Shown here piece after piece: positions 1-64,000 of a stretch of 64,000 bases of DNA (position 1 is its first letter; every line of letters begins with the position of its first letter). Below the pieces are notes generated by a model that made no database searches, had not been told where the DNA came from, and was given only the letters and a program-made list of their open reading frames with translations. The stretch is from assembly GCF_944380985.1 (NCBI RefSeq), contig NZ_CALWJJ010000001.1, positions 1 to 64,000 on the forward strand. The letters are read 5' to 3'. This DNA comes from an uncultured Agathobaculum sp. Lineage in GTDB: Bacteria > Bacillota > Clostridia > Oscillospirales > Butyricicoccaceae. The position numbers were made by a program, and so were the translations under genes.

Positions 1-17
1 ACCACTTTTGATAAAGT

Positions 18-425
18 TTAGCGCTTGCTGAACTGCGGAGCGCGACGGGCAGCCTTGAGGCCGTACTTCTTGCGCTCTTTCATACGCGGGTCGCGCGTCA
101 GCAAGCCGGCGGCCTTGAGCGCGGGGCGGTACTGCTCGGCATCCGCCCGCAGCAACGCACGGGCAATGCCGTGGCGGATAGCGCCCGCCTGGCCGGTGAA
201 GCCGCCACCGGATACGGTGCACTCCACATCAAACTTGCCAGCAGTGCCAGTCGTCTCAAACGGCTGGCGGCAGACCATCTTCAGCGTCTCCAGGCCAAAG
301 TAGTTGTCAATCGTGCGGTTGTTGATCTTGATCTCACCGGTGCCGCCCGGGAACAGACGAACGCGGGCAACAGAGGACTTCCTTCTGCCGGTGCCGTAGA
401 AATAAGCCTTCTTAGGTGTATACAT
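18..425 (-). CDS. rpsI: 30S ribosomal protein S9
   Basis: Small-subunit ribosomal protein S9, whose C-terminal tail reaches the P-site tRNA. The 135-aa protein has the family N-terminus [17 protein letters not shown], the [19 protein letters not shown] segment, and ends in the conserved basic tail RRAPQFSKR. It lies 15 bases downstream of rplM on the same strand, the usual L13-S9 operon. The length is normal and nothing is missing. The operon terminator would lie beyond the window edge. Confidence 0.97.
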
Positions 426-440
426 CAGTTGGTTCCTCCC

Positions 441-869
441 TTACTTATCCCAAACTTCGGGCTTCTGCGCCTGATGGTTGTGCGCCTGGCCAGCGTAAAC
501 CTTAAGACGGGTGGCCGAATGACGGCCGATCGAGTTCTTCGGCAACATACCCTTGACCGCAAGCCGCATTGCAAACTCCGGCTTCTCGTGCATCAGCGTC
601 TTATACTGTACCTCTTTCAGGCCGCCAACCCATCCAGTGTGATGACGGTAATACTTCTGGGTGAGCTTCTTGCCGGTCAGCACCGCCTTGTCCGCATTGA
701 TGACGATAACAAAATCGCCACAGTCGACATGGGGGGTGAACTCGGCTTTGTGCTTGCCGCGCAGCAGCATTGCGGCGGTAGCGGCGGTGCGGCCCAGCGG
801 CTTGCCCGCAGCGTCCAGCACATACCACTTGCGCTCGACAGTCTCTGCCTTAGCCATAAATGTAGACAT
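441..869 (-). CDS. rplM: 50S ribosomal protein L13
   Basis: Large-subunit assembly protein L13 (142 aa). Recognised by [19 protein letters not shown], the [15 protein letters not shown] stretch and the [19 protein letters not shown]-terminal region. I chose the ATG at 869 rather than the in-frame ATG at 884, because a GGAGG sits at 878-882, the right distance upstream of 869. It is first gene of the L13-S9 operon. A plausible promoter lies upstream on the minus strand at about 935-975 (TTGACT, 17 bases, TTTAAT). I could not make out a clear L13 leader structure. Confidence 0.97.
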
Positions 870-1146
870 GTTTTCTTCCTCCATTTATTCTATCAAAAAT
901 TATTTTGACAACCTTTTTACACCCTCTAAACGAGCATATTTATTAAAACATATTGATTTACGCAAGTCAAGCAGATTTTTCAAAATTTATTTCTAATCCA
1001 ATATAATCTCCTTAATTCTCTTTATTTTTCATTTAATCTCTCGCATTCTCTCTTTCTAATTCAGATTTTTCGGTTGCCTGTCCGCCGGATTTTTGATATA
1101 TATATAATAGGTATTGATACATATACCGGAATACGAGGGTCAAACC

Positions 1147-1893
1147 ATGCAGAAAATGCTTTCTTATGTCCGCCGCGCGGTAGACCATTACCATATGATC
1201 GACGAGGGCGACCGCATCGCGGTCGGTGTATCGGGCGGCAAGGATTCCCTTGCGTTGCTCACCGCCCTGACCCGGCTGCGTGCGCTCTATCCGAAGAAAT
1301 TTGAGGTCATCGCTATCACGCTCGAAATGGGCTATGCCGAGATGGACTTCGGCCCGGTCGGGGCGCTGTGCGACGAGCTGGGTGTCGAGTACATCCGCAT
1401 CCCGACCCAGATCGGGCCGATTATCTTTGACATCCGCAAAGAGCCGAACCCTTGCGCGCTGTGCGCCAAAATGCGGCGCGGCGCGCTGCACGAGGCCGCC
1501 CTGCAGGCCGGCTGCAAAAAGGTCGCCCTCGGCCACCACTTTGACGATGTGGTCGAAACCTATATGCTCTCGCTGTTTTACGAGGGGCGTATCTCTTGTT
1601 TCCAGCCGGTCACTTTCCTCGACCGGTCGGGTATCACGCTCATCCGCCCGCTGCTGTATACGCCTGAGTATTTTGTCCGCTCCTTTGCCGCGCGGCACGC
1701 GCTGCCTATCGTGCATAACCCCTGCCCTGCCGACGGCAACACCAAGCGGCAGGAGATCAAGGATCTGCTCAAAACGCTCGAGCAAACCATGCCCGGGCTG
1801 CGTGAGCGTATTTTCGGCGCGATGCAGCGCTATCCGCTCGAGGGATGGGCGCCCGACCGCACGCGCACCCGCCCACCCCGGCGCGCCAAGTAA
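1147..1893 (+). CDS. TtcA-family PP-loop ATPase (tRNA 2-thiocytidine synthetase-like)
   Basis: PP-loop ATP pyrophosphatase of the TtcA/TilS superfamily, probably a tRNA thiolation enzyme. The 248-aa protein has the PP-loop GVSGGKDSLALL near residue 25, a CxxC (NPCALCAKMRRG) in mid-protein and GHHFDDVVETYMLSLFY, all TtcA-like. A third conserved Cys is in HNPCPADGNTKRQ. The ATG at 1147 follows a GAGG at 1135-1138; an in-frame ATG at 1114 has no ribosome site. It is a single-gene unit with a terminator directly after it. The family is sure; 2-thiocytidine-32 as the product is inferred. Confidence 0.85.
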   Translation: MQKMLSYVRRAVDHYHMIDEGDRIAVGVSGGKDSLALLTALTRLRALYPKKFEVIAITLEMGYAEMDFGPVGALCDELGVEYIRIPTQIGPIIFDIRKEPNPCALCAKMRRGALHEAALQAGCKKVALGHHFDDVVETYMLSLFYEGRISCFQPVTFLDRSGITLIRPLLYTPEYFVRSFAARHALPIVHNPCPADGNTKRQEIKDLLKTLEQTMPGLRERIFGAMQRYPLEGWAPDRTRTRPPRRAK

Positions 1894-1903
1894 ACGAAGG
1901 CTT

Positions 1904-1928
1904 CCGCCGATTTACACGAAATCGGTGG
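1904..1928 (+). terminator. Rho-independent terminator of the TtcA-like gene
   Basis: Ten-base stem (CCGCCGATTT with AAATCGGTGG, one G-T pair) and a 5-base loop, followed by a run of six T. Confidence 0.8.
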
Positions 1929-2007
1929 TTTTTTATAAATTGCTTTGTAATTTACCAAATTTTATGGCATACTAAAAGAGAAAGAACTATCAGAGAGGAG
2001 TTTTGCA

Positions 2008-3987
2008 ATGGATCATCGCACCAACCGTTTGAAATATCTGCGTTTGCTCGCCATGCAGTATCCGAACGTGCGCGCGGCGAGTAGCGAAATCATTCATCTG
2101 CAGGCTATTCTCAGCCTGCCCAAAGGCACAGAGCACTTTATGAGCGATCTGCACGGCGAAGCCGAAGCCTTTGTACATATCCTGAATAATGCCTCCGGCG
2201 CCGTGCGCGATAAGGTGGATGATGTGCTGCGTTACAGCCTGCCCGCAGATGAGCGTGCCCGGCTGGCAACGCTCATCTACTATCCCGAGGAAAAACTTGA
2301 GGAGCTGGTCGAATCCGCACCCGACCGCGCTGAGTGGTACCGCATCACGCTCAGCCGCCTGCTTGAGATCTGCCGCCTGTGCGCCTCCAAATATACCCGC
2401 GAGAAAGTGCGCCGTGCGCTGCCCCGCTGGAATGGCGACATCATCGATGAGCTGCTCAATAAAAACAACGATACCTATAATAAGCGCGAATATTTTGATA
2501 TGGTCATTTCCTCGATCATCGAAACCGACCGCGCAGAGGAATTCATCATCTCGCTGTGTAACCTGATAAAGCGCCTGGTCGTCGACCACCTGCACATTGT
2601 GGGCGACATCTTCGATCGCGGTCCACGCGCCGACATTATCATGGATATGCTCATGGACCATCACTCGGTGGACATCCAGTGGGGCAACCACGATGTGCTG
2701 TGGATGGGCGCTGCAACCGGTAGCCGCACCTGCATTGCAACCGTGCTGAGCAATTCAATCACCTACAACAATCTGGATGTGATCGAGACCGGCTACGGCA
2801 TCAGCCTGCGCCCGCTCGCGCTGTTTGCGGACGAAACCTATAAAGATTCCGACCTGTCCTGCTTCCAGCCCAAGGTGAGCGAATCGGGCGAGCTGTCCAC
2901 GGTGGATATTACACGCGCCGCACGCATGCATAAGGCGATTGCGATCATTCAGTTTAAGCTCGAAGGGCAGACCATCCGGCGCAATCCCTCTTTCCATATG
3001 GATGACCGCCTGCTGCTCGACAAGATTGACTTTGAGAAAAAGACCGTCCGCCTGCCCTCGGGCGAATACCCGCTTCGTGACTGCGATTTCCCGACCATCG
3101 ATCCGGCTGATCCCTATCGCCTGTCGCCCGAAGAGCGTGCGCTCATGGCGCAGCTGAAAAATTCTTTCCTGCGCAGTGAAAAGTTGCAGCGGCATATTGG
3201 CTTTCTCTATTCCAAGGGCGGGCTGTACAAGTGCTTTAACAGCAATCTGCTGTTCCACGGCTGCATTCCGATGGACGAAAAGGGCGATTTTCTCCAGTTC
3301 TCCTTTGGGGGACAGACGTTGTCCGGCAAGGCGCTCATGGATTTTTGTGAGACCGTTGCGCGCGAGGGATATTACGCGCGTGAGGGCACGGATGAACGGC
3401 AGTTCGGCAAGGATTTCCTGTGGTTTTTATGGTGCGGGCGTCATTCGCCATCGTTCGGCCGCGACCATATCGCCACCTTTGAACGCCGCCTGATTGCGGA
3501 TAAATCGACCTGGGTCGAGCCAAAAAACCCCTATTACTCGTTCTATAACGACAGCAAGGTGTGCGTGCGCATCCTGCGCGAGTTTGGACTTGAGGGCGAG
3601 CACTGCCACATTGTGAACGGCCATGTACCGGTCAAGAGCAAGGACGGAGAAAGCCCAGTCAAGGCAGGTGGCAGGCTGATCGTGATCGACGGCGGCTTCT
3701 GCCGCGCCTATCAGCCGACTACGGGCATTGCGGGCTATACGCTGGTGTACGACTCATGGGGTATCCATATCACCGCGCACGAGCCTTTCCCGGGCCGAGA
3801 GACCGCCATACGCGATAACAAGGACATCTTGTCCACCTCGATGGCGTTCGACCGATCGGAAAACCGCATCCGCATCTGCGAGACCGACGCCGGTCAGATG
3901 CTTCAGCAGACGATTGATGATCTCAAGGAGCTGCTCGCCGCATTCCGCCGCGGTGAGATCAAAGAAAATACGCAAAGCGACCTGTAA
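2008..3987 (+). CDS. fbp: Class III fructose-1,6-bisphosphatase
   Basis: Gluconeogenic fructose-1,6-bisphosphatase of the Firmicute-specific class III (659 aa; the family is about 640-670). It uses a calcineurin-like metallophosphoesterase core: GDIFDRGPRADII near residue 200 and QWGNHDVLW about 25 residues later are the metal-binding motifs. The distinctive N-terminus has LPKGTEHFMSDLHGEAEAF. An SD (AGAGGAG) precedes the ATG, with a promoter upstream (TTGTAA, 17 bases, CATACT near 1950-1975). It is monocistronic with a strong terminator. Together with ppdK, in the same window, it indicates carbon flow through gluconeogenesis. Confidence 0.95.
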   Translation: MDHRTNRLKYLRLLAMQYPNVRAASSEIIHLQAILSLPKGTEHFMSDLHGEAEAFVHILNNASGAVRDKVDDVLRYSLPADERARLATLIYYPEEKLEELVESAPDRAEWYRITLSRLLEICRLCASKYTREKVRRALPRWNGDIIDELLNKNNDTYNKREYFDMVISSIIETDRAEEFIISLCNLIKRLVVDHLHIVGDIFDRGPRADIIMDMLMDHHSVDIQWGNHDVLWMGAATGSRTCIATVLSNSITYNNLDVIETGYGISLRPLALFADETYKDSDLSCFQPKVSESGELSTVDITRAARMHKAIAIIQFKLEGQTIRRNPSFHMDDRLLLDKIDFEKKTVRLPSGEYPLRDCDFPTIDPADPYRLSPEERALMAQLKNSFLRSEKLQRHIGFLYSKGGLYKCFNSNLLFHGCIPMDEKGDFLQFSFGGQTLSGKALMDFCETVAREGYYAREGTDERQFGKDFLWFLWCGRHSPSFGRDHIATFERRLIADKSTWVEPKNPYYSFYNDSKVCVRILREFGLEGEHCHIVNGHVPVKSKDGESPVKAGGRLIVIDGGFCRAYQPTTGIAGYTLVYDSWGIHITAHEPFPGRETAIRDNKDILSTSMAFDRSENRIRICETDAGQMLQQTIDDLKELLAAFRRGEIKENTQSDL

Positions 3988-3994
3988 AAAGCAC

Positions 3995-4028
3995 AAAAAG
4001 CCCGCAGCCAAACGGCTGCGGGCTTTTT
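3995..4028. terminator. Bidirectional terminator between fbp and the SLH/transglutaminase gene
   Basis: AAAAAGCCCGCAGCC pairs with GGCTGCGGGCTTTTT around a 4-base loop. T-runs on both strands serve the two convergent genes. Confidence 0.9.
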
Positions 4029-4037
4029 CTTGCGTTT

Positions 4038-5819
4038 TTATTCTGCTATGGCTATGGATAGGAAATTATCCAGATAATAGTCCGCATTCTCATCATCCAT
4101 GATGATGCAGACAATGTCGCCTACACTGTCGATCTTGACGTTGGCCGGGTCGACGCCAACGCAAATCCACTTGAACGGGTCAACGCTCTCCCGAAGCGCC
4201 GCCTTGGCTGCTTCCGCGTCCGCCGCATCCGCAAGGCGCAGCAGCACGACCGAGTGCGCCTGCGAGGAAATCAACGATTCGGAGGCCAGGCCCGCGGTAA
4301 AGGCAATGTCCGCATTGCCGATATACCAGGTCAGCGGCTGGCTCATACCATCCTCACCCATGCCCTCATACAGCACGGTCTGTCCGACCATGCCTGCATA
4401 CGGACGATCGCCGTATACCTGCTCCATGAGCGAAACGAGCGCCGCGTCCGCCTCGGGAGTCTGGCCGTCGGTAGGCTGCTCAGGCTCCTCCTGTGCAGGC
4501 CGGATATAGCCCCACTCGGCCTGGCCGTACTGCTTCATAAACAGGTCGTAATTCTGACCGTAGCGAGCGGCATACACGCTCTCGATCTGCGGATCAAAGG
4601 TGTAGTCCACACCGTCGATCGTGATCTCAGTCCATGCATGCACCGATTCGCTGCCGCTCGGGCTGACACCCGTACCCGGAATGGCCTGGGCGTCATAACC
4701 CACCTGGCGCGCTAGATAGGTGAATACAGACGACCATGAATAGCAGTTGCCTCGTTTTGTCGTCAGCATGTTAATCGCCTGCTCGATCTCCCAGCCGTCA
4801 ACCGTAGTATCGACCTCACCAATGCCCAGATAACCAAAGGTCTCCTTCGCGTAGTCATACACCGCACGCAGCTTTTCAAGCTGTGTCATTTCATCTGTCA
4901 CCACACCCGCAACCGCGTTTGCAAGCAATGTATCAAGCTCAGCCGAGCCTGTGGTATAGCGGCCGTTGCGGTCAAGCTCCAGGCTGCCGATCATCGTATT
5001 ACGATCGAACTGCTGCGCGGCATTTACATGGAACAGCAATCCGCCAATATTGTGCCAGCCCTCGGCAAGCGTAGTAGTCTCGCGGTCGTAACTTGTCCAG
5101 GTCTCGATGCCGTTTGCCTTGTCATACTCGTGGTCGGTCGTCGCCTCAAGCATATCGAGATACGCCCAGTGGGTATCCGGTACGTCAGGCATCACGCGGA
5201 TGCCCTCACCCGAGGACGCCATTACAGCGTCTGCCGAGCGGCCGAGCACACGGTTGAGGATGGTCACGGCTTCGGCGCGGGTAATAGGCGCCTCCGGACG
5301 GAAAGTGCTGCCCGCCGCGATCCAGCCCTGCGCGAGCGCGGTCTGCACCGCGCTGTACGCCCAGTGCGCGGGCGGCACATCGGTAAAGGACTGTGTGGTG
5401 CCAATATCATTATGCGGCAGACGGGTCAAGATGGTGACAAACTCGGCGCGGGTAATCGTGTTTTCCGGACGGAAGGTGCCGTCCGCATAGCCGTTAACCA
5501 ACGAAAACCCGGTCATTTCGCTCACCGCAGACGCATACCAGGCGTTTTCCGGTACATCGATAAACGCATAGTCGCCGCCGCCGGATGACTCGGCCAGCAG
5601 ACCGGTCAGCAGCTGGCAAGCCTCGGCACGGGTAATCGTGTTGTCCGGACGGAAGGTACCGTCCGCATATCCGTTCATATACTGCATATGCTCGGTGGTG
5701 TTGAGCGCAGGCGTGCGCACCGGCGCCCTATCCTCCACCGCGGCAGCGCAGGCCGAAATTGGCAGCGCGCCCGCAGCCATCAGCGCAGCGAGCGCCGCTG
5801 CGGTCACTTGTTTTTTCAT
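4038..5819 (-). CDS. Secreted S-layer-homology protein with transglutaminase-like domain
   Basis: Exported cell-wall-associated protein (593 aa). A signal peptide (residues 1-26, basic start then Ala-rich core) is followed by three SLH repeats at about 40-190, with NGYADGTFRPDNTITRAE in the first and close variants in the others; SLH repeats bind pyruvylated wall polymer. A transglutaminase-like domain follows with Cys near 358 (RGNCYSWSS), His near 394 (VHAWTEI) and Asp near 409 (YTFDPQ), a complete papain-like triad. The C-terminal 120 residues resemble the DUF4358 family. The substrate is unknown; it could be a peptidase or cross-linking enzyme acting on wall proteins. SD GGGGAG precedes the ATG. 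Confidence 0.88.
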   Translation of the reverse strand: MKKQVTAAALAALMAAGALPISACAAAVEDRAPVRTPALNTTEHMQYMNGYADGTFRPDNTITRAEACQLLTGLLAESSGGGDYAFIDVPENAWYASAVSEMTGFSLVNGYADGTFRPENTITRAEFVTILTRLPHNDIGTTQSFTDVPPAHWAYSAVQTALAQGWIAAGSTFRPEAPITRAEAVTILNRVLGRSADAVMASSGEGIRVMPDVPDTHWAYLDMLEATTDHEYDKANGIETWTSYDRETTTLAEGWHNIGGLLFHVNAAQQFDRNTMIGSLELDRNGRYTTGSAELDTLLANAVAGVVTDEMTQLEKLRAVYDYAKETFGYLGIGEVDTTVDGWEIEQAINMLTTKRGNCYSWSSVFTYLARQVGYDAQAIPGTGVSPSGSESVHAWTEITIDGVDYTFDPQIESVYAARYGQNYDLFMKQYGQAEWGYIRPAQEEPEQPTDGQTPEADAALVSLMEQVYGDRPYAGMVGQTVLYEGMGEDGMSQPLTWYIGNADIAFTAGLASESLISSQAHSVVLLRLADAADAEAAKAALRESVDPFKWICVGVDPANVKIDSVGDIVCIIMDDENADYYLDNFLSIAIAE

Positions 5820-5864
5820 TTTGCTTTTCTCCCCTTATTGGTTGTTCTGCAACATTAGACGGGA

Positions 5865-6737
5865 TCACTCATCATTTGGTTCCCGCTCGGCCGCATTTTT
5901 TTGCGCGGACAGCGCGCCCTCTGTCTGCTTCTCCGGCGCAGAATCGAGCACGATCGGTATAAGCGAGGCTGCCAGCTTGCCCTTTCCTCGGTTTTTGACA
6001 TAGAAGTATCCAACGACCGAAAATGCCACCGCGCCGACAAAGTTGACTTGCAGATCTTTCATCGTATCGATTAGGCCGATGTCCACATAGCCGCCCGGAA
6101 ACGCCATCCAGTCCTGTCCGTTAACCATTAGGCTGTCAACCGGCACATGCACAACCGCATTGAGCCCCGATGGGTTGAGCAAAACAGAATTTACCTGCCC
6201 AACCACAAAATCCTTTTGCATGTCTGTGCCGAGCAGCTGATCGGCGCCAAATTCAAAAAATTCCCATAAAACGCCGACTGTCATGGAAAAGCAAAACGCG
6301 ACGATCGCCAGAAAAAACGGTGACAGCTTGATCGAAAACCGCTCGCTTCGGTCAAACAAATCGACCAGCGAAAATCCGACTGCCGCGACCAGAAACCCGT
6401 TGATCGTATGCAGCATGGTATCCCAACCGGGAATAATGGTGTAAAACGAGTTGATCTCGCCGAGTATTTCGGCCGCGTAGATAAAACAGTAAATGATACC
6501 CTCCATCACCGGCGGGATGTCGATATCCAAGCTGCGCTCGATCAGAACAGGCAGGCAGAACAGCACAAGCGCAAGAATGCACACGAACACATTCTCATAC
6601 CGGCGCATGAAAATTGAGCGGATAAGCGTTACAATAATGAAAAAGGAAAGTACGCCGCGAATGGTCAGGCGGCGAGTGCGGCGGCGTGCAGCAGGCGGTT
6701 TATGCGCTGCAAACGCGCTATTTTTTTTATTGAACAT
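5865..6737 (-). CDS. Multi-pass membrane protein (YjdF/DUF2238-like)
   Basis: Integral membrane protein of 290 aa, function unknown. It has a basic cytoplasmic N-terminus (RRRTRR), at least five hydrophobic helices and the pattern WDTMLHTINGFLVAAVGFSL followed by VGVLWEFFEFGADQ, which resembles the YjdF/DUF2238 family. A hydrophilic loop lies around residues 180-210 and a charged tail ends in AAEREPNDE. The ATG has AGGAG five bases upstream. It stands alone between the SLH gene and bioY and reads the same way as both. Confidence 0.6.
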   Translation of the reverse strand: MFNKKNSAFAAHKPPAARRRTRRLTIRGVLSFFIIVTLIRSIFMRRYENVFVCILALVLFCLPVLIERSLDIDIPPVMEGIIYCFIYAAEILGEINSFYTIIPGWDTMLHTINGFLVAAVGFSLVDLFDRSERFSIKLSPFFLAIVAFCFSMTVGVLWEFFEFGADQLLGTDMQKDFVVGQVNSVLLNPSGLNAVVHVPVDSLMVNGQDWMAFPGGYVDIGLIDTMKDLQVNFVGAVAFSVVGYFYVKNRGKGKLAASLIPIVLDSAPEKQTEGALSAQKNAAEREPNDE

Positions 6738-6800
6738 AGTAACTCCTTTGGTTGACCCGGATCATTTTGCTTATCTATCACTATACCACAACAACGCGCA

Positions 6801-6833
6801 AAAGAAAAGGACGCGATAAGCGTCCTTTTCTTT
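6801..6833. terminator. Terminator downstream of bioY
   Basis: Fourteen-base perfect stem (AAAGAAAAGGACGC with GCGTCCTTTTCTTT) and a 5-base loop, T-rich on both sides. Confidence 0.85.
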
Positions 6834-6863
6834 AACTTCCATCTTTGCATAAATCTTACATAT

Positions 6864-7436
6864 TTATCCTTCGGGCGCCTGCCCGCCTCCTATCGCGGGC
6901 GCAAGGCGTGCCGCCAGCCCAGCGGCCAGCACAGCCTTAAGTATGTCTGTGCCAATGGTTGGCACAAAGCAGGTTACAAACAGCGCCCACAGGCCGATGG
7001 GATCGTTCCAGTAAAATGCCCTGACACACCAGAACCACGCCATGCCGATGACATATACCACTGCCATATTGACAAGCGCCGCCGCAAGCAAAATCCGAAA
7101 CCTGCGCGATGCCGTGCGGTGGACAATCTCACCCGTAAGCCATGCGCCCACAGCAAAGCCGATGATGCAGCCAAAGGTCGGCTGAAAGATATATTGCGGC
7201 CCGCCTCCGCCGGTAAAGACCGGCAACCCAGCAAGGCCAAGCGCTATGTAGGCGACACACGCAAGCGTGCCGTACCGCGGGCCGAGCAGCAGCGCAGCCA
7301 GTGTGGTAAACATCGATTGCAGTGTAAATGGCCAGAGCGGAACAGGCACACGGAGAAACGCACCTGCCGCGATCAGTGCGGTAAACAGTGCGCTAATGGT
7401 CAGCATGCGAAGATCATCTGTTCTGCTCTTCTGCAT
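6864..7436 (-). CDS. bioY: BioY, biotin ECF transporter S component
   Basis: Substrate-binding membrane subunit for biotin uptake, which works with a shared energy-coupling module (EcfAA'T, not in this window). The 190-aa protein has about six hydrophobic helices, FLRVPVPLWPFTLQSMFTTLAALLLGPRYG near the N-terminus and FQPTFGCIIGFAVGAWLTGEI, both typical of BioY. The ATG at 7436 has a GGAGG at 7446-7450. The longer reading frame to 7481 is excluded, because it would run through the promoter -10 at 7472-7477. The promoter overlaps a probable BirA operator, so expression should fall when biotin is plentiful. Confidence 0.93.
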   Translation of the reverse strand: MQKSRTDDLRMLTISALFTALIAAGAFLRVPVPLWPFTLQSMFTTLAALLLGPRYGTLACVAYIALGLAGLPVFTGGGGPQYIFQPTFGCIIGFAVGAWLTGEIVHRTASRRFRILLAAALVNMAVVYVIGMAWFWCVRAFYWNDPIGLWALFVTCFVPTIGTDILKAVLAAGLAARLAPAIGGGQAPEG

Positions 7437-7471
7437 TACCGCATCCCTCCTCTTTCCATTGATTTGGATAC

Positions 7472-7500
7472 AGTATAGCATGCAGTCAAACCATTGTCAA
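7472..7500 (-). promoter_or_regulatory. bioY promoter
   Basis: Minus-strand -35 TTGACA (7495-7500), 17-base spacer, -10 TATACT (7472-7477). Its -35 lies inside the putative BirA operator. Confidence 0.8.
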
Positions 7501-7524
7501 CTTAAATATATATTTTGGTTTACA
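7495..7524. promoter_or_regulatory. Putative BirA (biotin repressor) operator
   Basis: Half-site TGTCAACT (7495-7502), 14-base A/T-rich spacer, half-site GGTTTACA (7517-7524). The known Firmicute BirA box has the form TGTTAACC-N14-16-GGTTAACA. It overlaps the bioY -35, so binding would block RNA polymerase. Confidence 0.65.
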
Positions 7525-7537
7525 TTATTCTTTTTTC

Positions 7538-7566
7538 TTGACAAATAGCGGCCCGGACAGTAAAAT
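7538..7566 (+). promoter_or_regulatory. tRNA-Gly promoter
   Basis: TTGACA (7538-7543), 17-base spacer, TAAAAT (7561-7566), 14 bases before the tRNA 5' end. Confidence 0.75.
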
Positions 7567-7580
7567 AGTTACTGTTATCC

Positions 7581-7654
7581 GCGGGTGTAGTTCATCGGTA
7601 GAACGGCAGCTTCCCAAGCTGCATAGGTGGGTTCGACTCCCATCATCCGCTCCA
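7581..7654 (+). tRNA. tRNA-Gly (anticodon CCC)
   Basis: Cloverleaf read by eye: acceptor GCGGGTG with CATCCGC (one G-T pair), anticodon stem GCAGC/GCTGC around TTCCCAA (anticodon CCC), T-arm with GGTTCGACTCC, and an encoded CCA end. It is a single tRNA with its own promoter and terminator. Confidence 0.93.
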
Positions 7655-7655
7655 T

Positions 7656-7688
7656 AAAGAAACGCCCGCATGATGCGGGCGTTTCTTT
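7656..7688 (+). terminator. Terminator after tRNA-Gly
   Basis: AAAGAAACGCCCGCA pairs with TGCGGGCGTTTCTTT around a 3-base loop, two bases past the CCA end. Confidence 0.85.
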
Positions 7689-7811
7689 ATGGCTGTTTGC
7701 ACCGCACAGACCGAAGAAACCAGTGACAGCAGCATATCCAAACAGCCCCAGGCACATCTTAGCTTTCCCCCGCATAAACTGGCAGCAGGACCACAAAGCG
7801 AGGTGATTGTT

Positions 7812-8018
7812 ATGACCATGTGCGCAACCGTGCTGGCTGTGCTGGATGGGGCAATGCTCGTCTGCGATTGCTGCACCGGGCGGCAGGTGCTCGTTCACAC
7901 GCAGGGTACACGCTGCTTCCGCCCAGGCGACCGCGCGCGGATTCGCTACCGCGGCTGTGCCGCCGGCAATCCGCCGCCGCAAGTCAGTGCAATAGAGGTC
8001 TGCCGCATCTGCAGATAA
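7812..8018 (+). CDS. Small Cys-rich protein of unknown function
   Basis: Sixty-eight-residue ORF that starts at an ATG eleven bases after AGGTG and is followed directly by a good terminator, which argues that it is a real transcription unit. It has a short hydrophobic start (CATVLAVLDGAMLVCDCC), then a compact middle with FRPGDRARIRYRG and five further or paired Cys residues ending in VCRICR. The VxDGxxLV...GDRVRIRY-like pattern looks like a small beta-barrel (OB or SH3-like). I do not recognise the family. Confidence 0.55.
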   Translation: MTMCATVLAVLDGAMLVCDCCTGRQVLVHTQGTRCFRPGDRARIRYRGCAAGNPPPQVSAIEVCRICR

Positions 8019-8024
8019 GCAGCA

Positions 8025-8051
8025 ACGGCTTCGGATCAATTCCGAAGCCGT
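8025..8051. terminator. Bidirectional terminator between the small ORF and thiH
   Basis: ACGGCTTCGGA pairs with TCCGAAGCCGT, 5-base loop, then a T-run. Confidence 0.85.
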
Positions 8052-8077
8052 CTGTTTTTGCCGCGATACAGCTGTGG

Positions 8078-9268
8078 TCAGACATAGATATGATCCGCCA
8101 TGACCGGCTGCAAGCCGCGCGCGCAGATCGCTTGATAGACCTCGTCAACCGAGCGGCCGTCCGAGATCTCGAACTGTTCGTCGCCCTTGTCCTCGCCCGC
8201 GTGGCCGCCGATGCCGACATCTACCCCCGCGCTAATCTTGGTTGCGGCAAGGCCGATGATATGATCGCGAAAACCCGCGCGCTCGCGCGTCGAAATTGTG
8301 ATTGATGCAAACGGCATGAAAATGCGGTAGGCGCAGACCACCTGCAGTAGCTGCGGCTCGTGCACGTTCCTCGGGTTGATCGCCTCGTTGTTGATGATTG
8401 GCCGCAGCCGTGGACAGGAAAACGCAATTTCGGCGTGCGGGTACTTGCGCTGAAGGAAATAGGCGTGCAGCCCGGTTGCATAGGCGTCGCGGCGGAAATC
8501 GGACAGGCCGAGCAGCGCCGCAAAGCCTACGCCGCGCATACCGCCCATCAACGCACGCTCCTGCGCGCAAAACCGATAGGGAAAAATGCGTTTATGGCCG
8601 CCGAGATGCAGCGTCTTGTAGGTGTCCGCGTCATAGGTTTCCTGAAAGACTGTTACATAGTCGACGCCGCACTCGTGCAGGTAGGCATATTCGTCCACAT
8701 TGACCGGGTAAACTTCGACGCCGATCACACGGAAATACCGCCGCGCAAGCTTCACTGCCTCGCCGATGTATGAGACCGGAGACATTGTGCGGCTTTCACC
8801 CGTGAGCAGCAGGATCTCCTGCAGGCCGGTCTGCGCGATCGCTTGCAGCTCCCGCTCAATCTCTTCCCTGTCAAGCTTTGCACGACGGATTTTGTTCTTA
8901 CAGTTAAAGCCGCAGTATACGCAGTGATTCTCGCAATAATTGGCAATGTAAAGCGGCGTAAACATCTGCACTGCGTTGCCAAAGTGACGGCGCGTTTCCA
9001 TCTGAGCGCGAAGGGCAATCTGTTCGAGCAAAGGCTCCGCCGCAGGCGAAAGCAGCGCGCCAAAATCCTCTGGCGTGAGCACGTCTTTGTCCAGCGCGCG
9101 CTGCACATTGGCCGCTGTATAGCGGCCAGCATCATATACATTCATACGGGAGATAACCTCATCCAAAACCTGCGAGCCGATGTCGTCCATCCCAGGCTGA
9201 TATGCCATATGATCGGTTTTAGCAGTAATATACTCGGCCGGAACGGCTGCCCCGTTTATATCATTCAT
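8078..9268 (-). CDS. thiH: ThiH, 2-iminoacetate synthase (tyrosine lyase)
   Basis: Radical-SAM enzyme that splits tyrosine to dehydroglycine (2-iminoacetate) and p-cresol, the oxygen-independent route to the thiazole precursor. The 396-aa protein has the [4Fe-4S] motif CENHCVYCGF near residue 113, then LLLTGESRTMSPVSYI and the family C-terminus with ISAGVDVGIGGH. SD AAGGAGAGG precedes the ATG. It is the last gene of thiSFGH, 45 bases after thiG. Use of ThiH rather than a glycine oxidase fits an anaerobe. Confidence 0.95.
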   Translation of the reverse strand: MNDINGAAVPAEYITAKTDHMAYQPGMDDIGSQVLDEVISRMNVYDAGRYTAANVQRALDKDVLTPEDFGALLSPAAEPLLEQIALRAQMETRRHFGNAVQMFTPLYIANYCENHCVYCGFNCKNKIRRAKLDREEIERELQAIAQTGLQEILLLTGESRTMSPVSYIGEAVKLARRYFRVIGVEVYPVNVDEYAYLHECGVDYVTVFQETYDADTYKTLHLGGHKRIFPYRFCAQERALMGGMRGVGFAALLGLSDFRRDAYATGLHAYFLQRKYPHAEIAFSCPRLRPIINNEAINPRNVHEPQLLQVVCAYRIFMPFASITISTRERAGFRDHIIGLAATKISAGVDVGIGGHAGEDKGDEQFEISDGRSVDEVYQAICARGLQPVMADHIYV

Positions 9269-9313
9269 ACACAGCTACCTCTCCTTCGCTAAAATATGAA
9301 AATAATAACCCGG

Positions 9314-10078
9314 TCAGTCATGCAGAAAGCCGGTCAGCGGCGAGGAAGCCGCTGCTGTCTCGCGTACGCGCCCCAATCCTGCCAGATACGCCGCGCGGCC
9401 CGCCTCGATCGCCTTTTTAAACGCCTCAGCCATGTCCGGAATATTCCCCGCCGTCGCAATCGCGGTGTTCGCCATAACTGCTGCCGCGCCCATCTCCATC
9501 GCCTCGCACGCCTGCGAGGGGCGGCCGATGCCCGCGTCCACAATGACCGGTAGGTCGATCTCATCAATCAGTATCTTGATAAACTCGCGCGTCGCAAGAC
9601 CCTTATTCGTACCGATCGGCGCACCGAGCGGCATGATACATGCTGCCCCTGCGCTGACCAGATCGCGCGCGACATTCAGGTCGGGAAACATGTAGGGCAT
9701 GACGACAAATCCCTCATCGGCGAGAATTTCAGTTGCACGGATGGTCTCGTAATTATCCGGCAGCAGATATTTGCTGTCGCGCATAATCTCGATCTTAACA
9801 AAGTCGCCACAGCCGCACGCGCGCGCCAGACGCGCGATGCGCACAGCCTCATCCGCGTTGCGCGCACCTGAGGTGTTGGGCAGCAGGGTCACACCCTGCG
9901 GGATATAGTCGAGAATATTGGCAGCGCCGCCCGCATTGGCGCGGCGCAGCGCCAGCGTGATAATCTGTGCGCCCGCGTTATGTACGGCAGCCTCGATCAA
10001 ATCGAGCGAATATTTGCCTGAACCCAAAATAAACCGGGAGGAAAATGCGTGTCCACCCAGTACCAGCTGATCTTCCAT
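9314..10078 (-). CDS. thiG: ThiG, thiazole synthase
   Basis: TIM-barrel enzyme that joins dehydroglycine, deoxyxylulose 5-phosphate and ThiS-thiocarboxylate sulfur into the thiazole of thiamine. The 254-aa length is normal. Family signatures are FILGSGKY at the N-terminus, [36 protein letters not shown] and [39 protein letters not shown] lies nine bases before the ATG. A 200-base gap separates it from thiF and contains a terminator-like hairpin, so part of its transcription may start inside that gap. Confidence 0.96.
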
Positions 10079-10242
10079 ATCGGTATTTCTCCTTTTTCTG
10101 CCTGCATTATTTATTGACCGAAAGATTTTCGTCGAATGTACTTGAAACGATCAGAAAGACAAGAGGTGTGTATTGTGAAAATTTATCGAAAAATATAATG
10201 CTTTTGCACTGCGTCTCCAAGCTTGGCACGGAAGAATAAACC

Positions 10243-10268
10243 GAAAAAGGGCCTTCCGGGCCTTTTTC
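10243..10268 (-). terminator. Terminator-like hairpin between thiF and thiG
   Basis: GAAAAAGGCC/GGCC-TTTTTC hairpin with one bulge and a T-run on the minus strand. If active it would reduce thiG and thiH relative to thiS and thiF. Confidence 0.5.
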
Positions 10269-10278
10269 TTTTGCCCGT

Positions 10279-10914
10279 CTACGGCTCCCGCTCGCCGAGT
10301 AGCAGCCGCAGCGTCATAGTCGCCTGCTGCGCGGCGCACAGCGCAACGCGCGGCGCTAGCAGACCCACGCCATCCGCAATGTCGCTTACGCCGTCGCCGC
10401 AGATATAAAGCCGCCCAAACTGCCGTCTAACACGCATTATATTGGCCGAACCATGCCCCGCCATGCCGCTGCCCGACACGATGGGCGTATCCGGCAGCTG
10501 TGACAGCAGTGTCTCTACCAGCATGGCTTTCTGGTCGGCCCGGTCAAACGCCTCACAGACTACATCGCAGCCGCCAAACAAGCGCGCCGCGTTGGCTGGA
10601 ACGACGCGCTCGGTGTGCGTTTCATATTGCAAATAGGGATTGATCGCCTCCAGCTGTTCGAGAAGAGCAAGTGTTTTAGGCACGCCGATGTCGCGCGTTG
10701 TATAGTGCTGACGGTTGAGATTGGTGACATCCACCACGTCAAAATCCACCAGCACCAGCCGGCCGACGCCCAGCCGTGCTAGATATACAGCGATGTTCGA
10801 GCCAAGCCCGCCAAGACCCGCGATTCCAACTGCGGCGTGGTCGAGCCTAACCTGTATCGCCGCGCCATGCCGCTGCACGAGCGCTGCGTGCAGCTCCTCC
10901 TGTGTCGGATACAT
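10279..10914 (-). CDS. thiF: ThiF-family ThiS adenylyltransferase
   Basis: E1-like enzyme that adenylates the ThiS C-terminus before sulfur transfer. The 211-aa protein has the nucleotide loop GIAGLGGLGSNIAVYLARLGVG, the DFDVVDVTNLNRQ strand-helix and SGSGMAGHG, matching the short clostridial ThiF form. I start it at the ATG at 10914, five bases after GGTGGAGG and four bases past the thiS stop, so the two are translationally coupled. The longer TTG start at 10932 has no SD. Confidence 0.9.
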   Translation of the reverse strand: MYPTQEELHAALVQRHGAAIQVRLDHAAVGIAGLGGLGSNIAVYLARLGVGRLVLVDFDVVDVTNLNRQHYTTRDIGVPKTLALLEQLEAINPYLQYETHTERVVPANAARLFGGCDVVCEAFDRADQKAMLVETLLSQLPDTPIVSGSGMAGHGSANIMRVRRQFGRLYICGDGVSDIADGVGLLAPRVALCAAQQATMTLRLLLGEREP

Positions 10915-10915
10915 T

Positions 10916-11110
10916 TCAGCCTCCACCGACAAACTGCACGATTTCCATTATGTCTGTCTCGCACAGGCGCTCCTCGGCAAAGCGGGCGCGCGGCACGATC
11001 TGTCCATTGCGCTCGACCGCGACGCGTTGTGGGTCGTGCCCCAGCGCCTGCAAAAGCGACTGTATGGTCATTTCCGCCGTCCATGTTCGCTCTTTTCCGT
11101 TTACCAGCAA
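10916..11110 (-). CDS. thiS: ThiS, sulfur carrier protein
   Basis: Ubiquitin-like sulfur carrier for thiazole synthesis (64 aa), ending in the needed Gly-Gly (QFVGGG). The start is a TTG at 11110 (reading M-LVNGKERTW), five bases after AGGGG. The longer frame with ATG at 11152 begins inside the riboswitch terminator stem and cannot be the normal start. It is first gene of thiSFGH, so its mRNA is made only when the TPP riboswitch lets transcription through. Confidence 0.88.
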   Translation of the reverse strand: MLVNGKERTWTAEMTIQSLLQALGHDPQRVAVERNGQIVPRARFAEERLCETDIMEIVQFVGGG

Positions 11111-11128
11111 AAAATCCCCTCGTTTCAA

Positions 11129-11172
11129 TAAAAAAATGCCCCAGTTCACCATGCGGCAAACCGGGGCATTTT
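11129..11172 (-). terminator. TPP riboswitch expression-platform terminator
   Basis: AATGCCCC pairs with GGGGCATT across a long loop. On the minus strand it is followed by TTTTTTT, right before the thiS ribosome site. Confidence 0.85.
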
Positions 11173-11187
11173 CCTTACTTTCGATGC

Positions 11188-11275
11188 GACAGCTTCCCTA
11201 CGATGGTGCTAACCAACAGGTTCAAAAGGTTGGGCGCTTGCCCTCTCAGCCGCGTAGTGCGGCACCCTTGCTTGT
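11188..11275 (-). ncRNA. TPP riboswitch (THI element)
   Basis: Thiamine-pyrophosphate aptamer on the minus strand, read from 11275 down: CAAGGGTGCC, GGCTGAGAGGG, AACCTTTTGAACCTG, then GTTAGCACCATCGTAGGGAAG. These match the conserved CTGAGA pyrimidine sensor and the pyrophosphate-binding helix. It sits between a strong promoter and a terminator, upstream of thiSFGH. High TPP should stabilise the terminator. Confidence 0.95.
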
Positions 11276-11279
11276 TTTT

Positions 11280-11308
11280 AGTATAGGCGCGCGCCGAATG
11301 CTTGTCAA
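11280..11308 (-). promoter_or_regulatory. thiSFGH promoter
   Basis: Minus-strand TTGACA (11303-11308), 17-base spacer, TATACT (11280-11285), directly ahead of the aptamer. Confidence 0.85.
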
Positions 11309-11330
11309 GAAGAAAATTTCAGGCTATAAT
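11302..11330 (+). promoter_or_regulatory. dinB promoter
   Basis: TTGTCA (11302-11307), 17-base spacer, TATAAT (11325-11330). Its -35 occupies the same bases as the divergent thi -35. Confidence 0.8.
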
Positions 11331-11336
11331 AAAAGA

Positions 11337-11350
11337 AAAACAAATGTTCG
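11337..11350. promoter_or_regulatory. Putative LexA (SOS) box of dinB
   Basis: AAAACAAATGTTCG, against the Firmicute LexA consensus CGAAC-N4-GTTCG: the right half is perfect and AAC of the left half is kept. It lies seven bases past the -10, where a repressor would block the start of transcription. Confidence 0.6.
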
Positions 11351-11364
11351 ATGGAGGTGACACC

Positions 11365-12585
11365 GTGGACCGCACCATTCTGCACTGTGATTGCAACTCA
11401 TTTTATGCATCGGTCGAGACACTGCTCGACCCAACGCTTGCAGACGGCCCCAGCGCGGTTTGCGGCGATCCGGAAAGCCGTCACGGCATTATTTTGGCCA
11501 AAAACGAAAAGGCCAAAGCCTTTGGCGTGCAGACCGCTGAGACCATCTGGCAGGCCAGGCGCAAATGCCCCAAACTGCGGCTGGTCGCGCCGCATCGGTC
11601 AGAGTATATCAAGTACTCCCGCCGTTGCAACGAGCTGTATCTGCAATATACCGATCTTGTCGACCCGTTCGGCATTGACGAATCCTTTCTGGATGTGACC
11701 GGGTCGATGCATTTGTTCGGTACGGGTGAGCAAATCGCAGATGAGCTGCGCCGCCGCATGCGTGAGGAGATCGGGCTGACGATCTCGGTTGGGGTGTCGT
11801 TCAACCGCGCGTTTGCCAAGCTTGGCAGCGATTATAAAAAGCCGGATGCGACTACTGTGTTTTCGCGGGAAAACTATCGTCAAACAGTGTGGCCGCTGCC
11901 GGTAAACACGCTGCTCTATGTTGGCAAGCGCGCCACCGATCGTCTCGCCCAGCTGGGCGTGCACACGGTCGGCGACCTTGCCGCGTGCAACGCGGCGTTT
12001 GTCCGCAATATTTTTGGCAAAATGGGCGATACACTACTGCGATACGCCCGCGGCCAAGACGATGAACCTGTGCGCTCGTTTTACGACGAACGAGAGGTAA
12101 AAAGCGTCGGCAACAGCATGACCTTTTCGCACAATCTGGCGGGGGAAGACGAGTGCCGTTTGGGTCTTACCGCGCTGTGCGACAACGTCGGGCGGCGTCT
12201 GCGTAAGCGCGGGCTTATGTGCCAGACCGTGCAGCTTGGTATCCGCGATCCCGCGTTCCACAACCGCTCGCGGCAGATAACGCTTGCCCAGCCGACCAAC
12301 TCGACGCGCACGTTGATCGACACCACTATGGCACTGCTGCGCGCACACTGGCAAATGGACAAACCGGTACGGCTTCTGTCAGTCACTGCGGCAAATCTTG
12401 TACCCGAAGGCCAGTCCTGCGAGCAGCTTTCGCTGTTTGACGCTGCCGATGCCGCACAGCAGCGGGAGCGTCAGCATCGGCTCGATCAGACCGTCGATAC
12501 GCTGCGACAGCGCTTTGGAGATCAATCCGTTATGCTTGCACATTCTGTCAAGAAGAAGCGTCAAGATGACAAATGCAGCAAATAG
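11365..12585 (+). CDS. dinB: DNA polymerase IV (Y-family)
   Basis: Error-prone translesion polymerase (406 aa). The catalytic palm motifs are DCNSFYASVE near residue 8 and GIDESFLDVTGS near 105. RLAQLGVHTVGDLA is the helix-hairpin-helix, and a little-finger domain follows. The GTG at 11365 is chosen because GGAGGTGA ends six bases before it; the upstream ATGs in this frame lie in the promoter and operator. The last residues (SVKKKRQDD) are basic and no clear beta-clamp motif stands out. It is a single-gene unit ending in a terminator. The SOS-like box upstream fits its known regulation. Confidence 0.95.
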   Translation: MDRTILHCDCNSFYASVETLLDPTLADGPSAVCGDPESRHGIILAKNEKAKAFGVQTAETIWQARRKCPKLRLVAPHRSEYIKYSRRCNELYLQYTDLVDPFGIDESFLDVTGSMHLFGTGEQIADELRRRMREEIGLTISVGVSFNRAFAKLGSDYKKPDATTVFSRENYRQTVWPLPVNTLLYVGKRATDRLAQLGVHTVGDLAACNAAFVRNIFGKMGDTLLRYARGQDDEPVRSFYDEREVKSVGNSMTFSHNLAGEDECRLGLTALCDNVGRRLRKRGLMCQTVQLGIRDPAFHNRSRQITLAQPTNSTRTLIDTTMALLRAHWQMDKPVRLLSVTAANLVPEGQSCEQLSLFDAADAAQQRERQHRLDQTVDTLRQRFGDQSVMLAHSVKKKRQDDKCSK

Positions 12586-12611
12586 GCCCGGCTGAGTAGC
12601 CGGGCCTATTT
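12580..12611. terminator. Bidirectional terminator between dinB and the MocR gene
   Basis: AAATAGGCCCGGCT pairs with AGCCGGGCCTATTT around a 4-base loop. Confidence 0.88.
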
Positions 12612-12624
12612 AGCACCAATCCTA

Positions 12625-14022
12625 CTATGACCACGCCTGCCGCAGCAGTGCGGCAGCTTCGTCTATCTGCTGCTCAGTCAGACCCGCATAGCCGAGCACT
12701 AGTGTTGCCCGGGGCGGCCGGACTGGCGGCAGATAATATGCCGCTAGACCATATACCCGCACCCCTACTGCCTGCGCCCGGTCGATCAGCTCGCGCTCGG
12801 GCATGCCGTTTCGCATATGCAGCAGCAAATGTAGACCCGCCTCGGACCGCGACATCTCGTGCGGCAAATCTGCCAGCTCACGATCCAACGCTGTCATGAG
12901 CGCATCGCGACGCGCCTGGTACACCTTACGGCTACGGCTGATATGGCGCTCAAATCCGCCCGTGCGCAAAAAGGCGGCCAGCGTGTGCTGCTCAAAACTG
13001 GGTACAGTGGATGAGTAAAGTGAAAACCGTTCCCGATAGCTGGCCATCAGCGCGTCCGGCAGCACCAGATACCCAATGCGCAGGCCGGGGGCCAGGCTTT
13101 TGGCAAAGGTATTGACATAAACCACACGCCCGGCTCGGTCAAGTTCGCCCAAGGCGGGGATGGGCCGTGAGGCGTAGCGGAACTCGCTGTCGTAATCATC
13201 TTCGATGATATAACGATCAGGCGCGGCGGACGCCCAGCGCAATATCTCTAGCCGGCGCGCAGCCGGCATGACAGTACCCAGGGGAAAGTGGTGCGAGGGC
13301 GTCAAATAGACAGCCGAAGCGTCGCTCGCATAAAGCGCATCCGCGCGCAAGCCGCTTTTATCGAGTGGCAGCGGGCGTACTGCCGCGCCGCTCACGCTGA
13401 AAATCTGGTACAGCTTGCGGTAGCCTGGGTTTTCGAGCGCGTACACGCGCTCGCGGCCGAGCAGCTGGATGACCAGGTGCATTAAATACTCCGATCCGGC
13501 GCCGATCAGAATATTCTCCTCCGAGACATGAATGCCGCGAAAATCTCGCAGATAGCGCGCAATCTGCTCGCGTAGCTCGATTGCGCCGCAGGGATCGGTG
13601 GCGCACAGCAGACGGTCTGCATACTCGCTCAGCACAGCCCGCGAAAGCCGCGCCCAGGTGGAAAACGGAAAACATCCGTTATCCACGATATTAGTGCGGA
13701 AATCATAGAGACAGTTGTCCGCCGGCGCGGGCCGATGTTGTATGGCGGGGTGTGTAGTCAGCGCCTGCGCAGGTACAGTCAGCTGCTGCTGCACAAAATA
13801 TCCGCGCCGCGGTGCTGAAACGATATACCCCTCGGCAAGCAGCTGGGCGTATGCAGTTTCAACTGTGACCTGGCTGATGCGCAGATTGGCCGCAAGCTGC
13901 CGTTTACTCGGCAGCTGTGCACCGCCCACCAGCACGCCGGACATGATGTCTGCCCGGACAGCGCGATACAGCTGCTCATACAGCGGAGTCTTACCGTGTG
14001 CATCCAGATGATATGTCAGCAC
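12625..14022 (-). CDS. MocR/PdxR-type regulator (GntR HTH fused to aminotransferase)
   Basis: Transcription factor of 465 aa. A GntR winged helix (residues 1-72, with LYRAVRADIMSGVLVGGAQLPSKRQLA) is followed by a linker and a fold-type I aminotransferase-like domain. The PLP lysine is in VNTFAKSLAPGLRIGYL. Such proteins sense PLP or amines and often control vitamin B6 or GABA genes, but no such gene is adjacent here. The GTG start at 14022 is preceded by GGGGGAGG. A 52-codon ORF overlaps this start and may couple its translation. Confidence 0.92.
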   Translation of the reverse strand: MLTYHLDAHGKTPLYEQLYRAVRADIMSGVLVGGAQLPSKRQLAANLRISQVTVETAYAQLLAEGYIVSAPRRGYFVQQQLTVPAQALTTHPAIQHRPAPADNCLYDFRTNIVDNGCFPFSTWARLSRAVLSEYADRLLCATDPCGAIELREQIARYLRDFRGIHVSEENILIGAGSEYLMHLVIQLLGRERVYALENPGYRKLYQIFSVSGAAVRPLPLDKSGLRADALYASDASAVYLTPSHHFPLGTVMPAARRLEILRWASAAPDRYIIEDDYDSEFRYASRPIPALGELDRAGRVVYVNTFAKSLAPGLRIGYLVLPDALMASYRERFSLYSSTVPSFEQHTLAAFLRTGGFERHISRSRKVYQARRDALMTALDRELADLPHEMSRSEAGLHLLLHMRNGMPERELIDRAQAVGVRVYGLAAYYLPPVRPPRATLVLGYAGLTEQQIDEAAALLRQAWS

Positions 14023-14174
14023 CAGCTTGCCTCCCCCACCTTACCGCCGCAGCCACGCACGCCTGTTTGCCGCAAAGCAGCCAGCGCCTTGCATGCTAAA
14101 CCCTGATACAATGTAAGACCACGCGGTTGCCACCTCAAAAACTGCATGACTTCAGCGCTGTGAGAATCTGGCAT
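14016..14174 (-). CDS. Possible 52-aa leader ORF overlapping the MocR start
   Basis: ATG at 14174 preceded by a near-perfect AGGAGG, running 52 codons to a TGA at 14016-14018, just inside the MocR gene (GTG at 14020-14022). The peptide begins MPDSHSAEVMQFLRW and ends GEASWC. A promoter-like TTGACA-N17-TATTGT lies at 14207-14235. The strong ribosome site and the overlap suggest translational coupling or a leader role. The composition is not clearly protein-like, so it may instead be an untranslated leader. Confidence 0.4.
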   Translation of the reverse strand: MPDSHSAEVMQFLRWQPRGLTLYQGLACKALAALRQTGVRGCGGKVGEASWC

Positions 14175-14256
14175 TGCGCTTCCTCCTATCTGGCATGGTT
14201 ATTATAACAATATCAAGCCAAATGAGACATGTCAAGAGCCGCGCTGGGCAGAGGTC

Positions 14257-14733
14257 TCATGGGTCGCACGGCCGGCGTTCCTGCCCATCTATCACGGCTT
14301 CCTCCTTCCGGAAGAACGCCTGTAGCTTTTGCAGGCTCTGCGCCAGCACAGCGGCCTGCTCAGGCGAGAGATCCTCCAGCATCGCGGCGATCATGCGATC
14401 GTGAAAAGCCTGATGGTATTCATAGGCCGCGCGGCCTTTCGCGGTCAGCGTGATGTTGACGACGCGGCGATCCTCGGCACTGCGCATCCGACGCACCAGA
14501 CCCTTTGCTACCAGCTTATCGCACGCGACCGTCAATGTCGCGAGCGTCACACCGATGGATTTGGCGACCTCGCCCATGCGCGCGGATTCATGTGCGCCAA
14601 TTTTCTCAATGATATGAATCTCGGTGATCGAAAGCGCGCTACCAAGACCCTCCGCCATCGCGCGTTCTTCAATTTTGTTGATGCGGCCGAACACATCGAC
14701 CAGAAAGGAATGAAACTGCTCTGCACCTGCCAT
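14257..14733 (-). CDS. MarR-family transcriptional regulator
   Basis: Winged-helix repressor of 158 aa. LSITEIHIIEKIGAHESARMGEVAKSIGV and LVRRMRSAEDRRVVNITLTAKG are the MarR helix-turn-helix and wing. The ATG at 14733 follows GAGGAGGG; an upstream ATG at 14781 falls within the promoter region. It probably represses itself through palindromes overlapping its promoter. The next gene on its strand, a small ORF ahead of mocR, has its own promoter, so the target could be elsewhere. Confidence 0.9.
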   Translation of the reverse strand: MAGAEQFHSFLVDVFGRINKIEERAMAEGLGSALSITEIHIIEKIGAHESARMGEVAKSIGVTLATLTVACDKLVAKGLVRRMRSAEDRRVVNITLTAKGRAAYEYHQAFHDRMIAAMLEDLSPEQAAVLAQSLQKLQAFFRKEEAVIDGQERRPCDP

Positions 14734-14751
14734 GCCGCACCAGCCCTCCTC

Positions 14752-14800
14752 TAGTTCATTTAGATGACTAAATATTAGCATAATGAACTAAAAATTGCAA
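14752..14800 (-). promoter_or_regulatory. marR promoter with nested palindromic operators
   Basis: Minus-strand TTGCAA, 17-base spacer, TAATAT. Overlapping it are a perfect inverted repeat TAGTTCATT (14752-14760) / AATGAACTA (14782-14790) and an inner TTTAG-ATGA-CTAAA (14759-14772), typical of MarR autoregulatory sites. Confidence 0.6.
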
Positions 14801-14810
14801 CAGGCCGCAA

Positions 14811-14837
14811 AAAGGACGCGCGTAAGGCGCGTCCTTT
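14811..14837. terminator. Terminator after the SpoIIM-like gene
   Basis: AAAGGACGCGC pairs with GCGCGTCCTTT, 5-base loop, T-run. Confidence 0.85.
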
Positions 14838-14853
14838 TTGCAAAATAGGCACT

Positions 14854-15393
14854 TCACAGACTAAGCAGCGCCGCCATACCCGCACGGAGCAATGCGCTGA
14901 GCGCAGCCAGCGCAACACACAGCATATATGGTCCACGGCAGGCGTGCAGGGCAAACCGGCCCGCAGCTTCACGGCTCTGCCAGACCATGGCGCAAGCGGC
15001 AAGCAGGCCAGATACACTGAGCACGGCCGGCAGCCCGGCGGCGCATAGCGATAGCAATATACCATCCTGCTGGCCCACGCCAACCGCCACAGTCAGCGCA
15101 AGCACAAAGCCGCGCGCCGCGACCAGCGCAGACAGACAGAGCGGCGCCGGGCGCAGCAGCGCGCACACCAACGGCAATACAAGCCATAGCACCGCGCACA
15201 GCACACTTTTCACAACCTGCGACGGCAGCTCGGACAGCAGCGCCGCCAGCTCGACGGCGCTGTCTCCCTCCCCTGCGTGCAGACCGGTCAGACCGCCCGC
15301 GAGCGCACCGCATAAAAACATTGCACATAGAAACAAAAACGCCGGCATACGCACCAGCGCATCAAAAAAACCGAGAATATGCTGTTTGTTCAT
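14854..15393 (-). CDS. Membrane protein, possibly SpoIIM-like
   Basis: Integral membrane protein of 179 aa with five hydrophobic segments. After an extracytoplasmic loop it shows VLPLVCALLRP, then AARGFVLALTVAVGVGQQDGILLSLCAAGLPAVL; the RGF-(V/L)-x-x-x-T motif before a re-entrant helix resembles stage II sporulation protein M, which works with SpoIID and SpoIIP in engulfment. The ATG at 15393 has GGGGGAG upstream. The similarity is by pattern only, and sequence conservation with SpoIIM is weak. Confidence 0.5.
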   Translation of the reverse strand: MNKQHILGFFDALVRMPAFLFLCAMFLCGALAGGLTGLHAGEGDSAVELAALLSELPSQVVKSVLCAVLWLVLPLVCALLRPAPLCLSALVAARGFVLALTVAVGVGQQDGILLSLCAAGLPAVLSVSGLLAACAMVWQSREAAGRFALHACRGPYMLCVALAALSALLRAGMAALLSL

Positions 15394-15447
15394 TGCTCTC
15401 CCCCTCTGTGGAAGGTCATAGAACAGCATATTCCCGGTCGGTTGCAA

Positions 15448-15948
15448 TTAGAACGCGACGCGCTCTTCATTTACCATATTGCACATGGCGTCTACCAGGT
15501 CACGGCAGGGCTGATGCAGAAACAAACGCGCCTTTTGGCTGATCTCATATGTTGCATACAATGCGCCGTGTTCGTTTCGGTGCAGTACAGCGGCGATGAA
15601 TTCGGTTGCCGTCGTAATGCGCTCGGCAACATAGGCCAGATTGACCTGTTCATTATCGCATACTGTGACGATCACACGCTTTTGCGCGCTGCCGGCAATC
15701 TTGGCAAGCTCGGTCGACATCTCGCGCTTTGGCGCGACAATCAACGCGATCTCACACTTGATCAGCGCTGACAAGTCGTCCTCACAGATCGACACCGGAT
15801 AGCTCTGGGCGGCCTCACAGGCCACTTTATTCTTAGCCGAAAGAAACAGATTGCGCGGCGGGATGATCTCGCGGCTTAAAATAGCGCGTACCATCCACGG
15901 CATATATTCGCCTTCGCCGATCACAGATACCATAATGTTCTGCGGCAT
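15448..15948 (-). CDS. Rossmann-domain protein resembling the N-terminus of pyrroline-5-carboxylate reductase
   Basis: Protein of 166 aa. Its order of elements (VSVIGEGEYMPWMVRAIL, NLFLSAKNK, LSALIKCEIALIVAPKREM, RVIVTVCD) matches the NAD(P)-binding half of ProC, but the glycine pattern is degenerate (GEGEY) and the C-terminal dimerisation domain that carries the active site is absent. It is therefore unlikely to reduce pyrroline-5-carboxylate and may be a sensor or scaffold. A promoter (TTGCAA-N18-TATAAT, 15991-16020) precedes it. It lies between scfB and the SpoIIM-like gene. Confidence 0.5.
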   Translation of the reverse strand: MPQNIMVSVIGEGEYMPWMVRAILSREIIPPRNLFLSAKNKVACEAAQSYPVSICEDDLSALIKCEIALIVAPKREMSTELAKIAGSAQKRVIVTVCDNEQVNLAYVAERITTATEFIAAVLHRNEHGALYATYEISQKARLFLHQPCRDLVDAMCNMVNEERVAF

Positions 15949-16059
15949 AGACTACATCTCCTTCACAGGACAATAAAAAATACATTGCTTATTATACGTC
16001 ACAGAACATTTAAATTGCAACGGATTTTACACAATCTTTTTATTATTTGGCGAATTGGC

Positions 16060-17430
16060 TCAATCTACCTCGAGCTTTTCCATCGCTTTCAGATAAATTG
16101 CACACTCCAGACGTTTTCTCTCCAATTCGCAGCCTAAATCGTAAGAATCGTTCAGATTATGATTCATATTGTAGTTTGCCGCCGAACATCCGCCCGAGCA
16201 GTAGAACTTTGCCCAGCACTTCTGGCACTTGGGGCGGGTGTAAATGTTCATGCCTGCAAACTCCTCCGCAATGCCCATGTCGAACGTATCATCAAGCACG
16301 TTGCCCTGCTTGTACTCGTCCTTGCCAACAAACTGGTGACAGGGGTAAATATCTCCATCCGGCGTAACCGCAACATACTCATACCCTGCGCCGCACCCGC
16401 GCAAACGCTTGATTACACACGGCCCCTGATCCAGATCAACCACAAAGTGAAAGAACGAAAACGGCTTTCCCTCTCTCCGACGCTCGAGTATCATTTCGGT
16501 CAGGCGGTCATATTCGACCATGATCTTGGGCAGATCCTCCTCGGTCAAATCATAGCCGCAGCCATGGTCGGCGGTCACCGGCTCGACCGAAAGGCTTTCA
16601 AAGCCCGCGTCCGCTATGTGCAGCACATCATCAGCAAAATCCAGATTGTGCGAGGTAAATGTGCCGCGCGCATAGTAGTCCTTCTCCGGATCGCGTGCGT
16701 CGACAAGCGCCTTGAAGCGGGGCAAGATCGTATCATAGCTGCCCGCGCCGGACACCGTCTTGCGAAATTCGTCGTTAACTTCCGGACGGCCGTCGATCGA
16801 AAGCACAACGTTTGCCATATTTTCATTGATGTACGCCCGCTTTTCCTCATCCAGCAGCAGGCCGTTGGTCGTGATGGTAAAGCGAAATTTTTTATTAAAC
16901 TTCTGCTCAAGACCGCGCGCATATTCTACCGTCTGCACAACCGTATCCCACGCCATGAGCGGCTCACCGCCAAAGAAGTCCACCTCGATATTATGCCGCT
17001 TGCCCGAACGCGCGATGACAAAATCGATTGCCTTTTTCGCCACCTCAGGCGGCATAATCTTGCGGCCTTTGCCAAAGTCGCCGGTCGAAGCAAAGCAGTA
17101 GGTACACCGCAGGTTGCAATCATGCGCGACATGCAGGCACAGCGCCTTGACCGGCGCACCCGCCGGCACATATTTGCTCACGTCAATATAGTCGTCGTCC
17201 GCAAACAGCTGACCGGCCTTTTTCAGCTCGTATAACTCGTCATACGCCTCACGCACTTCGTCCTCCGGGTACTGCGGCAGCGCCTCCACAACCGACTGTG
17301 GGCAATCCTCCGCCATATCCTTGTCAATCAGACCTGCGACCGCGTAGCCGATCTCATCGAGCAGATGCACCGCGCCGGAATTGACATCCAGCACAAAGTT
17401 CAGCCCATTTTTAACATAACGATGAATCAT
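16060..17430 (-). CDS. scfB: SCIFF maturase, radical-SAM/SPASM protein
   Basis: Radical-SAM peptide-modifying enzyme that installs thioether bonds in the SCIFF peptide (known for this family). The 456-aa protein has an N-terminal peptide-recognition region, the [4Fe-4S] site C105-x3-C109-x2-C112 (CNLRCTYCFAS), and a C-terminal SPASM domain with CGAGYEYVAV, IYPCHQFVG and CQKCWAKFYCSGGC for auxiliary clusters. The ATG at 17430 follows GGAGG; the longer frame to 17541 is rejected because it has no SD and runs into the intercistronic hairpin. Its substrate gene scfA lies 258 bases upstream in the same direction. Confidence 0.95.
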   Translation of the reverse strand: MIHRYVKNGLNFVLDVNSGAVHLLDEIGYAVAGLIDKDMAEDCPQSVVEALPQYPEDEVREAYDELYELKKAGQLFADDDYIDVSKYVPAGAPVKALCLHVAHDCNLRCTYCFASTGDFGKGRKIMPPEVAKKAIDFVIARSGKRHNIEVDFFGGEPLMAWDTVVQTVEYARGLEQKFNKKFRFTITTNGLLLDEEKRAYINENMANVVLSIDGRPEVNDEFRKTVSGAGSYDTILPRFKALVDARDPEKDYYARGTFTSHNLDFADDVLHIADAGFESLSVEPVTADHGCGYDLTEEDLPKIMVEYDRLTEMILERRREGKPFSFFHFVVDLDQGPCVIKRLRGCGAGYEYVAVTPDGDIYPCHQFVGKDEYKQGNVLDDTFDMGIAEEFAGMNIYTRPKCQKCWAKFYCSGGCSAANYNMNHNLNDSYDLGCELERKRLECAIYLKAMEKLEVD

Positions 17431-17523
17431 TTTTCTATTTCCTCCGATATACTGGAACAAGGCGCGCCACAGCGCACCTCGGTTTATGTAAACATGTCCG
17501 CGCCGCCGCACGGCCGAAATGGA

Positions 17524-17549
17524 AAGCGGCGGTATAACCACCGCCGCTT
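17524..17549 (-). promoter_or_regulatory. Strong hairpin in the scfA-scfB intercistronic region
   Basis: AAGCGGCGGT pairs perfectly with ACCGCCGCTT around a 6-base loop. No proper T-run follows on the minus strand, so it is more likely a stability element or partial terminator that keeps scfA mRNA above scfB. Confidence 0.5.
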
Positions 17550-17688
17550 GACTGAAAACCCAGATCTATAAGCCTGGCTTTTTAACAAACCGCCGGAGAA
17601 GTGTGCCCACAGGGCGCGCAACGCAGGCGGTGGAACTGATCCGAGCCGGAAGGCCGGACGGTTCGCTTTCCGGGTAGGCTATGCAGAC

Positions 17689-17835
17689 TTATCGAGAGGT
17701 CTGCGCGCACTTCTGGTTTGCCACCGTGCAAGAGGTCTTGCAAGCAGATTGGCAGGAAGTCTGGCACTCGCCGCAGCCGCCATGTGCTGCGGTCTGCTTC
17801 AGAGTTGCAGAGGTCAGTGTGGATACGTGCTTCAT
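17689..17835 (-). CDS. scfA: SCIFF peptide precursor (six Cys in forty-five)
   Basis: Ribosomally made peptide of 48 aa, modified by ScfB to carry Cys-Thr type thioether links. It was read by translating the minus strand from the ATG at 17835 (GGAGGG upstream) to TAA. It begins MKHVSTLTSATLKQT and has Cys at 21, 24, 28, 32, 36 and 43, interspersed with Thr and Ser, exactly the SCIFF pattern. It sits in the conserved order yajC - TIGR04086 - scfA - scfB. It is nearly universal in Clostridia, and its final role is still unclear. Confidence 0.95.
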   Translation of the reverse strand: MKHVSTLTSATLKQTAAHGGCGECQTSCQSACKTSCTVANQKCAQTSR

Positions 17836-17847
17836 AATAATTCCCTC

Positions 17848-18264
17848 CTATTTTTTTACATGACTATACCTTTTCTTTTTGCGTACGTTAACGCCGACAA
17901 GGCCGCCAAGCGCCGAGGCCGCCAGTGCACACAGCAGACTTGCCGCTGTGCGGACAGGGTTGACCGGCTGCAGCTGCATGAGCACACCTATTAGCAGCAA
18001 GATCAGAAAAACCGCAAGACCTGCGCCCATGGCCCAAATCAGCTTGCGGCCTGCGGCGCGTTTTGCCGCGCACAAACCGCCAAGCAAACTGCCTACCGCC
18101 AGAAATACCAGCGCACACGAAGCAACCGCGTATTCGGGCAGCATGCCGCGATACATCAGCACCGCGCCGACCAGCATCAGCAAAAGTGTAGTCAGCATCC
18201 CAGCTGCCACAGCCGGCAGCAATATGCCGGCTGGCGACCGAGCCTCATTGGTTTTTCTCATCAT
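17848..18264 (-). CDS. TIGR04086-family membrane protein
   Basis: Small four-helix membrane protein (138 aa) of the family that accompanies SCIFF and YajC in Clostridia. Hydrophobic segments lie at about residues 12-38, 46-66, 74-96 and 102-124, with Gly-rich packing (GSLLGGLCAAKRA, SALGGLVGVNV) and a basic C-terminus (RKKKRYSHVKK). The SD for scfA follows only twelve bases after its stop, so the genes are cotranscribed. The function is unknown; context suggests export or membrane handling of SCIFF, which is inference. Confidence 0.8.
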   Translation of the reverse strand: MMRKTNEARSPAGILLPAVAAGMLTTLLLMLVGAVLMYRGMLPEYAVASCALVFLAVGSLLGGLCAAKRAAGRKLIWAMGAGLAVFLILLLIGVLMQLQPVNPVRTAASLLCALAASALGGLVGVNVRKKKRYSHVKK

Positions 18265-18322
18265 CGTACATCCTCCCGCCGAATGAAAGATAAATCATCC
18301 TATTCGGCAAGGAACCGGGATA

Positions 18323-18655
18323 TTACTTGGCGTCCTTATTCGCTTCCTTGGGCGCCTCGACCGTTTCGGTCGCCGGCGCCTCCTTGCCGCGGATCGCCCA
18401 GCGGTAGATCTTTAGCTTAGTGCGGTCATTCGAGGTTTCGATGATTAACACATCGTCCTTGATATTGACTACACGGCCGATAAACCCACCGATCGTTGAG
18501 ATCTCGTCTCCTACTTCAATCGAATTACGCATGTCACGCTCGGCCTTATCGCGCTTACGCTGTGGGCGGATCAGCATAAAATAGAATACAGCGACTAAGA
18601 GAATGATCGGCGCAATGTTGACGATTATCTCCAGATACTGCTGACCAGTTGGCAC
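18323..18655 (-). CDS. yajC: YajC, Sec translocase accessory subunit
   Basis: Single-span membrane protein that joins SecDF at the Sec translocon. The 110-aa protein has one N-terminal helix (IILLVAVFYFMLIRPQRKRDK) and a small soluble domain with GDEISTIGGFIGRVVNIKDD; the RPQ..R and G(D/Q)xVxTxGG motifs are diagnostic. The C-terminal tail is Glu/Lys-rich. It heads the yajC-TIGR04086-scfA-scfB run, with a promoter just upstream. Confidence 0.95.
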   Translation of the reverse strand: MPTGQQYLEIIVNIAPIILLVAVFYFMLIRPQRKRDKAERDMRNSIEVGDEISTIGGFIGRVVNIKDDVLIIETSNDRTKLKIYRWAIRGKEAPATETVEAPKEANKDAK

Positions 18656-18696
18656 GTCTTACACCTCCTCACACATTTTGCCATTGATACTTTTTC

Positions 18697-18725
18697 ATTA
18701 TAATGGATTCAACTGCAAATTACAA
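18697..18725 (-). promoter_or_regulatory. yajC promoter
   Basis: Minus-strand TTGTAA (18720-18725), 17-base spacer, TATAAT (18697-18702). Confidence 0.7.
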
Positions 18726-18803
18726 GCCCTATTTTCTTCGGCATAGGACAGCCCGGCACCTGCATATGGTAGCGGTATCCCAACCAAAGCGAGGTGCCCT
18801 TCG

Positions 18804-19502
18804 ATGTTGTTCCCCGCCCTTTTTGCGCTTGGTGGCGCGTTTTTCTTTTTTATTTTGCGCGTGCAGGGCGCGGATGGCTGTTTTCCCCGCCCGCTTTCCC
18901 CAGAAAAAGAAGCAGAACTTTTGCGTAAAATGCATGATCAGCAGGATGAAGACGCGCGTGCGCAGCTCATTGAGCACAATTTACGCCTTGTTGCGCACAT
19001 TGTAAAGAAATATTATGCCTCAAGCGCCGAACAGGACGACCTGATCTCAATCGGTACGATCGGCCTGATCAAAGCGGTGGGTACTTTCCGCCCGGATAAA
19101 AACATCCGCCTGGCAACCTACGCCTCTAAATGCATTCAAAACGAGCTGCTTATGCACTTTAGGCAAAAGCGCAAAAGCGCGGGAGAGCTTTCCCTGTCCG
19201 ATGCGCTCGAGACCGATGGGGATGGCAACGCACTTGCTTTGCAGGACGTCATCTGCTGTGAAGACGATGGACTTTCCGCCATCGAGGAGCATGATCGCTA
19301 CAACGCCATGCACCAGGCGCTTGCAGCCTGTCTTTCTGTGCGCGAGCGCGAAATCATCCGGCTGCGTTACGGGCTCGGCCTGCCTGCGCCGCTGCCCCAG
19401 CGCGAGATTGCAAAACAGCTGGGTATCTCACGCAGCTATGTATCGCGCATTGAAAAACGCGCCTTGGAAAAGCTGCGCGCCGCGCTTGGCACAATGGATT
19501 GA
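18804..19502 (+). CDS. sigK: Sporulation sigma factor SigK
   Basis: Late mother-cell sigma factor (232 aa). The first 20 residues are hydrophobic, as in pro-sigma-K. Region 2 has LIEHNLRLVAHIVKKYY and DDLISIGTIGLIKAVGTF, with the -10-binding helix LATYASKCIQNELLM. Region 4 has the helix-turn-helix LPQREIAKQLGISRSYVSRIEKRALEKL. The gene is one uninterrupted frame with no skin-type insertion. The ATG follows GAGGTG. Its presence supports a spore-forming lifestyle. Confidence 0.93.
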   Translation: MLFPALFALGGAFFFFILRVQGADGCFPRPLSPEKEAELLRKMHDQQDEDARAQLIEHNLRLVAHIVKKYYASSAEQDDLISIGTIGLIKAVGTFRPDKNIRLATYASKCIQNELLMHFRQKRKSAGELSLSDALETDGDGNALALQDVICCEDDGLSAIEEHDRYNAMHQALAACLSVREREIIRLRYGLGLPAPLPQREIAKQLGISRSYVSRIEKRALEKLRAALGTMD

Positions 19503-19575
19503 AACTATCGCGTACACCGGTGGATTTTCCCAAATCCGGCGATAAGAAGATGACCGTATTTTTTCAAAAAAACTC

Positions 19576-19604
19576 TTGACGCGACGCCGTTGCCGTTGTA
19601 TACT
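19576..19604 (+). promoter_or_regulatory. tRNA-Gln promoter
   Basis: TTGACG (19576-19581), 17-base spacer, TATACT (19599-19604). Confidence 0.75.
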
Positions 19605-19637
19605 ATTATAGTCGCAAGAGATTGCGGCGGCGTCAAT

Positions 19638-19711
19638 AGCCGAATTGTGTAATGGTAGCACGACAGACTCTGACTCTGTTTGTGAGGGTTCGAATCCTTC
19701 TTCGGCTGCCA
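19638..19711 (+). tRNA. tRNA-Gln (anticodon CTG)
   Basis: Acceptor AGCCGAA pairs with TTCGGCT, anticodon stem ACAGA/TCTGT surrounds CTCTGAC (anticodon CTG), the T-arm holds GGTTCGAATCC, and CCA is encoded. It is a single gene with its own promoter and terminator. Confidence 0.92.
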
Positions 19712-19714
19712 CTG

Positions 19715-19746
19715 AAAAGCAGCTTTTCTGATGAAAAGCTGCTTTT
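19715..19746 (+). terminator. Terminator after tRNA-Gln
   Basis: AAAAGCAGCTTTTC pairs with GAAAAGCTGCTTTT, 4-base loop, T-run. Confidence 0.85.
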
Positions 19747-19832
19747 TTATCATCAAAAAAACGCACTTTCAGTTCATAGGTTTAACAGCGGCAAGTCCTA
19801 CGGGCTGTTTTCGTTCAAATGAGGTGATTTCC

Positions 19833-20891
19833 TTGGACGGCGCTGAAATGCAATTTGAACAGATCATCCGCTGGCACGAGGCGCGCTACCCTGCCATGCA
19901 GCCGCAGGACTTTGCAAAGCTCGCCTATCAGAGCGAATTCGGCCCTGCGCACCTGGCGCAGACGGTGGAAGATCTGTCGGCCGCATTGCTGCGCGAATGG
20001 GGCGCACTGCCGGCTGATATGCCGGCGCGGCCGCCCGAACTGATTGGCGGCGGTCTGTGCCGCCTGCACCTTGACCCGCAGACGGATGCGACGCGCGCCG
20101 TTCCTTTGCTCGCTGCGCTCATACACCACACGGCCCGAATGCATCACGGCACAGCGGACGGCCTGCGCCGCCGCATAGCAGCGCTGCGCAGGCTTGATGT
20201 GGCCGGTATGGCAGACTGGCTTGATCGCTGGCAGGTGGATGGCTGCCCATCCATTCACCACAGCGACGCTTTCCGCACAACCTATCGGCCTCATTACCGT
20301 GTCATCTGCACGGCACATGCAGTGTTTTTCCCCGCACTGCTTGAAGCCGCCCGACTCATCCAAAACGGCGTACCCGCCGTGCTGGGCATTGATGGACGAT
20401 GCGGCAGCGGAAAAAGCAGCCTTGCCCAGTTGTTGCACGAACTGTTCGGATGCAATGTATTGCATATAGATGACTTCTATTTGCCCGCAGAGCAACGCCC
20501 GCCTGACTGGACAGAGCAGCCTGCCGGCAATATTGATCTCGCCCGCTTCTGGGATGAGGCGCTTGCGCCCGCGCGCGCCGGTAAGCCCATTTACTACCGC
20601 GCCTACTCGTGCGGGCGGCAGCAGTACCGCGACGTGGTTATGCTTTCCCCTACCCCACTGACCGTGGTCGAAGGCAGCTATTCCCAACACCCTGCACTTG
20701 CAAATGCGTACCAATGCCGGATTTTTTTGACCTGCTCGTCCGAGGTGCAGCAGCGTCGACTGCGCGCGCGCGAGGGCGCGCACTTCGACGATTTTGCCAG
20801 ACGCTGGATTCCGATGGAGGAGCAGTACTTCTCAGTATACGGCATGCCGAACGAAGATACTACCGTCATCGATACCAGCCCATTTTTCTAA
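19833..20891 (+). CDS. Uridine-kinase-like P-loop kinase with an unrecognised N-terminal domain
   Basis: Two-domain protein of 352 aa. The C-terminal half is a uridine kinase/phosphoribulokinase-type P-loop NTPase: VLGIDGRCGSGKSSLAQLL near residue 185, then the DDFY motif (NVLHIDDFYLP), VVEGSY and an RRLRAREG lid-like segment. The first 165 residues contain YPAMQPQDFAKLAYQSEFGPAHL and HHTARMHHG and I do not recognise them. The TTG at 19833 is chosen because GAGGTG ends six bases before it; an ATG at 19848 is the alternative. The substrate is unknown. Confidence 0.75.
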   Translation: MDGAEMQFEQIIRWHEARYPAMQPQDFAKLAYQSEFGPAHLAQTVEDLSAALLREWGALPADMPARPPELIGGGLCRLHLDPQTDATRAVPLLAALIHHTARMHHGTADGLRRRIAALRRLDVAGMADWLDRWQVDGCPSIHHSDAFRTTYRPHYRVICTAHAVFFPALLEAARLIQNGVPAVLGIDGRCGSGKSSLAQLLHELFGCNVLHIDDFYLPAEQRPPDWTEQPAGNIDLARFWDEALAPARAGKPIYYRAYSCGRQQYRDVVMLSPTPLTVVEGSYSQHPALANAYQCRIFLTCSSEVQQRRLRAREGAHFDDFARRWIPMEEQYFSVYGMPNEDTTVIDTSPFF

Positions 20892-20920
20892 GCTGGCGCA
20901 GCCCGATGCGCCGCACACCG

Positions 20921-20961
20921 CATAAAAAACCGTTCCCGTCAAAGCGGGAACGGTTTTTATG
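20921..20961. terminator. Bidirectional terminator between the kinase gene and ppdK
   Basis: CATAAAAACCGTTCCCG-type stem with CGGGAACGGTTTTTATG, 6-base loop, T-rich both ways. Confidence 0.88.
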
Positions 20962-20973
20962 CTTTTGCAGAAA

Positions 20974-23607
20974 TTATGCCATGCCAAGTTCCTTGACGCG
21001 TGCCTGCGCCGCCGCAAGGCGGGCGATCGGCACACGGAATGGCGAGCAGGAAACATAGTTCAGCCCCACATTGTGACAGAACTCAACCGATGACAGATCG
21101 CCGCCATGCTCACCGCAGATGCCCAGCTTAATCTCCGGACGGGTACGGCGCCCCTCGGCAACAGCATAGCGGATTAGCTTGCCGACGCCGTTCTGGTCAA
21201 GGCGGGCAAACGGATCGGACTCGAGGATCTTTTTCTCAAAATATGTTTCGAGGATACGGCCCACATCGTCGCGCGAAAAGCCGTAGGTCATCTGCGTTAG
21301 ATCATTTGTGCCGAAGGAGAAGAACTCGGCCTCCTCAGCGATCTCGTCCGCCGTGACCGCCGCGCGCGGGGTCTCGATCATCGTGCCGATCATATACTTC
21401 ATAGCAAGGCCGGACGCCCCGATCAGCTCATCCGCCTTATCCTTGATGACCTTTTTGACAAAGCGCAGCTCGTTGATCTCGCTGACAAGGGGCACCATGA
21501 TCTCCGGAGTGATATTGAGGCCATCTTCGCGCGCCACATTGATCGCAGCGGAGATGATGGCTTCGGTCTGCATTTCGGCAATTTCGGGATAGAGCACATC
21601 CAGACGGCAGCCACGGGTGCCAAGCATCGGGTTAAACTCGTGCAGGTCAGCCACCTTGCCCTTGAGCTTCTCAAACGAAATACCCATCTCCTTCGCCAGC
21701 TCACGGATGTCGGCATCTTCCTGCGGCAAAAACTCGTGCAGCGGCGGATCGAGCAGACGGATGGTGACCGGCAAGCCGCCCATCGCACGGTAGATGGCCT
21801 CAAAGTCGCCGCGCTGCATGGGCAGGATTTTGGCAAGCGCCGCCTTACGCTGCTCGATCGTGTCGGACACAATCATCTCGCGCACCGCCTTGATGCGCTC
21901 AGGCTCGAAGAACATATGCTCGGTGCGGCATAGACCGATGCCCTCCGCGCCAAACTTACGCGCCTGGGTAGCGTCACGCGGGGTATCGCCGTTGGTGCGC
22001 ACCTTGAGTGTGCGGATCTCATCCGCCCAGCCCATAAACCGGCCGAAGTCGCCGGTCAGCTCGGCGTCCTGTGTATCGATTTTGCCGAGATAAACGTTAC
22101 CGGTCGAACCGTCAAGCGAGATAAACTCACCTTCCCTCACAACCGTGCCATCGGCAAAGGTGATAGTCTTGTCCGTCTCGGATACCTTGATGCCGTTGAC
22201 GCCGGCCACACAGCAGGTGCCCATACCACGCGCAACGACCGCCGCATGCGAAGTCATGCCGCCGCGTGCGGTCATAATGCCCTCTGATACCGCCATGCCG
22301 TCGATGTCTTCAGGCGAGGTTTCCTGGCGGACGAGCACGACCTTAAGGCCGGTCTTATGGGCCTGCGCAGCATCCTCCGCAGTGAAGTATACTGCGCCGC
22401 ACGCCGCACCAGGCGAGGCAGGCAGACCCGAGGTGATCGGCTTTGCCGCCTTGAGCGCCGCGGGCGCAAACGTCGGATGCAGCAGCGCATCCAGCTGCTT
22501 GGGTTCGACCTTCATCATAGCCTGCTCCTTGGTGCACACGCCCTCGTCGACAAGATCGACCGCGATCTTGAGCGCTGCCTGCGCGGTGCGCTTGCCATTG
22601 CGGGTCTGCAACATATAGAGCTTGCCGTTTTCAATGGTAAACTCCATATCCTGCATATCGCCGTAGTGCTGCTCCAGGCGGGAGGAAATATCAACAAACT
22701 GCTGGTAGACATCGGGCATGGTGTCGGCCAGTGTCGAGATCGGCTGTGGGGTACGGATGCCGGCGACGACATCCTCGCCCTGCGCGTTCATCAAGAACTC
22801 GCCGAACAGCTTCTTTTCACCGGTCGACGGGCTGCGCGTGAACGCTACGCCCGTACCAGAAGTATCACCCATGTTGCCAAATACCATCGACTGGACGTTG
22901 ACTGCCGTGCCCCAGGAATGCGGGATGTCATTCATGCGGCGATAAGTATTGGCGCGCGGGTTATCCCACGAGCGGAATACCGCGCGAACAGCCTCCATCA
23001 GCTGCTTTTTGGGGTCCTGCGGAAAATCCTCGCCGAGCGACTTTTTATAGTGATGCTTAAACAGCGCAATCAGCTTGACCATATCCTCCGCGTCAAGTTC
23101 ATTATCCTGTTTGACGCCCTTTTCCTCCTTGACCTGATCGATCAGTGCCTCAAAGCTCGACTTGGGCAGCTCCATTACAACATCTGAAAACATCTGGATG
23201 AAACGGCGGTAAGAGTCGCGCGCAAAGCGCGGGTTGCTCGTCAGATCCGCAACCGCATCACAGATCTCGTCGTTCATGCCGAGGTTTAAGATGGTGTCCA
23301 TCATGCCGGGCATGGACGCGCGTGCACCCGAGCGGACGGATACGAGCAGCGGGCTTTTCGAATCGCCCAGCCTTTTTCCCGTGGCCGCTTCAAGCTTATC
23401 AAGGTACTCGAGGATCTGCGCCTGAATATCGGAATGGATCGTTTTTCCATCCTCATAATACCGGGTGCAGGCTTCAGTGGTGATGGTGAACCCCTGCGGC
23501 ACTGGCATGCCAAGCCCGGTCATCTCTGCCAGGTTTGCGCCCTTGCCGCCAAGCAGCTCGCGCATTTTTCCGTTGCCCTCCGGGAACATGTAAACGTACT
23601 TCTTCAT
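20974..23607 (-). CDS. ppdK: Pyruvate, phosphate dikinase
   Basis: Interconverts pyruvate + ATP + Pi and PEP + AMP + PPi; in anaerobes it serves glycolysis or gluconeogenesis. The 877-aa protein has the ATP-grasp N-terminus (GGKGANLAEMTGLGMPVPQGFTITT), the phosphohistidine swivel domain (GGMTSHAAVVARGMGTCCV) and the PEP-utilising TIM barrel with IGLCRTEHMFFE and GICGEHGGD. The ATG at 23607 follows GGAGG; an in-frame ATG at 23658 has no SD. A TATAAT lies about 65 bases upstream. It pairs metabolically with fbp in this window. Confidence 0.97.
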   Translation of the reverse strand: MKKYVYMFPEGNGKMRELLGGKGANLAEMTGLGMPVPQGFTITTEACTRYYEDGKTIHSDIQAQILEYLDKLEAATGKRLGDSKSPLLVSVRSGARASMPGMMDTILNLGMNDEICDAVADLTSNPRFARDSYRRFIQMFSDVVMELPKSSFEALIDQVKEEKGVKQDNELDAEDMVKLIALFKHHYKKSLGEDFPQDPKKQLMEAVRAVFRSWDNPRANTYRRMNDIPHSWGTAVNVQSMVFGNMGDTSGTGVAFTRSPSTGEKKLFGEFLMNAQGEDVVAGIRTPQPISTLADTMPDVYQQFVDISSRLEQHYGDMQDMEFTIENGKLYMLQTRNGKRTAQAALKIAVDLVDEGVCTKEQAMMKVEPKQLDALLHPTFAPAALKAAKPITSGLPASPGAACGAVYFTAEDAAQAHKTGLKVVLVRQETSPEDIDGMAVSEGIMTARGGMTSHAAVVARGMGTCCVAGVNGIKVSETDKTITFADGTVVREGEFISLDGSTGNVYLGKIDTQDAELTGDFGRFMGWADEIRTLKVRTNGDTPRDATQARKFGAEGIGLCRTEHMFFEPERIKAVREMIVSDTIEQRKAALAKILPMQRGDFEAIYRAMGGLPVTIRLLDPPLHEFLPQEDADIRELAKEMGISFEKLKGKVADLHEFNPMLGTRGCRLDVLYPEIAEMQTEAIISAAINVAREDGLNITPEIMVPLVSEINELRFVKKVIKDKADELIGASGLAMKYMIGTMIETPRAAVTADEIAEEAEFFSFGTNDLTQMTYGFSRDDVGRILETYFEKKILESDPFARLDQNGVGKLIRYAVAEGRRTRPEIKLGICGEHGGDLSSVEFCHNVGLNYVSCSPFRVPIARLAAAQARVKELGMA

Positions 23608-23855
23608 TGGCTCTTTTCCTCCATTTCGTTCGGTACTTACATTTATTGCATATTTCACTCATACAAGGGTATTATAGCATGCGCACCACTTTTTGTTCTA
23701 TTGTGGTATTTCACCGATTTATTATTTCTATATTGTACATAATGACGGAAATATAGCCAAACCACGGATAAAATAGTCAAATATTTTGATTAATTTTAGC
23801 AAAATTTAATCTTTTTTGCGCGAAAAACTGAGTAAATTATGAATTATTCTGCAAA

Positions 23856-25541
23856 TCAAGGCGTTTTTGTGAAATGGTACTGATTCGCCGGAACCATTGC
23901 ACCATTTTTCTCCAGTGCACAATTCCCTGCATTGCATAATAAAACGGCGGCCTCTGGAAGGCCGCCGGAAGGGATGGTCTGCATGCCGGACACATACACG
24001 CCTAGCACACTTTGACCCTGATAGGTTGTTTCATAAAGTGCAACGGAAAGCAGATAGCCTGCCGAAGAGGTAAATGCATCCTCCGAAAACTGATAGAATG
24101 TATGTTCGCCCAGCACAGCATAGTATTCAAGCAGCAGACGCTCGCTATCCTCCATATCTGCCATGCGATAGTAAAACTGCGTTGTGCCGCGATCACGGTC
24201 GGTGGCAAACAGTGGCACACCGGTCACCGCGCCAAAATCCGGTACCGGGTACAGGTTTAAGTAGCACCGTGATGCGTCCGGCCGGTGGGCGCTTGTATAC
24301 TCTAACGGACTGACCGCATTGTTTCCATCCATGCTATCGAGCGCGCTGATCGGAACCGAAAAGGATGGCGCGCCGCCGTTCTGGCTGCTCGCTGTAATGC
24401 CGACCAGTTGCCCGTATGCATTGATCAGCGCGCCGCCCGAGTTGCCGCTGATGACAGTAGCAGTGCTTTCAATCATCGGGGTCAGAAAAGCATCGCTTGC
24501 GGAGTTGGTCACCGTACCTTCTGTCAGCCGGGCGCTGCCGCCGCTCGGATAGCCCAGCGCGTAGACCTTGTCGCCCACCTGCACCGGATACGCCGTTTCG
24601 AGGTATGCCATGTCGCTGCCCACCACGCGGATATAGGCAATGTCTGCGCGCGCATCAATGTCGTATACACTTACTTCGCGCTTGACGCCGTCCGACATCT
24701 CTGCCACCAGACGGGAAACCCCGTTGACAATATGGCCGCAGGTGACCGCGTCGCCATTTGCCGCAATCACAACTCCGCTGCCCATGCCAAGCAGCGTACC
24801 GCGCGCGTCGTAAGAATACAGCTTAAATACCGCCGGCAGACAGCGGGCGGTCACCTCGTCTGCTGTCAGCTCCCGCACTGCGGCATGCAGTGTAAATGTA
24901 TGCCGCAGCGCAGGGTCAGCCATGCGTGTAACAATAGCCGCCGCCTCACTGCGCCTTATCGTGCTATCCGGCCGGAAGCTGCCCGCACTGTCCGCGCCGG
25001 TCAGCACACCTGCGCGATACAGCAGGTATACTGACTGCTCATAGTCCACACCCGCGGGCACATCCGGAATAGCGCCGCTATCGACCGTGTTGATTGCCCG
25101 CAGCGCCTCGGCCGGCAAGGCGTTTGCCAACACATCGGCAAACACCGCGCGTGTTGCCGGGCTGTTGTAATCGGCGCGCGCGGCGGGCAAAATGCCATGC
25201 TCGAGCGCATAATCCACATACACCTGATACCACGGGCCATATGTGGCAAAGTCCGCGCTACCGGTATTGAAAATGCTGTGCATACTGGCCGCCAGCTTGA
25301 CCGCCTCAGCCACGGTCAGCTGGCTGTCCGGTGCAAAGATCGTGGGCGATTGGCCATTGATCAAACCGTACTCATATGCCGTATATACGTTTTGCGCATA
25401 CCATGCGTCTTCCGGCACGTCGGTAAACTGACCGGCGTAGGTCGCCTGCGCTGCGAAATTCTCATAACCCGCAGCGGCGGCAGGCAGCAGGCTGGTCATC
25501 ATAACTGCCGCCAGCAACAGGCTGATTACTCTTTTTTTCAC
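23856..25541 (-). CDS. Secreted S-layer-homology protein with trypsin-like (HtrA-type) serine protease domain
   Basis: Exported wall-bound protease (561 aa). A signal peptide (residues 1-24) is followed by three SLH-type repeats to about 210, the last with FRPDSTIRRSEAAAIVTRM. The chymotrypsin-fold domain has His near 268 (CGHIVNG), Asp near 298 (DARADIAYIRV) and Ser near 367 (SGNSGGALI), a complete triad with an oxyanion GNSGG. No PDZ domain is seen. The last 150 residues are unassigned. Like the SLH/transglutaminase protein at 4.0-5.8 kb it joins a surface anchor to an enzyme. The target is unknown. Confidence 0.88.
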   Translation of the reverse strand: MKKRVISLLLAAVMMTSLLPAAAAGYENFAAQATYAGQFTDVPEDAWYAQNVYTAYEYGLINGQSPTIFAPDSQLTVAEAVKLAASMHSIFNTGSADFATYGPWYQVYVDYALEHGILPAARADYNSPATRAVFADVLANALPAEALRAINTVDSGAIPDVPAGVDYEQSVYLLYRAGVLTGADSAGSFRPDSTIRRSEAAAIVTRMADPALRHTFTLHAAVRELTADEVTARCLPAVFKLYSYDARGTLLGMGSGVVIAANGDAVTCGHIVNGVSRLVAEMSDGVKREVSVYDIDARADIAYIRVVGSDMAYLETAYPVQVGDKVYALGYPSGGSARLTEGTVTNSASDAFLTPMIESTATVISGNSGGALINAYGQLVGITASSQNGGAPSFSVPISALDSMDGNNAVSPLEYTSAHRPDASRCYLNLYPVPDFGAVTGVPLFATDRDRGTTQFYYRMADMEDSERLLLEYYAVLGEHTFYQFSEDAFTSSAGYLLSVALYETTYQGQSVLGVYVSGMQTIPSGGLPEAAVLLCNAGNCALEKNGAMVPANQYHFTKTP

Positions 25542-25657
25542 GGTTTTATCCTCCGTTTGGATCGGTACGAGGGAAAGCGGCGCCGGTTATCCCGAGGCTC
25601 CGCTTTCCCAATGCGCCGGTCTTCAGTCAAGTGCGTAGGCAGACGTCTATACGCGCC

Positions 25658-26161
25658 TCAGCCCTGGTAGGCCGCGACAATCTCACCGATATACATCGTG
25701 TGGAAATCACGGTCTTCATACCATCTGTCGATGATCTCCTGGTGCAGAATGTCCTCGGGTGCAATCTCACTTTTGCAACGCTTGCGACAGACCAGTACAA
25801 GTTCTGCCTCGGCAAAGGTGGGCTGACCGTCCACAAAGACCGGGGTAAGACCGCTCTGGTGCATCTTGTCGATGTCCCGGCCGGACTTGCTGCCCAGCAA
25901 ACCCAGCGCATCGCGGTGTCCATCCTGCAAAAAGGTTAGCGTAAAATACTCGCTACCATCGACAAACTCCCTGGTATAACGTCTATGCCGGATATAGCAT
26001 GTTGCTGCGGGCTTGCCCCATATCACGCCGACGCCGCCCCAACTGGCGGTCATCGTGTTCCAACGCTCCGGCGTACCGGCCGAAATCAGCATCCACTGTT
26101 TTCCAATTTTGGCGAACGGATTGAGCGACAGCTCTTCAATATTGATTTTGGTAAGTGACAC
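25658..26161 (-). CDS. Flavin reductase family protein
   Basis: FMN-binding split-barrel protein (167 aa) of the flavin-reductase/FMN-binding type found in anaerobes. Signatures are MLISAGTPERWNTMTASWGGVGVIWGKPAATCYIRHRRYT at the N-terminus, which forms the flavin pocket, then EYFTLTFL and LGLLGSKSGRDIDK. It probably uses NAD(P)H to reduce free or bound flavin; the physiological partner is not evident. It is a single gene with GGAGGG before the ATG. Confidence 0.8.
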   Translation of the reverse strand: MSLTKINIEELSLNPFAKIGKQWMLISAGTPERWNTMTASWGGVGVIWGKPAATCYIRHRRYTREFVDGSEYFTLTFLQDGHRDALGLLGSKSGRDIDKMHQSGLTPVFVDGQPTFAEAELVLVCRKRCKSEIAPEDILHQEIIDRWYEDRDFHTMYIGEIVAAYQG

Positions 26162-26259
26162 GGTTTTTCCCTCCTATGGTAATGATGGAGATATAAAGAA
26201 CAATAAGTGTGCGCCACGCGCATTTCTTATAGACAATGGCAGCATACCGCCATTGCCAT

Positions 26260-26289
26260 AAAAAGCCAGGCACATTCTCCTGGCTTTTT
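26260..26289. terminator. Terminator downstream of ftsK
   Basis: AAAAAGCCAGG pairs with CCTGGCTTTTT around an 8-base loop. A second perfect hairpin without T-run (ACGACCATTTT/AAAATGGTCGT, about 26327-26352) spans the ftsK stop codon. Confidence 0.85.
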
Positions 26290-26333
26290 ATATAAAATAA
26301 TAATTTTGCCGGCTCGCGGGCAGAACGACCATT

Positions 26334-28853
26334 TTATTCAAAATGGTCGTTTCTCCGCAGCTTCATTTCCTGCCATTCCTCCCTCGAAATGAGGATCTGA
26401 CGGGGCTTAGAACCTTCAAACGGGCCGATGATGCCGCGCTCCTCGATTTGGTCGATGATGCGCGCAGCGCGCGAGTAGCCCAGCTTTAGACGGCGCTGCA
26501 GCATCGAGGTGGACGCCTGCCGGCAATCCATGATGACGTCGATCGCCTCCTCGATCATCTCGTCCTCTTCCCCGCTGGGGTCAGAAGCGCCGCCGGCTCC
26601 CTTGCTGTCCGCCTGTTCGATCTGGCGCTCAATATGCTCGAGGATCTCTTCACTATATTCGGCAGTGCTCCCCTGCTTGATATGCGCGATGACCGCTTCG
26701 ATCTCCTCTGACGAAATAAAGCAGCCCTGCACACGCGTGGGCTTGCCTTCGCCAAGCGGTCCGTACAACATATCGCCCTTGCCGATCAGCTTTTCCGCAC
26801 CTGTCGTATCGAGAATGATGCGGGATTCGATCTGGCTGGCTACCGCGAAAGCGATGCGCGAGGGGATATTCGCTTTCATGATACCGGTGATGACATCCGC
26901 CGAAGGGCGCTGCGTCGCAACGACCAAATGCATGCCCGCAGCGCGCGCCTTTTGCGCGATACGACAGATAGAGGTTTCGACCTCCTTGGCGGCGACCATC
27001 ATCAAATCGGCAAGCTCGTCGATCACGATAACGATCTGCGGCAGCACCTGATACTGCTCGGGTATGCCGTCCTCCTGCTGCTCGGCCTTGGCCTTTTCAG
27101 CGCGCATCAGATCGTTATAACCGGATAGATTGCGCACCTGATGGTCGGCAAACAGCTTATAGCGTCGCTCCATCTCGCCGACCGCCCAGTTGAGCGCACC
27201 CGAGGCTTTCTTCGGATCGGTCACAACCGGGATGAGCAGATGCGGAATGCCGTTATAGTTGCCCAGCTCGACCATCTTCGGGTCGACCATGATAAGGCGC
27301 ACTTCCTCGGGCGTGGATTTGTACAAAATCGAGATCAGCATCGAGTTGATACACACCGATTTGCCCGAGCCAGTCGTGCCGGCGATCAGCATATGCGGCA
27401 TTTTGGCGATATCGCCAATGACCGGCTTGCCGGTAATGTCCTTGCCCACGGCAAAGGACAGGCGGCTGCGCGCGTTTGTAAACGCAGGCGAAGCAATGCA
27501 CTCGCGGATATAAACCGTATTGATCGTCTTGTTCGGCACCTCGATGCCGACCGCCACCTTATCCGGAATGGGCGCAATGCGCACATTCGCTGCGCCGAGC
27601 GACAGCGCAATATCATCTGAGAGCGCCGTGATACGCGAAAGCTTGATGCCACGCGGGATAGACAGCTCAAACCGCGTGACCGACGGCCCGCGCACAATGC
27701 CGATGATCTGCGCATCGATATTGAATGATTGCAGCGTATCGAGCAGGCACGAGGAATTCTCCTTGAGTTCGGCCTCCACGCCTGTGGTTGAGGCATGCTT
27801 GCCCTGCTTCAGCAGATCGAGCGGCGGATAGTCATAGACCGGCGCAGGCGTTTTCTGGCTCTCGTCCATTTCATCATTGAGCGCGGCCTGCTCGTGCTCG
27901 CTCATCCGCTCGGCCTTTTGCGGCTTGAGCTGCGGCGCGGGATCGGGCGTCTCCTCCTCTTGCTCCGGCTCGTTTTCCATCAGATCGAGGATGCTGACTT
28001 GATCACCCGTCGTCTCCTCCTTAATGGAGCGCAAGTACTCGTCCGGCGCAATCGGCTTGCCGCCATGCTGATGGTGCGGTGCGGCATCCGGATCCGCACC
28101 AGGCTTATCCTCGCCAGGCGGATCGGTGTCGAGCGGAATGTCGATTTGCTGCTTACGGCGGCCGGCACGGCGCTCATCACGCTTTTGCGCGCGCATAGCT
28201 GCGACCTCATGGACATTGGGCAACTTGGGCGGCGCCTCATAATGCGCGCGCTCATCCTCATCCTCGTATTCATAATCAAGCGGACGGAACATCTCCATGA
28301 GCGCCTGCGGTGTAATACGCAACGCCGCAAAAATCGCTCCGATGGTCAGCAGCAGCAGCGCGAGCAGCGCGCCGGCCGAGGACAGCGCCCATTCCAGCAC
28401 GATATACACCCCGCCGGACAGCAGTCCGCCGGATTCTCCAGCCATGCCGGTCGTCAGCAGACCAGCCAGCGTCTGCATGGAAAAATCAAATTGGTTTGCA
28501 CTGGTAAATGCGTGGACAATGCTGCCGATCAACACAGGCAGCAGCGCAATGCATGCCCCGCGCAGACGCACCGGCCCTTTCTCTCTTGCAAACAGCAGCC
28601 CCGCAAGCGCCAATAGCGCAAACGGCAGCAGATAGCTACCCACGCCGATAACCGCGCTGATGCCGCGGTGCACCCAGTGCAGCAGAACCCCGTCGATCGG
28701 CAGGATAGACAGCAGGCATAGCAGCGCGATCACCGCCCAAACAGCGCCCCACGCCGTGCGTGACAGGGTCGGCTCGGCCTTGCGCCGAGACGTCTGCTTA
28801 CTGCGCGGCGCGGTCTTTACCGTTTTTTTACTTGTCGATTTTCTTGCAGCCAA
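26334..28853 (-). CDS. DNA translocase FtsK/SpoIIIE
   Basis: Hexameric ATP-driven DNA pump that clears chromosome from the division or sporulation septum (839 aa). The N-terminal 190 residues hold four or five membrane helices, followed by a charged linker. The motor has Walker [16 protein letters not shown], Walker [13 protein letters not shown] and the arginine-rich [24 protein letters not shown] stretch. The C-terminal winged gamma domain is [29 protein letters not shown], which reads orienting sequences. It could be FtsK or SpoIIIE; only one is in the window. Confidence 0.95.
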
Positions 28854-28959
28854 TGTGTATTACCCTCACTTTAATCCTCTTTCTATGTATGCCGGTCACT
28901 GCACGCGCTAACCGCGCGGCGAATAAACAGACCTCTTTGCCGACGTGCGGCGAAAAGTC

Positions 28960-28989
28960 ATAAAAGCCAGGACCGGGCCTGACTTTTAT
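28960..28989 (-). terminator. Terminator downstream of uppP
   Basis: ATAAAAGCCAGG pairs with CCTGACTTTTAT (one mismatch), 6-base loop, T-run. Confidence 0.7.
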
Positions 28990-29001
28990 CCGGATGTGTG
29001 A

Positions 29002-29832
29002 TTATACCATCGTGATTAGGCTGGCGACGACCGCCACCGTGCCGACCAGCGTGCAATAGACCACAAACGGACGGAAGTTGCCGCGATTTGTGATGAACTT
29101 GACCATGCGGATGGCCGCAAGGCCGGATGCCATTGCTACCAGAATGCCCACAACGTAGCAAGCGATCGATGTCTCGCCCATAAGCGAGGGATCGCGGATG
29201 ACATCGGCAAGCTCGAGAATGTTGGCACCCAGCACGACCGGCAGCGACATGATGAACGCAAAGCGTACGGCAAACTCGCGCGAAAAACCGCAAAACAGGC
29301 CGGTGCAAATCGTCGTGCCCGAGCGCGACAGCCCGGGTATTACCGCAAACATCTGACCGATGCCGACAATCAGCGCATCCAGCCAGCTGGCTGTTTCCTC
29401 TGTCTTTCGCTTTTTGGGCGCTTTTTCGGATAGAAACAGCAGCACGGCGGTCAGCAGCAGCATCAGACCGACAAGCAGCGGCGAGGAAAACGCCGCCTCC
29501 AGCCTGCTTTCGATCGGCAGGATGGCAAACATGGGAATGAGCGTGATCAGCAGCATCACAATGAAGCGGCGATACGGATGTCCATTTATCCTAAACCCAT
29601 CCCGGACCCAGCCGAAAAACTCGACAAACAGCTCCTTGATGTCCTTCCAGAATGCAACGACAACGCTGAGCAGCGTGCCAAAATGCAGCAGCACATTAAA
29701 CAGCATATAATTGGTCTCTACGCCGCTGCCAAACAGCGCCTGTACAAGAACAAGATGGCCAGACGAGGATACCGGTAGGAACTCGGTCAAGCCCTGCACC
29801 AGGCCCTGCAAAGCGGCAAACCAGATACTCAT
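29002..29832 (-). CDS. uppP: Undecaprenyl-diphosphatase UppP (BacA)
   Basis: Membrane phosphatase that recycles the undecaprenyl carrier for wall synthesis and gives bacitracin tolerance. The 276-aa protein has the two family motifs, LTEFLPVSSSGHLVL near residue 20 and the pseudo-repeat PGLSRSGTTICTGLFCG, plus about seven helices. The ATG at 29832 follows AGGAGGAG. The longer frame to 29925 is unlikely, because it runs through the leader. It is a single-gene unit with its own terminator. Confidence 0.95.
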   Translation of the reverse strand: MSIWFAALQGLVQGLTEFLPVSSSGHLVLVQALFGSGVETNYMLFNVLLHFGTLLSVVVAFWKDIKELFVEFFGWVRDGFRINGHPYRRFIVMLLITLIPMFAILPIESRLEAAFSSPLLVGLMLLLTAVLLFLSEKAPKKRKTEETASWLDALIVGIGQMFAVIPGLSRSGTTICTGLFCGFSREFAVRFAFIMSLPVVLGANILELADVIRDPSLMGETSIACYVVGILVAMASGLAAIRMVKFITNRGNFRPFVVYCTLVGTVAVVASLITMV

Positions 29833-29942
29833 GGATATGTCTCCTCCTGATGGGTTCAGTTTACATACAGATTTATTATAGCATACAAATCGCTTGAATA
29901 CCACTGTTTTTGGTGAAAAAAACACCGTGCGCCAGCAGAAGG

Positions 29943-30764
29943 CTAACCGTTTTCTTCCAATATCTGATCGATCGCTGCCGCAACGCCGTCCTCGGCGTTT
30001 GTCAGCGTCTCACGCGCGCAAATTGCCTTAACTGCGTCCGACGCATTGCCCATCGCGACCGGCAGCGCGACTGCGCGCAGCATCTCCAGATCGTTCTCAC
30101 TGTCTCCGATGGCGGCTGCGTGCGCAAGATCGGTGCCGAGCGCACGGCACAGCATACCGAGCGCTGCGCCCTTATTCGCCTCCGGCGCGACCACCTCAAT
30201 GTTATCTGCCGCCGAACTCATCACCCGCACGCCCGGGATCTGCTCGACCTGCTTGCGAATGAGACCAAGCATGACCGCATCACCTGTGCGCGCAAAAATC
30301 TTGTCAACCGCCAGGCGCCTTTCTGCGATGTATTCGGCCACCGAGGGCACAACCTGCTTGACCGCAAGATAGCCCTCATTGGACTTGTACTTACCAAATT
30401 CCATATCATCATAAGGCGTGATCAGCAGCTGCTCGCCCACATAAATCATCGCCGTCACACCAATGCGCTCGACTGTGGCAGCCACGCGCACCGCAGGTTC
30501 CCACGGCATAGACAGCCGTATGCTGCACCGCCCACTCGCTACGCTCGACAGCGATGCGCCGCCCGAAGTGACCATTAAATCCTCTACACCGAGGGCGAGC
30601 GCAAAGTCGCGCGCCTCACCGCAGATGCGCCCTGTCGAAACGACCACATGCAGCCCCGCCTGCCGCGCCCGCCGTACGGCCTCCCGCGTCGCGTCCGACA
30701 CCGTGTTGTCCGGCGTGAGCGCTGTGCCGTCCAGATCGAGCGCGATCAGCTCTATCTTCCGCAT
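29943..30764 (-). CDS. Cof-type HAD-family phosphatase
   Basis: Haloacid-dehalogenase hydrolase of the Cof/type IIB class (273 aa), probably acting on sugar phosphates or a flavin/PLP phosphate. Motif I is ALDLDGTALTPDN, with TGR in motif II (VVSTGRICGEAR), a cap domain around 85-185, and motif IV AAIGDSENDLEMLRAV. NKGAALGML is the Cof Lys motif. The ATG at 30764 follows GGGGGAG. It reads away from the phage-type cassette and its start lies only about 75 bases from that cassette's SOS-like box. Confidence 0.9.
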   Translation of the reverse strand: MRKIELIALDLDGTALTPDNTVSDATREAVRRARQAGLHVVVSTGRICGEARDFALALGVEDLMVTSGGASLSSVASGRCSIRLSMPWEPAVRVAATVERIGVTAMIYVGEQLLITPYDDMEFGKYKSNEGYLAVKQVVPSVAEYIAERRLAVDKIFARTGDAVMLGLIRKQVEQIPGVRVMSSAADNIEVVAPEANKGAALGMLCRALGTDLAHAAAIGDSENDLEMLRAVALPVAMGNASDAVKAICARETLTNAEDGVAAAIDQILEENG

Positions 30765-30839
30765 GTTCTCTCCCCCTGCTGTGAAGTGCATTTTATTCAG
30801 AATACCGCAATAGACAATAAATTGCAAGTATATAAAAAT

Positions 30840-30853
30840 CGAACATTTGTTCT
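30840..30853. promoter_or_regulatory. Putative LexA (SOS) box at the head of the capsid cassette
   Basis: CGAACATTTGTTCT, against the Firmicute consensus CGAAC-N4-GTTCG; only the last base differs. The inner GAACA-TT-TGTTC is a perfect palindrome. It abuts the cassette's -35 and shares its final T with it, so a bound repressor would block polymerase. Confidence 0.7.
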
Positions 30854-30881
30854 TGACTTTTTACCCCGACGCGTCTATTCT
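30853..30881 (+). promoter_or_regulatory. Promoter of the phage-head cassette
   Basis: TTGACT (30853-30858), 17-base spacer, TATTCT (30876-30881), about 55 bases ahead of the first cassette gene. Confidence 0.75.
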
Positions 30882-30935
30882 ATCCATCACGGGAAGAGTA
30901 AGCAAAATCCATCCCCAAAAGGAGGCGAGGCCATT

Positions 30936-31148
30936 GTGCGCAAAAAAAATCATCCGGAGGAACTGATCCGGATGCTTTACGAAATTGCGGACGACGCGGA
31001 AGCGCCGGCAAACAGCCGTCTGACCGCAATCCGGGAAATTCTCGATCGGACGGTCGGCAAGGGCGCGATGCTGGACGGCGAACAAAAAGCGCCCGAGCCG
31101 GTCGAGATCGTATTTCGAATCGTCGACGCACCGTCGAATACGGCATAA
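30936..31148 (+). CDS. Small terminase-like / DNA-packaging accessory protein
   Basis: Seventy-residue first gene of the cassette. It starts at a GTG preceded by AGGAGG and contains EELIRMLYEIADDAEAPANSRLTAIREILDRTVGKG, a helical pattern (APAxxRxxAxxxxLDRxxGK) common in small proteins just upstream of phage large terminases. It is much shorter than a full small terminase and no separate DNA-binding domain is visible. Its TAA stop overlaps an ATA that seems to be the start of the large terminase. The role is inferred from position and pattern. Confidence 0.6.
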   Translation: MRKKNHPEELIRMLYEIADDAEAPANSRLTAIREILDRTVGKGAMLDGEQKAPEPVEIVFRIVDAPSNTA

Positions 31149-32443
31149 CCCCGCGGCAGGCGGCGTTTATCCGGTCGGATGCGTTTGAAACGCTGTTCGG
31201 CGGCGCGGCGGGCGGCGGCAAAAGCCACGGCCAGCTGCTCGATGCGCTGCGGTTCGCCGTGGTCTATCCCGGCTCACGGCAGCTTATGCTGCGGCGCACC
31301 ATGCCCGAACTTGAGCGCTCGCTCGTGCCTGCATCGCTGCGGCTTTATCCGCAGTCGATCGCATCCTACAAAGTCAGCGAACATTTGTGGCAGTTTGCAA
31401 ACGGTTCAACACTCGAGTTTGGCTTCTGCGATGCTGAGAGCGACGTAACCCGCTACCAGTCGGCCGAGTATGACGTAATCCGATTTGACGAGCTTACCCA
31501 CTTCACCGAAAGTCAGTTTACCTATCTGATTTCTCGCGTGCGCGGCACAAACGGATTTCCCAAGCAGGTCAAATCGACTACCAACCCAGGCGGCGTCGGC
31601 CATCAATGGGTCAAAGCGCGGTATATCGATCCCGCACCGCCTGACACACTGACCGAGTATGACGGCGGCTCGCGGCTGTTTCTGCCTGCAAGGCTTATGG
31701 ACAACCCCTTTTTGCAGCGTGCGGACAGCGCATACGAAAAGCGGCTGCGGCTTCTCTCTCCGCACGACCGTAAGGCGCTGCTTGACGGAGTATGGGATCT
31801 GGACGAGGGCCGGTATTTCAGCGAGTTTTCGGCCGCGCTGCACATCACGCCGCCGCATCCTATCCCTCGAACGTGGCGGCGGTATCTCACAGTCGACTAC
31901 GGTCTCGACATGCTCGCGGCGCTCTGGATCGCGCAAAGCCCGGATGGGTACAGCGTGGTATACCGGGAGCTGTACCAGCCCGGACTGATCATCTCGGAGG
32001 CGGCCGCAGCGATCCAGGCCTGTGAGCCGGCGGGCGAGCGCATCGACTGCCGGCTGGCGCCGCCCGATCTATGGAACCGGCGGCAGGAGACAGGAAAGAG
32101 TGCGGTGGAATTATTTGCGGACTGTGGGCTGGACTTCGATAAAAGCAGCAACGAGCGCGTCGCCGGGTGGCTGGCGCTACACGAGCTGCTTGCGCCGCGC
32201 CGCGACACGCACGGCAAGGCGCGGCCTAAACTCACAATTTTCGACACCTGCCGCAATCTGATTCGTACCCTGCCCGCATTGCAGCATGACAAGCGCAATC
32301 CATCTGACGTGGCAAACACGCCACACGAGCTGACGCATGCGCCCGACGCGCTGCGCGGCTATGCGGCGACTGTGTATGAGCCGCCCGTACCGGTGCAGCC
32401 GACGGCGTATGACTGCGAGGTAGGAGAATTCCTGCAGTATTGA
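31145..32443 (+). CDS. Phage terminase large subunit
   Basis: DNA-packaging ATPase/nuclease (about 432 aa). Walker A GGAAGGGKS lies at about residue 19, Walker B is VIRFDELTHF, coupling motif STTNPGG, and the RNase H-like nuclease carries acidic residues in LTVDYGLD, LAPPDLWNR and THAPDALRGYA, so all catalytic parts are present. The frame has no ATG, GTG or TTG before Walker A; the first GTG is at 31259, after it. The best start is ATA at 31145 (reading M-TPRQAAFIRS), overlapping the upstream stop as ATAA. An ATT at 31112 is an alternative. Confidence 0.85.
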   Translation: MTPRQAAFIRSDAFETLFGGAAGGGKSHGQLLDALRFAVVYPGSRQLMLRRTMPELERSLVPASLRLYPQSIASYKVSEHLWQFANGSTLEFGFCDAESDVTRYQSAEYDVIRFDELTHFTESQFTYLISRVRGTNGFPKQVKSTTNPGGVGHQWVKARYIDPAPPDTLTEYDGGSRLFLPARLMDNPFLQRADSAYEKRLRLLSPHDRKALLDGVWDLDEGRYFSEFSAALHITPPHPIPRTWRRYLTVDYGLDMLAALWIAQSPDGYSVVYRELYQPGLIISEAAAAIQACEPAGERIDCRLAPPDLWNRRQETGKSAVELFADCGLDFDKSSNERVAGWLALHELLAPRRDTHGKARPKLTIFDTCRNLIRTLPALQHDKRNPSDVANTPHELTHAPDALRGYAATVYEPPVPVQPTAYDCEVGEFLQY

Positions 32444-32523
32444 GAGAGGGAGAATGGCAGTTTTTGATACAGGTGACCGTGCACTGCAATTCTCCGTTTA
32501 ACATTTCAATTCTCCATTATTTA
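32444..32523. repeat. Short dispersed repeat copy A
   Basis: Intergenic DNA with GGGAGAATGGCAG on the left and inverted CAATTCTCCG...CAATTCTCCATTATT on the right. It shares the GAGAATGG/TGGAGAAT word with copies near 47.8, 56.7 and 59.1 kb. This copy lies inside the phage-type cassette. Confidence 0.45.
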
Positions 32524-32537
32524 AAAAGGAGGAAGCT

Positions 32538-32729
32538 ATGGAAATCTTATGCTATTGCATCGGCGCGGCGCTGCTGGTGCTGACCGGCGCGGTCTTGTCC
32601 GGTGGACTGCGGCTTCCAGCGCGGCAGCCCAAAGGCGCGGCGCCGGAAGAGACGCCCGATGACGCGCTCAGCCGCGATCTTGCCGCGTTGATGGCTTACG
32701 GACGAGAGGAGGATGACCATGCGATTTGA
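32538..32729 (+). CDS. Small single-span membrane protein in the capsid cassette
   Basis: Sixty-three residues with a strong AGGAGG before the ATG. One N-terminal membrane helix (about residues 4-26, CYCIGAALLVLTGAVLSGG) is followed by a short acidic soluble tail (DDALSRDLAALMAYGREEDD). It overlaps the portal gene by eleven bases, indicating coupled translation. It is in the place where some phages keep a holin or head accessory gene, but a single span with an acidic tail is not diagnostic. Function unknown. Confidence 0.6.
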   Translation: MEILCYCIGAALLVLTGAVLSGGLRLPARQPKGAAPEETPDDALSRDLAALMAYGREEDDHAI

Positions 32730-34284
32730 TCCCTCACCGGCAGCCATCTGGCAAAAATACGAGCGTGACCGCGACTACAAACGTTGGATCGGGCTGTATG
32801 ACCGCGTGCGACGCAACGAGGCATTCTATCTCGGCCGGCAGTGGGAAGGGCTTCGCGTACATTCGCTCGATCCGCTGATCTTCAACGTGCTGCGGCGCTG
32901 TGTCAACCTGTTCGTATCCATGCTGGTATCGGACGATGTGGCCGTACGCGCCCAGCCGTTTGAAATGGACGAGCAAGGCCGTCACACAGCCCGTGTGCTC
33001 GAACGCGCTTTTGCAGCGGCAATCGAACGATCGGGTGTCAAAGCGCTCGGCCGGCCGCTGCTCAAAAACGCGTGCGTCGACGGCGACGCCTGTTTTTACA
33101 TCCACTTTGACCCCGCGCTCGAAACCGGCCAGGCCGTCAAGGGAGATATTGCGGTTGACCTCATCGACTCTACCAACATCTGCTTTGGCAACCCGGCCTG
33201 CGACGAGGTGCAGCGCCAGCCCTATCTCATCATTGCCATGCGGCGCGATGTGGATGAGGTGCGGCAGGAGGCCAAGGCGAACGGCATGGGCGAGAGCGAA
33301 ATTGAAGCGATCCGGCCGGACGACACAAGCGACTATCTGCGCTACCGTCTAAATGGCGAAACTGACCGCGTGACTGTGCTGCTGCACATGCGGAAAACCG
33401 ATAAGGGCGTTGCTTTCTGCAAGACAACGCGCACCGCGACCATCATGCGCGAAAAAGAGCTGCCCTACCGCTACTATCCGGTCACCCACCTGTGCTGGAA
33501 CCGGGTGCGCGGCTCGTGCCACGGCGAAAGCCCGCTGACCGAGGCTATACCCAATCAAATTGCGATCAACAAGCTGTATTCGATGTATGTGCAATGCATC
33601 AAGCAGGTGGCCTTTCCCAAGATTATCTACGATATGACCCGCTTCCCAAACGGCTGGTCAAACGATGTGGGCAAGGCAGTCGGCATGCGCGGTAATCCAA
33701 ACGAGGCTATCGCAACCGCGTTTCGCGCGCCCGACATCTCCTCTCAGGTGCTCGGTCTGTTAAAACAAATGATGACCGACACCGCAGAGCTGATGGGCGC
33801 GAGCGAGGCCGCGCTCGGCACGGTCAAGCCGGATAATACCTCGGCGATCGTTGCAGTGCAGAACGCGACCGCCGCCCCGCTCGAGCTGACCAAAATGGAA
33901 TTTTACCGCTTTACCGAGGACTGGGCGCGCATCTTCCTTGACTTGATGGGAGCGCACTATGGCACGCGCACAGTCATCGTCTCGGATGGAACAGGCGGCG
34001 CGCCGGAGCGGCAGTCGTTTGACTTTTCCACGCTCGCCGGGCAGGACATGCGTTTGCAGGTGGACGTTGGCGCGGCAAGCTACTGGTCCGAGACCATGCA
34101 GACCATGACAAACGACCATTTGCTCGAAAGCGGCGTTATCACCGATCCGCTCATCTATCTGGAAAACGTGCCCGATTATCAGGTGCGCGGCAAACACGAC
34201 CTGCTGCATGCGCTCCGCATGCAGCGCCAGCAGCAAAAGGAGGAAACCGCAAATGCAAACCAACCGCAAGCAGAACAACCCTAA
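32719..34284 (+). CDS. Phage portal protein (P22-like)
   Basis: Dodecameric gateway through which DNA enters and leaves the head (521 aa). The N-terminus has YDRVRRNEAFYLGRQWEGL and FNVLRRCVNLFVSMLVSDDV, and the centre HLCWNRVRGSCHGESPLTEAIPNQIAINKLYS, a pattern of podovirus/P22-type portals. MTDTAELMGASEAALGTVKPDNTSA is the crown-stem region, and a Gln-rich tail ends the protein. I chose the ATG at 32719, which has AGAGGAGG six bases upstream; the ATG at 32713 is too close. It follows TerL and precedes the scaffold, in normal phage order. Confidence 0.85.
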   Translation: MRFDPSPAAIWQKYERDRDYKRWIGLYDRVRRNEAFYLGRQWEGLRVHSLDPLIFNVLRRCVNLFVSMLVSDDVAVRAQPFEMDEQGRHTARVLERAFAAAIERSGVKALGRPLLKNACVDGDACFYIHFDPALETGQAVKGDIAVDLIDSTNICFGNPACDEVQRQPYLIIAMRRDVDEVRQEAKANGMGESEIEAIRPDDTSDYLRYRLNGETDRVTVLLHMRKTDKGVAFCKTTRTATIMREKELPYRYYPVTHLCWNRVRGSCHGESPLTEAIPNQIAINKLYSMYVQCIKQVAFPKIIYDMTRFPNGWSNDVGKAVGMRGNPNEAIATAFRAPDISSQVLGLLKQMMTDTAELMGASEAALGTVKPDNTSAIVAVQNATAAPLELTKMEFYRFTEDWARIFLDLMGAHYGTRTVIVSDGTGGAPERQSFDFSTLAGQDMRLQVDVGAASYWSETMQTMTNDHLLESGVITDPLIYLENVPDYQVRGKHDLLHALRMQRQQQKEETANANQPQAEQP

Positions 34285-34795
34285 GCAGCAGACCATGCCT
34301 GCGCAGCCGCAGGCACAGACGCAGCCCCCTGCCCCGTCCGAGGCAAACCCGTTTGCGTCAGCCGGCGCGGATATGCAGCCGCAGGCGCAGCCCGGCACGC
34401 AGCAAACCTTCCCCGTTCCGGTGGACGGACAGACGGTCGAGCTGACGATCGACGAACTGATCCAGGCGGCGAGCCTCGGCCTGTCCAAGCAGAACGCCTA
34501 TGTGCGCCGCAACCGGGCCGCCGCCGGCATGACAAACGGACAGATCTACGCAGCGTTCGTTGAGGAATACCCGGACGTCCGCCCCGAGGACATCCCACAG
34601 CAGGTATGGCAGTGGGCGCAGCAGGAAGGCTCGCTCGTCTCCGCCTATCGCAAGTGGGAGATACTGACGCTCAAGGACGAACTGGAGGCGATGGAGATGA
34701 ATCAGAAAAACCGCCGTGCAGCCGTCGGCCCAGCACAGTCGGACGGCGAGCCTGCGGGCGTCGACCCAGTGACCTTGGCTTTGCTAGGCCGATAA
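34253..34795 (+). CDS. Scaffold-like protein of the capsid cassette
   Basis: Protein of 180 aa between portal and major capsid genes, where phages encode the scaffold. It has a low-complexity Gln/Pro/Ala N-terminus (residues 1-50), then VDGQTVELTIDELIQAASLGLSKQNAYVRRN and a helical, charged C-terminal half (KWEILTLKDELEAMEMNQKNRR). Scaffold genes diverge fast, so position and composition are the main evidence. The ATG at 34253 has AGGAGG upstream and lies within the end of the portal gene. Confidence 0.6.
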   Translation: MQTNRKQNNPKQQTMPAQPQAQTQPPAPSEANPFASAGADMQPQAQPGTQQTFPVPVDGQTVELTIDELIQAASLGLSKQNAYVRRNRAAAGMTNGQIYAAFVEEYPDVRPEDIPQQVWQWAQQEGSLVSAYRKWEILTLKDELEAMEMNQKNRRAAVGPAQSDGEPAGVDPVTLALLGR

Positions 34796-34965
34796 CGCCC
34801 TAACAAAGCATGATCCGGGGTATCCCCATACCCTCGGTATCTGCGCCGCCACGGCGCAGGGTCGTAGCGAAATTCCGGCGCGTATGCCGTCGGCATTTCC
34901 AATCCTATGCCGCTTCGCTCCTAGCGGGCGGCAGCTACTCACTACTTTGACAGGAGGTTACTATT
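34796..34965 (+). other. Palindrome-rich spacer before the major capsid gene
   Basis: No ORF. It contains several short hairpins: GGGGTAT/ATACCC, TGCGCCG/CGGCGCA, ATGCCG/CGGCAT and a CGC..GCG hairpin. It ends in an AGGAGG ribosome site for the capsid gene. It could be a processing or stability element that raises capsid mRNA. Confidence 0.4.
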
Positions 34966-36000
34966 ATGGCTATCAATCTTGCTACCAAATATTCTGACCA
35001 AATCGCTGAGGTATTCACGCGCGCGTCTTTCATCAAGGGTAAAACCGCGGAGACTTTCGACCTGACCGGCGTCAAAACGCTTAAGGTGTACACGCCTATC
35101 ACGGTCGAAGAGGTCGATTACGACCGTGACGGTGGCCTTGCCCGCTACGGCGATGTGACCGAGATGCAGGACGTTGTGCAGGAGCTGACTATGACGCAGG
35201 ACAAGGCGTTCACTCTCACGATTGACAAGGGCAACAACCTCGATCAGAACCTTGTCAAAAACGCCGCCGATATGCTTCGCTTGCAACTAAACGAAAAGTC
35301 CACCCCCGCAGCGGACCGATATGCATTCCGCCGCTTTGTCACCATGGCGGGTACGATCGCAGAAAGCGCGGCCAAGCCGACTAAGTCCGACATCATTAGC
35401 AAAATCGCGGACGCCTCTCAGGCGCTTGACGATGCGCTCGTGCCGGATGACAACCGCTACCTCTACCTGACAAGCGAAATGTACAAGCTTGTATGCACCT
35501 CGGATGAATTTGCAGGCGTTGACGTGCTCGCACGCCAATCGATCGCTAAGGGCGTGTGCGGCGAGGTATTCGGTATGAACGTGGTGCGCGTGCCTAAGTC
35601 CTATCTGCCGGATGACGTGTACTTCCTCGTCGCGCACAAGGACGCGGTGCTCATGCCTTACAAGATCGCCGATGCCAAGGTGCACGAGGACCCGGTCGGC
35701 GTATCCGGCGCACTAATCGAAGGCCGCCATTATTACGACGCCTATGTGCTCGGCGCCAAGTGCGGCGGCGTATATGCGCTCGTTGCAACGGGCAAGGTAT
35801 CTGCCGCACCGTCAATCGCCTCGAAAAAGATCACCGGCAACGGCGCGATCCGCTACACTCTCGACGGTTCTGATCCCCGCTATTCGGATTCCGCCAAGGA
35901 CTATGTGGCAAACACCGAGCTGACCGCCGAGACAGGCTGCAAGATCCGCGCATACGCGGTTGAGACCGGCAAGTATCCGTCTGCCGTTGCAGAAGGCTGA
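34966..36000 (+). CDS. Major capsid protein with C-terminal chitobiase/Ig-like domain
   Basis: Shell protein of 344 aa. The first 275 residues look like a phage coat protein of the P22/HK97-fold group: LATKYSDQIAEVFTRASFIKG, TVEEVDYDRDGGLARYGDVTEM, QDKAFTLTIDKGNNLDQN and LYLTSEMYKLVCTSDEF. After GGVYALVATGKV the last 65 residues change to IRYTLDGSDPRYSDSAKDY...CKIRAYAVETGK, the pattern of CHB_HEX_C-type beta-sandwiches, probably displayed on the shell surface. AGGAGG precedes the ATG. A hairpin after the stop may protect this abundant mRNA. Confidence 0.82.
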   Translation: MAINLATKYSDQIAEVFTRASFIKGKTAETFDLTGVKTLKVYTPITVEEVDYDRDGGLARYGDVTEMQDVVQELTMTQDKAFTLTIDKGNNLDQNLVKNAADMLRLQLNEKSTPAADRYAFRRFVTMAGTIAESAAKPTKSDIISKIADASQALDDALVPDDNRYLYLTSEMYKLVCTSDEFAGVDVLARQSIAKGVCGEVFGMNVVRVPKSYLPDDVYFLVAHKDAVLMPYKIADAKVHEDPVGVSGALIEGRHYYDAYVLGAKCGGVYALVATGKVSAAPSIASKKITGNGAIRYTLDGSDPRYSDSAKDYVANTELTAETGCKIRAYAVETGKYPSAVAEG

Positions 36001-36001
36001 C

Positions 36002-36034
36002 GGGCCAAAGCCGCCTTTTCAGGCGGCTTTGCCC
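36002..36034 (+). terminator. Hairpin after the capsid gene (weak terminator or stabiliser)
   Basis: GGGC-CAAAGCCGCC pairs with GGCGGCTTT-GCCC; no T-run follows, so read-through to the connector gene is likely. Confidence 0.5.
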
Positions 36035-36071
36035 GCCATAACCCACATACCGATTGCAAAGGAGGAATTCT

Positions 36072-36440
36072 ATGACCGGAACCGCATGCTATCACGCCGC
36101 GCTGAACCTTCTTTCGGAGACCCCGAACAGCGGCGTTTACTACGAGCAGTTCGCACTGGGGGCGATCAACCAGCTGCTCGCCAACAGCTTGCGTGAGATC
36201 AATGCCAAGCGCACGCTCGGCGGCGATACGCCCTATACTGCCCCGCCGTATATGGAAACGCTCAGCGATGAGATCCCTGCCGACGACTATCTCGTGCGCG
36301 AGTGCTTTCCTTATGGGCTGGCGGCCCTGCTTGTGGCGGATGACGATAAGGCCAAGTTCAACTGGGCGGCCGCTGAATACACCGACCGGCTGCTGCGCCA
36401 CTGCCCGGCGCAGCTGACCGGCATCCAGGAGATGGTCTGA
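36072..36440 (+). CDS. Head completion / connector-like protein
   Basis: Protein of 122 aa following the capsid gene, the usual place for the adaptor that seals the portal. It is mostly alpha-helical (YYEQFALGAINQLLANSLREINAKR, FNWAAAEYTDRLLRHC). The ATG at 36072 follows AGGAGG, and its stop overlaps the next start (ATGGTCTGATG), so translation is coupled. No family motif is clear; the assignment rests on position and size. Confidence 0.55.
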   Translation: MTGTACYHAALNLLSETPNSGVYYEQFALGAINQLLANSLREINAKRTLGGDTPYTAPPYMETLSDEIPADDYLVRECFPYGLAALLVADDDKAKFNWAAAEYTDRLLRHCPAQLTGIQEMV

Positions 36441-38260
36441 TGCGCGCCTATCAATTTCCACAGATCGAAACCGAGCATACAACCGTGATCAGCCGCTTTG
36501 GCGGCATAGACTTTCGAACCCATCCAACCAAGGTCTCGCTTTCCCGTTCGCCCGATATGCAGAATATGATCTGCGACCAGAGCGATTTCCTCGTAAAGCG
36601 CACCGGCTGGAAGACGCAGCATACCTATTCCGCGCCGATCTACGGGCTGTTTCCGCTGCCGGATGGCACGGGATTTGCTGTCCATGCGGGCAGCAAACTG
36701 TACTGCCGCCTGAGTACAGGCGCACAGACCGAGCTGTGCGTTGATATGAACCAGGCATTTTCCCAGGCCTTTGTGATGAACGGCGTGCTCTATGTGCTTG
36801 ACGGGCAAATCTTCCGTGCCGTGCGGCGCAATGCGGAAAATACCGCGTGGGAGGCCGTTAAGGTGCAGGACATTGCTTATGTGCCGACTACTACAATCTC
36901 GGCCGTGCCGACTGGCGGCGGCACGACCTACGAGAACGTAAACCTGATCACACCAAAGCGCATCAACACGTTTATCGGAGACGGATCGGCCACACAGTTC
37001 CAGCTGGATGCAAAGGATCTAGACGATGCGACGGTCACCGCTGAGGTCGACGGCGCGGCGGTCACAGTTTCCTCGGTCGACCGTACAAACGGAATCGTGA
37101 CGCTTGCCTCAGCGCCCGCTAACGGCAACGGCCTTGCCAATGTGTCGATCTGCTTTTCCAAAACCGTGGACGGGTATGCAGACAAGATCAACAAATGCCG
37201 TTTTGCCGGGCTATACGGCGGCAAAAACGACACGCGCGTCTTTGTTGCTGGCAACCCGGAGGAGCCTAATTGCGACTGGCAGAGCGGACTGTATGACCCA
37301 ACCTACTTCCCCGACCTCGGCTACACCCGCATGGGCACCGACGCCTCCGCAATCATCGGCTACCTCAAGCAGTATGACAGCCAGCTCGTCATCAAGTCGG
37401 GCGGCGCACAGGAGGCAACCAGCTATCTGCGCTCCTACATGATGGCCGACGACGGCACGGCGCTCTATCCCCTCAAACAGGGTACGCAGGGCGAGGGCGC
37501 TGTCGCCCCGCGCAGCTTTGCAACACTCGGAGACCTGCCGCTGTTTCTGTCCGCGCGTGGAGTGCAGGGCATATTTGGCACCGCGGTCGCCGAGCAGCGC
37601 ACCATCCGTTCGGTATCCGACGCGATTGTGCCCCGGCTCGCCGCTGAGCAAGGGTTAGAAAACGCCTGCGCGCTTGTGTTCGAGGGCAAATATTATCTGG
37701 CCGTTGACAGCCATATCTACATTGCCGACAGCGCGCTTTCCGATCAAAACGGCGACCCCTCATGGTTTTACTGGAGCGATGTGCCCGCGCAGTGCCTAGC
37801 CACGCTGGATGGACGGCTGTGGTTCGGCACGGCGGACGGCAAGCTGTGCCGCTTTGCAGACGCCGCCGAAGATCACGCATACAGCGATGACGGCGCCGCG
37901 ATCGACGCGTACTGGCGCACGCCGACTCTGCCGCTTGCGGACTGGGGGCGCGTCAAGACCGTGCGTGATGTGGTGCCGACACTTATGCCATACTCGCGCT
38001 CGGGCGCGACCGTCCAGTATGAAAGCGAGAACGGACAGACGCTTGCGCTCTCGCGCAATATGGATCTGTTCTCTTTCAAAACGCTGGATTTCTCGCGCTT
38101 TTCATTCCGCTGTATCCCGGGTGCGATCAGCTACCGCACACGCTGGCGACAGCATCGTATGCCGCTGCTCGCGGTGCGCATCGGCAACAACAGAGTGGAT
38201 GAGCCCTTCGGTCTGCTGGCAATCACCATCCGCTGGACGCAGGGCCAGGCTGTCAATTAA
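36440..38260 (+). CDS. Large phage structural protein, possibly beta-propeller plug (P22 gp10-like)
   Basis: Protein of 606 aa rich in short beta segments. The N-terminus (FGGIDFRTHPTKVSLSRSPDMQNM..., then VKRTGWKTQ) has the look of phage tail-hub or DNA-stabilising propeller proteins that cap the portal. Repeated strands such as GLFPLPDGTGFAVHAGSKLYCRL and ARGVQGIFGTAVAEQRTIRSV fit blade repeats, and the C-terminus ends in a beta-rich segment (LLAITIRWTQGQAVN). No adhesin or enzyme motif is seen. Portal plug/tail hub is inferred from fold look and gene order. Confidence 0.55.
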   Translation: MRAYQFPQIETEHTTVISRFGGIDFRTHPTKVSLSRSPDMQNMICDQSDFLVKRTGWKTQHTYSAPIYGLFPLPDGTGFAVHAGSKLYCRLSTGAQTELCVDMNQAFSQAFVMNGVLYVLDGQIFRAVRRNAENTAWEAVKVQDIAYVPTTTISAVPTGGGTTYENVNLITPKRINTFIGDGSATQFQLDAKDLDDATVTAEVDGAAVTVSSVDRTNGIVTLASAPANGNGLANVSICFSKTVDGYADKINKCRFAGLYGGKNDTRVFVAGNPEEPNCDWQSGLYDPTYFPDLGYTRMGTDASAIIGYLKQYDSQLVIKSGGAQEATSYLRSYMMADDGTALYPLKQGTQGEGAVAPRSFATLGDLPLFLSARGVQGIFGTAVAEQRTIRSVSDAIVPRLAAEQGLENACALVFEGKYYLAVDSHIYIADSALSDQNGDPSWFYWSDVPAQCLATLDGRLWFGTADGKLCRFADAAEDHAYSDDGAAIDAYWRTPTLPLADWGRVKTVRDVVPTLMPYSRSGATVQYESENGQTLALSRNMDLFSFKTLDFSRFSFRCIPGAISYRTRWRQHRMPLLAVRIGNNRVDEPFGLLAITIRWTQGQAVN

Positions 38261-38277
38261 GAAAGGAGGGATAGGCT

Positions 38278-39228
38278 TTGGCAAAAAATTATAAAGAAGA
38301 TTTTGATTATTCCTATGCAATCTCCCAAACGCAGGATGCTTCCAAACGTCAGCAGCTGCTTGCCGAGCGGCAAAACAAGATCGACGCAGAGGGCCTTGCG
38401 GGCAAGGTACCCTCAAATGAGGCTGTGGCGACGTGGAACGGTGAATATCGTCCGTATTCAGTCTCCTCCGGCAGCAGAAACGACTCCTCCGGCGGCTCCA
38501 ATGCGCTCATGCAGCTGTATGAGGCTGCTGAGCAGGCGCGTCTCCAACGATTTGAGGCGGCACGCGAACATATCCGCCAACAGCTGGAAAGCAATCTGTC
38601 CTCAATCGAGAGCGACTACACGGCCGGCATGACGCAGACCGATATCAACGCGCGCCAGTCCGCCGTGTATAACGAGGAAAAGCTTGCCGCGCTCGGACTG
38701 AACATGGGTGCGCGGAACGCCTCTGCCACCTCGGGCGCTGCGGAGTCCAGCCGCGTCGCGCTCGACAACCAATACCGCAGCGACTTAAACGCACTTGGCC
38801 AGGCTCGCTTGTCCGCCCGCGCCGCCGCGCACAGTGCGGCCGCCGATCAGCAGGCCGCGCTGGAGCAGCAGTATTACAGCGCCGCGGAAAACGCCGCGCT
38901 CCAGCAGGCACAAATGCAGCTGACCCAGCTCAATGCCGACCGCGATTACAGCCTCTCACTGGCTGGGCTGACCGGCTTTATAAACGGCACGCCTACCTTG
39001 TCCTGGCATAACTATCAGCTAAATGCAAACCAAACCGCCGCGCAGATCGCCAGCGACAGCCAAGCGCAGGCTTACGAGCAGGCGCTCAACCGCTGGAAGA
39101 CCAGTGGCTATGTGCAGGCGGGAGACGCCGCCATCCTTGGTGTGCCCGCCGGCACGCCGACCGCGGATGTCAGCTATCAAAACGCCAATCTCGCACTTCA
39201 GCAATGGAAAGCCGGCTACTGGTACTGA
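38278..39228 (+). CDS. Coiled-coil terminal protein of the capsid cassette (ejection-protein-like)
   Basis: Last cassette gene (316 aa), starting at a TTG preceded by AGGAGGG. It has a Ser/Gly linker at about 60-80 and a long Ala/Gln-rich helical region at about 80-225 (RFEAAREHIRQQLESNLSSIESDY, AAADQQAALEQQYYSAAENAALQQAQMQL), then a compact C-terminus with repeated W/Y residues (ALQQWKAGYWY). Long Ala/Gln helices resemble podovirus internal or DNA-ejection proteins, but also tape-like proteins; I cannot decide. A strong terminator follows. Confidence 0.5.
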   Translation: MAKNYKEDFDYSYAISQTQDASKRQQLLAERQNKIDAEGLAGKVPSNEAVATWNGEYRPYSVSSGSRNDSSGGSNALMQLYEAAEQARLQRFEAAREHIRQQLESNLSSIESDYTAGMTQTDINARQSAVYNEEKLAALGLNMGARNASATSGAAESSRVALDNQYRSDLNALGQARLSARAAAHSAAADQQAALEQQYYSAAENAALQQAQMQLTQLNADRDYSLSLAGLTGFINGTPTLSWHNYQLNANQTAAQIASDSQAQAYEQALNRWKTSGYVQAGDAAILGVPAGTPTADVSYQNANLALQQWKAGYWY

Positions 39229-39243
39229 CTCGGCCGGCACAAA

Positions 39244-39273
39244 AAAGCCGCTCACCATCAGGTGAGCGGCTTT
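39244..39273. terminator. Bidirectional terminator between the capsid cassette and metY
   Basis: AAAGCCGCTCACC pairs with GGTGAGCGGCTTT, 4-base loop, with T-runs both ways. Confidence 0.9.
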
Positions 39274-39303
39274 GCCGTTTTTTTAATATGCTCGCGGAAC
39301 AAA

Positions 39304-40572
39304 TTAGTCTAGCTGCGCCAGCGCCTGATCGAGATCGTCGATAATATCCTCTACATTTTCAAGGCCGACCGACACCCGCACAAGACCGGGCTGAATGCCT
39401 GCGGCAACGAGCTGCTCGTCTGTCAGCTGGCGGTGGGTTTCGGAGGCCGGGTGCAGCACGCAGGTGCGTATATCCGCGACATGCACCTCGTTGCAGGCGA
39501 GCTTGAGGCTGTCCATAAACCGCATAGCGGGCGCGCGGCCGCCCTTGATGTCAATCGACATAACGCCCGAGCACCCAAGCGGCAGGTATTTCTGAGCGCG
39601 CGCATAATATTCATTATCCGGCAGGCCAGGATAGCGCACAGACGCGACCTTGTCCGACTTTTGCAAATGCTTTGCCACGGTAAACGCATTTTCGCAGTAC
39701 TGCTTCATACGCACAGGCAGCGTTTCAAGGCCCATATTGAGCAGAAACGCCGAATGCGCCGCCGGATAACAGCCAAAATCACGCATTAGTTGCATGCGCG
39801 CCTTGATGATATAGGCAAGGTTGCCGAAATCCCGGGTGTATATTACGCCGTGATAGGTCTCGTCCGGCTCAGTAAAATCCGCAAACTTGCCGGAGGCCGA
39901 CCAGTCAAACTTGCCGCTGTCCACGATCACGCCGCCGCCCTGCACGGCGTGGCCGTCCATATACTTGGTAGTCGAGTGGGTGACGATGTCCGCGCCCCAC
40001 TCGAACGGGCGGCAAAGGATCGGGGTGGCAAAGGTATTGTCCACGATGAGCGGCACGCCGTTGCGATGCGCGATGCCCGCCCACTTTTCAATATCGAACA
40101 CAGTCAGCGCGGGATTTGCAAGCGTTTCGCCAAAAACCGCCTTGGTGTTTGGCTTGAACAGCTTTTGAATCTCCTCCTCATCCGCCTCGGCATCCGCCCA
40201 GATGCACTCGATCCCCAGCCGCCTGAGCGTTACGCCAAACAGGTTGATCGTTCCCCCATAGATTGTGGAGACCGCGATAAAGCTATCCCCTGCCGAGCAC
40301 AGGTTGAGAATGGCAAGCAGGTTTGCCGCCTGGCCGGAGGAGGTCAGCATCGCGCCCGCACCGCCCTCGAGCGCGGCGATCTTCTTCTCGACCGCGTCGC
40401 AGGTGGGGTTGGCAAAGCGGGAATACATAAACTCGGTCGGCATGTCAAACAGTGCGGCGACATGCTCTGTCGAGTCAAACCGGTAGGTGGTGGACTGCAC
40501 GATCGGCAGCGCACCTGGCCCGCCGTTTTCCGGCGCATAGCCTGCGTGTAGGCAGCTGGTTTCGATTTTCAT
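39304..40572 (-). CDS. metY: O-acetylhomoserine sulfhydrylase (MetY type)
   Basis: PLP enzyme that makes homocysteine from O-acetylhomoserine and sulfide (422 aa, MetY length; cystathionine synthases are shorter). Signatures are THAG-like SCLHAGYAPENGGPGALPIVQSTTYRF, SRFANPTCDAVEKKIAALEGG, the PLP-lysine motif HSTTKYMDGHAVQGGGV, and SVGLENVEDIIDDLDQAL at the end. AGGAG lies upstream of the ATG. No SAM riboswitch is seen in the 190 bases upstream. A closely related gamma-lyase activity cannot be excluded. Confidence 0.9.
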   Translation of the reverse strand: MKIETSCLHAGYAPENGGPGALPIVQSTTYRFDSTEHVAALFDMPTEFMYSRFANPTCDAVEKKIAALEGGAGAMLTSSGQAANLLAILNLCSAGDSFIAVSTIYGGTINLFGVTLRRLGIECIWADAEADEEEIQKLFKPNTKAVFGETLANPALTVFDIEKWAGIAHRNGVPLIVDNTFATPILCRPFEWGADIVTHSTTKYMDGHAVQGGGVIVDSGKFDWSASGKFADFTEPDETYHGVIYTRDFGNLAYIIKARMQLMRDFGCYPAAHSAFLLNMGLETLPVRMKQYCENAFTVAKHLQKSDKVASVRYPGLPDNEYYARAQKYLPLGCSGVMSIDIKGGRAPAMRFMDSLKLACNEVHVADIRTCVLHPASETHRQLTDEQLVAAGIQPGLVRVSVGLENVEDIIDDLDQALAQLD

Positions 40573-40764
40573 GATAAAACTCCTTTGTGGGGAAATCGTT
40601 AATATGGGATTATTTTACCATGCGGCGCACGCCTGGGTCAAGGCGAAAAACCTACTTTTTATATAGGATAATGTTCATCGTATCGGCACATATTTGCGCA
40701 TGGACTTTGTCCATCCGCTTTGCTATAATAATGATAGATCAACCCCCATGAAGGGAGACTCGAT

Positions 40765-40977
40765 ATGACCGATGAAAAGATCGCGCGCATAAACGCGCTT
40801 GCGAAAAAAGCCAAGGCCGAGGAGCTGACCGAGGACGAGCGGGCCGAGCAGCAGGCGTTACGCGCGGAATATATTGCGAGTTTTCGCCGAAGCCTCAAGG
40901 CGCAGCTGGACAATACGATCGTCTTAAACCCGGACGGCACCGCCTACCGCCTGCGTCAGAAAAGGAACGGCCATTGA
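40765..40977 (+). CDS. DUF896 family protein (YnzC-like)
   Basis: Small two-helix protein of 70 aa: the DUF896 helical hairpin KIARINALAKKAKAEELTEDERAEQQALRAEYIASFR, then a short tail VLNPDGTAYRLRQKR. Family members in Bacillus include SOS-linked YneA-operon proteins, but the role is unknown. GGGAG precedes the ATG. Its stop overlaps the cca TTG start (ATTGA), so the genes are coupled. Confidence 0.9.
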   Translation: MTDEKIARINALAKKAKAEELTEDERAEQQALRAEYIASFRRSLKAQLDNTIVLNPDGTAYRLRQKRNGH

Positions 40978-42308
40978 TCCGGCTGCCACCGCACGCTGCG
41001 GGCGCCATCCGGCGTTTGGAGGCGGCTGGGTTTGAGACCTGGGCGGTCGGTGGCTGTGTGCGCGACAGTCTGCGTGGCGCGGTGCCGCACGACTGGGATC
41101 TGTGCACCGCCGCACAGCCCGATGAGATGCAGACCATTTTTGCGGGCGAGCGCATGCTTGCAACCGGCCTTCAACACGGTACGCTGACCCTGCTGACAAG
41201 CGGCGGTCCGCTCGAGATCACGACCTTCCGCGCCGACGTTGGCTGCTCGGACGGGCGGCACCCTGACGCAGTGCGCTTTGTCGGCAGTGTGGAGGACGAC
41301 CTCAGACGGCGTGATTTCACCATCGGCGCGATGGCCTGGCATCCGGAACGCGGTTTGTGCGATCCCTTTGGCGGGCTGGACGACCTGGAAACCGGTGTGC
41401 TGCGCGCGGTCGGCGAACCGGATGTCCGGTTTGCCGAGGATGGCCTGCGCATCCTGCGTGCGGTGCGGTTTGCCGCCGCGCTGGGATTTTCCGTCGAGCC
41501 TGCGACCGCTGCGGCTATGCGCCGGCAGTTGGCACGGCTGGACTGCGTTTCCCCTGAGCGCGTGCGAGATGAGCTGACCCGCACGATCTGCGGCCGGTTT
41601 GCGCTGCGTGCGCTGATGGAATTTGCCGATGTGATCGGCTATGCATTACCCGAACTAAAGCCCATGTTCGGCTGCGCGCAGCAAAACCCGCACCATTTAT
41701 ACGACGTTTGGGAGCACACTATCCGCGCGCTTGGCCAAGTGCCCGGCGACGCCGCACTGCGCTGGGCCATGCTGCTGCACGACTGCGGCAAGCCCGCCTG
41801 CAAGACGGTAGACGAGAACGGTGTAGGCCACTTTTACGGGCATCCCAAGGTGAGCTGTGAGATCGCCGGCCATCTACTAAGCCGCCTGCGCTTTTCCCGC
41901 GCGGATGCCGCGCGCATCCTGCTGCTCGTCGAGCAGCACGACTGCCCGCTCGGCGAGACCGACAAACTGATGCGCCGTCAGCTCTCACGTATCGGAGAAG
42001 CCCGCCTGCGTGATCTGCTTGCCGTTAAAAAGGGCGATACGATCGGCCGGGGCACATGTCCGGAAGATGTTGCCAAACTTTTTCGCGCCGAACAGCGTTT
42101 AAACCAGGTGCTCGCAGCCGAAGCGTGCTTTTCCCTGCGGCATCTTGCGGTAAACGGCAACGACATGCTGGCGCTTGGCCTGTCTGGTTCCGCGGTCGGG
42201 CAAATGCTGCACGCCCTGCTTAACGCCGTGATAGAAGATCAAGCAGAAAACACAAGGCCGGCGCTTTTATCGCTTGCCCGCGCAAAAATGGAGGACAGAC
42301 ATGAATAA
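40974..42308 (+). CDS. cca: CCA tRNA nucleotidyltransferase with HD domain
   Basis: Adds or repairs the 3' CCA of tRNAs (444 aa). Class II nucleotidyltransferase: VGGCVRDSLRG, the metal-binding DWDLCTAA, RRRDFTIGAMAW and EDGLRILRAVRFAAALGF. An HD domain follows (LHDCGKP, CEIAGHLL, EQHDCPLG). Both tRNA genes in the window already encode CCA, so the role here may be mainly repair. It starts at TTG 40974, overlapping the DUF896 stop. Confidence 0.95.
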   Translation: MIRLPPHAAGAIRRLEAAGFETWAVGGCVRDSLRGAVPHDWDLCTAAQPDEMQTIFAGERMLATGLQHGTLTLLTSGGPLEITTFRADVGCSDGRHPDAVRFVGSVEDDLRRRDFTIGAMAWHPERGLCDPFGGLDDLETGVLRAVGEPDVRFAEDGLRILRAVRFAAALGFSVEPATAAAMRRQLARLDCVSPERVRDELTRTICGRFALRALMEFADVIGYALPELKPMFGCAQQNPHHLYDVWEHTIRALGQVPGDAALRWAMLLHDCGKPACKTVDENGVGHFYGHPKVSCEIAGHLLSRLRFSRADAARILLLVEQHDCPLGETDKLMRRQLSRIGEARLRDLLAVKKGDTIGRGTCPEDVAKLFRAEQRLNQVLAAEACFSLRHLAVNGNDMLALGLSGSAVGQMLHALLNAVIEDQAENTRPALLSLARAKMEDRHE

Positions 42309-42876
42309 CAAAGCGCTATTTATCGAGACATTCAACAAGAACATCCACCGCGCGGGCGCGGATAAACTGCTTGCGTGGATCGAAAAGACCGACTTTTTCA
42401 CCGCCCCGGCGTCAACGCGCTTTCACGCGGCCTATGAAGGCGGATTGCTCGATCATGTGATCAACGTGTATAATGTGCTGATCTCCAAGCACTACGACCC
42501 CGAAACTGATGACCTAGAGAGCTTCACTATCGTTTCGCTACTGCATGATCTGTGCAAAGCGGGCTTTTATAAAACCGAGCTGCGCAACCGCAAAAACGAA
42601 TATGGTGAATGGGAAAAGGTGCCGGTCTACACTGTCGATGATCAGTTCCCCTACGGACATGGTGAGAAATCCGTATATCTGATCGAGCGGTTTATGCGGC
42701 TGAAAACCGAGGAGGCTATCGCCGTGCGCTGGCACATGGGCGGGTTTGACGACTCGGTGCGGGGCGGAAGCTTTGCGCTGGCGCATGCATATGAAAAATA
42801 TCCGCTTGCGGTCAAGCTGCATTTGTCCGATCTTGAGGCCACCTATCTGCACGAGAGCCGGAGGGATAACGCATGA
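42301..42876 (+). CDS. HD-domain phosphohydrolase
   Basis: Metal-dependent phosphohydrolase-like protein of 191 aa. The HD residues are GGLLDHVINVYN, LLHDLCKAGFY, GHGEKSVYLIERF and RWHMGGFDD. It overlaps the end of cca by eight bases, with GGAGG before the ATG at 42301, and overlaps the YjbQ gene by ATGA, forming a four-gene operon DUF896-cca-HD-yjbQ. The substrate is unknown; many relatives are handled as nucleotidases or c-di-NMP-like hydrolases. Confidence 0.8.
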   Translation: MNNKALFIETFNKNIHRAGADKLLAWIEKTDFFTAPASTRFHAAYEGGLLDHVINVYNVLISKHYDPETDDLESFTIVSLLHDLCKAGFYKTELRNRKNEYGEWEKVPVYTVDDQFPYGHGEKSVYLIERFMRLKTEEAIAVRWHMGGFDDSVRGGSFALAHAYEKYPLAVKLHLSDLEATYLHESRRDNA

Positions 42877-43280
42877 AAACCCGAGAGTTTATCCTGCACA
42901 CCGACCACGAGGGTATGTACGATGTGACCGCGCAGTTGCATGCGGCCATCCGCGAGAGCAGAGTACGGAGCGGCGCCGCTCTCGTTTACTGCCCACATAC
43001 GACAGCGGGCATCACGATTAACGAAAACGCCGATCCAGACGTACAGCACGACCTGCTGCTCGGCCTGCGGCAAGTGTTCCCCGATCAGTCCGCCTTCCAC
43101 CACATGGAGGGCAATTCTGCCGCGCACCTCAAGTCGAGCTGTGTGGGCGTAAGTCAGCTTGTGCCTATTGAGGACGGCCAGCCGCTGCTCGGCACCTGGC
43201 AGGGGGTGTACTTTTGCGAGTTCGATGGGCCGCGCACCCGCCGTTTCCAGGTCAAGGTGCTGTGTGACAATGATATTTAA
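42873..43280 (+). CDS. YjbQ/UPF0047 family protein
   Basis: Conserved 135-aa beta-sandwich protein, known in the literature as YjbQ and able to act weakly as a thiamine-phosphate synthase in E. coli. Signatures are GAALVYCPHTTAGITINENADPDVQHDLL, HMEGNSAAHLKSSCVG and GTWQGVYFCEFDGPRTR. It overlaps the HD gene (ATGA). Its presence beside the thiSFGH operon of this window is probably coincidence; it lies 32 kb away. Confidence 0.92.
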   Translation: MKTREFILHTDHEGMYDVTAQLHAAIRESRVRSGAALVYCPHTTAGITINENADPDVQHDLLLGLRQVFPDQSAFHHMEGNSAAHLKSSCVGVSQLVPIEDGQPLLGTWQGVYFCEFDGPRTRRFQVKVLCDNDI

Positions 43281-43381
43281 CGGCACTAATTTGGTAATAT
43301 TTTTATTATCTTCTGTTGCCTTAACCCGATGCCTTTGTTAAAATAATGATAAAGCAATCTGAAAAAAAGGAGCGAACTCGC

Positions 43382-43924
43382 ATGGAAGCATTGGAATGTA
43401 TCAAAACGCGCCGCAGCGTGCGTAAGTTCACCGATCAGCCCGTCACCCGCGAGGAGATGGAGCCGGTAATCGCGGCAGCCGCCTTTGCGCCGAGTTGGAA
43501 GAACACCCAGATCGCGCGCTACATCGTTGTGACCGATCCGGCGAAAAAACAGCGCCTATCGGATGAGTGCATGATGGATTTTGCCTACAACCAGAAAACC
43601 GCCACGGGCGCACCCGCGATGGTTGTGATGACCATGATCACCGGCCGCTCGGGCTTTGAGCGCGACGGCTCGCTCTCCACCTCGCAGGGCACGCACTGGC
43701 AGTCGTTTGATGCGGGCATCGCCGCGCAGACCTTCTGTCTGGCTGCGCATGCGGTCGGACTGGGCACGGTCATCATGGGCATCTATGACGAGGACAAGGT
43801 AAAGCAGGTAGTCGACGTTCCAGAGGGCCAGGAGATCGCCGCGCTGATCGCCATCGGCCATCCAGCTGAGGAGCCGATCTGCCCCAAGCGCAAAGATGTA
43901 GATACGCTTATGACGTTTGAATGA
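43382..43924 (+). CDS. Nitroreductase family protein
   Basis: FMN-dependent oxidoreductase of 180 aa. The family N-terminus is CIKTRRSVRKFTDQPV, with AAFAPSWKNTQIARYIVV for the FMN loop and AAHAVGLGTVIMGIYDEDKV towards the C-terminus. It may reduce nitro groups, quinones or other electron acceptors; the natural substrate is not evident. AGGAG precedes the ATG at 43382. It is monocistronic, with a hairpin and T-run at about 43980-44018. Confidence 0.9.
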   Translation: MEALECIKTRRSVRKFTDQPVTREEMEPVIAAAAFAPSWKNTQIARYIVVTDPAKKQRLSDECMMDFAYNQKTATGAPAMVVMTMITGRSGFERDGSLSTSQGTHWQSFDAGIAAQTFCLAAHAVGLGTVIMGIYDEDKVKQVVDVPEGQEIAALIAIGHPAEEPICPKRKDVDTLMTFE

Positions 43925-43979
43925 GCGGCAAACTGTTCATTCAAACAGCCCACCTGCGGCAAAATACATATATTTTAGA

Positions 43980-44018
43980 GAAAAAGGCTTCGGAGTAAAC
44001 ATTCCGGGGCCCTTTTTC
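43980..44018 (+). terminator. Probable terminator after the nitroreductase gene
   Basis: Imperfect hairpin AAAAGGCTTCGGA with TCCGGGGCCCTTTTT, then a T-run. Confidence 0.5.
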
Positions 44019-44194
44019 CTGTTCATCTTCCCCGCGCAAGGGCCGGGGTAGGCTGACGCATGGCCGGTACTTCTCTTGCGCTCTATCCTCTATCTACATT
44101 CCCTATTTTTTACTCTTTTTCTCCATTTTTTTGCGCAACCCTTTGCATCGGCCCTGCTTTTCTGCTATGATAGCAGAAAAGCGAGGTGTTACTG

Positions 44195-45553
44195 ATGGCA
44201 ACGGAAAACAAGATGGGCGCCATGCCCGAGGGCCGGCTGATCGTGACCATGTCCTTCCCGATTATGCTGTCCATGCTCGTGCAGGCGCTATACAATATTG
44301 TAGACAGCGCGTTTGTCGCACGCATCGGCGAGGACGCGCTGACTGCGGTCTCGCTCGCCTTCCCGGTGCAGCTTTTGATGATCGCGGTTGCGACAGGCAC
44401 GGGCGTGGGCGTCAACGCGCTGCTCTCGCGCCGGCTGGGCGAGAAAAAGCAGGACGATGCCAACGCAGTCGCAATCAATGGTATTTTTCTGTCGGTCTGC
44501 TGCTGGCTGGTGTTCGCCGTGCTCGGCCTGCTGTTCGGGCGGCAGTTTATCGAGCTGTTTACCGATGTGCCTGCAGTAGTGGAGATGGGCGCGAACTATG
44601 TCACAGTTGTAACCGTAGCGTCCTGCGGCGTATTCCTGCTGTTCGTTGCCGAGCGGCTGATGCAAGCAACTGGCAACACGCTCTACCATATGATCACCCA
44701 GCTGATCGGTGCGCTACTTAACTGCATTCTCGATCCGATCATGATTTTTGGCTGGTTCGGCCTTCCCGCCCTTGGCACAACGGGCGCGGCACTCGCCACC
44801 GTCCTTTCGCAGATTATCGCTATGTCGATCGGCTTTTTCATCAATGTGCGTTTTAACCACGACGTGCGCATCCATGTGCGCGGCTTTCGTCCAAACGGGC
44901 GCATCCTGATCGAGATTGTACGCATCGGTTTGCCCGCTGCGCTGCAGCAATCGCTGATGAGCGTGCTCACAATCGGCCTTAACCGCATCCTGATGGCCTT
45001 TACACAGACTGCGGTCAGCTTCTATGGCGTATACTACAAACTACAAAACTTTTTGTTTATGCCGGTATATGGACTCAATAACGCGCTCATTCCCATGATC
45101 GGCTACAACTTCGGCGCAAAAAACCGCCGCCGCATTGAGCGTATCACACGCTTTGCACTGCTGCTGGCACTTGGCATTATGGCCGTCGGCACCGTGCTGT
45201 TCGAGCTGCTGCCTATACCTCTGCTACATCTATTTAACGCATCGGACGCCATGCTCGCTATCGGTGTACCTGGTATCCGCATTATTTCGCTCTCCTTCTG
45301 CTTGGCGGGTGCGTCGGTTATCCTGTGCGGCTGCATGCAAGGGCTGGGCCGCGGGGGTGAATCGCTATGGGTTGCGTTGCTGCGCCAGCTGATTGTCATT
45401 CTGCCGGCGGCGGCTGTGCTCTCCCGCATCAGCCTGGATGCAGTTTGGTTCTCTTTTCTACTCGCTGAGGCAGTTGGCCTGCTGGCTGCGCTGCTGCTGC
45501 ACCGGCATGTCAGCCGACGGCTGCTTGGCCAGTTGCCGCAGCAGATTTCATAA
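44195..45553 (+). CDS. MATE family efflux transporter
   Basis: Cation-coupled multidrug exporter with twelve helices (452 aa). Typical features are the N-terminal MSFPIMLSMLVQALYNIVDSAFVARIGEDALTAVSLAFP, the GVGVNALLSRRLGEKKQDDANA loop, and the equivalent second-half segment NALIPMIGYNFGAKNRRRIER. The ATG at 44195 follows GAGGTG. No regulator gene is adjacent. The substrate cannot be told from sequence. Confidence 0.93.
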   Translation: MATENKMGAMPEGRLIVTMSFPIMLSMLVQALYNIVDSAFVARIGEDALTAVSLAFPVQLLMIAVATGTGVGVNALLSRRLGEKKQDDANAVAINGIFLSVCCWLVFAVLGLLFGRQFIELFTDVPAVVEMGANYVTVVTVASCGVFLLFVAERLMQATGNTLYHMITQLIGALLNCILDPIMIFGWFGLPALGTTGAALATVLSQIIAMSIGFFINVRFNHDVRIHVRGFRPNGRILIEIVRIGLPAALQQSLMSVLTIGLNRILMAFTQTAVSFYGVYYKLQNFLFMPVYGLNNALIPMIGYNFGAKNRRRIERITRFALLLALGIMAVGTVLFELLPIPLLHLFNASDAMLAIGVPGIRIISLSFCLAGASVILCGCMQGLGRGGESLWVALLRQLIVILPAAAVLSRISLDAVWFSFLLAEAVGLLAALLLHRHVSRRLLGQLPQQIS

Positions 45554-45572
45554 AATTGTTACATATTTCCCC

Positions 45573-45601
45573 TTGTTTTTGTGCATGCTGCGGCATATAA
45601 T
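45573..45601 (+). promoter_or_regulatory. Promoter of the second HD-domain gene
   Basis: TTGTTT, 17-base spacer, TATAAT; a leader hairpin (TCTTGCC...GGGCAAGA) follows at about 45640-45670. Confidence 0.65.
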
Positions 45602-45693
45602 AAAAGCACAGCAAGGGAATCTCAGCCACTCTTGCCGTCTTCTTGCCGGAAGCTGCATGCTCCGGGCAAGAGAACGAATTGGAGGTGAGTCCG

Positions 45694-46209
45694 ATGGGCA
45701 GCGAGATCCAGCAGCTTGCCGGAGAGATCGTTTCGCACCCGCAGTTTCAGCAACTGCGCGGCTACCGTCACCACGGAGAGGGCAACTCGGTTTACGACCA
45801 CTCGATCGCCGTTGCGCAGGCGGCATATGCCATCGCCCGCCGGATGCGTCTGTCTGGGAGCGACACCGCCTCGGTTGTCCGCGCCGCTCTGCTGCACGAT
45901 TTCTTTGGTTACGACTGGCATGGCACGCGTTTTCGGCGTTATTTACATCGATATACCGGTATCAAGCGTATGATGCACATGCACGCTTTTGTGCATGGCC
46001 CAATCGCGGCCGATCGCGCAAAGCGGATTTTTGGCCTGACTGACCGTGAGTGTGAGGCAATCGCGCGGCACATGTTCCCGCTTGCGGCCATGCCGCGCAC
46101 GCGGATCGCGTGGATCGTCACCCTGGCCGACAAGGCCGTCGCCTCACGCGAGATGGCCGCTGCGATCGGCGGATACCTGTCGCTAGCCTGCCGAAAAACA
46201 GCTGCATAA
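45694..46209 (+). CDS. HD-domain protein
   Basis: Protein of 171 aa with the HD pattern: RHHGEGNSVYDHSIAVAQAAY, LLHDFFGYDWHG, MMHMHAFVHGPIAADRAKRIF and IARHMFPLAAMPRTRIAWIVTLADK. This His-rich set matches small clostridial HD phosphohydrolases. The ATG at 45694 follows GGAGGTGAG. It has its own promoter and terminator. The substrate is unknown. Confidence 0.8.
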   Translation: MGSEIQQLAGEIVSHPQFQQLRGYRHHGEGNSVYDHSIAVAQAAYAIARRMRLSGSDTASVVRAALLHDFFGYDWHGTRFRRYLHRYTGIKRMMHMHAFVHGPIAADRAKRIFGLTDRECEAIARHMFPLAAMPRTRIAWIVTLADKAVASREMAAAIGGYLSLACRKTAA

Positions 46210-46255
46210 CTTTATATCTCGGATGCGTCTGTCCGAAATACAGCCATTTTTGTAA

Positions 46256-46282
46256 AAAAGCCCTGCCACCGGCGGGGCTTTT
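46256..46282 (+). terminator. Terminator after the HD-domain gene
   Basis: AAAAGCCCTGCC pairs with GGCGGGGCTTTT. Confidence 0.8.
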
Positions 46283-46344
46283 GCCTTTCTTAACAGATCA
46301 TATGACAGCATCTTATCAATCCTGTCTTCACCGCTGGCTGCACA

Positions 46345-46374
46345 AAAAAGGACCGCACCAAAGCGGTCCTTTTT
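46345..46374 (-). terminator. Terminator downstream of eno
   Basis: AAAAAGGACCGC pairs with GCGGTCCTTTTT, 6-base loop. Confidence 0.88.
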
Positions 46375-46392
46375 TACATGCAATAAGCAGGT

Positions 46393-47727
<1,335 letters not shown>

Positions 47728-47743
47728 TTATTAAAAAATTTAA

Positions 47744-47802
47744 AATTTTTTGTAAATGAAGAATGGAAAACGCTTTCTTTTTCTTCTCCGTTCTCCGGCA
47801 CG
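47744..47802. repeat. Short dispersed repeat copy B (partial)
   Basis: AATGAAGAATGGAAAACGC on the left and TTCTTCTCCGTTCTCCGG on the right share the GAATGGAAAA and TCTCCGTTCTCC words with the other copies. It lies in the eno leader. Confidence 0.4.
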
Positions 47803-47942
47803 ACAGGGCCGTATAGCCCACGTATGCCAGCGGCCCACCCCTACAATTTTCTCTAAATCAGGGCTTTATCGCAACTATGCCCCTTCTTTTAGAGCACATA
47901 TCCCGAACCGATTTTATTTAGCAAGAACAAGGGGTTGGTGAA

Positions 47943-47993
47943 AAAAAGTTTGTCCGGAACTTCTTCATATATAAGGGGGATAATATCCCCCTC
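47943..47993 (-). terminator. Possible terminator downstream of gpmI
   Basis: Palindrome AGGGGGATA/ATATCCCCCT (47974-47992) followed on the minus strand by a weak AAGTT...AACTT stem and a run of seven T. The rest of the 290-base gap upstream of eno shows no gene. Confidence 0.4.
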
Positions 47994-48002
47994 ATCAGGC
48001 CG

Positions 48003-49673
48003 TCAGGCCAGCAGACTGTGCCCGGTCATCTCCTTGGGCTGCGGCAGCCCCATCATCTCGAGCATAGTCGGCGCGAGATCGGCCAGCACGCCGCCATCCC
48101 GCAGTTTGCCCGAATGCCCGATCATTACAAGTGGCACCGGGTTGGTGGAATGCGCGGTAAATGGCGTTACACCATCTGTGTCGAACATCTGGTCGACGTT
48201 GCCATGATCGGCCGTAATCAGGCATTGGCCCCCCATCTGCTGGATGGCCGCTACCACCTTACCCACGCCGTCGTCGGTCGCTTCGACCGCTTTGACCGCT
48301 GCGTCAAACACACCGGTATGGCCGACCATATCGCAGTTGGCAAAGTTCAGGATAACCACATCATATTTGCCGGATAGAATGCGCTTTACGCACTCCTCAG
48401 TCACAGCAGGCTCGCTCATCTCAGGCTGAAGATCATAGGTCGCCACCTTGGGAGACTGGATAAGCGCGCGATCCTCGCCTGGGTACTCCTTCTCGACACC
48501 ACCATTAAAGAAAAACGTGACATGCGCGTATTTCTCAGTCTCCGCAATGCGAAGCTGGGTCATGCCAAGGCCCGAGATATATTCGCCAAAGGTGTTGGCA
48601 AGGCTCTCCGGCTTGTAAGCCACCTGGACGCCTGTAATTGTGGCGTCGTACTGCGTCATGCAGACGTAGTGAATATTGCGGCGCTCACGTTCAAAGCCGT
48701 CAAACGCGCGATCGACAAACGCACGCGTAATCTCACGGGCGCGGTCGGGGCGGAAGTTTGCGAAGATAATCGCGTCGTCGTCTCGAACGGTCGCGCCCTC
48801 GGTCACAATGACAGGAACGACGAACTCATCGGTCACGCCCTCGTCATAAGACGCCTGCATGGCCTCATGCGCCGAAGCCGCACGCTTGCCGATACCCTCG
48901 GCGATCGCGTTGTACGCCTTTTCAACGCGCTCCCAGCGCTTGTCACGATCCATCGCGTAGTATCTGCCCGAAATCGTCGCAATACAGCCGATGCCGAGCG
49001 TGTCGATCTTGTTTTGCAGGCGGTCGATATACTCGATGCCCGATTGCGGAGGCGTATCGCGGCCGTCCATGAAACAGTGGAAGCATACTTTGCGCAGACC
49101 ATTGCGGCGCGCCAGCTCAAGCAGGGCAAACATGTGGTCGATGTGGGAATGCACGCCGCCGTCCGACAGCAGACCGAAGATATGCAGTGTGGAATCAAAC
49201 CATTTGCACTGGTTTATCGCGCTCATCAGTGCCTCGTTAGTGAAAAAGTCGCCATCCTGAATGGATTTGGTGATACGGGTCAGCTCCTGATAGACGATGC
49301 GGCCAGCGCCGATATTGGTGTGGCCGACCTCGGAGTTGCCCATCTGGCCATCCGGCAGGCCGACATCCAGGCCGGACGCACCGATATAGGTCATAGGATT
49401 TTCCCGGAAAATCCTATCTAGATTGGGTGTATTCGCCACCTCGATGGCATTGCCCTTCTTCTCGTCACTGTGGCCAAATCCGTCCATGACGATCAGCACG
49501 GTTGGCTTCTTAGGACCGGACGCCTTACCGGCTGTCTTGCGCGTTGCGGTCTTTTTAGCCGTCGTCTTTTTAGCCGCCGTCTTTTTGGCCGCCGCGGTTT
49601 TCTTTTCCGCAGTGGATTTTACCGGAGCGGCGGACATTTCTTCCGCCTTACCCGGCGTGGTTTCTTTTTTCAT
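48003..49673 (-). CDS. gpmI: Cofactor-independent phosphoglycerate mutase with a Lys/Ala/Thr-rich N-terminal tail
   Basis: Interconverts 3- and 2-phosphoglycerate with Mn ions and a phosphoserine. The alkaline-phosphatase-type core starts at about residue 57 with PTVLIVMDGFGHSDEK; the nucleophile Ser is in MGNSEVGHTNIGAGRIV, and ITADHGNVDQM closes the metal site. Before it lie about 55 extra residues, a basic low-complexity tail with KKTAAAKKTAAKKTTAKK, like histone H1 tails. The whole is 556 aa; the family is about 510. The ATG at 49673 follows AGGAG, and no Met lies between the tail and core, so the tail is translated. Confidence 0.95.
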   Translation of the reverse strand: MKKETTPGKAEEMSAAPVKSTAEKKTAAAKKTAAKKTTAKKTATRKTAGKASGPKKPTVLIVMDGFGHSDEKKGNAIEVANTPNLDRIFRENPMTYIGASGLDVGLPDGQMGNSEVGHTNIGAGRIVYQELTRITKSIQDGDFFTNEALMSAINQCKWFDSTLHIFGLLSDGGVHSHIDHMFALLELARRNGLRKVCFHCFMDGRDTPPQSGIEYIDRLQNKIDTLGIGCIATISGRYYAMDRDKRWERVEKAYNAIAEGIGKRAASAHEAMQASYDEGVTDEFVVPVIVTEGATVRDDDAIIFANFRPDRAREITRAFVDRAFDGFERERRNIHYVCMTQYDATITGVQVAYKPESLANTFGEYISGLGMTQLRIAETEKYAHVTFFFNGGVEKEYPGEDRALIQSPKVATYDLQPEMSEPAVTEECVKRILSGKYDVVILNFANCDMVGHTGVFDAAVKAVEATDDGVGKVVAAIQQMGGQCLITADHGNVDQMFDTDGVTPFTAHSTNPVPLVMIGHSGKLRDGGVLADLAPTMLEMMGLPQPKEMTGHSLLA

Positions 49674-49786
49674 ATATCTTGTGACTCCTTTACGAAGCAT
49701 ACGAAAAGGGACAACGCATAGATTCGATGTCCCCTCCCGCTTGCACGGTACGGGAACGCTGCCCTACCGTATTTTTATCTTATTGG

Positions 49787-50560
49787 TTAGCCTTGGTTGG
49801 CCGCCTCAATAATGGCCGCAAAGTCCGCGCTTTTAAGCGAGGCGCCGCCGATCAGACCGCCGTCAACATCGGGCTGCGCGAGCAGCTCGGCTGCGTTCTT
49901 GGCGTTCATCGAACCGCCGTACTGGATCGTGATGCCGCGGGCAGCGCGCGCGCCGTACTTCTCGCGCAGGCAGTCGCGGATCGCGCCGCACACCTCGCCC
50001 GCCTGCTCGGCGGTAGCGGTCTTGCCGGTGCCGATCGCCCAAACCGGCTCGTAGGCGATGACGACCTTCTTGATGTCCTCGGTCGCGACGCCCTGCAAGG
50101 CGATCTTGATCTGCTTGCGGATGACCTCCATAGTCACCTCCTGCTCGCGCTCGGTCAGGCTCTCGCCGACGCACAGGATCGGACGCAGACCACTCTCAAG
50201 CGCGGTGAGCACCTTCTTATTGCAGGCCTCATCAGTCTCATTGAAATACTGACGGCGCTCAGAATGTCCGATAATCACATACTTGACGCCCAGCTCCTTG
50301 AGCATATCGGCCGAGATCTCACCGGTGAACGCGCCAGACTTTTCATAGTGCATATTCTCCGCGCCGATGGCGATCTTGGAACCCTTTGCCGCCTTGATCG
50401 CGGTCTGAATATCAGTAAACGGAACGCAAAGAACCATATCGCACCACTTGGTCTTGGCGATCAGCGGCTTCATCTCTTCAATAAGCGCCTTGGCTTCCGC
50501 TGGTGTTTTATTCATCTTCCAGTTGCCGGCGATAATGGTCTTACGGTATCTGCGATTCAT
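49787..50560 (-). CDS. tpiA: Triosephosphate isomerase
   Basis: Interconverts dihydroxyacetone phosphate and glyceraldehyde 3-phosphate (257 aa, normal length). Signatures are [27 protein letters not shown] with the electrophilic His, the catalytic Glu in [16 protein letters not shown], and [22 protein letters not shown] lies upstream of the ATG. A TATAAT at 50619-50624 (minus) suggests its own promoter apart from pgk. Confidence 0.97.
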
Positions 50561-50873
50561 GTTGGTTTTACCCCTTTCAATCTTTCAGACGGTTCTGCTC
50601 CGCCCGGATCGTTTATGTATTATACGGGGCATTTCAGGCCCCGATATAACGCATTTTCTGCGCACGGCCGCTCATTCCACGCGCGAGTGCAAATGCAATC
50701 TGAAAACGGCCGCACCGTTTCCGCCAAAAGTACGAGTTATTCGTTGATCTTCCATAATGACGCTGGCCAAACAGACGAAAAATCAAAATCTTTCATTCAT
50801 TTGGACGCACAGCCTTTTTAGCCGTAGGCTGGTAGAGGCATCACTCGATTGCGACCGTGGTTTCAATCAAATT
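50561..50873 (-). other. Gap between pgk and tpiA
   Basis: No gene seen in 313 bases. It holds a -10-like TATAAT for tpiA at 50619-50624 and a hairpin CGGGGC/GCCCCG just upstream of it on the minus strand. A weak AGCC..GGCT hairpin lies after pgk. I see no riboswitch. Confidence 0.5.
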
Positions 50874-52064
50874 TCACTTATCCTGCAGGCACGCAATGCC
50901 TGGCAGCTCCAGACCCTCGAGGAACTCAAGCGAAGCGCCGCCGCCGGTCGAAATATGGGTCATCTTGTCTGCAAAACCCAGCTTTTCAACTGCGGCTGCC
51001 GAGTCGCCGCCGCCGATAATCGAAACTGCGCCGGAAGCCGCGATTGCCCGTGCAACCTCCTTGGTTCCAACTGCGAATGTGTCAAACTCGAATACGCCCA
51101 TCGGGCCGTTCCACACGACCGTGCCTGCGCTCCCCACCGCGTCCGAGAACAGCGCGATGGTCTTGGGGCCAATATCCATACCCATCATATTATCCGGCAG
51201 CTTGCCCGACTCATATACAACCGGCTTGGCGTCCGCGCCAAAGTGGTCGCCGCACACTGTGTCAACCGGGAGCAGCAGCTTGACGCCCTTGTCCGCCGCC
51301 TTTTGGATCAGGCCGAGCGCAAGATCCATTTTGTCCTCTTCACATAGCGAGGTGCCAATCGAACCGCCCTGCGCTTTGGAAAACGTGTAAGCCATGCCGC
51401 CACCAATGATAACGGTATCGCATTTTTCGATCAAATTATTGATAACATTGATCTTATCCGACACCTTTGCGCCGCCCAAAATGGCCACGAACGGACGGGC
51501 CGGATCGGACAGCGCCTTGCCCATAATTGAGATCTCTTTTTTAATCAGAAAACCGCATACGGCCGGCAGGTAGTCGGCAATGCCCGCGGTGGAGGCATGC
51601 GCGCGGTGCGCAGTACCGAAAGCGTCGTTTACAAAGATGTCCGCCATGTCGGCAAACGCCTTAGCAAGCGCGGGATCGTTCTTGGTCTCGCCCTTCTCAA
51701 AACGGACGTTCTCAAGCAGCACAGCCTGGCCGGGCTGCACCTCGGCGGCAAGGCGCTTTGCGTCCTCGCCGACAACGTCCTTTGCGAGCTTTACCTGCTG
51801 GCCGAGCAGCTCGCTCAGGCGCGCTGCAACTGGGGCGAGCGAATACTTCATATTGACCTCGCCCTTCGGACGGCCGAGGTGCGAGCAAAGAATAACTGCT
51901 GCGTTGTGGTCGAGCAGATATTTGATCGTTTCAAGCGATGCGCGTATGCGTTTGTCATCGGTAATATTGCCATTTTCATCCTGCGGCACATTGAAATCGC
52001 AGCGAACGATTACTTTCTTACCCGATACATCGATGTCCTCCACGCTCTTCTTGTTGTACTGCAT
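50874..52064 (-). CDS. pgk: Phosphoglycerate kinase
   Basis: Substrate-level ATP production from 1,3-bisphosphoglycerate (396 aa). The substrate loops are [17 protein letters not shown] and [10 protein letters not shown], followed by [16 protein letters not shown]; the nucleotide side is [17 protein letters not shown] and [11 protein letters not shown], ending [15 protein letters not shown] and [22 protein letters not shown] precedes the ATG. It is first gene of the pgk-tpiA-gpmI-eno series; gap is not in the window. Confidence 0.97.
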
Positions 52065-52144
52065 AAAATATCCCTCTCCTTTCAGATGTAAAAGTTAGCG
52101 ATACAGCACAAAACTGCGGTTCTCTACTTTAGAAGAATTCCGCT

Positions 52145-52190
52145 TCTATTACAGAATTATACTCGTTTTCCGCATTTATAGCAAGCAAAT
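52145..52190 (-). promoter_or_regulatory. pgk promoter
   Basis: Minus-strand TTGCTA, 17-base spacer, TATAAT in the gap 52145-52190. Just upstream lies a ten-codon ORF with AGGAG (52176-52208), probably fortuitous. Confidence 0.65.
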
Positions 52191-52285
52191 TTGTAAAAAT
52201 CCTTGCATTTTCACTCTCCTTTAGCAGATATTTGCGTTTTGGCCAAAATATTTTCTTAAATCTTAAACACTTTGCCCAATTTTAC

Positions 52286-53161
52286 TTATCTGCGCGACGC
52301 GCCATAGTAGCCCACTGCGAGCGCCTGCGGGCCGGTATTGGTCAGCACCGACGGACCGATCGGACCACGTACCACATTGCTGAAACCGATTTCATTTTTT
52401 AGGCGGTTTTCCAATTCGTCGATACGGTCGGCGGGCACATCGCCATAAAGCAGCAGCGCAGTCTGTCGCTCAGGCTGGACCACCCGGCGGGATACACTGT
52501 TGACAAGCCCGGGCACCAGCGCCCTTTCACCGCGCACCTTGTCGCACACTGTGACCGCGCCCGCACACACATGGCTGATCGGCTTGAGACCAAGCGCCTC
52601 GCCCACAAATGCCGCGCCGCCCGAAATACGGCCGGACTTTTTCAGGTGTTTTAAACTGTATACGCCAAGATATGCCTCGACCCGGTCGAGCCGGCTGCGC
52701 ACAATGCCCAAAATCGCGTCAAAGCTTTCGCCCTGGTCGCGCAGCTCGGCGGCATGCACAACAATATGACCATAGATATAGGTATAGGTGGCCGAGTCTA
52801 TCACCTCGATGCGCATACCGTCGCCCACCTCTTCGCGGAACATGTCGCGCGCAAGGCAGGCTGCCTGCCAGGTTCCCGAGCCGTTGGCGTTAATCAGCAC
52901 GGCGAGCAGATGGGTGCAGCCACGCCCATGCGCGCGGCGGTAGGAGTCCAGAAACACATTGGGCGTGACCATCGCGGTGGACGGAATTTCGCGGCTCTCT
53001 TGCAGTATCTTGCAGTATTCTGCCGGTGTGATGTCGTAGTATTCGCGGAAAGTGCGCCCTGCATGCGTTAGCGTGATGGGCACGACCTCGATCCCGTGCG
53101 CCTCGACCTGTGCCTGCGGGATGTCGGCGGATGAATCGGTTAGGATGTGTATTTTTTCCAT
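52286..53161 (-). CDS. DegV family fatty-acid-binding protein
   Basis: DegV/FakB-type protein (291 aa) that presents bound fatty acid to a FakA kinase. The N-terminus has ILTDSSADIPQAQVEAHGIEVVPITLTHAGRTFREYYDI; STAMVTPNVF is the loop near the lipid carboxylate, and YLGVYSLKHLKKSGRISGGAAFVGEALGLKPI is the conserved second-domain signature. It lies ten bases downstream of trmL, so the two probably share a transcript. No FakA kinase is in the window. Confidence 0.9.
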   Translation of the reverse strand: MEKIHILTDSSADIPQAQVEAHGIEVVPITLTHAGRTFREYYDITPAEYCKILQESREIPSTAMVTPNVFLDSYRRAHGRGCTHLLAVLINANGSGTWQAACLARDMFREEVGDGMRIEVIDSATYTYIYGHIVVHAAELRDQGESFDAILGIVRSRLDRVEAYLGVYSLKHLKKSGRISGGAAFVGEALGLKPISHVCAGAVTVCDKVRGERALVPGLVNSVSRRVVQPERQTALLLYGDVPADRIDELENRLKNEIGFSNVVRGPIGPSVLTNTGPQALAVGYYGASRR

Positions 53162-53171
53162 AGCTTCCTCC

Positions 53172-53657
53172 TCATTGATTCGGGAACGCGCCCGCGCGCT
53201 TTAAGTTTTCAAATCCGGTCTGCCGCAGCGCCTCAAACACGATCACAGCCACCGAGTTGGATAGATTAAGGCTCCGCGCGCCCTCGCGCATCGGAATGCG
53301 CACGCATCGTTCGGGGTGCGAAGTTAGCAGGCTTTCGGGCAGACCCCTTGTTTCCTTGCCAAACAGCAGGTAGTCGCCGTCGCAGTATTCTGCCTCGTGA
53401 TAGGCGTGCGGCGCCTTGGTAGTGGCGTAAAAATACCGGCCGTCTGGATTTTTGGCGAAAAATTCGTCCAGGCCTTTGTACATGCGGACGTCGAGCAGAT
53501 GCCAGTAATCCAGCCCGGCGCGCTTCATCCGCTTATCGTCAATCGCAAAACCAAGCGGCTCAACCAGATGCAGCACGCACCCGGTCGCCGCGCAGGTGCG
53601 GGCAATGTTGCCCGTGTTCTGCGGGATCTCCGGCTCAACCAACACAATATGCAGCAT
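53172..53657 (-). CDS. trmL: TrmL, tRNA (cytidine/uridine-34-2'-O-)-methyltransferase
   Basis: SPOUT-class methyltransferase for the wobble nucleoside of tRNA-Leu (161 aa). Signatures are HIVLVEPEIPQNTGNIARTCAATGC, the knot residues FGKETRGLPESLL and RIPMREGARSLNLSNSVAVIVFEALRQ. The ATG at 53657 follows GGGAAGGG; the longer frame to 53789 runs through a terminator and is rejected. It lies directly upstream of the degV gene. Confidence 0.93.
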   Translation of the reverse strand: MLHIVLVEPEIPQNTGNIARTCAATGCVLHLVEPLGFAIDDKRMKRAGLDYWHLLDVRMYKGLDEFFAKNPDGRYFYATTKAPHAYHEAEYCDGDYLLFGKETRGLPESLLTSHPERCVRIPMREGARSLNLSNSVAVIVFEALRQTGFENLKRAGAFPNQ

Positions 53658-53748
53658 AAGTTCCCTTCCCCATTTTCTCAATGCTTCTCTTATTTTATGC
53701 GAAAGCCGCTTGCATTTCAAGGCGTTTAAGGTTATTTTTGCAAAAAAC

Positions 53749-53777
53749 AATCCCCTGATGTCATCCATCAGGGGATT
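53749..53777. terminator. Terminator downstream of the anti-sigma-like gene
   Basis: AATCCCCTGATG pairs with CATCAGGGGATT, 5-base loop, with a T-run on the minus strand. Confidence 0.88.
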
Positions 53778-53796
53778 TTCCGCGCCCACTGCTTGT

Positions 53797-54735
53797 TTAT
53801 TCCTCTATCTGTGCGTACACGCCGTAAACATAGCCCTGCGTTTGCGCTTGCTCATCGGTGAGCACCTCGCCGGTCAGCTGCGGACCGTTTGTATCGTCCG
53901 GATATGTTACGCCCAGCTTGCCTGTGTGCAGGGTGAGCATCTGGGTGTCGGTCGTGCCGTCTACAAAGGTTACGCTGACGGTCAGAGTCGCGCCGTCAAA
54001 TTCATCCGTGCGGTCGTGCCATGCATCGCGCAGGTCGTCCTCCGCCGCCATATCGACCGGCTGCGGCTCGCCCCAGAGGCCGTAACAGATGCTGGGGTTA
54101 TACGGCTCTACAAAGCCGTTTTCCACGCGGTAGCTTGCATCTACCCACCACTCGGTGTTGTCCGGGTCTGACATAACCATAATGTCGTCCGCATCCGCTA
54201 CAGGCGCATAGGTGCCCGTCATGATCGTCTCGATGTCGGCTTCCGTGATGTCCAGCCGCTCGGTGCGGTACAGCCCGCCCTTGTCGATCGACGCGCTGAC
54301 GGTCTCGATATTGTCGCCCGTCACCTTGAACAGGCAGCCGCTGAAAAATCCTTTGGTCGGGCTGTCCATGCTGCCTCCGGCAATATCAAACACAACCTTG
54401 CTGTCCTTCGGTTCCATATTCTCGCCCGTATCCGCAGCATAGGCCACGATGCCGAACGAGTGCGCCACCGCCTCGGCAACCGCATCACTTGCGCTCTGGC
54501 CGGTGGTCTGTGCGCGCCATACCGCCGTGCCGCCAATGATCACACCGAACGCGCACGCCGCGGCTATCAGGCGCTTTGCCATGCCAAACCGGCGGCGCGG
54601 CACGGGAGCAGGGTGCTGCGGGGTATCCACCTGCTGCGCACGGCGCAGCTCGCGCGCGGCCGCCAATGTACGTTCTTTCAGTTCCTCAGGTGCTTTCATG
54701 TCCTGCAATCTGTGCAGGTCGCTGATATGCTTCAT
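53797..54735 (-). CDS. Membrane-anchored partner (putative anti-sigma factor) of the ECF sigma factor
   Basis: Protein of 312 aa encoded just after, and overlapping, an ECF sigma gene. The first 50 residues are soluble and charged (LHRLQDMKAPEELKERTLAAARELRR), one membrane helix follows at about 53-70 (LIAAACAFGVIIGGTAVW), and the rest is an exported domain rich in Asp, Gly and beta strands without a motif I recognise. This layout fits an anti-sigma factor with an outside sensor, but no zinc (ZAS) motif is seen. GGAGGG precedes the ATG. Confidence 0.65.
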   Translation of the reverse strand: MKHISDLHRLQDMKAPEELKERTLAAARELRRAQQVDTPQHPAPVPRRRFGMAKRLIAAACAFGVIIGGTAVWRAQTTGQSASDAVAEAVAHSFGIVAYAADTGENMEPKDSKVVFDIAGGSMDSPTKGFFSGCLFKVTGDNIETVSASIDKGGLYRTERLDITEADIETIMTGTYAPVADADDIMVMSDPDNTEWWVDASYRVENGFVEPYNPSICYGLWGEPQPVDMAAEDDLRDAWHDRTDEFDGATLTVSVTFVDGTTDTQMLTLHTGKLGVTYPDDTNGPQLTGEVLTDEQAQTQGYVYGVYAQIEE

Positions 54736-55222
54736 CGTCAGATCCCTCCAAATCCAGTTTCAGTTGCTTACGCGCGCGGTGCAGACGCGTGCGGACAGTC
54801 GCCGGCCGGCAGCCTACAAGGTCTGCGATCTCTTCTGTGTGGTAGCCCTCGACATAATATAGGTACACAACCGTGCGCAGCTCGTCTGGCAGCGTGTGAA
54901 CGGCCTGCCATAGCGCACTGTAGTCGTCCGGCAAGGGCGCGGCAGCCGATGACGCTGCGGAGAGCGGCGCGGTGCGCTTAAACCACGCCGAGCGGCGCAG
55001 ATCGGCACACCGGGTGATCGTTACACGCAGCAGCCAAGCCTTGAGGTGCTCCGCATCATGGAATACGGTCGTATCCTGCATCAAGCGCAGGAATACCTCC
55101 TGGAAAACATCCTCCGCGTCCGCATGGCTGCTCAGGCGGCAGTAGGCCAAACGGTAGACTGCGTCGCCGAAGCATGTCATCGCTTCGCTGAGAAACGCAT
55201 CCGATCTCAGTTCATTCTGCAT
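54686..55222 (-). CDS. ECF-type RNA polymerase sigma factor
   Basis: Extracytoplasmic-function sigma factor (178 aa). Region 2 is FGDAVYRLAYCRLSSHADAEDVFQEVFLRLMQD with AWLLRVTITRCADLRR; region 4 is LPDELRTVVYLYYVEGYHTEEIADLVGCRPATVRTRLHRARKQLK. AGGAGG precedes the ATG. It overlaps the next gene by 50 bases, so the pair is translationally coupled, a usual sigma/anti-sigma arrangement. The signal and targets are unknown. Confidence 0.92.
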   Translation of the reverse strand: MQNELRSDAFLSEAMTCFGDAVYRLAYCRLSSHADAEDVFQEVFLRLMQDTTVFHDAEHLKAWLLRVTITRCADLRRSAWFKRTAPLSAASSAAAPLPDDYSALWQAVHTLPDELRTVVYLYYVEGYHTEEIADLVGCRPATVRTRLHRARKQLKLDLEGSDDEAYQRPAQIAGHEST

Positions 55223-55429
55223 TGCGCTCTATCCTCCTTTCTGCAAGCAACACGATGCAGGCAGCAAAATCGTTCCCGTGAAACTGCCTGGAAAAAACAC
55301 ACTTTTTAGGCTTCCCCTTTGTGTATTATGCATATTATCTAATTTTTATATTTCAAATTTATGCATATAGCATAATTTATTGGCAAAATTTGCGGATATA
55401 TTAAACAAATTTTCTCTTGTTTTTTTGGT

Positions 55430-55456
55430 CTCAATTACTATAATTAATAATGTCGA
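55430..55456 (+). promoter_or_regulatory. Promoter of the 40-aa ORF
   Basis: A TTG-rich -35 (TTGTTT or near) and TATAAT about 16 bases on, near 55437-55443, shortly before the small ORF. Confidence 0.55.
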
Positions 55457-55490
55457 AAGACAAATGGCAAACCGAACGGAGGTTCACGCT

Positions 55491-55613
55491 ATGAAGAAGA
55501 AATTTTCTTCTTTAGCAGCCCTCGGACGGATGCTTTCAGACGCTTATCGTGTTGATGCGTCTCTATGCCATACCGATCCCAGCTACGCTTCCCGCCGCCG
55601 TGTGTGGCGCTAA
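55491..55613 (+). CDS. Forty-residue peptide of unknown function
   Basis: ATG at 55491, eight bases after CGGAGG, to a TAA at 55611-55613. The peptide starts MKKKFSSLAALGRMLSDAY and ends in a basic SRRRVWR. It stands alone in a 540-base space, with a promoter upstream and a strong terminator downstream, divergent from the ECF sigma gene. It has no membrane helix and one Cys. It may be a small regulatory protein, or the transcript may act as an RNA. Confidence 0.5.
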   Translation: MKKKFSSLAALGRMLSDAYRVDASLCHTDPSYASRRRVWR

Positions 55614-55686
55614 GCGCGAGGGTTGCAATCACATTAATTGACTCAACCATCTTTTTCTCCAATATTTTATTTCACTCTCTTTGGGG

Positions 55687-55716
55687 GAAAGGGCTGTCTG
55701 CATAGACAGCCCTTTC
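55687..55716 (+). terminator. Terminator after the 40-aa ORF
   Basis: GAAAGGGCTGTCT pairs with AGACAGCCCTTTC, 4-base loop. Confidence 0.8.
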
Positions 55717-55740
55717 TCATTTCATGTGACACCTGTTATG

Positions 55741-55780
55741 AAAGAAAAACGGCTGAAATGATTTCAGCCGTTTTTCTTTT
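55741..55780 (-). terminator. Terminator downstream of ribF
   Basis: AAAAACGGCTGAAAT-type stem with ATTTCAGCCGTTTTT, T-runs on both strands. Confidence 0.85.
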
Positions 55781-56681
55781 TTGCAAAATAATCCCGCGTC
55801 TGCTGGATGTTCTCGTCGATCGCTGCGCGCAGTGCCTCGGCCGACTCAAACTGTATTTCGGGCCGCAGGAAATGACACAGTTCCACATGGATCATCCTTC
55901 CGTACAGATCGCCGGCAAAATCAAGCAGGTGCGGCTCGATGGTCGGCGCGCCGCTGTCGACAAACGTCGGCCTGATGCCGATGTTTGTCGCCGCAATATG
56001 GCTCTGGCCGTCCACCAGCACGCGAGCAGCATATACGCCATAAGGCGGCAACGCCATCTCGGGCGGCAGCGCAAGGTTGACCGTCGGCACTTTCAGCACG
56101 CTCGTGCCCACCCGGCGGCCGTGCTCGACCACGCCTGTCACAGTATACGGATGCCCAAGAAAGCGCGCCGCGCCCTCCATATCGCCCTGCGAGATGAGCT
56201 GCCGGATATACGTTGAAGAGACAACAATGCCGTCGACCGTCACATCGTCAATGCAATCGTATCCGATGCCCGCCTTGCGGCATTCCTCTGCCATTTTCTC
56301 GGCATTGCCTTGCCCCTTATAACCAAAGCGGTTGTTGCGCCCGGAAACGATCCACCGCGCGCCAAACTGACCGATCAGCATTTCATGGATGAAATCGCGC
56401 CAATCCATGTGCTGCATACGCTCGTCAAAATGTGCAAAAATGACCTCGTCCACTCCACCAAGCTGCTTGATCTCCTCACGGCGGTAGGCATTGGCGGTCA
56501 GCAGCGGAACTTGCCGCCCAAGCACGACCGAGTCCGGATGTACGTCGAATGTAAACACCGCGCTCGTGCCGCCGATCTGGCGGGCGCGTTCGACCGCATG
56601 CGCCATCAATGCCTGATGGCCGAGATGCACGCCGTCAAAATAACCGAGCGCGATTGCGCGGGGTTTTTGATATTGCTGCAT
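55764..56681 (-). CDS. ribF: Bifunctional riboflavin kinase / FAD synthetase
   Basis: Makes FMN and then FAD (305 aa). The N-terminal FAD-synthetase half has ALGYFDGVHLGHQALM and the ISSTxI-like VSSTYIRQLISQGDM; the C-terminal riboflavin-kinase half has VPTVNLALPPEMALPPYGVYAARV and the TNIGIRPTF signature. The ATG at 56681 is chosen from the family N-terminus and GGGGG upstream; the longer frame runs through a repeat. It is last gene of the nusA-infB operon. Confidence 0.95.
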   Translation of the reverse strand: MQQYQKPRAIALGYFDGVHLGHQALMAHAVERARQIGGTSAVFTFDVHPDSVVLGRQVPLLTANAYRREEIKQLGGVDEVIFAHFDERMQHMDWRDFIHEMLIGQFGARWIVSGRNNRFGYKGQGNAEKMAEECRKAGIGYDCIDDVTVDGIVVSSTYIRQLISQGDMEGAARFLGHPYTVTGVVEHGRRVGTSVLKVPTVNLALPPEMALPPYGVYAARVLVDGQSHIAATNIGIRPTFVDSGAPTIEPHLLDFAGDLYGRMIHVELCHFLRPEIQFESAEALRAAIDENIQQTRDYFAKKKNG

Positions 56682-56699
56682 AGGGTTCGCCCCCTGAAA

Positions 56700-56835
56700 A
56701 TAATTGAGAATGGAAAATGAAGAATGCAGCACGGCCGGAAATTCGCCACAGCCCTCGCTGCGCTCTATCGGAAAATGGAGAATGGGCAAAAGAGCACATC
56801 AATTCCTACATACTTTATTTACCATTCTCAATTTC
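56700..56835. repeat. Short dispersed repeat copy C
   Basis: ATTGAGAATGGAAAATGAAGAATG on the left, a second AAATGGAGAATGGG inside, and the inverted ACCATTCTCAATTT on the right, so the unit has imperfect inverted ends. It lies between truB and ribF. Confidence 0.55.
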
Positions 56836-56841
56836 CTCTAA

Positions 56842-57759
56842 TTATCGAAAATTCTTATAGACAAACAGCCCAAGGCCACCCTTATCGAGCGCACGCACCT
56901 GGCCGAGCAGCAGAAAACGCCCATCGTGATACACACGGCACAGCGCCTCCGGCGCGTCCGGCAGGCCGTCGGCCTGCCGCGGGAATACGACCGCACCGCG
57001 CGTGATGCGTTCTGCCCCCTCATCGGTAAGCTGCACCGGGGGATGCTGAAGAAACAGGCTGTCTGTCGGCAAGAGCAGCTGCGTCAATGACCCATCCTGC
57101 ACTGCCTGCTCGATCTCGTCAAAGCAGTGGCACTGCTCTATGGTGTATTCGCCCGACCGGGTGCGCTGAAGGCTGTGCATAACCGCAAGCGTGCCGATTG
57201 CCTCACCCAGATCGTTTATAATCGTGCGCACATAAGTTCCCTTGCTGACGACAAGACGCAGCATGCCTTTCTGCGCGTCCTCGTCAAAGTCCGTCAGCGC
57301 GATCTCATGCACAATAATGTTGCGCGCCGGGCGCTCGATCGCCTTTCCACTGCGGGCAAGGTCGTACAGCTTGCGCCCACCTACTTTGACTGCTGAATAC
57401 ATTGGCGGCACCTGCTGCTGCGGACCGAGAAAGCGTTCCACCGCCCGCTCGACCGCATATCGCGCGGCGTACCGCTCACTGATTGTGAGGGTCGTACCGG
57501 TCACGTCCTGCGTATCCGTGTTATAGCCGAGGGTAAAGCCCGCGACATACGCCTTGTCCTGCGCGGCGGCAAAATCCGCCGCGCGCGTTGCGCCGCCGAT
57601 GAATACCGGCAGCACGCCGGTCGCAAGCGGATCGAGCGTGCCGCCGTGACCGATCTTCCGTATATGCAGCATACCGCGCAGCTTGGCAACCACATCATGC
57701 GAGGTAAAACCCTGTGGCTTGTCCATCAGCAAAATGCCGTTCAAATCACCGTTTTGCAT
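56842..57759 (-). CDS. truB: tRNA pseudouridine-55 synthase
   Basis: Makes pseudouridine 55 in the T-loop of tRNAs (305 aa). Signatures are LLMDKPQGFTSHDVVAKLRG, the catalytic Asp in GHGGTLDPLATGVLPVFIG, and ERFLGPQQQVPPMYSAVKVGGRKLYDLAR. The ATG at 57759 follows GGGAG and overlaps the nrnA stop by fourteen bases. A PUA-like C-terminal region completes the protein. Confidence 0.96.
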   Translation of the reverse strand: MQNGDLNGILLMDKPQGFTSHDVVAKLRGMLHIRKIGHGGTLDPLATGVLPVFIGGATRAADFAAAQDKAYVAGFTLGYNTDTQDVTGTTLTISERYAARYAVERAVERFLGPQQQVPPMYSAVKVGGRKLYDLARSGKAIERPARNIIVHEIALTDFDEDAQKGMLRLVVSKGTYVRTIINDLGEAIGTLAVMHSLQRTRSGEYTIEQCHCFDEIEQAVQDGSLTQLLLPTDSLFLQHPPVQLTDEGAERITRGAVVFPRQADGLPDAPEALCRVYHDGRFLLLGQVRALDKGGLGLFVYKNFR

Positions 57760-58705
57760 CGTACTGCTCCCGTGCGGCGGCGAGAATGGCTGCCTTGGCC
57801 TCTTCCATACCGCAGTCAAAGCTTGCGCCGGCCGCGCGGATATGCCCGCCGCCGCCGCATTTTTGGCAGATCGCGGCCGCGTCCATCTCCTTGGTGGTGC
57901 GCACCGACACCTTGACCGTCTTATCCTTATTTTCGGTCAGCGTGATCCCAATCTGCACGCCCTCAATCTGCCGTGTGAGCGAGGCGATCGAGTCGAGGTC
58001 ATCGGCATCCGCGCCCGTACGGTCGATGTCTGCGCGCCACAGCATGGCGAGCGCGATGACGCCCCCCTCGAAAAACTCCATCGTATCAAACACAATGCGC
58101 TCCATCTGGAAACGCGGCATGGTCTTGGTCTCAAACAACGCGCGGTTGATCTCGCCGCCGTCGATGCCCGCGGTCAGGCAGGCCGCGGCGACCGCATGCG
58201 TATGTGCGGTCGTATTTGAGTATTTAAAGCATCCCGTATCGGTTGATACGCCGATATAAATGCACTCGGCAATGTCGTCTGTCAGCCGGGCGCCCAGCGC
58301 GTTTATCACATCGTACATCAGCTCGGCACAGGCGCCCGCATCCGTCCGAATCAGATTTTTTCTCCCGTAGCCCGGATTGGAGCGGTGATGGTCTATTACA
58401 AGATCGACCCTGCCCCTGTACTGTTCCGCTGTATCCGGCAGCAGTTTTTCCTCCGCCATATCGGTCGTTACGATATACTGCGGCACAAACCCCTCAGGCG
58501 GATAACATGGCGCAATGAGCGGTACATATCGCTTGGTAATATCAGGGTTTTGCAGGATATAGGCCGTCTTGCCGAGCTGCCGCAGCGCGCGGCACAGCGC
58601 ACCTGCGCACCCCGTGGTGTCGCCATCCGGACGGCGGTGGGTCAGGATCAGGATGTCGTTCTCGGCCTGTAGCGCCGCGGCAGCTTCCGCAACGTCAACA
58701 GTCAT
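57746..58705 (-). CDS. nrnA: NrnA-type DHH phosphoesterase (oligoribonuclease / pAp phosphatase)
   Basis: Degrades nano-RNA and dephosphorylates pAp (319 aa). DHH domain: ILTHRRPDGDTTGCAGALC, VTTDMAEEKLLP and the signature VIDHHRSNPGYGRKN; DHHA1 domain: CQKCGGGGHIRAAGASF. It overlaps rbfA (ATGA) and truB in the same operon, a common Firmicute order. Confidence 0.93.
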   Translation of the reverse strand: MTVDVAEAAAALQAENDILILTHRRPDGDTTGCAGALCRALRQLGKTAYILQNPDITKRYVPLIAPCYPPEGFVPQYIVTTDMAEEKLLPDTAEQYRGRVDLVIDHHRSNPGYGRKNLIRTDAGACAELMYDVINALGARLTDDIAECIYIGVSTDTGCFKYSNTTAHTHAVAAACLTAGIDGGEINRALFETKTMPRFQMERIVFDTMEFFEGGVIALAMLWRADIDRTGADADDLDSIASLTRQIEGVQIGITLTENKDKTVKVSVRTTKEMDAAAICQKCGGGGHIRAAGASFDCGMEEAKAAILAAAREQYDAKR

Positions 58706-59073
58706 TCGGTGTCCCCCTCTCCGAGCTTACCATCGTTTTTCAGCTCGTGCAGCATTTCCGATATATGCGCGCCATGGACAATCGAGCGATCAAGCTCGAA
58801 CACCAGCTCTGGCGCATAGCGCAGCTGCACCTTATGGCCGACCTCGCGTCGCAGCCATCCCGCAGCCGATTGCAGCCCTTTCATTACCTCGGCGCACTGC
58901 GCTTCGCTGCCCAGCACCGAGATGAAACACTTGGCATACCGCAGATCGTTGGTCACCTCGCAGTGCACGACCGATACTAAAGCGTTCTGTACGCGCGGAT
59001 CTTTGACCGAGCGCATGGCCTCGGCCAGCGCTTTCATCACTTCTTCTGAAATACGGTCAATCCGTGTAGACAT
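58702..59073 (-). CDS. rbfA: Ribosome-binding factor A
   Basis: 16S rRNA maturation factor (123 aa), a small KH-like fold. RIDRISEEVMKALAEAM, SVKDPRVQNALVSVVHCEVTNDLRYAKCFISV and VRL-like HKVQLRYAPELVFELDRSIVHGAHISEML are the family pattern. The ATG at 59073 follows AGGAGGG. It sits between infB and nrnA. Confidence 0.95.
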   Translation of the reverse strand: MSTRIDRISEEVMKALAEAMRSVKDPRVQNALVSVVHCEVTNDLRYAKCFISVLGSEAQCAEVMKGLQSAAGWLRREVGHKVQLRYAPELVFELDRSIVHGAHISEMLHELKNDGKLGEGDTE

Positions 59074-59097
59074 GGTTCTACGCCCTCCTTTACTGAA

Positions 59098-59172
59098 GGA
59101 TGGTTCCAAATCAAGTATGAAGGATGGAAAATGAAACGGCCGTCAGGCGCCTCCATTCTCCATTCCTCATTA
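59098..59172. repeat. Short dispersed repeat copy D
   Basis: GAAGGATGGAAAATGAAACGG on the left and the inverted CTCCATTCTCCATTCCTC on the right; loop GGCCGTCAGGCGC. It lies between infB and rbfA within the operon. Confidence 0.55.
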
Positions 59173-59189
59173 TCTATTTTCGACTATTT

Positions 59190-61538
59190 TTATTGCTTGA
59201 CTTCCTCCATCACAAAGCATTCGATAATGTCCTGCTCTTTGATGTCGTTATAGTTTTCAATGCTCATGCCGCATTCATAGCCCGAAGCGACCTCTTTGAC
59301 GTCGTCCTTAAAGCGTTTGAGCGTGTTAAGGTGGCCCTCGTGGAACACAATGCCGTCACGTACAACGCGCACCTCTGCATTGCGGCGGATGGTGCCATCC
59401 TGCACATAGCAGCCCGCAACCGCACCCGCGCCCGTGATGCGGAATACCTGGCGCACCTCGGCGTGGCCGAGCACGACCTCCTTGAACTTCGGCTCGAGCA
59501 TGCCCTTCATAGCCTGCTCCATCTCTTCGATCGCGTCGTAGATCACGCGGTACATACGCATATCCACGCCCTGCTGGTGCGCTGAGTCGGTCGCCACGCG
59601 GTCAGGGCGCACGTTAAAGCCGACGATGATCGCGCCCGAGGCCGCCGCCAGCATAACGTCGGATTCATTGATCGCGCCAACCGCGCCGTGGATAACCTTG
59701 ACACGCACTTCGTCGTTTGATAGCTTTTCCAGCGAGGCGCGGATCGCTTCGACCGAGCCCTGCACATCGGCCTTGACGATGATGTTCAGCTCTTTCATCT
59801 CACCCTGCTGGATAGAATCAAACAGGTTGTCAAGCGTTACCTTGTGCATCAGCTTGTTGCGCTCTTCCTTTTCCTTATCCTTGCGCTGCTCAACCAGCTC
59901 GCGCGCCATCTTCTCGTCGTCCACCGCGTCAAAAATGTCGCCCGCGCCCGGCACTTCAGCAAGGCCGATGATCTCCACCGGCACAGCCGGGCCGGCCTGC
60001 TGGATTTTCTTGCCGTCGTCGTTGGTCATCGCGCGCACGCGGCCGACCGCCGTGCCCGCGATGACTGTATCGCCTGTGTGCAGCGTGCCGTTTTGCACGA
60101 GCAGCGTCGCCACCGGACCGCGGCCCTTATCAAGCTTGGCTTCGATGACCGTGCCATGCGCCTTTCGATTGGGGTTGGCTTTGAGATCGGCGACCTCGGC
60201 GGTCAGCAGCACCATCTCGAGCAGATTATCGATACCCTGGCCCAACTTGGCCGAGATCTGGCAGACGATCGTGTCGCCGCCCCACTCCTCGGGCACGATC
60301 TCGTACTCGGTCAGCTGCTGGAGCACGCGATCCGGGTTGGCGCCCGGCTTGTCAATCTTGTTGACCGCCACGATGATCGGCACCTCGGCCGCCTTAGCGT
60401 GGTTGATTGCCTCAATGGTCTGCGGCATAACGCCGTCATCCGCCGCAACAACCAGGATTGCAATATCAGTCACCTGCGCGCCGCGCGCACGCATTGAGGT
60501 AAACGCCGCGTGACCCGGGGTGTCGAGGAATGTGATCTGCTTGTCGCCGACACTAACACGGTACGCGCCAATGTGCTGGGTGATGCCGCCGGCCTCTCCC
60601 TCGGTCACCTTGGTCTTGCGGATCGCGTCGAGCAGCGAGGTCTTGCCGTGGTCGACATGGCCCATGACCACGACGACCGGGTCGCGCGGCTCCAGGTCCT
60701 CCTCGCGGTCCTCGCGCTCGTCAAAGAGCTGCTCCTCGATAGTGACATGCACTTCTTTTTCAACTTTGCAGCCCATCTCCTCGGCGACGATGGCCGCGGT
60801 ATCAAAATCAATGACTTCAGACACAGACGCCATTACGCCCAACTTGATCAGGCCCTTGATCACGTCCGCTGCGGTGCGCTTCATACGGCTGGCCAGCTCT
60901 CCGACCGAGATCTCATCCGGAATCATCACCTTGACCGGAATCTTCTTGAGCGCGGCCATCTGCTGCTGGCGTTGCAGGCGCTTCATCTTTTCCTGTTCTT
61001 CCTGACGGCGCTTGTTGCCAAAGGGCTTTGCGCGCTGCTCGGACTTTTTGGTCAGCTTCTGCTTCTTCGGGCCGCGCGACTCCATGCGCTCGGCCTTGGC
61101 GTCAACCAACTTGTCAACGTGGTCGTCATACTTGGCAAGGTTGACGTCGCCCGCGCCGCGGGTATCGATGCGATGCACCTGTTTTACCTTGCTCTGCACG
61201 GGCTGCGCAGGCTTTTCGGGCTTGGCCTCGGCGGGCTTGCTGTCGGCGGACGCTGCAGCCGGCTGCGTCGTCTCGTCCTTTACGGGCTGCGTCTCTGTCT
61301 TGACCTGCTCGGCCGACTGACGGGCGGCTATCTGCGTATTGAGTAACTCCTCGATATTATCCACCTGATGCTGCTGCGTCATGTATTCAAAAATAACGGA
61401 CAGCTCCTCATCCCCGAGCACTTGCATGTGATTTTTGGGAGTGGTGCAGTACTCGGTCAGGATTTCAGTGATCTCTTTGGTTGAGGCGCCGAAATCTTTA
61501 GCAACCTCGTGCACCCGGTATTTATTCTCTATTGCCAT
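59190..61538 (-). CDS. infB: Translation initiation factor IF-2
   Basis: GTPase that brings fMet-tRNA to the 30S subunit (782 aa). The N-terminus ([22 protein letters not shown]) is an IF2_N domain, followed by a Lys/Glu/Pro/Ala linker to about 200 and a second IF2_N ([27 protein letters not shown]). The G domain has [23 protein letters not shown] and [11 protein letters not shown]. Domains II-IV complete the protein. The ATG at 61538 follows GGAGG. It is the central gene of the nusA-infB operon. Confidence 0.97.
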
Positions 61539-61657
61539 GGGCAACTCCTCCTTCAAGCGATTTCGATCGAAAGCTCGCTTCCAATCGAGCAGACCTGCCG
61601 CGCAGCGCGCGGGCACATCTCAACCGCATCATATGCGGTTTTATGGAAAACACTGTT

Positions 61658-62296
61658 TTACGGTGCCTTGCTATGCAATGCGCGCCGTGCGCGCGAGGGT
61701 TCAATCGATTTGCGGAGCGGATACACCGCGCCGCCTGTACGGCGGGATGTACCATCTGTCCGGCGGCCTGCGTGCGGTGCAAATCGGGCTTCATTCCGCG
61801 TTCTGTGGGGCGCGCCGTTACTCGAACGAAAGGAACGGTATTTTCCTTCTGTGCAGTGCGCCTGCGGCGCTTTGCCCAGCGTCAGACCTGTTATATCTCT
61901 GTCCTTTGGCTTCTTTTTGCCCCGGCGAGACTGGATACGCTCATTTTTTTCCGCAAGAGCGGCAGCAACTGCCGCAAACTCGCCATGCGCTGCGGCAAGC
62001 TTTTGCAGCGCCGCTGCCGCAAGACCAATGTCGGCAACTGCGCACACCGCGCAGCCATTTTTGCCGATAGCGGCGCCCAGATCCTCCTTGCCGTGCGGCA
62101 GTGTAATAAGCGGTATGTTTGCGCCTCCAGCGTAAAACGAGGCTTTCTTTGCCGTGCTCACGCCAGCGTCAGCGGCGACAAATACGCACCGGGCCTTTTT
62201 GTTCCCGCAGGTCTCGCGCACCAGCTCGTCTCCAAAGGCGAGCTTGCCCGCGCGCCGCGCAAGACCCAGCATGCTGAGAAAGGGATCAATCGCCAT
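61658..62296 (-). CDS. YlxQ-type L7Ae/L30e family protein with a long C-terminal extension
   Basis: RNA-binding kink-turn protein of the ylxQ position. Residues 1-105 are the L7Ae/L30e fold: LGLARRAGKLAFGDELVRE, FVAADAGVSTAKKASFYA, ALGKNG-like AAIGKNGCAVCAVAD. Family members end there, at about 100 aa. This one runs on to 212 aa with a basic, low-complexity stretch (SRRGKKKPKDRD..., ending ARRALHSKAP) that does not look like a folded domain and may be read-through of former spacer DNA. It overlaps ylxR by eleven bases; AGGAGGG precedes the ATG. Confidence 0.8.
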   Translation of the reverse strand: MAIDPFLSMLGLARRAGKLAFGDELVRETCGNKKARCVFVAADAGVSTAKKASFYAGGANIPLITLPHGKEDLGAAIGKNGCAVCAVADIGLAAAALQKLAAAHGEFAAVAAALAEKNERIQSRRGKKKPKDRDITGLTLGKAPQAHCTEGKYRSFRSSNGAPHRTRNEARFAPHAGRRTDGTSRRTGGAVYPLRKSIEPSRARRALHSKAP

Positions 62297-62567
62297 GCAC
62301 ACCCTCCTGTTCCATCTGCTGCTCAAGCTGTTCATATACCGTTTCGGGCACAGTGACCGAAAGCGCGCGCTCAATCGCGCGGCTTTTGCGCGCCTTCTTC
62401 AAGCATTCGGTCTTGCCGCACAGGTATGCGCCGCGGCCCGGAGCCTTGCCCTTAAAATCCAGCGTGATTTCCCCTTCGGGCGAGCGGACCACACGGATCA
62501 GCTCCCGCTTGGGAAACATTTCGCGGCAGCCAAGGCATTGCCGCATAGGGATCTTCTTCTGCGCCAT
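62286..62567 (-). CDS. YlxR/RnpM family RNA-binding protein
   Basis: Small protein (93 aa) of the YlxR (DUF448) family, recently linked to RNase P modulation in Firmicutes. The motif is KIPMRQCLGCREMFPKRELIRVVRSPEGEITLDFKGKAPGRGAYLC, with GRGAYLC invariant. The ATG at 62567 follows GGGGG. Its place between nusA and ylxQ is conserved. Confidence 0.93.
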   Translation of the reverse strand: MAQKKIPMRQCLGCREMFPKRELIRVVRSPEGEITLDFKGKAPGRGAYLCGKTECLKKARKSRAIERALSVTVPETVYEQLEQQMEQEGVHGD

Positions 62568-62586
62568 ATCCGCTGCCCCCTTTTGT

Positions 62587-63651
62587 TTATGCGCCCTGCG
62601 ATTCGGGCGCGATGTCAATCTTGCAGCCGGTGAGCTTTGCCGCGAGGCGGGCGTTTTGCCCCTCTTTACCGATGGCAAGCGATAGCTGGTCGTCCGGCAC
62701 GATCACACGGCAGGACTTATTATCCGCCTGCATCGAGGCCGATATAACATCCGCAGGTGCAAGCGCGGCGGAGACAAACTGCGCGGTATCCTCATTCCAC
62801 TTGATAATATCGATCTTTTCTCCGCCAAGCTCGCCCGTGATATTGGTCACACGCGCGCCGCGCGTGCCCACGCATGCGCCAATTGGATCAACGTTTTCGT
62901 CATGTGAAGTAACCGCAATCTTGGTGCGGTTGCCCGCCTCGCGTGCGATCGACTTGACCTCGACCACACCCGAGTGGATTTCGGGCACTTCAAGCTCAAA
63001 CAGACGCTTGACAAGGCCCGGATGTGTACGCGATACCACGACCTGAGGGCCACGCGTACCGCGCCGCACCTCGATCAGATAGACCTTGAGGCGCTGGCCC
63101 TCGACAAGCTGCTCGCCGCGCACCTGCTCGGCGGCGGCCAGCACGGCCTCGCTCTTTTCGCCGTTTGATACCACATCCAAATAAGCGTTGCCCGTACGCG
63201 GGTCGATGCGGGAGATAACACCGGTCAGTATCTCGTGTTCCTTGCTTTCAAACTCCGAGATCACCATGCCGCGCTCGGCCTCGCGAATCCCCTGTATGAT
63301 GACCTGTTTTGCTGTCTGAGCCGCGATGCGACCGAACGATTTGGTTGGAATTTCAATGTCGATGATGTCGCCCACCATTGGGTTGGCCTTGTACTCAGCC
63401 GCCTCCTCAGGTGTGATTTCCTCATACGGCTCGTAGAGATCCTCCGCGCGCACAACCGTCTTGCGCACATACATGCGGATGGTCTTGTTCTCCCGGTCAG
63501 GCTCGACGAATACGTTGTCGGTCATACCGTCGTTGTCGCGCTTGTAAGCTGTGATCAGCGCCTGACCCACGCGGTCGAGCATATAGTCGACCGGAATACC
63601 CTTCTCGCGCTCGAGCTGTTCAAGCGCATCGAAAAATTCTGCGTTCACCAT
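62587..63651 (-). CDS. nusA: Transcription factor NusA
   Basis: Elongation, pausing and termination factor (354 aa). The N-terminal domain (NAEFFDALEQLEREKGIPVDYML) binds RNA polymerase; S1 and two KH domains follow (RTHPGLVKRLFELEVPEIHSGVVEVKSIAREAG, DPIGACVGTRGARVTNITGELGGEKIDIIKW and SLAIGKEGQNARLAAKLTG). It lacks the acidic repeats of proteobacterial NusA, as in other Firmicutes. The ATG at 63651 is taken; a TTG at 63660 is better spaced from AGGAG and is an alternative. Confidence 0.96.
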   Translation of the reverse strand: MVNAEFFDALEQLEREKGIPVDYMLDRVGQALITAYKRDNDGMTDNVFVEPDRENKTIRMYVRKTVVRAEDLYEPYEEITPEEAAEYKANPMVGDIIDIEIPTKSFGRIAAQTAKQVIIQGIREAERGMVISEFESKEHEILTGVISRIDPRTGNAYLDVVSNGEKSEAVLAAAEQVRGEQLVEGQRLKVYLIEVRRGTRGPQVVVSRTHPGLVKRLFELEVPEIHSGVVEVKSIAREAGNRTKIAVTSHDENVDPIGACVGTRGARVTNITGELGGEKIDIIKWNEDTAQFVSAALAPADVISASMQADNKSCRVIVPDDQLSLAIGKEGQNARLAAKLTGCKIDIAPESQGA

Positions 63652-63672
63652 TTTTTCCAATCCAACTCCTTT

Positions 63673-64000
63673 TTATATCTCGACCGCAAGCCGTACTGCG
63701 GCAATATCCTTGGGTTCGTAAACGGTCTGCTTGCCGCCGCTCTCAAGCGTAACACAGCCGTTGTCATATGCGATTAGCGTACCCTCAGCCTGTTTTGCGC
63801 CGTTCACCGGCTTGTAAAAACCGACTTCGACCGTGTGGCCGATGAAGGCTGCAAAATGCTCAGGCTTTTTCAGTCTGCGCGACAGGCCAGCCGAGGAAAC
63901 GCACAGCGTGTAAGAGGGCATGCTGTCAAACTCCTTTGCATCGAGCAGTGGGTCGAGCGCACGCGAAACCTGTTCGCACTGGTCGATATGCACGCCCTCC
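63673..64000 (-). CDS. rimP: Ribosome maturation factor RimP (5' end outside window)
   Basis: C-terminal part of RimP, needed for 30S assembly. The readable part starts with EGVHIDQCEQVSRALDPLLD, the family's central segment, then YTLCVSSAGLSRRLKKPEHFAAFIGHTVEVGFYKP. The frame is open through the window edge at 64000, so the N-terminal third lies beyond it; the apparent GTG start at 63993 is internal. It is first known gene of the nusA-infB operon. Confidence 0.9.
   Translation of the reverse strand, partial: EGVHIDQCEQVSRALDPLLDAKEFDSMPSYTLCVSSAGLSRRLKKPEHFAAFIGHTVEVGFYKPVNGAKQAEGTLIAYDNGCVTLESGGKQTVYEPKDIAAVRLAVEI

Follow-up and report, generated by a model that had tools for sequence, protein, structure and literature searches.

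To our knowledge, very few gene transfer agents (GTAs) have been described, most of them in Alphaproteobacteria, where the RcGTA-type agents are vertically inherited clusters of phage structural and packaging genes under selection. The locus described here resembles them by functional analogy, but it is podovirus-like, whereas RcGTA has a full siphovirus-like tail. Among gut bacteria, FpGTA has been described in Faecalibacterium: its locus I codes for a TerS without a DNA-binding domain, TerL, portal, scaffold, and capsid protein, its locus II codes for a fibre, holin, and endolysin, and its 40 nm particles, for which proteomics have been published, contain chromosomal DNA fragments of about 9 kb (Borodovich et al. 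2026, PMC12946183). That paper names neither Agathobaculum nor Butyricicoccus, and we found no literature linking either of them to GTAs.

The locus studied here comes from an uncultured Agathobaculum sp. (Butyricicoccaceae), whose genome comprises 1.84 Mb in 20 contigs, and lies in a window of 64,000 nucleotides, i.e., positions 1 to 64,000 of contig NZ_CALWJJ010000001.1. The best reading of this cassette, in the absence of data on particles, packaging, or transfer, is a GTA-like packaging system that was domesticated independently and is probably induced by DNA damage. The ORF list and family searches gave nine ORFs in one direction and tightly spaced at 30936-39228, in agreement with the first-pass annotation of the sequence, and both the promoter with an SOS-like box (30840-30881) and the terminator (39244-39273), which were said to frame them, were located. 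The features are as follows:

29943-30767, minus strand: HAD hydrolase, left flank; then uppP (29002-29832) and ftsK (26334-28853), a conserved neighbourhood
30840-30853, plus strand: LexA (SOS) box CGAACATTTGTTCT, overlapping the -35 hexamer; present in 21 of 21 aligned Agathobaculum loci
30853-30881, plus strand: sigma-70-type promoter TTGACT-17-TATTCT; -10 box TATTCT kept in relatives
30936-31148, plus strand: terS, small terminase-like protein of 70 aa without helix-turn-helix; GTG start; weak match to phrog_10899
31139-32443, plus strand: terL, large terminase (ATPase and nuclease); non-canonical start, frame open upstream to 30902
32538-32729, plus strand: small membrane protein of 63 aa, one membrane helix judged likely by eye; in all relatives
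32713-34284, plus strand: portal protein, P22 type (family searches)
34253-34795, plus strand: scaffold-like protein, located between portal and major capsid protein, as in phages
34966-36000, plus strand: major capsid protein (MCP), HK97-like, T7-type, with C-terminal Fn3_assoc / CHB_HEX domain
36054-36440, plus strand: connector / head-tail adaptor-like protein; position kept in phages, fold not established
36440-38260, plus strand: tail hub / nozzle protein, P22 gp10 / T7 gp12-like, beta-propeller
38278-39228, plus strand: coiled-coil protein, possibly internal/ejection protein; no significant structural match
39244-39273, plus strand: intrinsic terminator with 13-bp hairpin
39304-40572, minus strand: metY-like Cys/Met PLP enzyme, right flank; only here and in one relative (G004)

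The scaffold start is most likely at 34253, which corrects an earlier call. A short match to the cassette on contig 7 turned out to be a terminator-like hairpin.

In the family searches, TerL matched phrog_979 (E 3e-47) as well as PF03237 and PF04466, and motif inspection bore out the earlier claim of complete ATPase and nuclease motifs (Walker A GGAAGGGKS, Walker B FDEL, and the conserved acidic nuclease positions). The portal was assigned to phrog_156 (E 1e-26) and P22_portal PF16510 (E 4e-14), and the MCP to phrog_422 (E 1e-37), with P-SCSP1u gp19 and, weakly, T7 gp10A as solved relatives. An Fn3_assoc / CHB_HEX domain was located at the C-terminus of the MCP (35840-36000). The protein initially described only as large, beta-rich, and structural is present and was further identified as a tail hub by its match to phrog_3287 (E 2e-26); a hub profile derived from phages and cassettes matched T7-type tail tubular protein B (E 7e-6) and beta-propellers, and a structure model of low confidence (pLDDT 45) gave P22 gp10 and its relatives as best matches. 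No solved relative of the connector was found by profile search, and the structure model of the coiled-coil protein gave nothing significant. The small terminase-like gene indeed showed a family match to phrog_10899, but with an E value of only 1e-3 this support is weak. Because some presumed phages also contain a short TerS without helix-turn-helix, this trait alone is not diagnostic.

The start of TerL is peculiar, with no ATG, GTG, or TTG near the conserved N-terminus in the window genome. Most Agathobaculum species also lack these codons in the corresponding region (31100-31160). The codon at the 4-base overlap with the terS stop is ATA, GTA, GTG, or CTG across Agathobaculum, and in all 21 species the TerL frame is open across the whole of terS, compared to 32% of comparable windows in the other cassette genes. 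TerL may thus be produced either from an unusual start or by a frameshift; because we saw no conserved slippery site for a programmed -1 TerS-TerL frameshift, the latter was left undecided.

Full phage contigs of up to 35-42 kb in IMG/VR are related to the cassette, and two Agathobaculum prophages (L053 and L054) are of the same kind. The late genes of these temperate podoviruses and prophages of Clostridia are homologous to those of the cassette and share their order, but L053 and L054 additionally contain a resolvase, a replication initiator, and a collagen-like fibre, the latter placed between the hub and coil genes, and their TerS has a helix-turn-helix-like N-terminus missing in that of the cassette. 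Between hub and coil, phage loci have about 3.7 kb (median) and the cassettes at most 0.3 kb, although 6 of 44 phage loci likewise lack this interval. Judged from this gene content, the cassette has lost the tail fibre and the other hub-to-coil genes carried by related prophages. Consistent with the first-pass annotation, we detected no integrase, replication, or fibre genes in or beside the cassette, nor any repeat that would pass convincingly as an att site. Fibreless head genes in a genus harbouring related phages might also represent a head-only satellite (capsid-forming, PICI-like) that depends on a helper phage for its tails and persists by spreading; we regard this as highly improbable, considering that the cassette lacks an integrase, a replication module, and an att site, keeps its own tail hub, and combines a fixed site with a host-like phylogeny, as detailed below.

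No lysis or receptor-binding genes were found linked to the cassette. A tblastn search with prophage fibre, SLH/subtilase-type, and holin-like queries, covering 1.43 of the 1.84 Mb (78%), did not reveal a lysis or fibre locus, matching only S-layer-domain regions, transporter-like genes, and what is left of a prophage on contig 11. Searches for collagen and GH25 families did not identify a lysis or receptor-binding gene of a second locus either; the collagen-like ORF that turned up on contig 7 adjoins a glycosyltransferase gene and, like the GH25 gene on contig 14, looks like a host gene. The remnant prophage (L224, 26-40 kb on contig 11) contains tail, replication, and recombinase genes and has its own LexA-like boxes, CGAACGTATGTTCG and CGAACATACGTTCT. 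ComEC was found in all nine genomes tested, a further point in favour of the GTA-like reading.

Searching the related genomes, as had been suggested, we found that related species have this minimal cassette as well, at the site it occupies in the window genome. Of 25 Agathobaculum species genomes, 23 contain TerL orthologues with 81-92% identity, while G011 and G024 have no close TerL copy and lack the cassette. The cultured A. desmolans ATCC 43058, A. butyriciproducens DSM 100391, and A. massiliense carry it. In relatives with sufficiently long contigs, the full ordered cassette adjoins ftsK-uppP-HAD, one of these three genes being absent beside it in a few cases; the contigs of some other relatives stop inside the cassette, where the flank is not readable. 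The right flank is variable. The HAD and metY-like neighbours annotated initially were confirmed, together with DUF896 and CCA-enzyme genes on the metY-like side, but metY is the right neighbour only in the window genome and G004, and many other genomes have glycolytic genes there. No relative was found to carry a full prophage at this site, which would have refuted a domesticated cassette.

Frameshifts or relaxed selection in relatives would equally have refuted it, and neither was found. About 180 gene copies contained no internal stops or frameshifts, barring small differences at the portal C-terminus. Median dN/dS values (Nei-Gojobori, own script) were 0.09 for MCP, 0.11 for portal, 0.13 for TerL, and 0.15 for the hub, followed by connector (0.19), coil (0.20), and scaffold (0.21), whereas TerS (0.33) and the membrane protein (0.38) were the least conserved. 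The host reference genes ftsK, uppP, and HAD yielded 0.145-0.148. MCP, portal, and TerL are therefore under strong purifying selection, with a constraint as strong as that of the neighbouring housekeeping genes. A host tree (ftsK and uppP) and a tree of seven cassette genes were concordant (Mantel r 0.88, 0 of 2000 permutations), and every host split with at least 95% support was compatible with the full cassette tree. The host tree lacks three well-supported splits of the cassette tree, which leaves room for some recombination. These data leave hardly any room for a decaying prophage remnant whose genes are intact only through recent insertion: prophages of the same family do occur in the genus, but the cassette occupies one site in all contig-complete relatives, shows no frameshifts and dN/dS values near 0.1, and belongs to a deep monophyletic clade. 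The initial argument against simple decay, based on near-intact motifs alone, is thus supported by comparative data, and we rejected both the decaying prophage and the satellite on the grounds of synteny, selection, and missing mobility genes.

The promoter of the cassette contains a perfect LexA-type dyad, GAACATTTGTTC, at 30841-30852, overlapping the -35 box. This box and the -10 box are kept in 21 of 21 aligned Agathobaculum loci, but the first half-site is CAAAC, and thus degenerate, in 8 of the 21, which counts against the explanation proposed below. In the window genome, the same motif precedes lexA and genes for a DinB-type polymerase, a UmuC-like polymerase, rarA, and a uvrD/pcrA-type helicase, all named by eye from their sequences. 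The box of the DinB-type polymerase gene, which belongs to the SOS regulon of this genome, lies within the window as well (11337-11350). Control of the Agathobaculum cassette by LexA is well supported, because the box is kept in 21 loci and shares its motif with lexA and repair genes, although this is inferred from motifs without LexA-binding or induction data. Outside the genus, GAAC-N4-GTTC with different spacers lies close to the promoter or start in Intestinibacillus (g12) and in one g9 genome, and we estimate its chance expectation at about 0.02 per locus; no LexA box was found near the cassettes of g10 and g4 or the Faecalibacterium loci.

Portal orthologues with 60-72% identity occur in further Butyricicoccaceae, namely in 11 of 12 g10 genomes, both Intestinibacillus genomes, and one g9 genome. 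In g10, both flanks are common across the genus, and this fixed site differs from that in Agathobaculum. The cassettes of Agathobaculum, g10, g12, and g9 form one clade in the portal and TerL trees (support 1.0 and 0.998) with no complete phage inside. Its only member from a viral database is a 7.5-kb contig placed inside g10 (L236, IMGVR_UViG_2882308280_000003), most likely a g10 host cassette miscalled as a virus in IMG/VR. Because selection has been maintained across at least four genera, the frozen head module of a podovirus, initially offered as an alternative, is excluded. Related head cassettes were also observed beside host genes in g4 (L134, L133, L046), where a 1078-aa collagen-like fibre is retained, and in g9 (L135, L045); these are possibly further domestications.

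For comparison with FpGTA, we identified the Faecalibacterium locus by a 16S probe and its layout rather than by accession. The published Faecalibacterium probe matched none of the candidate genera, and a wider search yielded G475. This genome and six congeners contain one or two TerL loci each, the main one having a cassette-like layout in the two genomes read closely. Its order equals that of the cassette (short TerS, TerL, portal, scaffold-like, capsid protein, connector, hub, coiled-coil), it likewise lacks integrase and lysis genes and occurs genus-wide, and its TerL (38-40% identical), portal, and hub are homologous to those of the cassette. In contrast, the capsid proteins belong to different families (phrog_1357/Phage_capsid_4 versus phrog_422; none of the matches listed to the cassette MCP came from g110), and the Faecalibacterium locus has a Prp-protease scaffold and no LexA box. 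Moreover, FpGTA has a locus II, while none was found for the Agathobaculum cassette. In the TerL and portal trees, the Faecalibacterium locus forms a separate clade grouped with loci of other families, so that the two do not form the single clade expected for a shared domesticated ancestor. From these sequence comparisons, we read FpGTA and the cassette as the outcome of separate domestications of one type of phage, although a single early domestication with a later swap of the capsid gene cannot be ruled out with certainty. Faecalibacterium-type TerL/portal/hub loci were also observed in three genera of the same family (g3, g5, and g6) as well as in further families of this order (L061, L062, L154, L157 and L060, L155, L156), and it is undetermined whether they are GTAs or phages.

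The cassette agrees with a GTA in being a set of phage-derived head and packaging genes that is chromosomally fixed and vertically inherited, in keeping its structural and packaging genes under purifying selection, and in lacking genes for integration, excision, and replication. The earlier suggestion of a domesticated, GTA-like capsid system is therefore supported by the same-site cassette, its intact genes, purifying selection, and host-like phylogeny, with packaging and transfer being inferred. We propose that the cassette goes back to a temperate podovirus whose core genes for head, packaging, and tail hub were domesticated once, in an ancestor of four Butyricicoccaceae genera (Agathobaculum, Intestinibacillus, and two others), and have been inherited vertically since. 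DNA damage would relieve LexA repression, and the operon would then produce small procapsids, into which TerL and the short TerS, lacking a recognisable DNA-binding domain, would pack host DNA non-specifically by a headful mechanism. Portal, connector, and hub would close the particle, and fibres and lysis functions would come from elsewhere in the genome, as from locus II of FpGTA. The particles would carry host DNA from cell to cell, perhaps as a repair template. We consider this combination of podovirus-core domestication, vertical inheritance, and GTA-type particles probable as a full explanation, its packaging, particle, and transfer steps being inferred. Points against it are the lack of an identified lysis or fibre locus in the part of the genome searched, the degenerate half-site in 8 of 21 loci and the missing box in g10, the weaker conservation of TerS and the membrane protein, the two Agathobaculum genomes without the cassette, and the possible recombination. 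Strong selection and SOS control would equally fit a domesticated particle with another job, e.g., DNA-filled or empty capsids released for defence, killing, or as decoys, or altruistic export of damaged DNA, in each case without productive transfer, and the unidentified receptor-binding/lysis locus speaks for this option. It nevertheless appears unlikely to us, since the packaging ATPase/nuclease and the portal rank with the best-conserved genes, which indicates that DNA packaging itself is selected, and since Faecalibacterium particles of the same layout hold chromosomal DNA (PMC12946183).

Within the preferred GTA reading, we only tentatively suggest, at somewhat less than even chances, that the cassette represents a second, independently domesticated podovirus-type GTA of gut Clostridia, which is under LexA/SOS control and shares chromosomal DNA across Butyricicoccaceae upon damage. 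If true, one phage type would have been domesticated repeatedly in butyrate-producing gut bacteria, and the same reduced gene set would have been reached from different capsid lineages, with the LexA box at the promoter providing a direct, testable link from DNA damage to DNA sharing.
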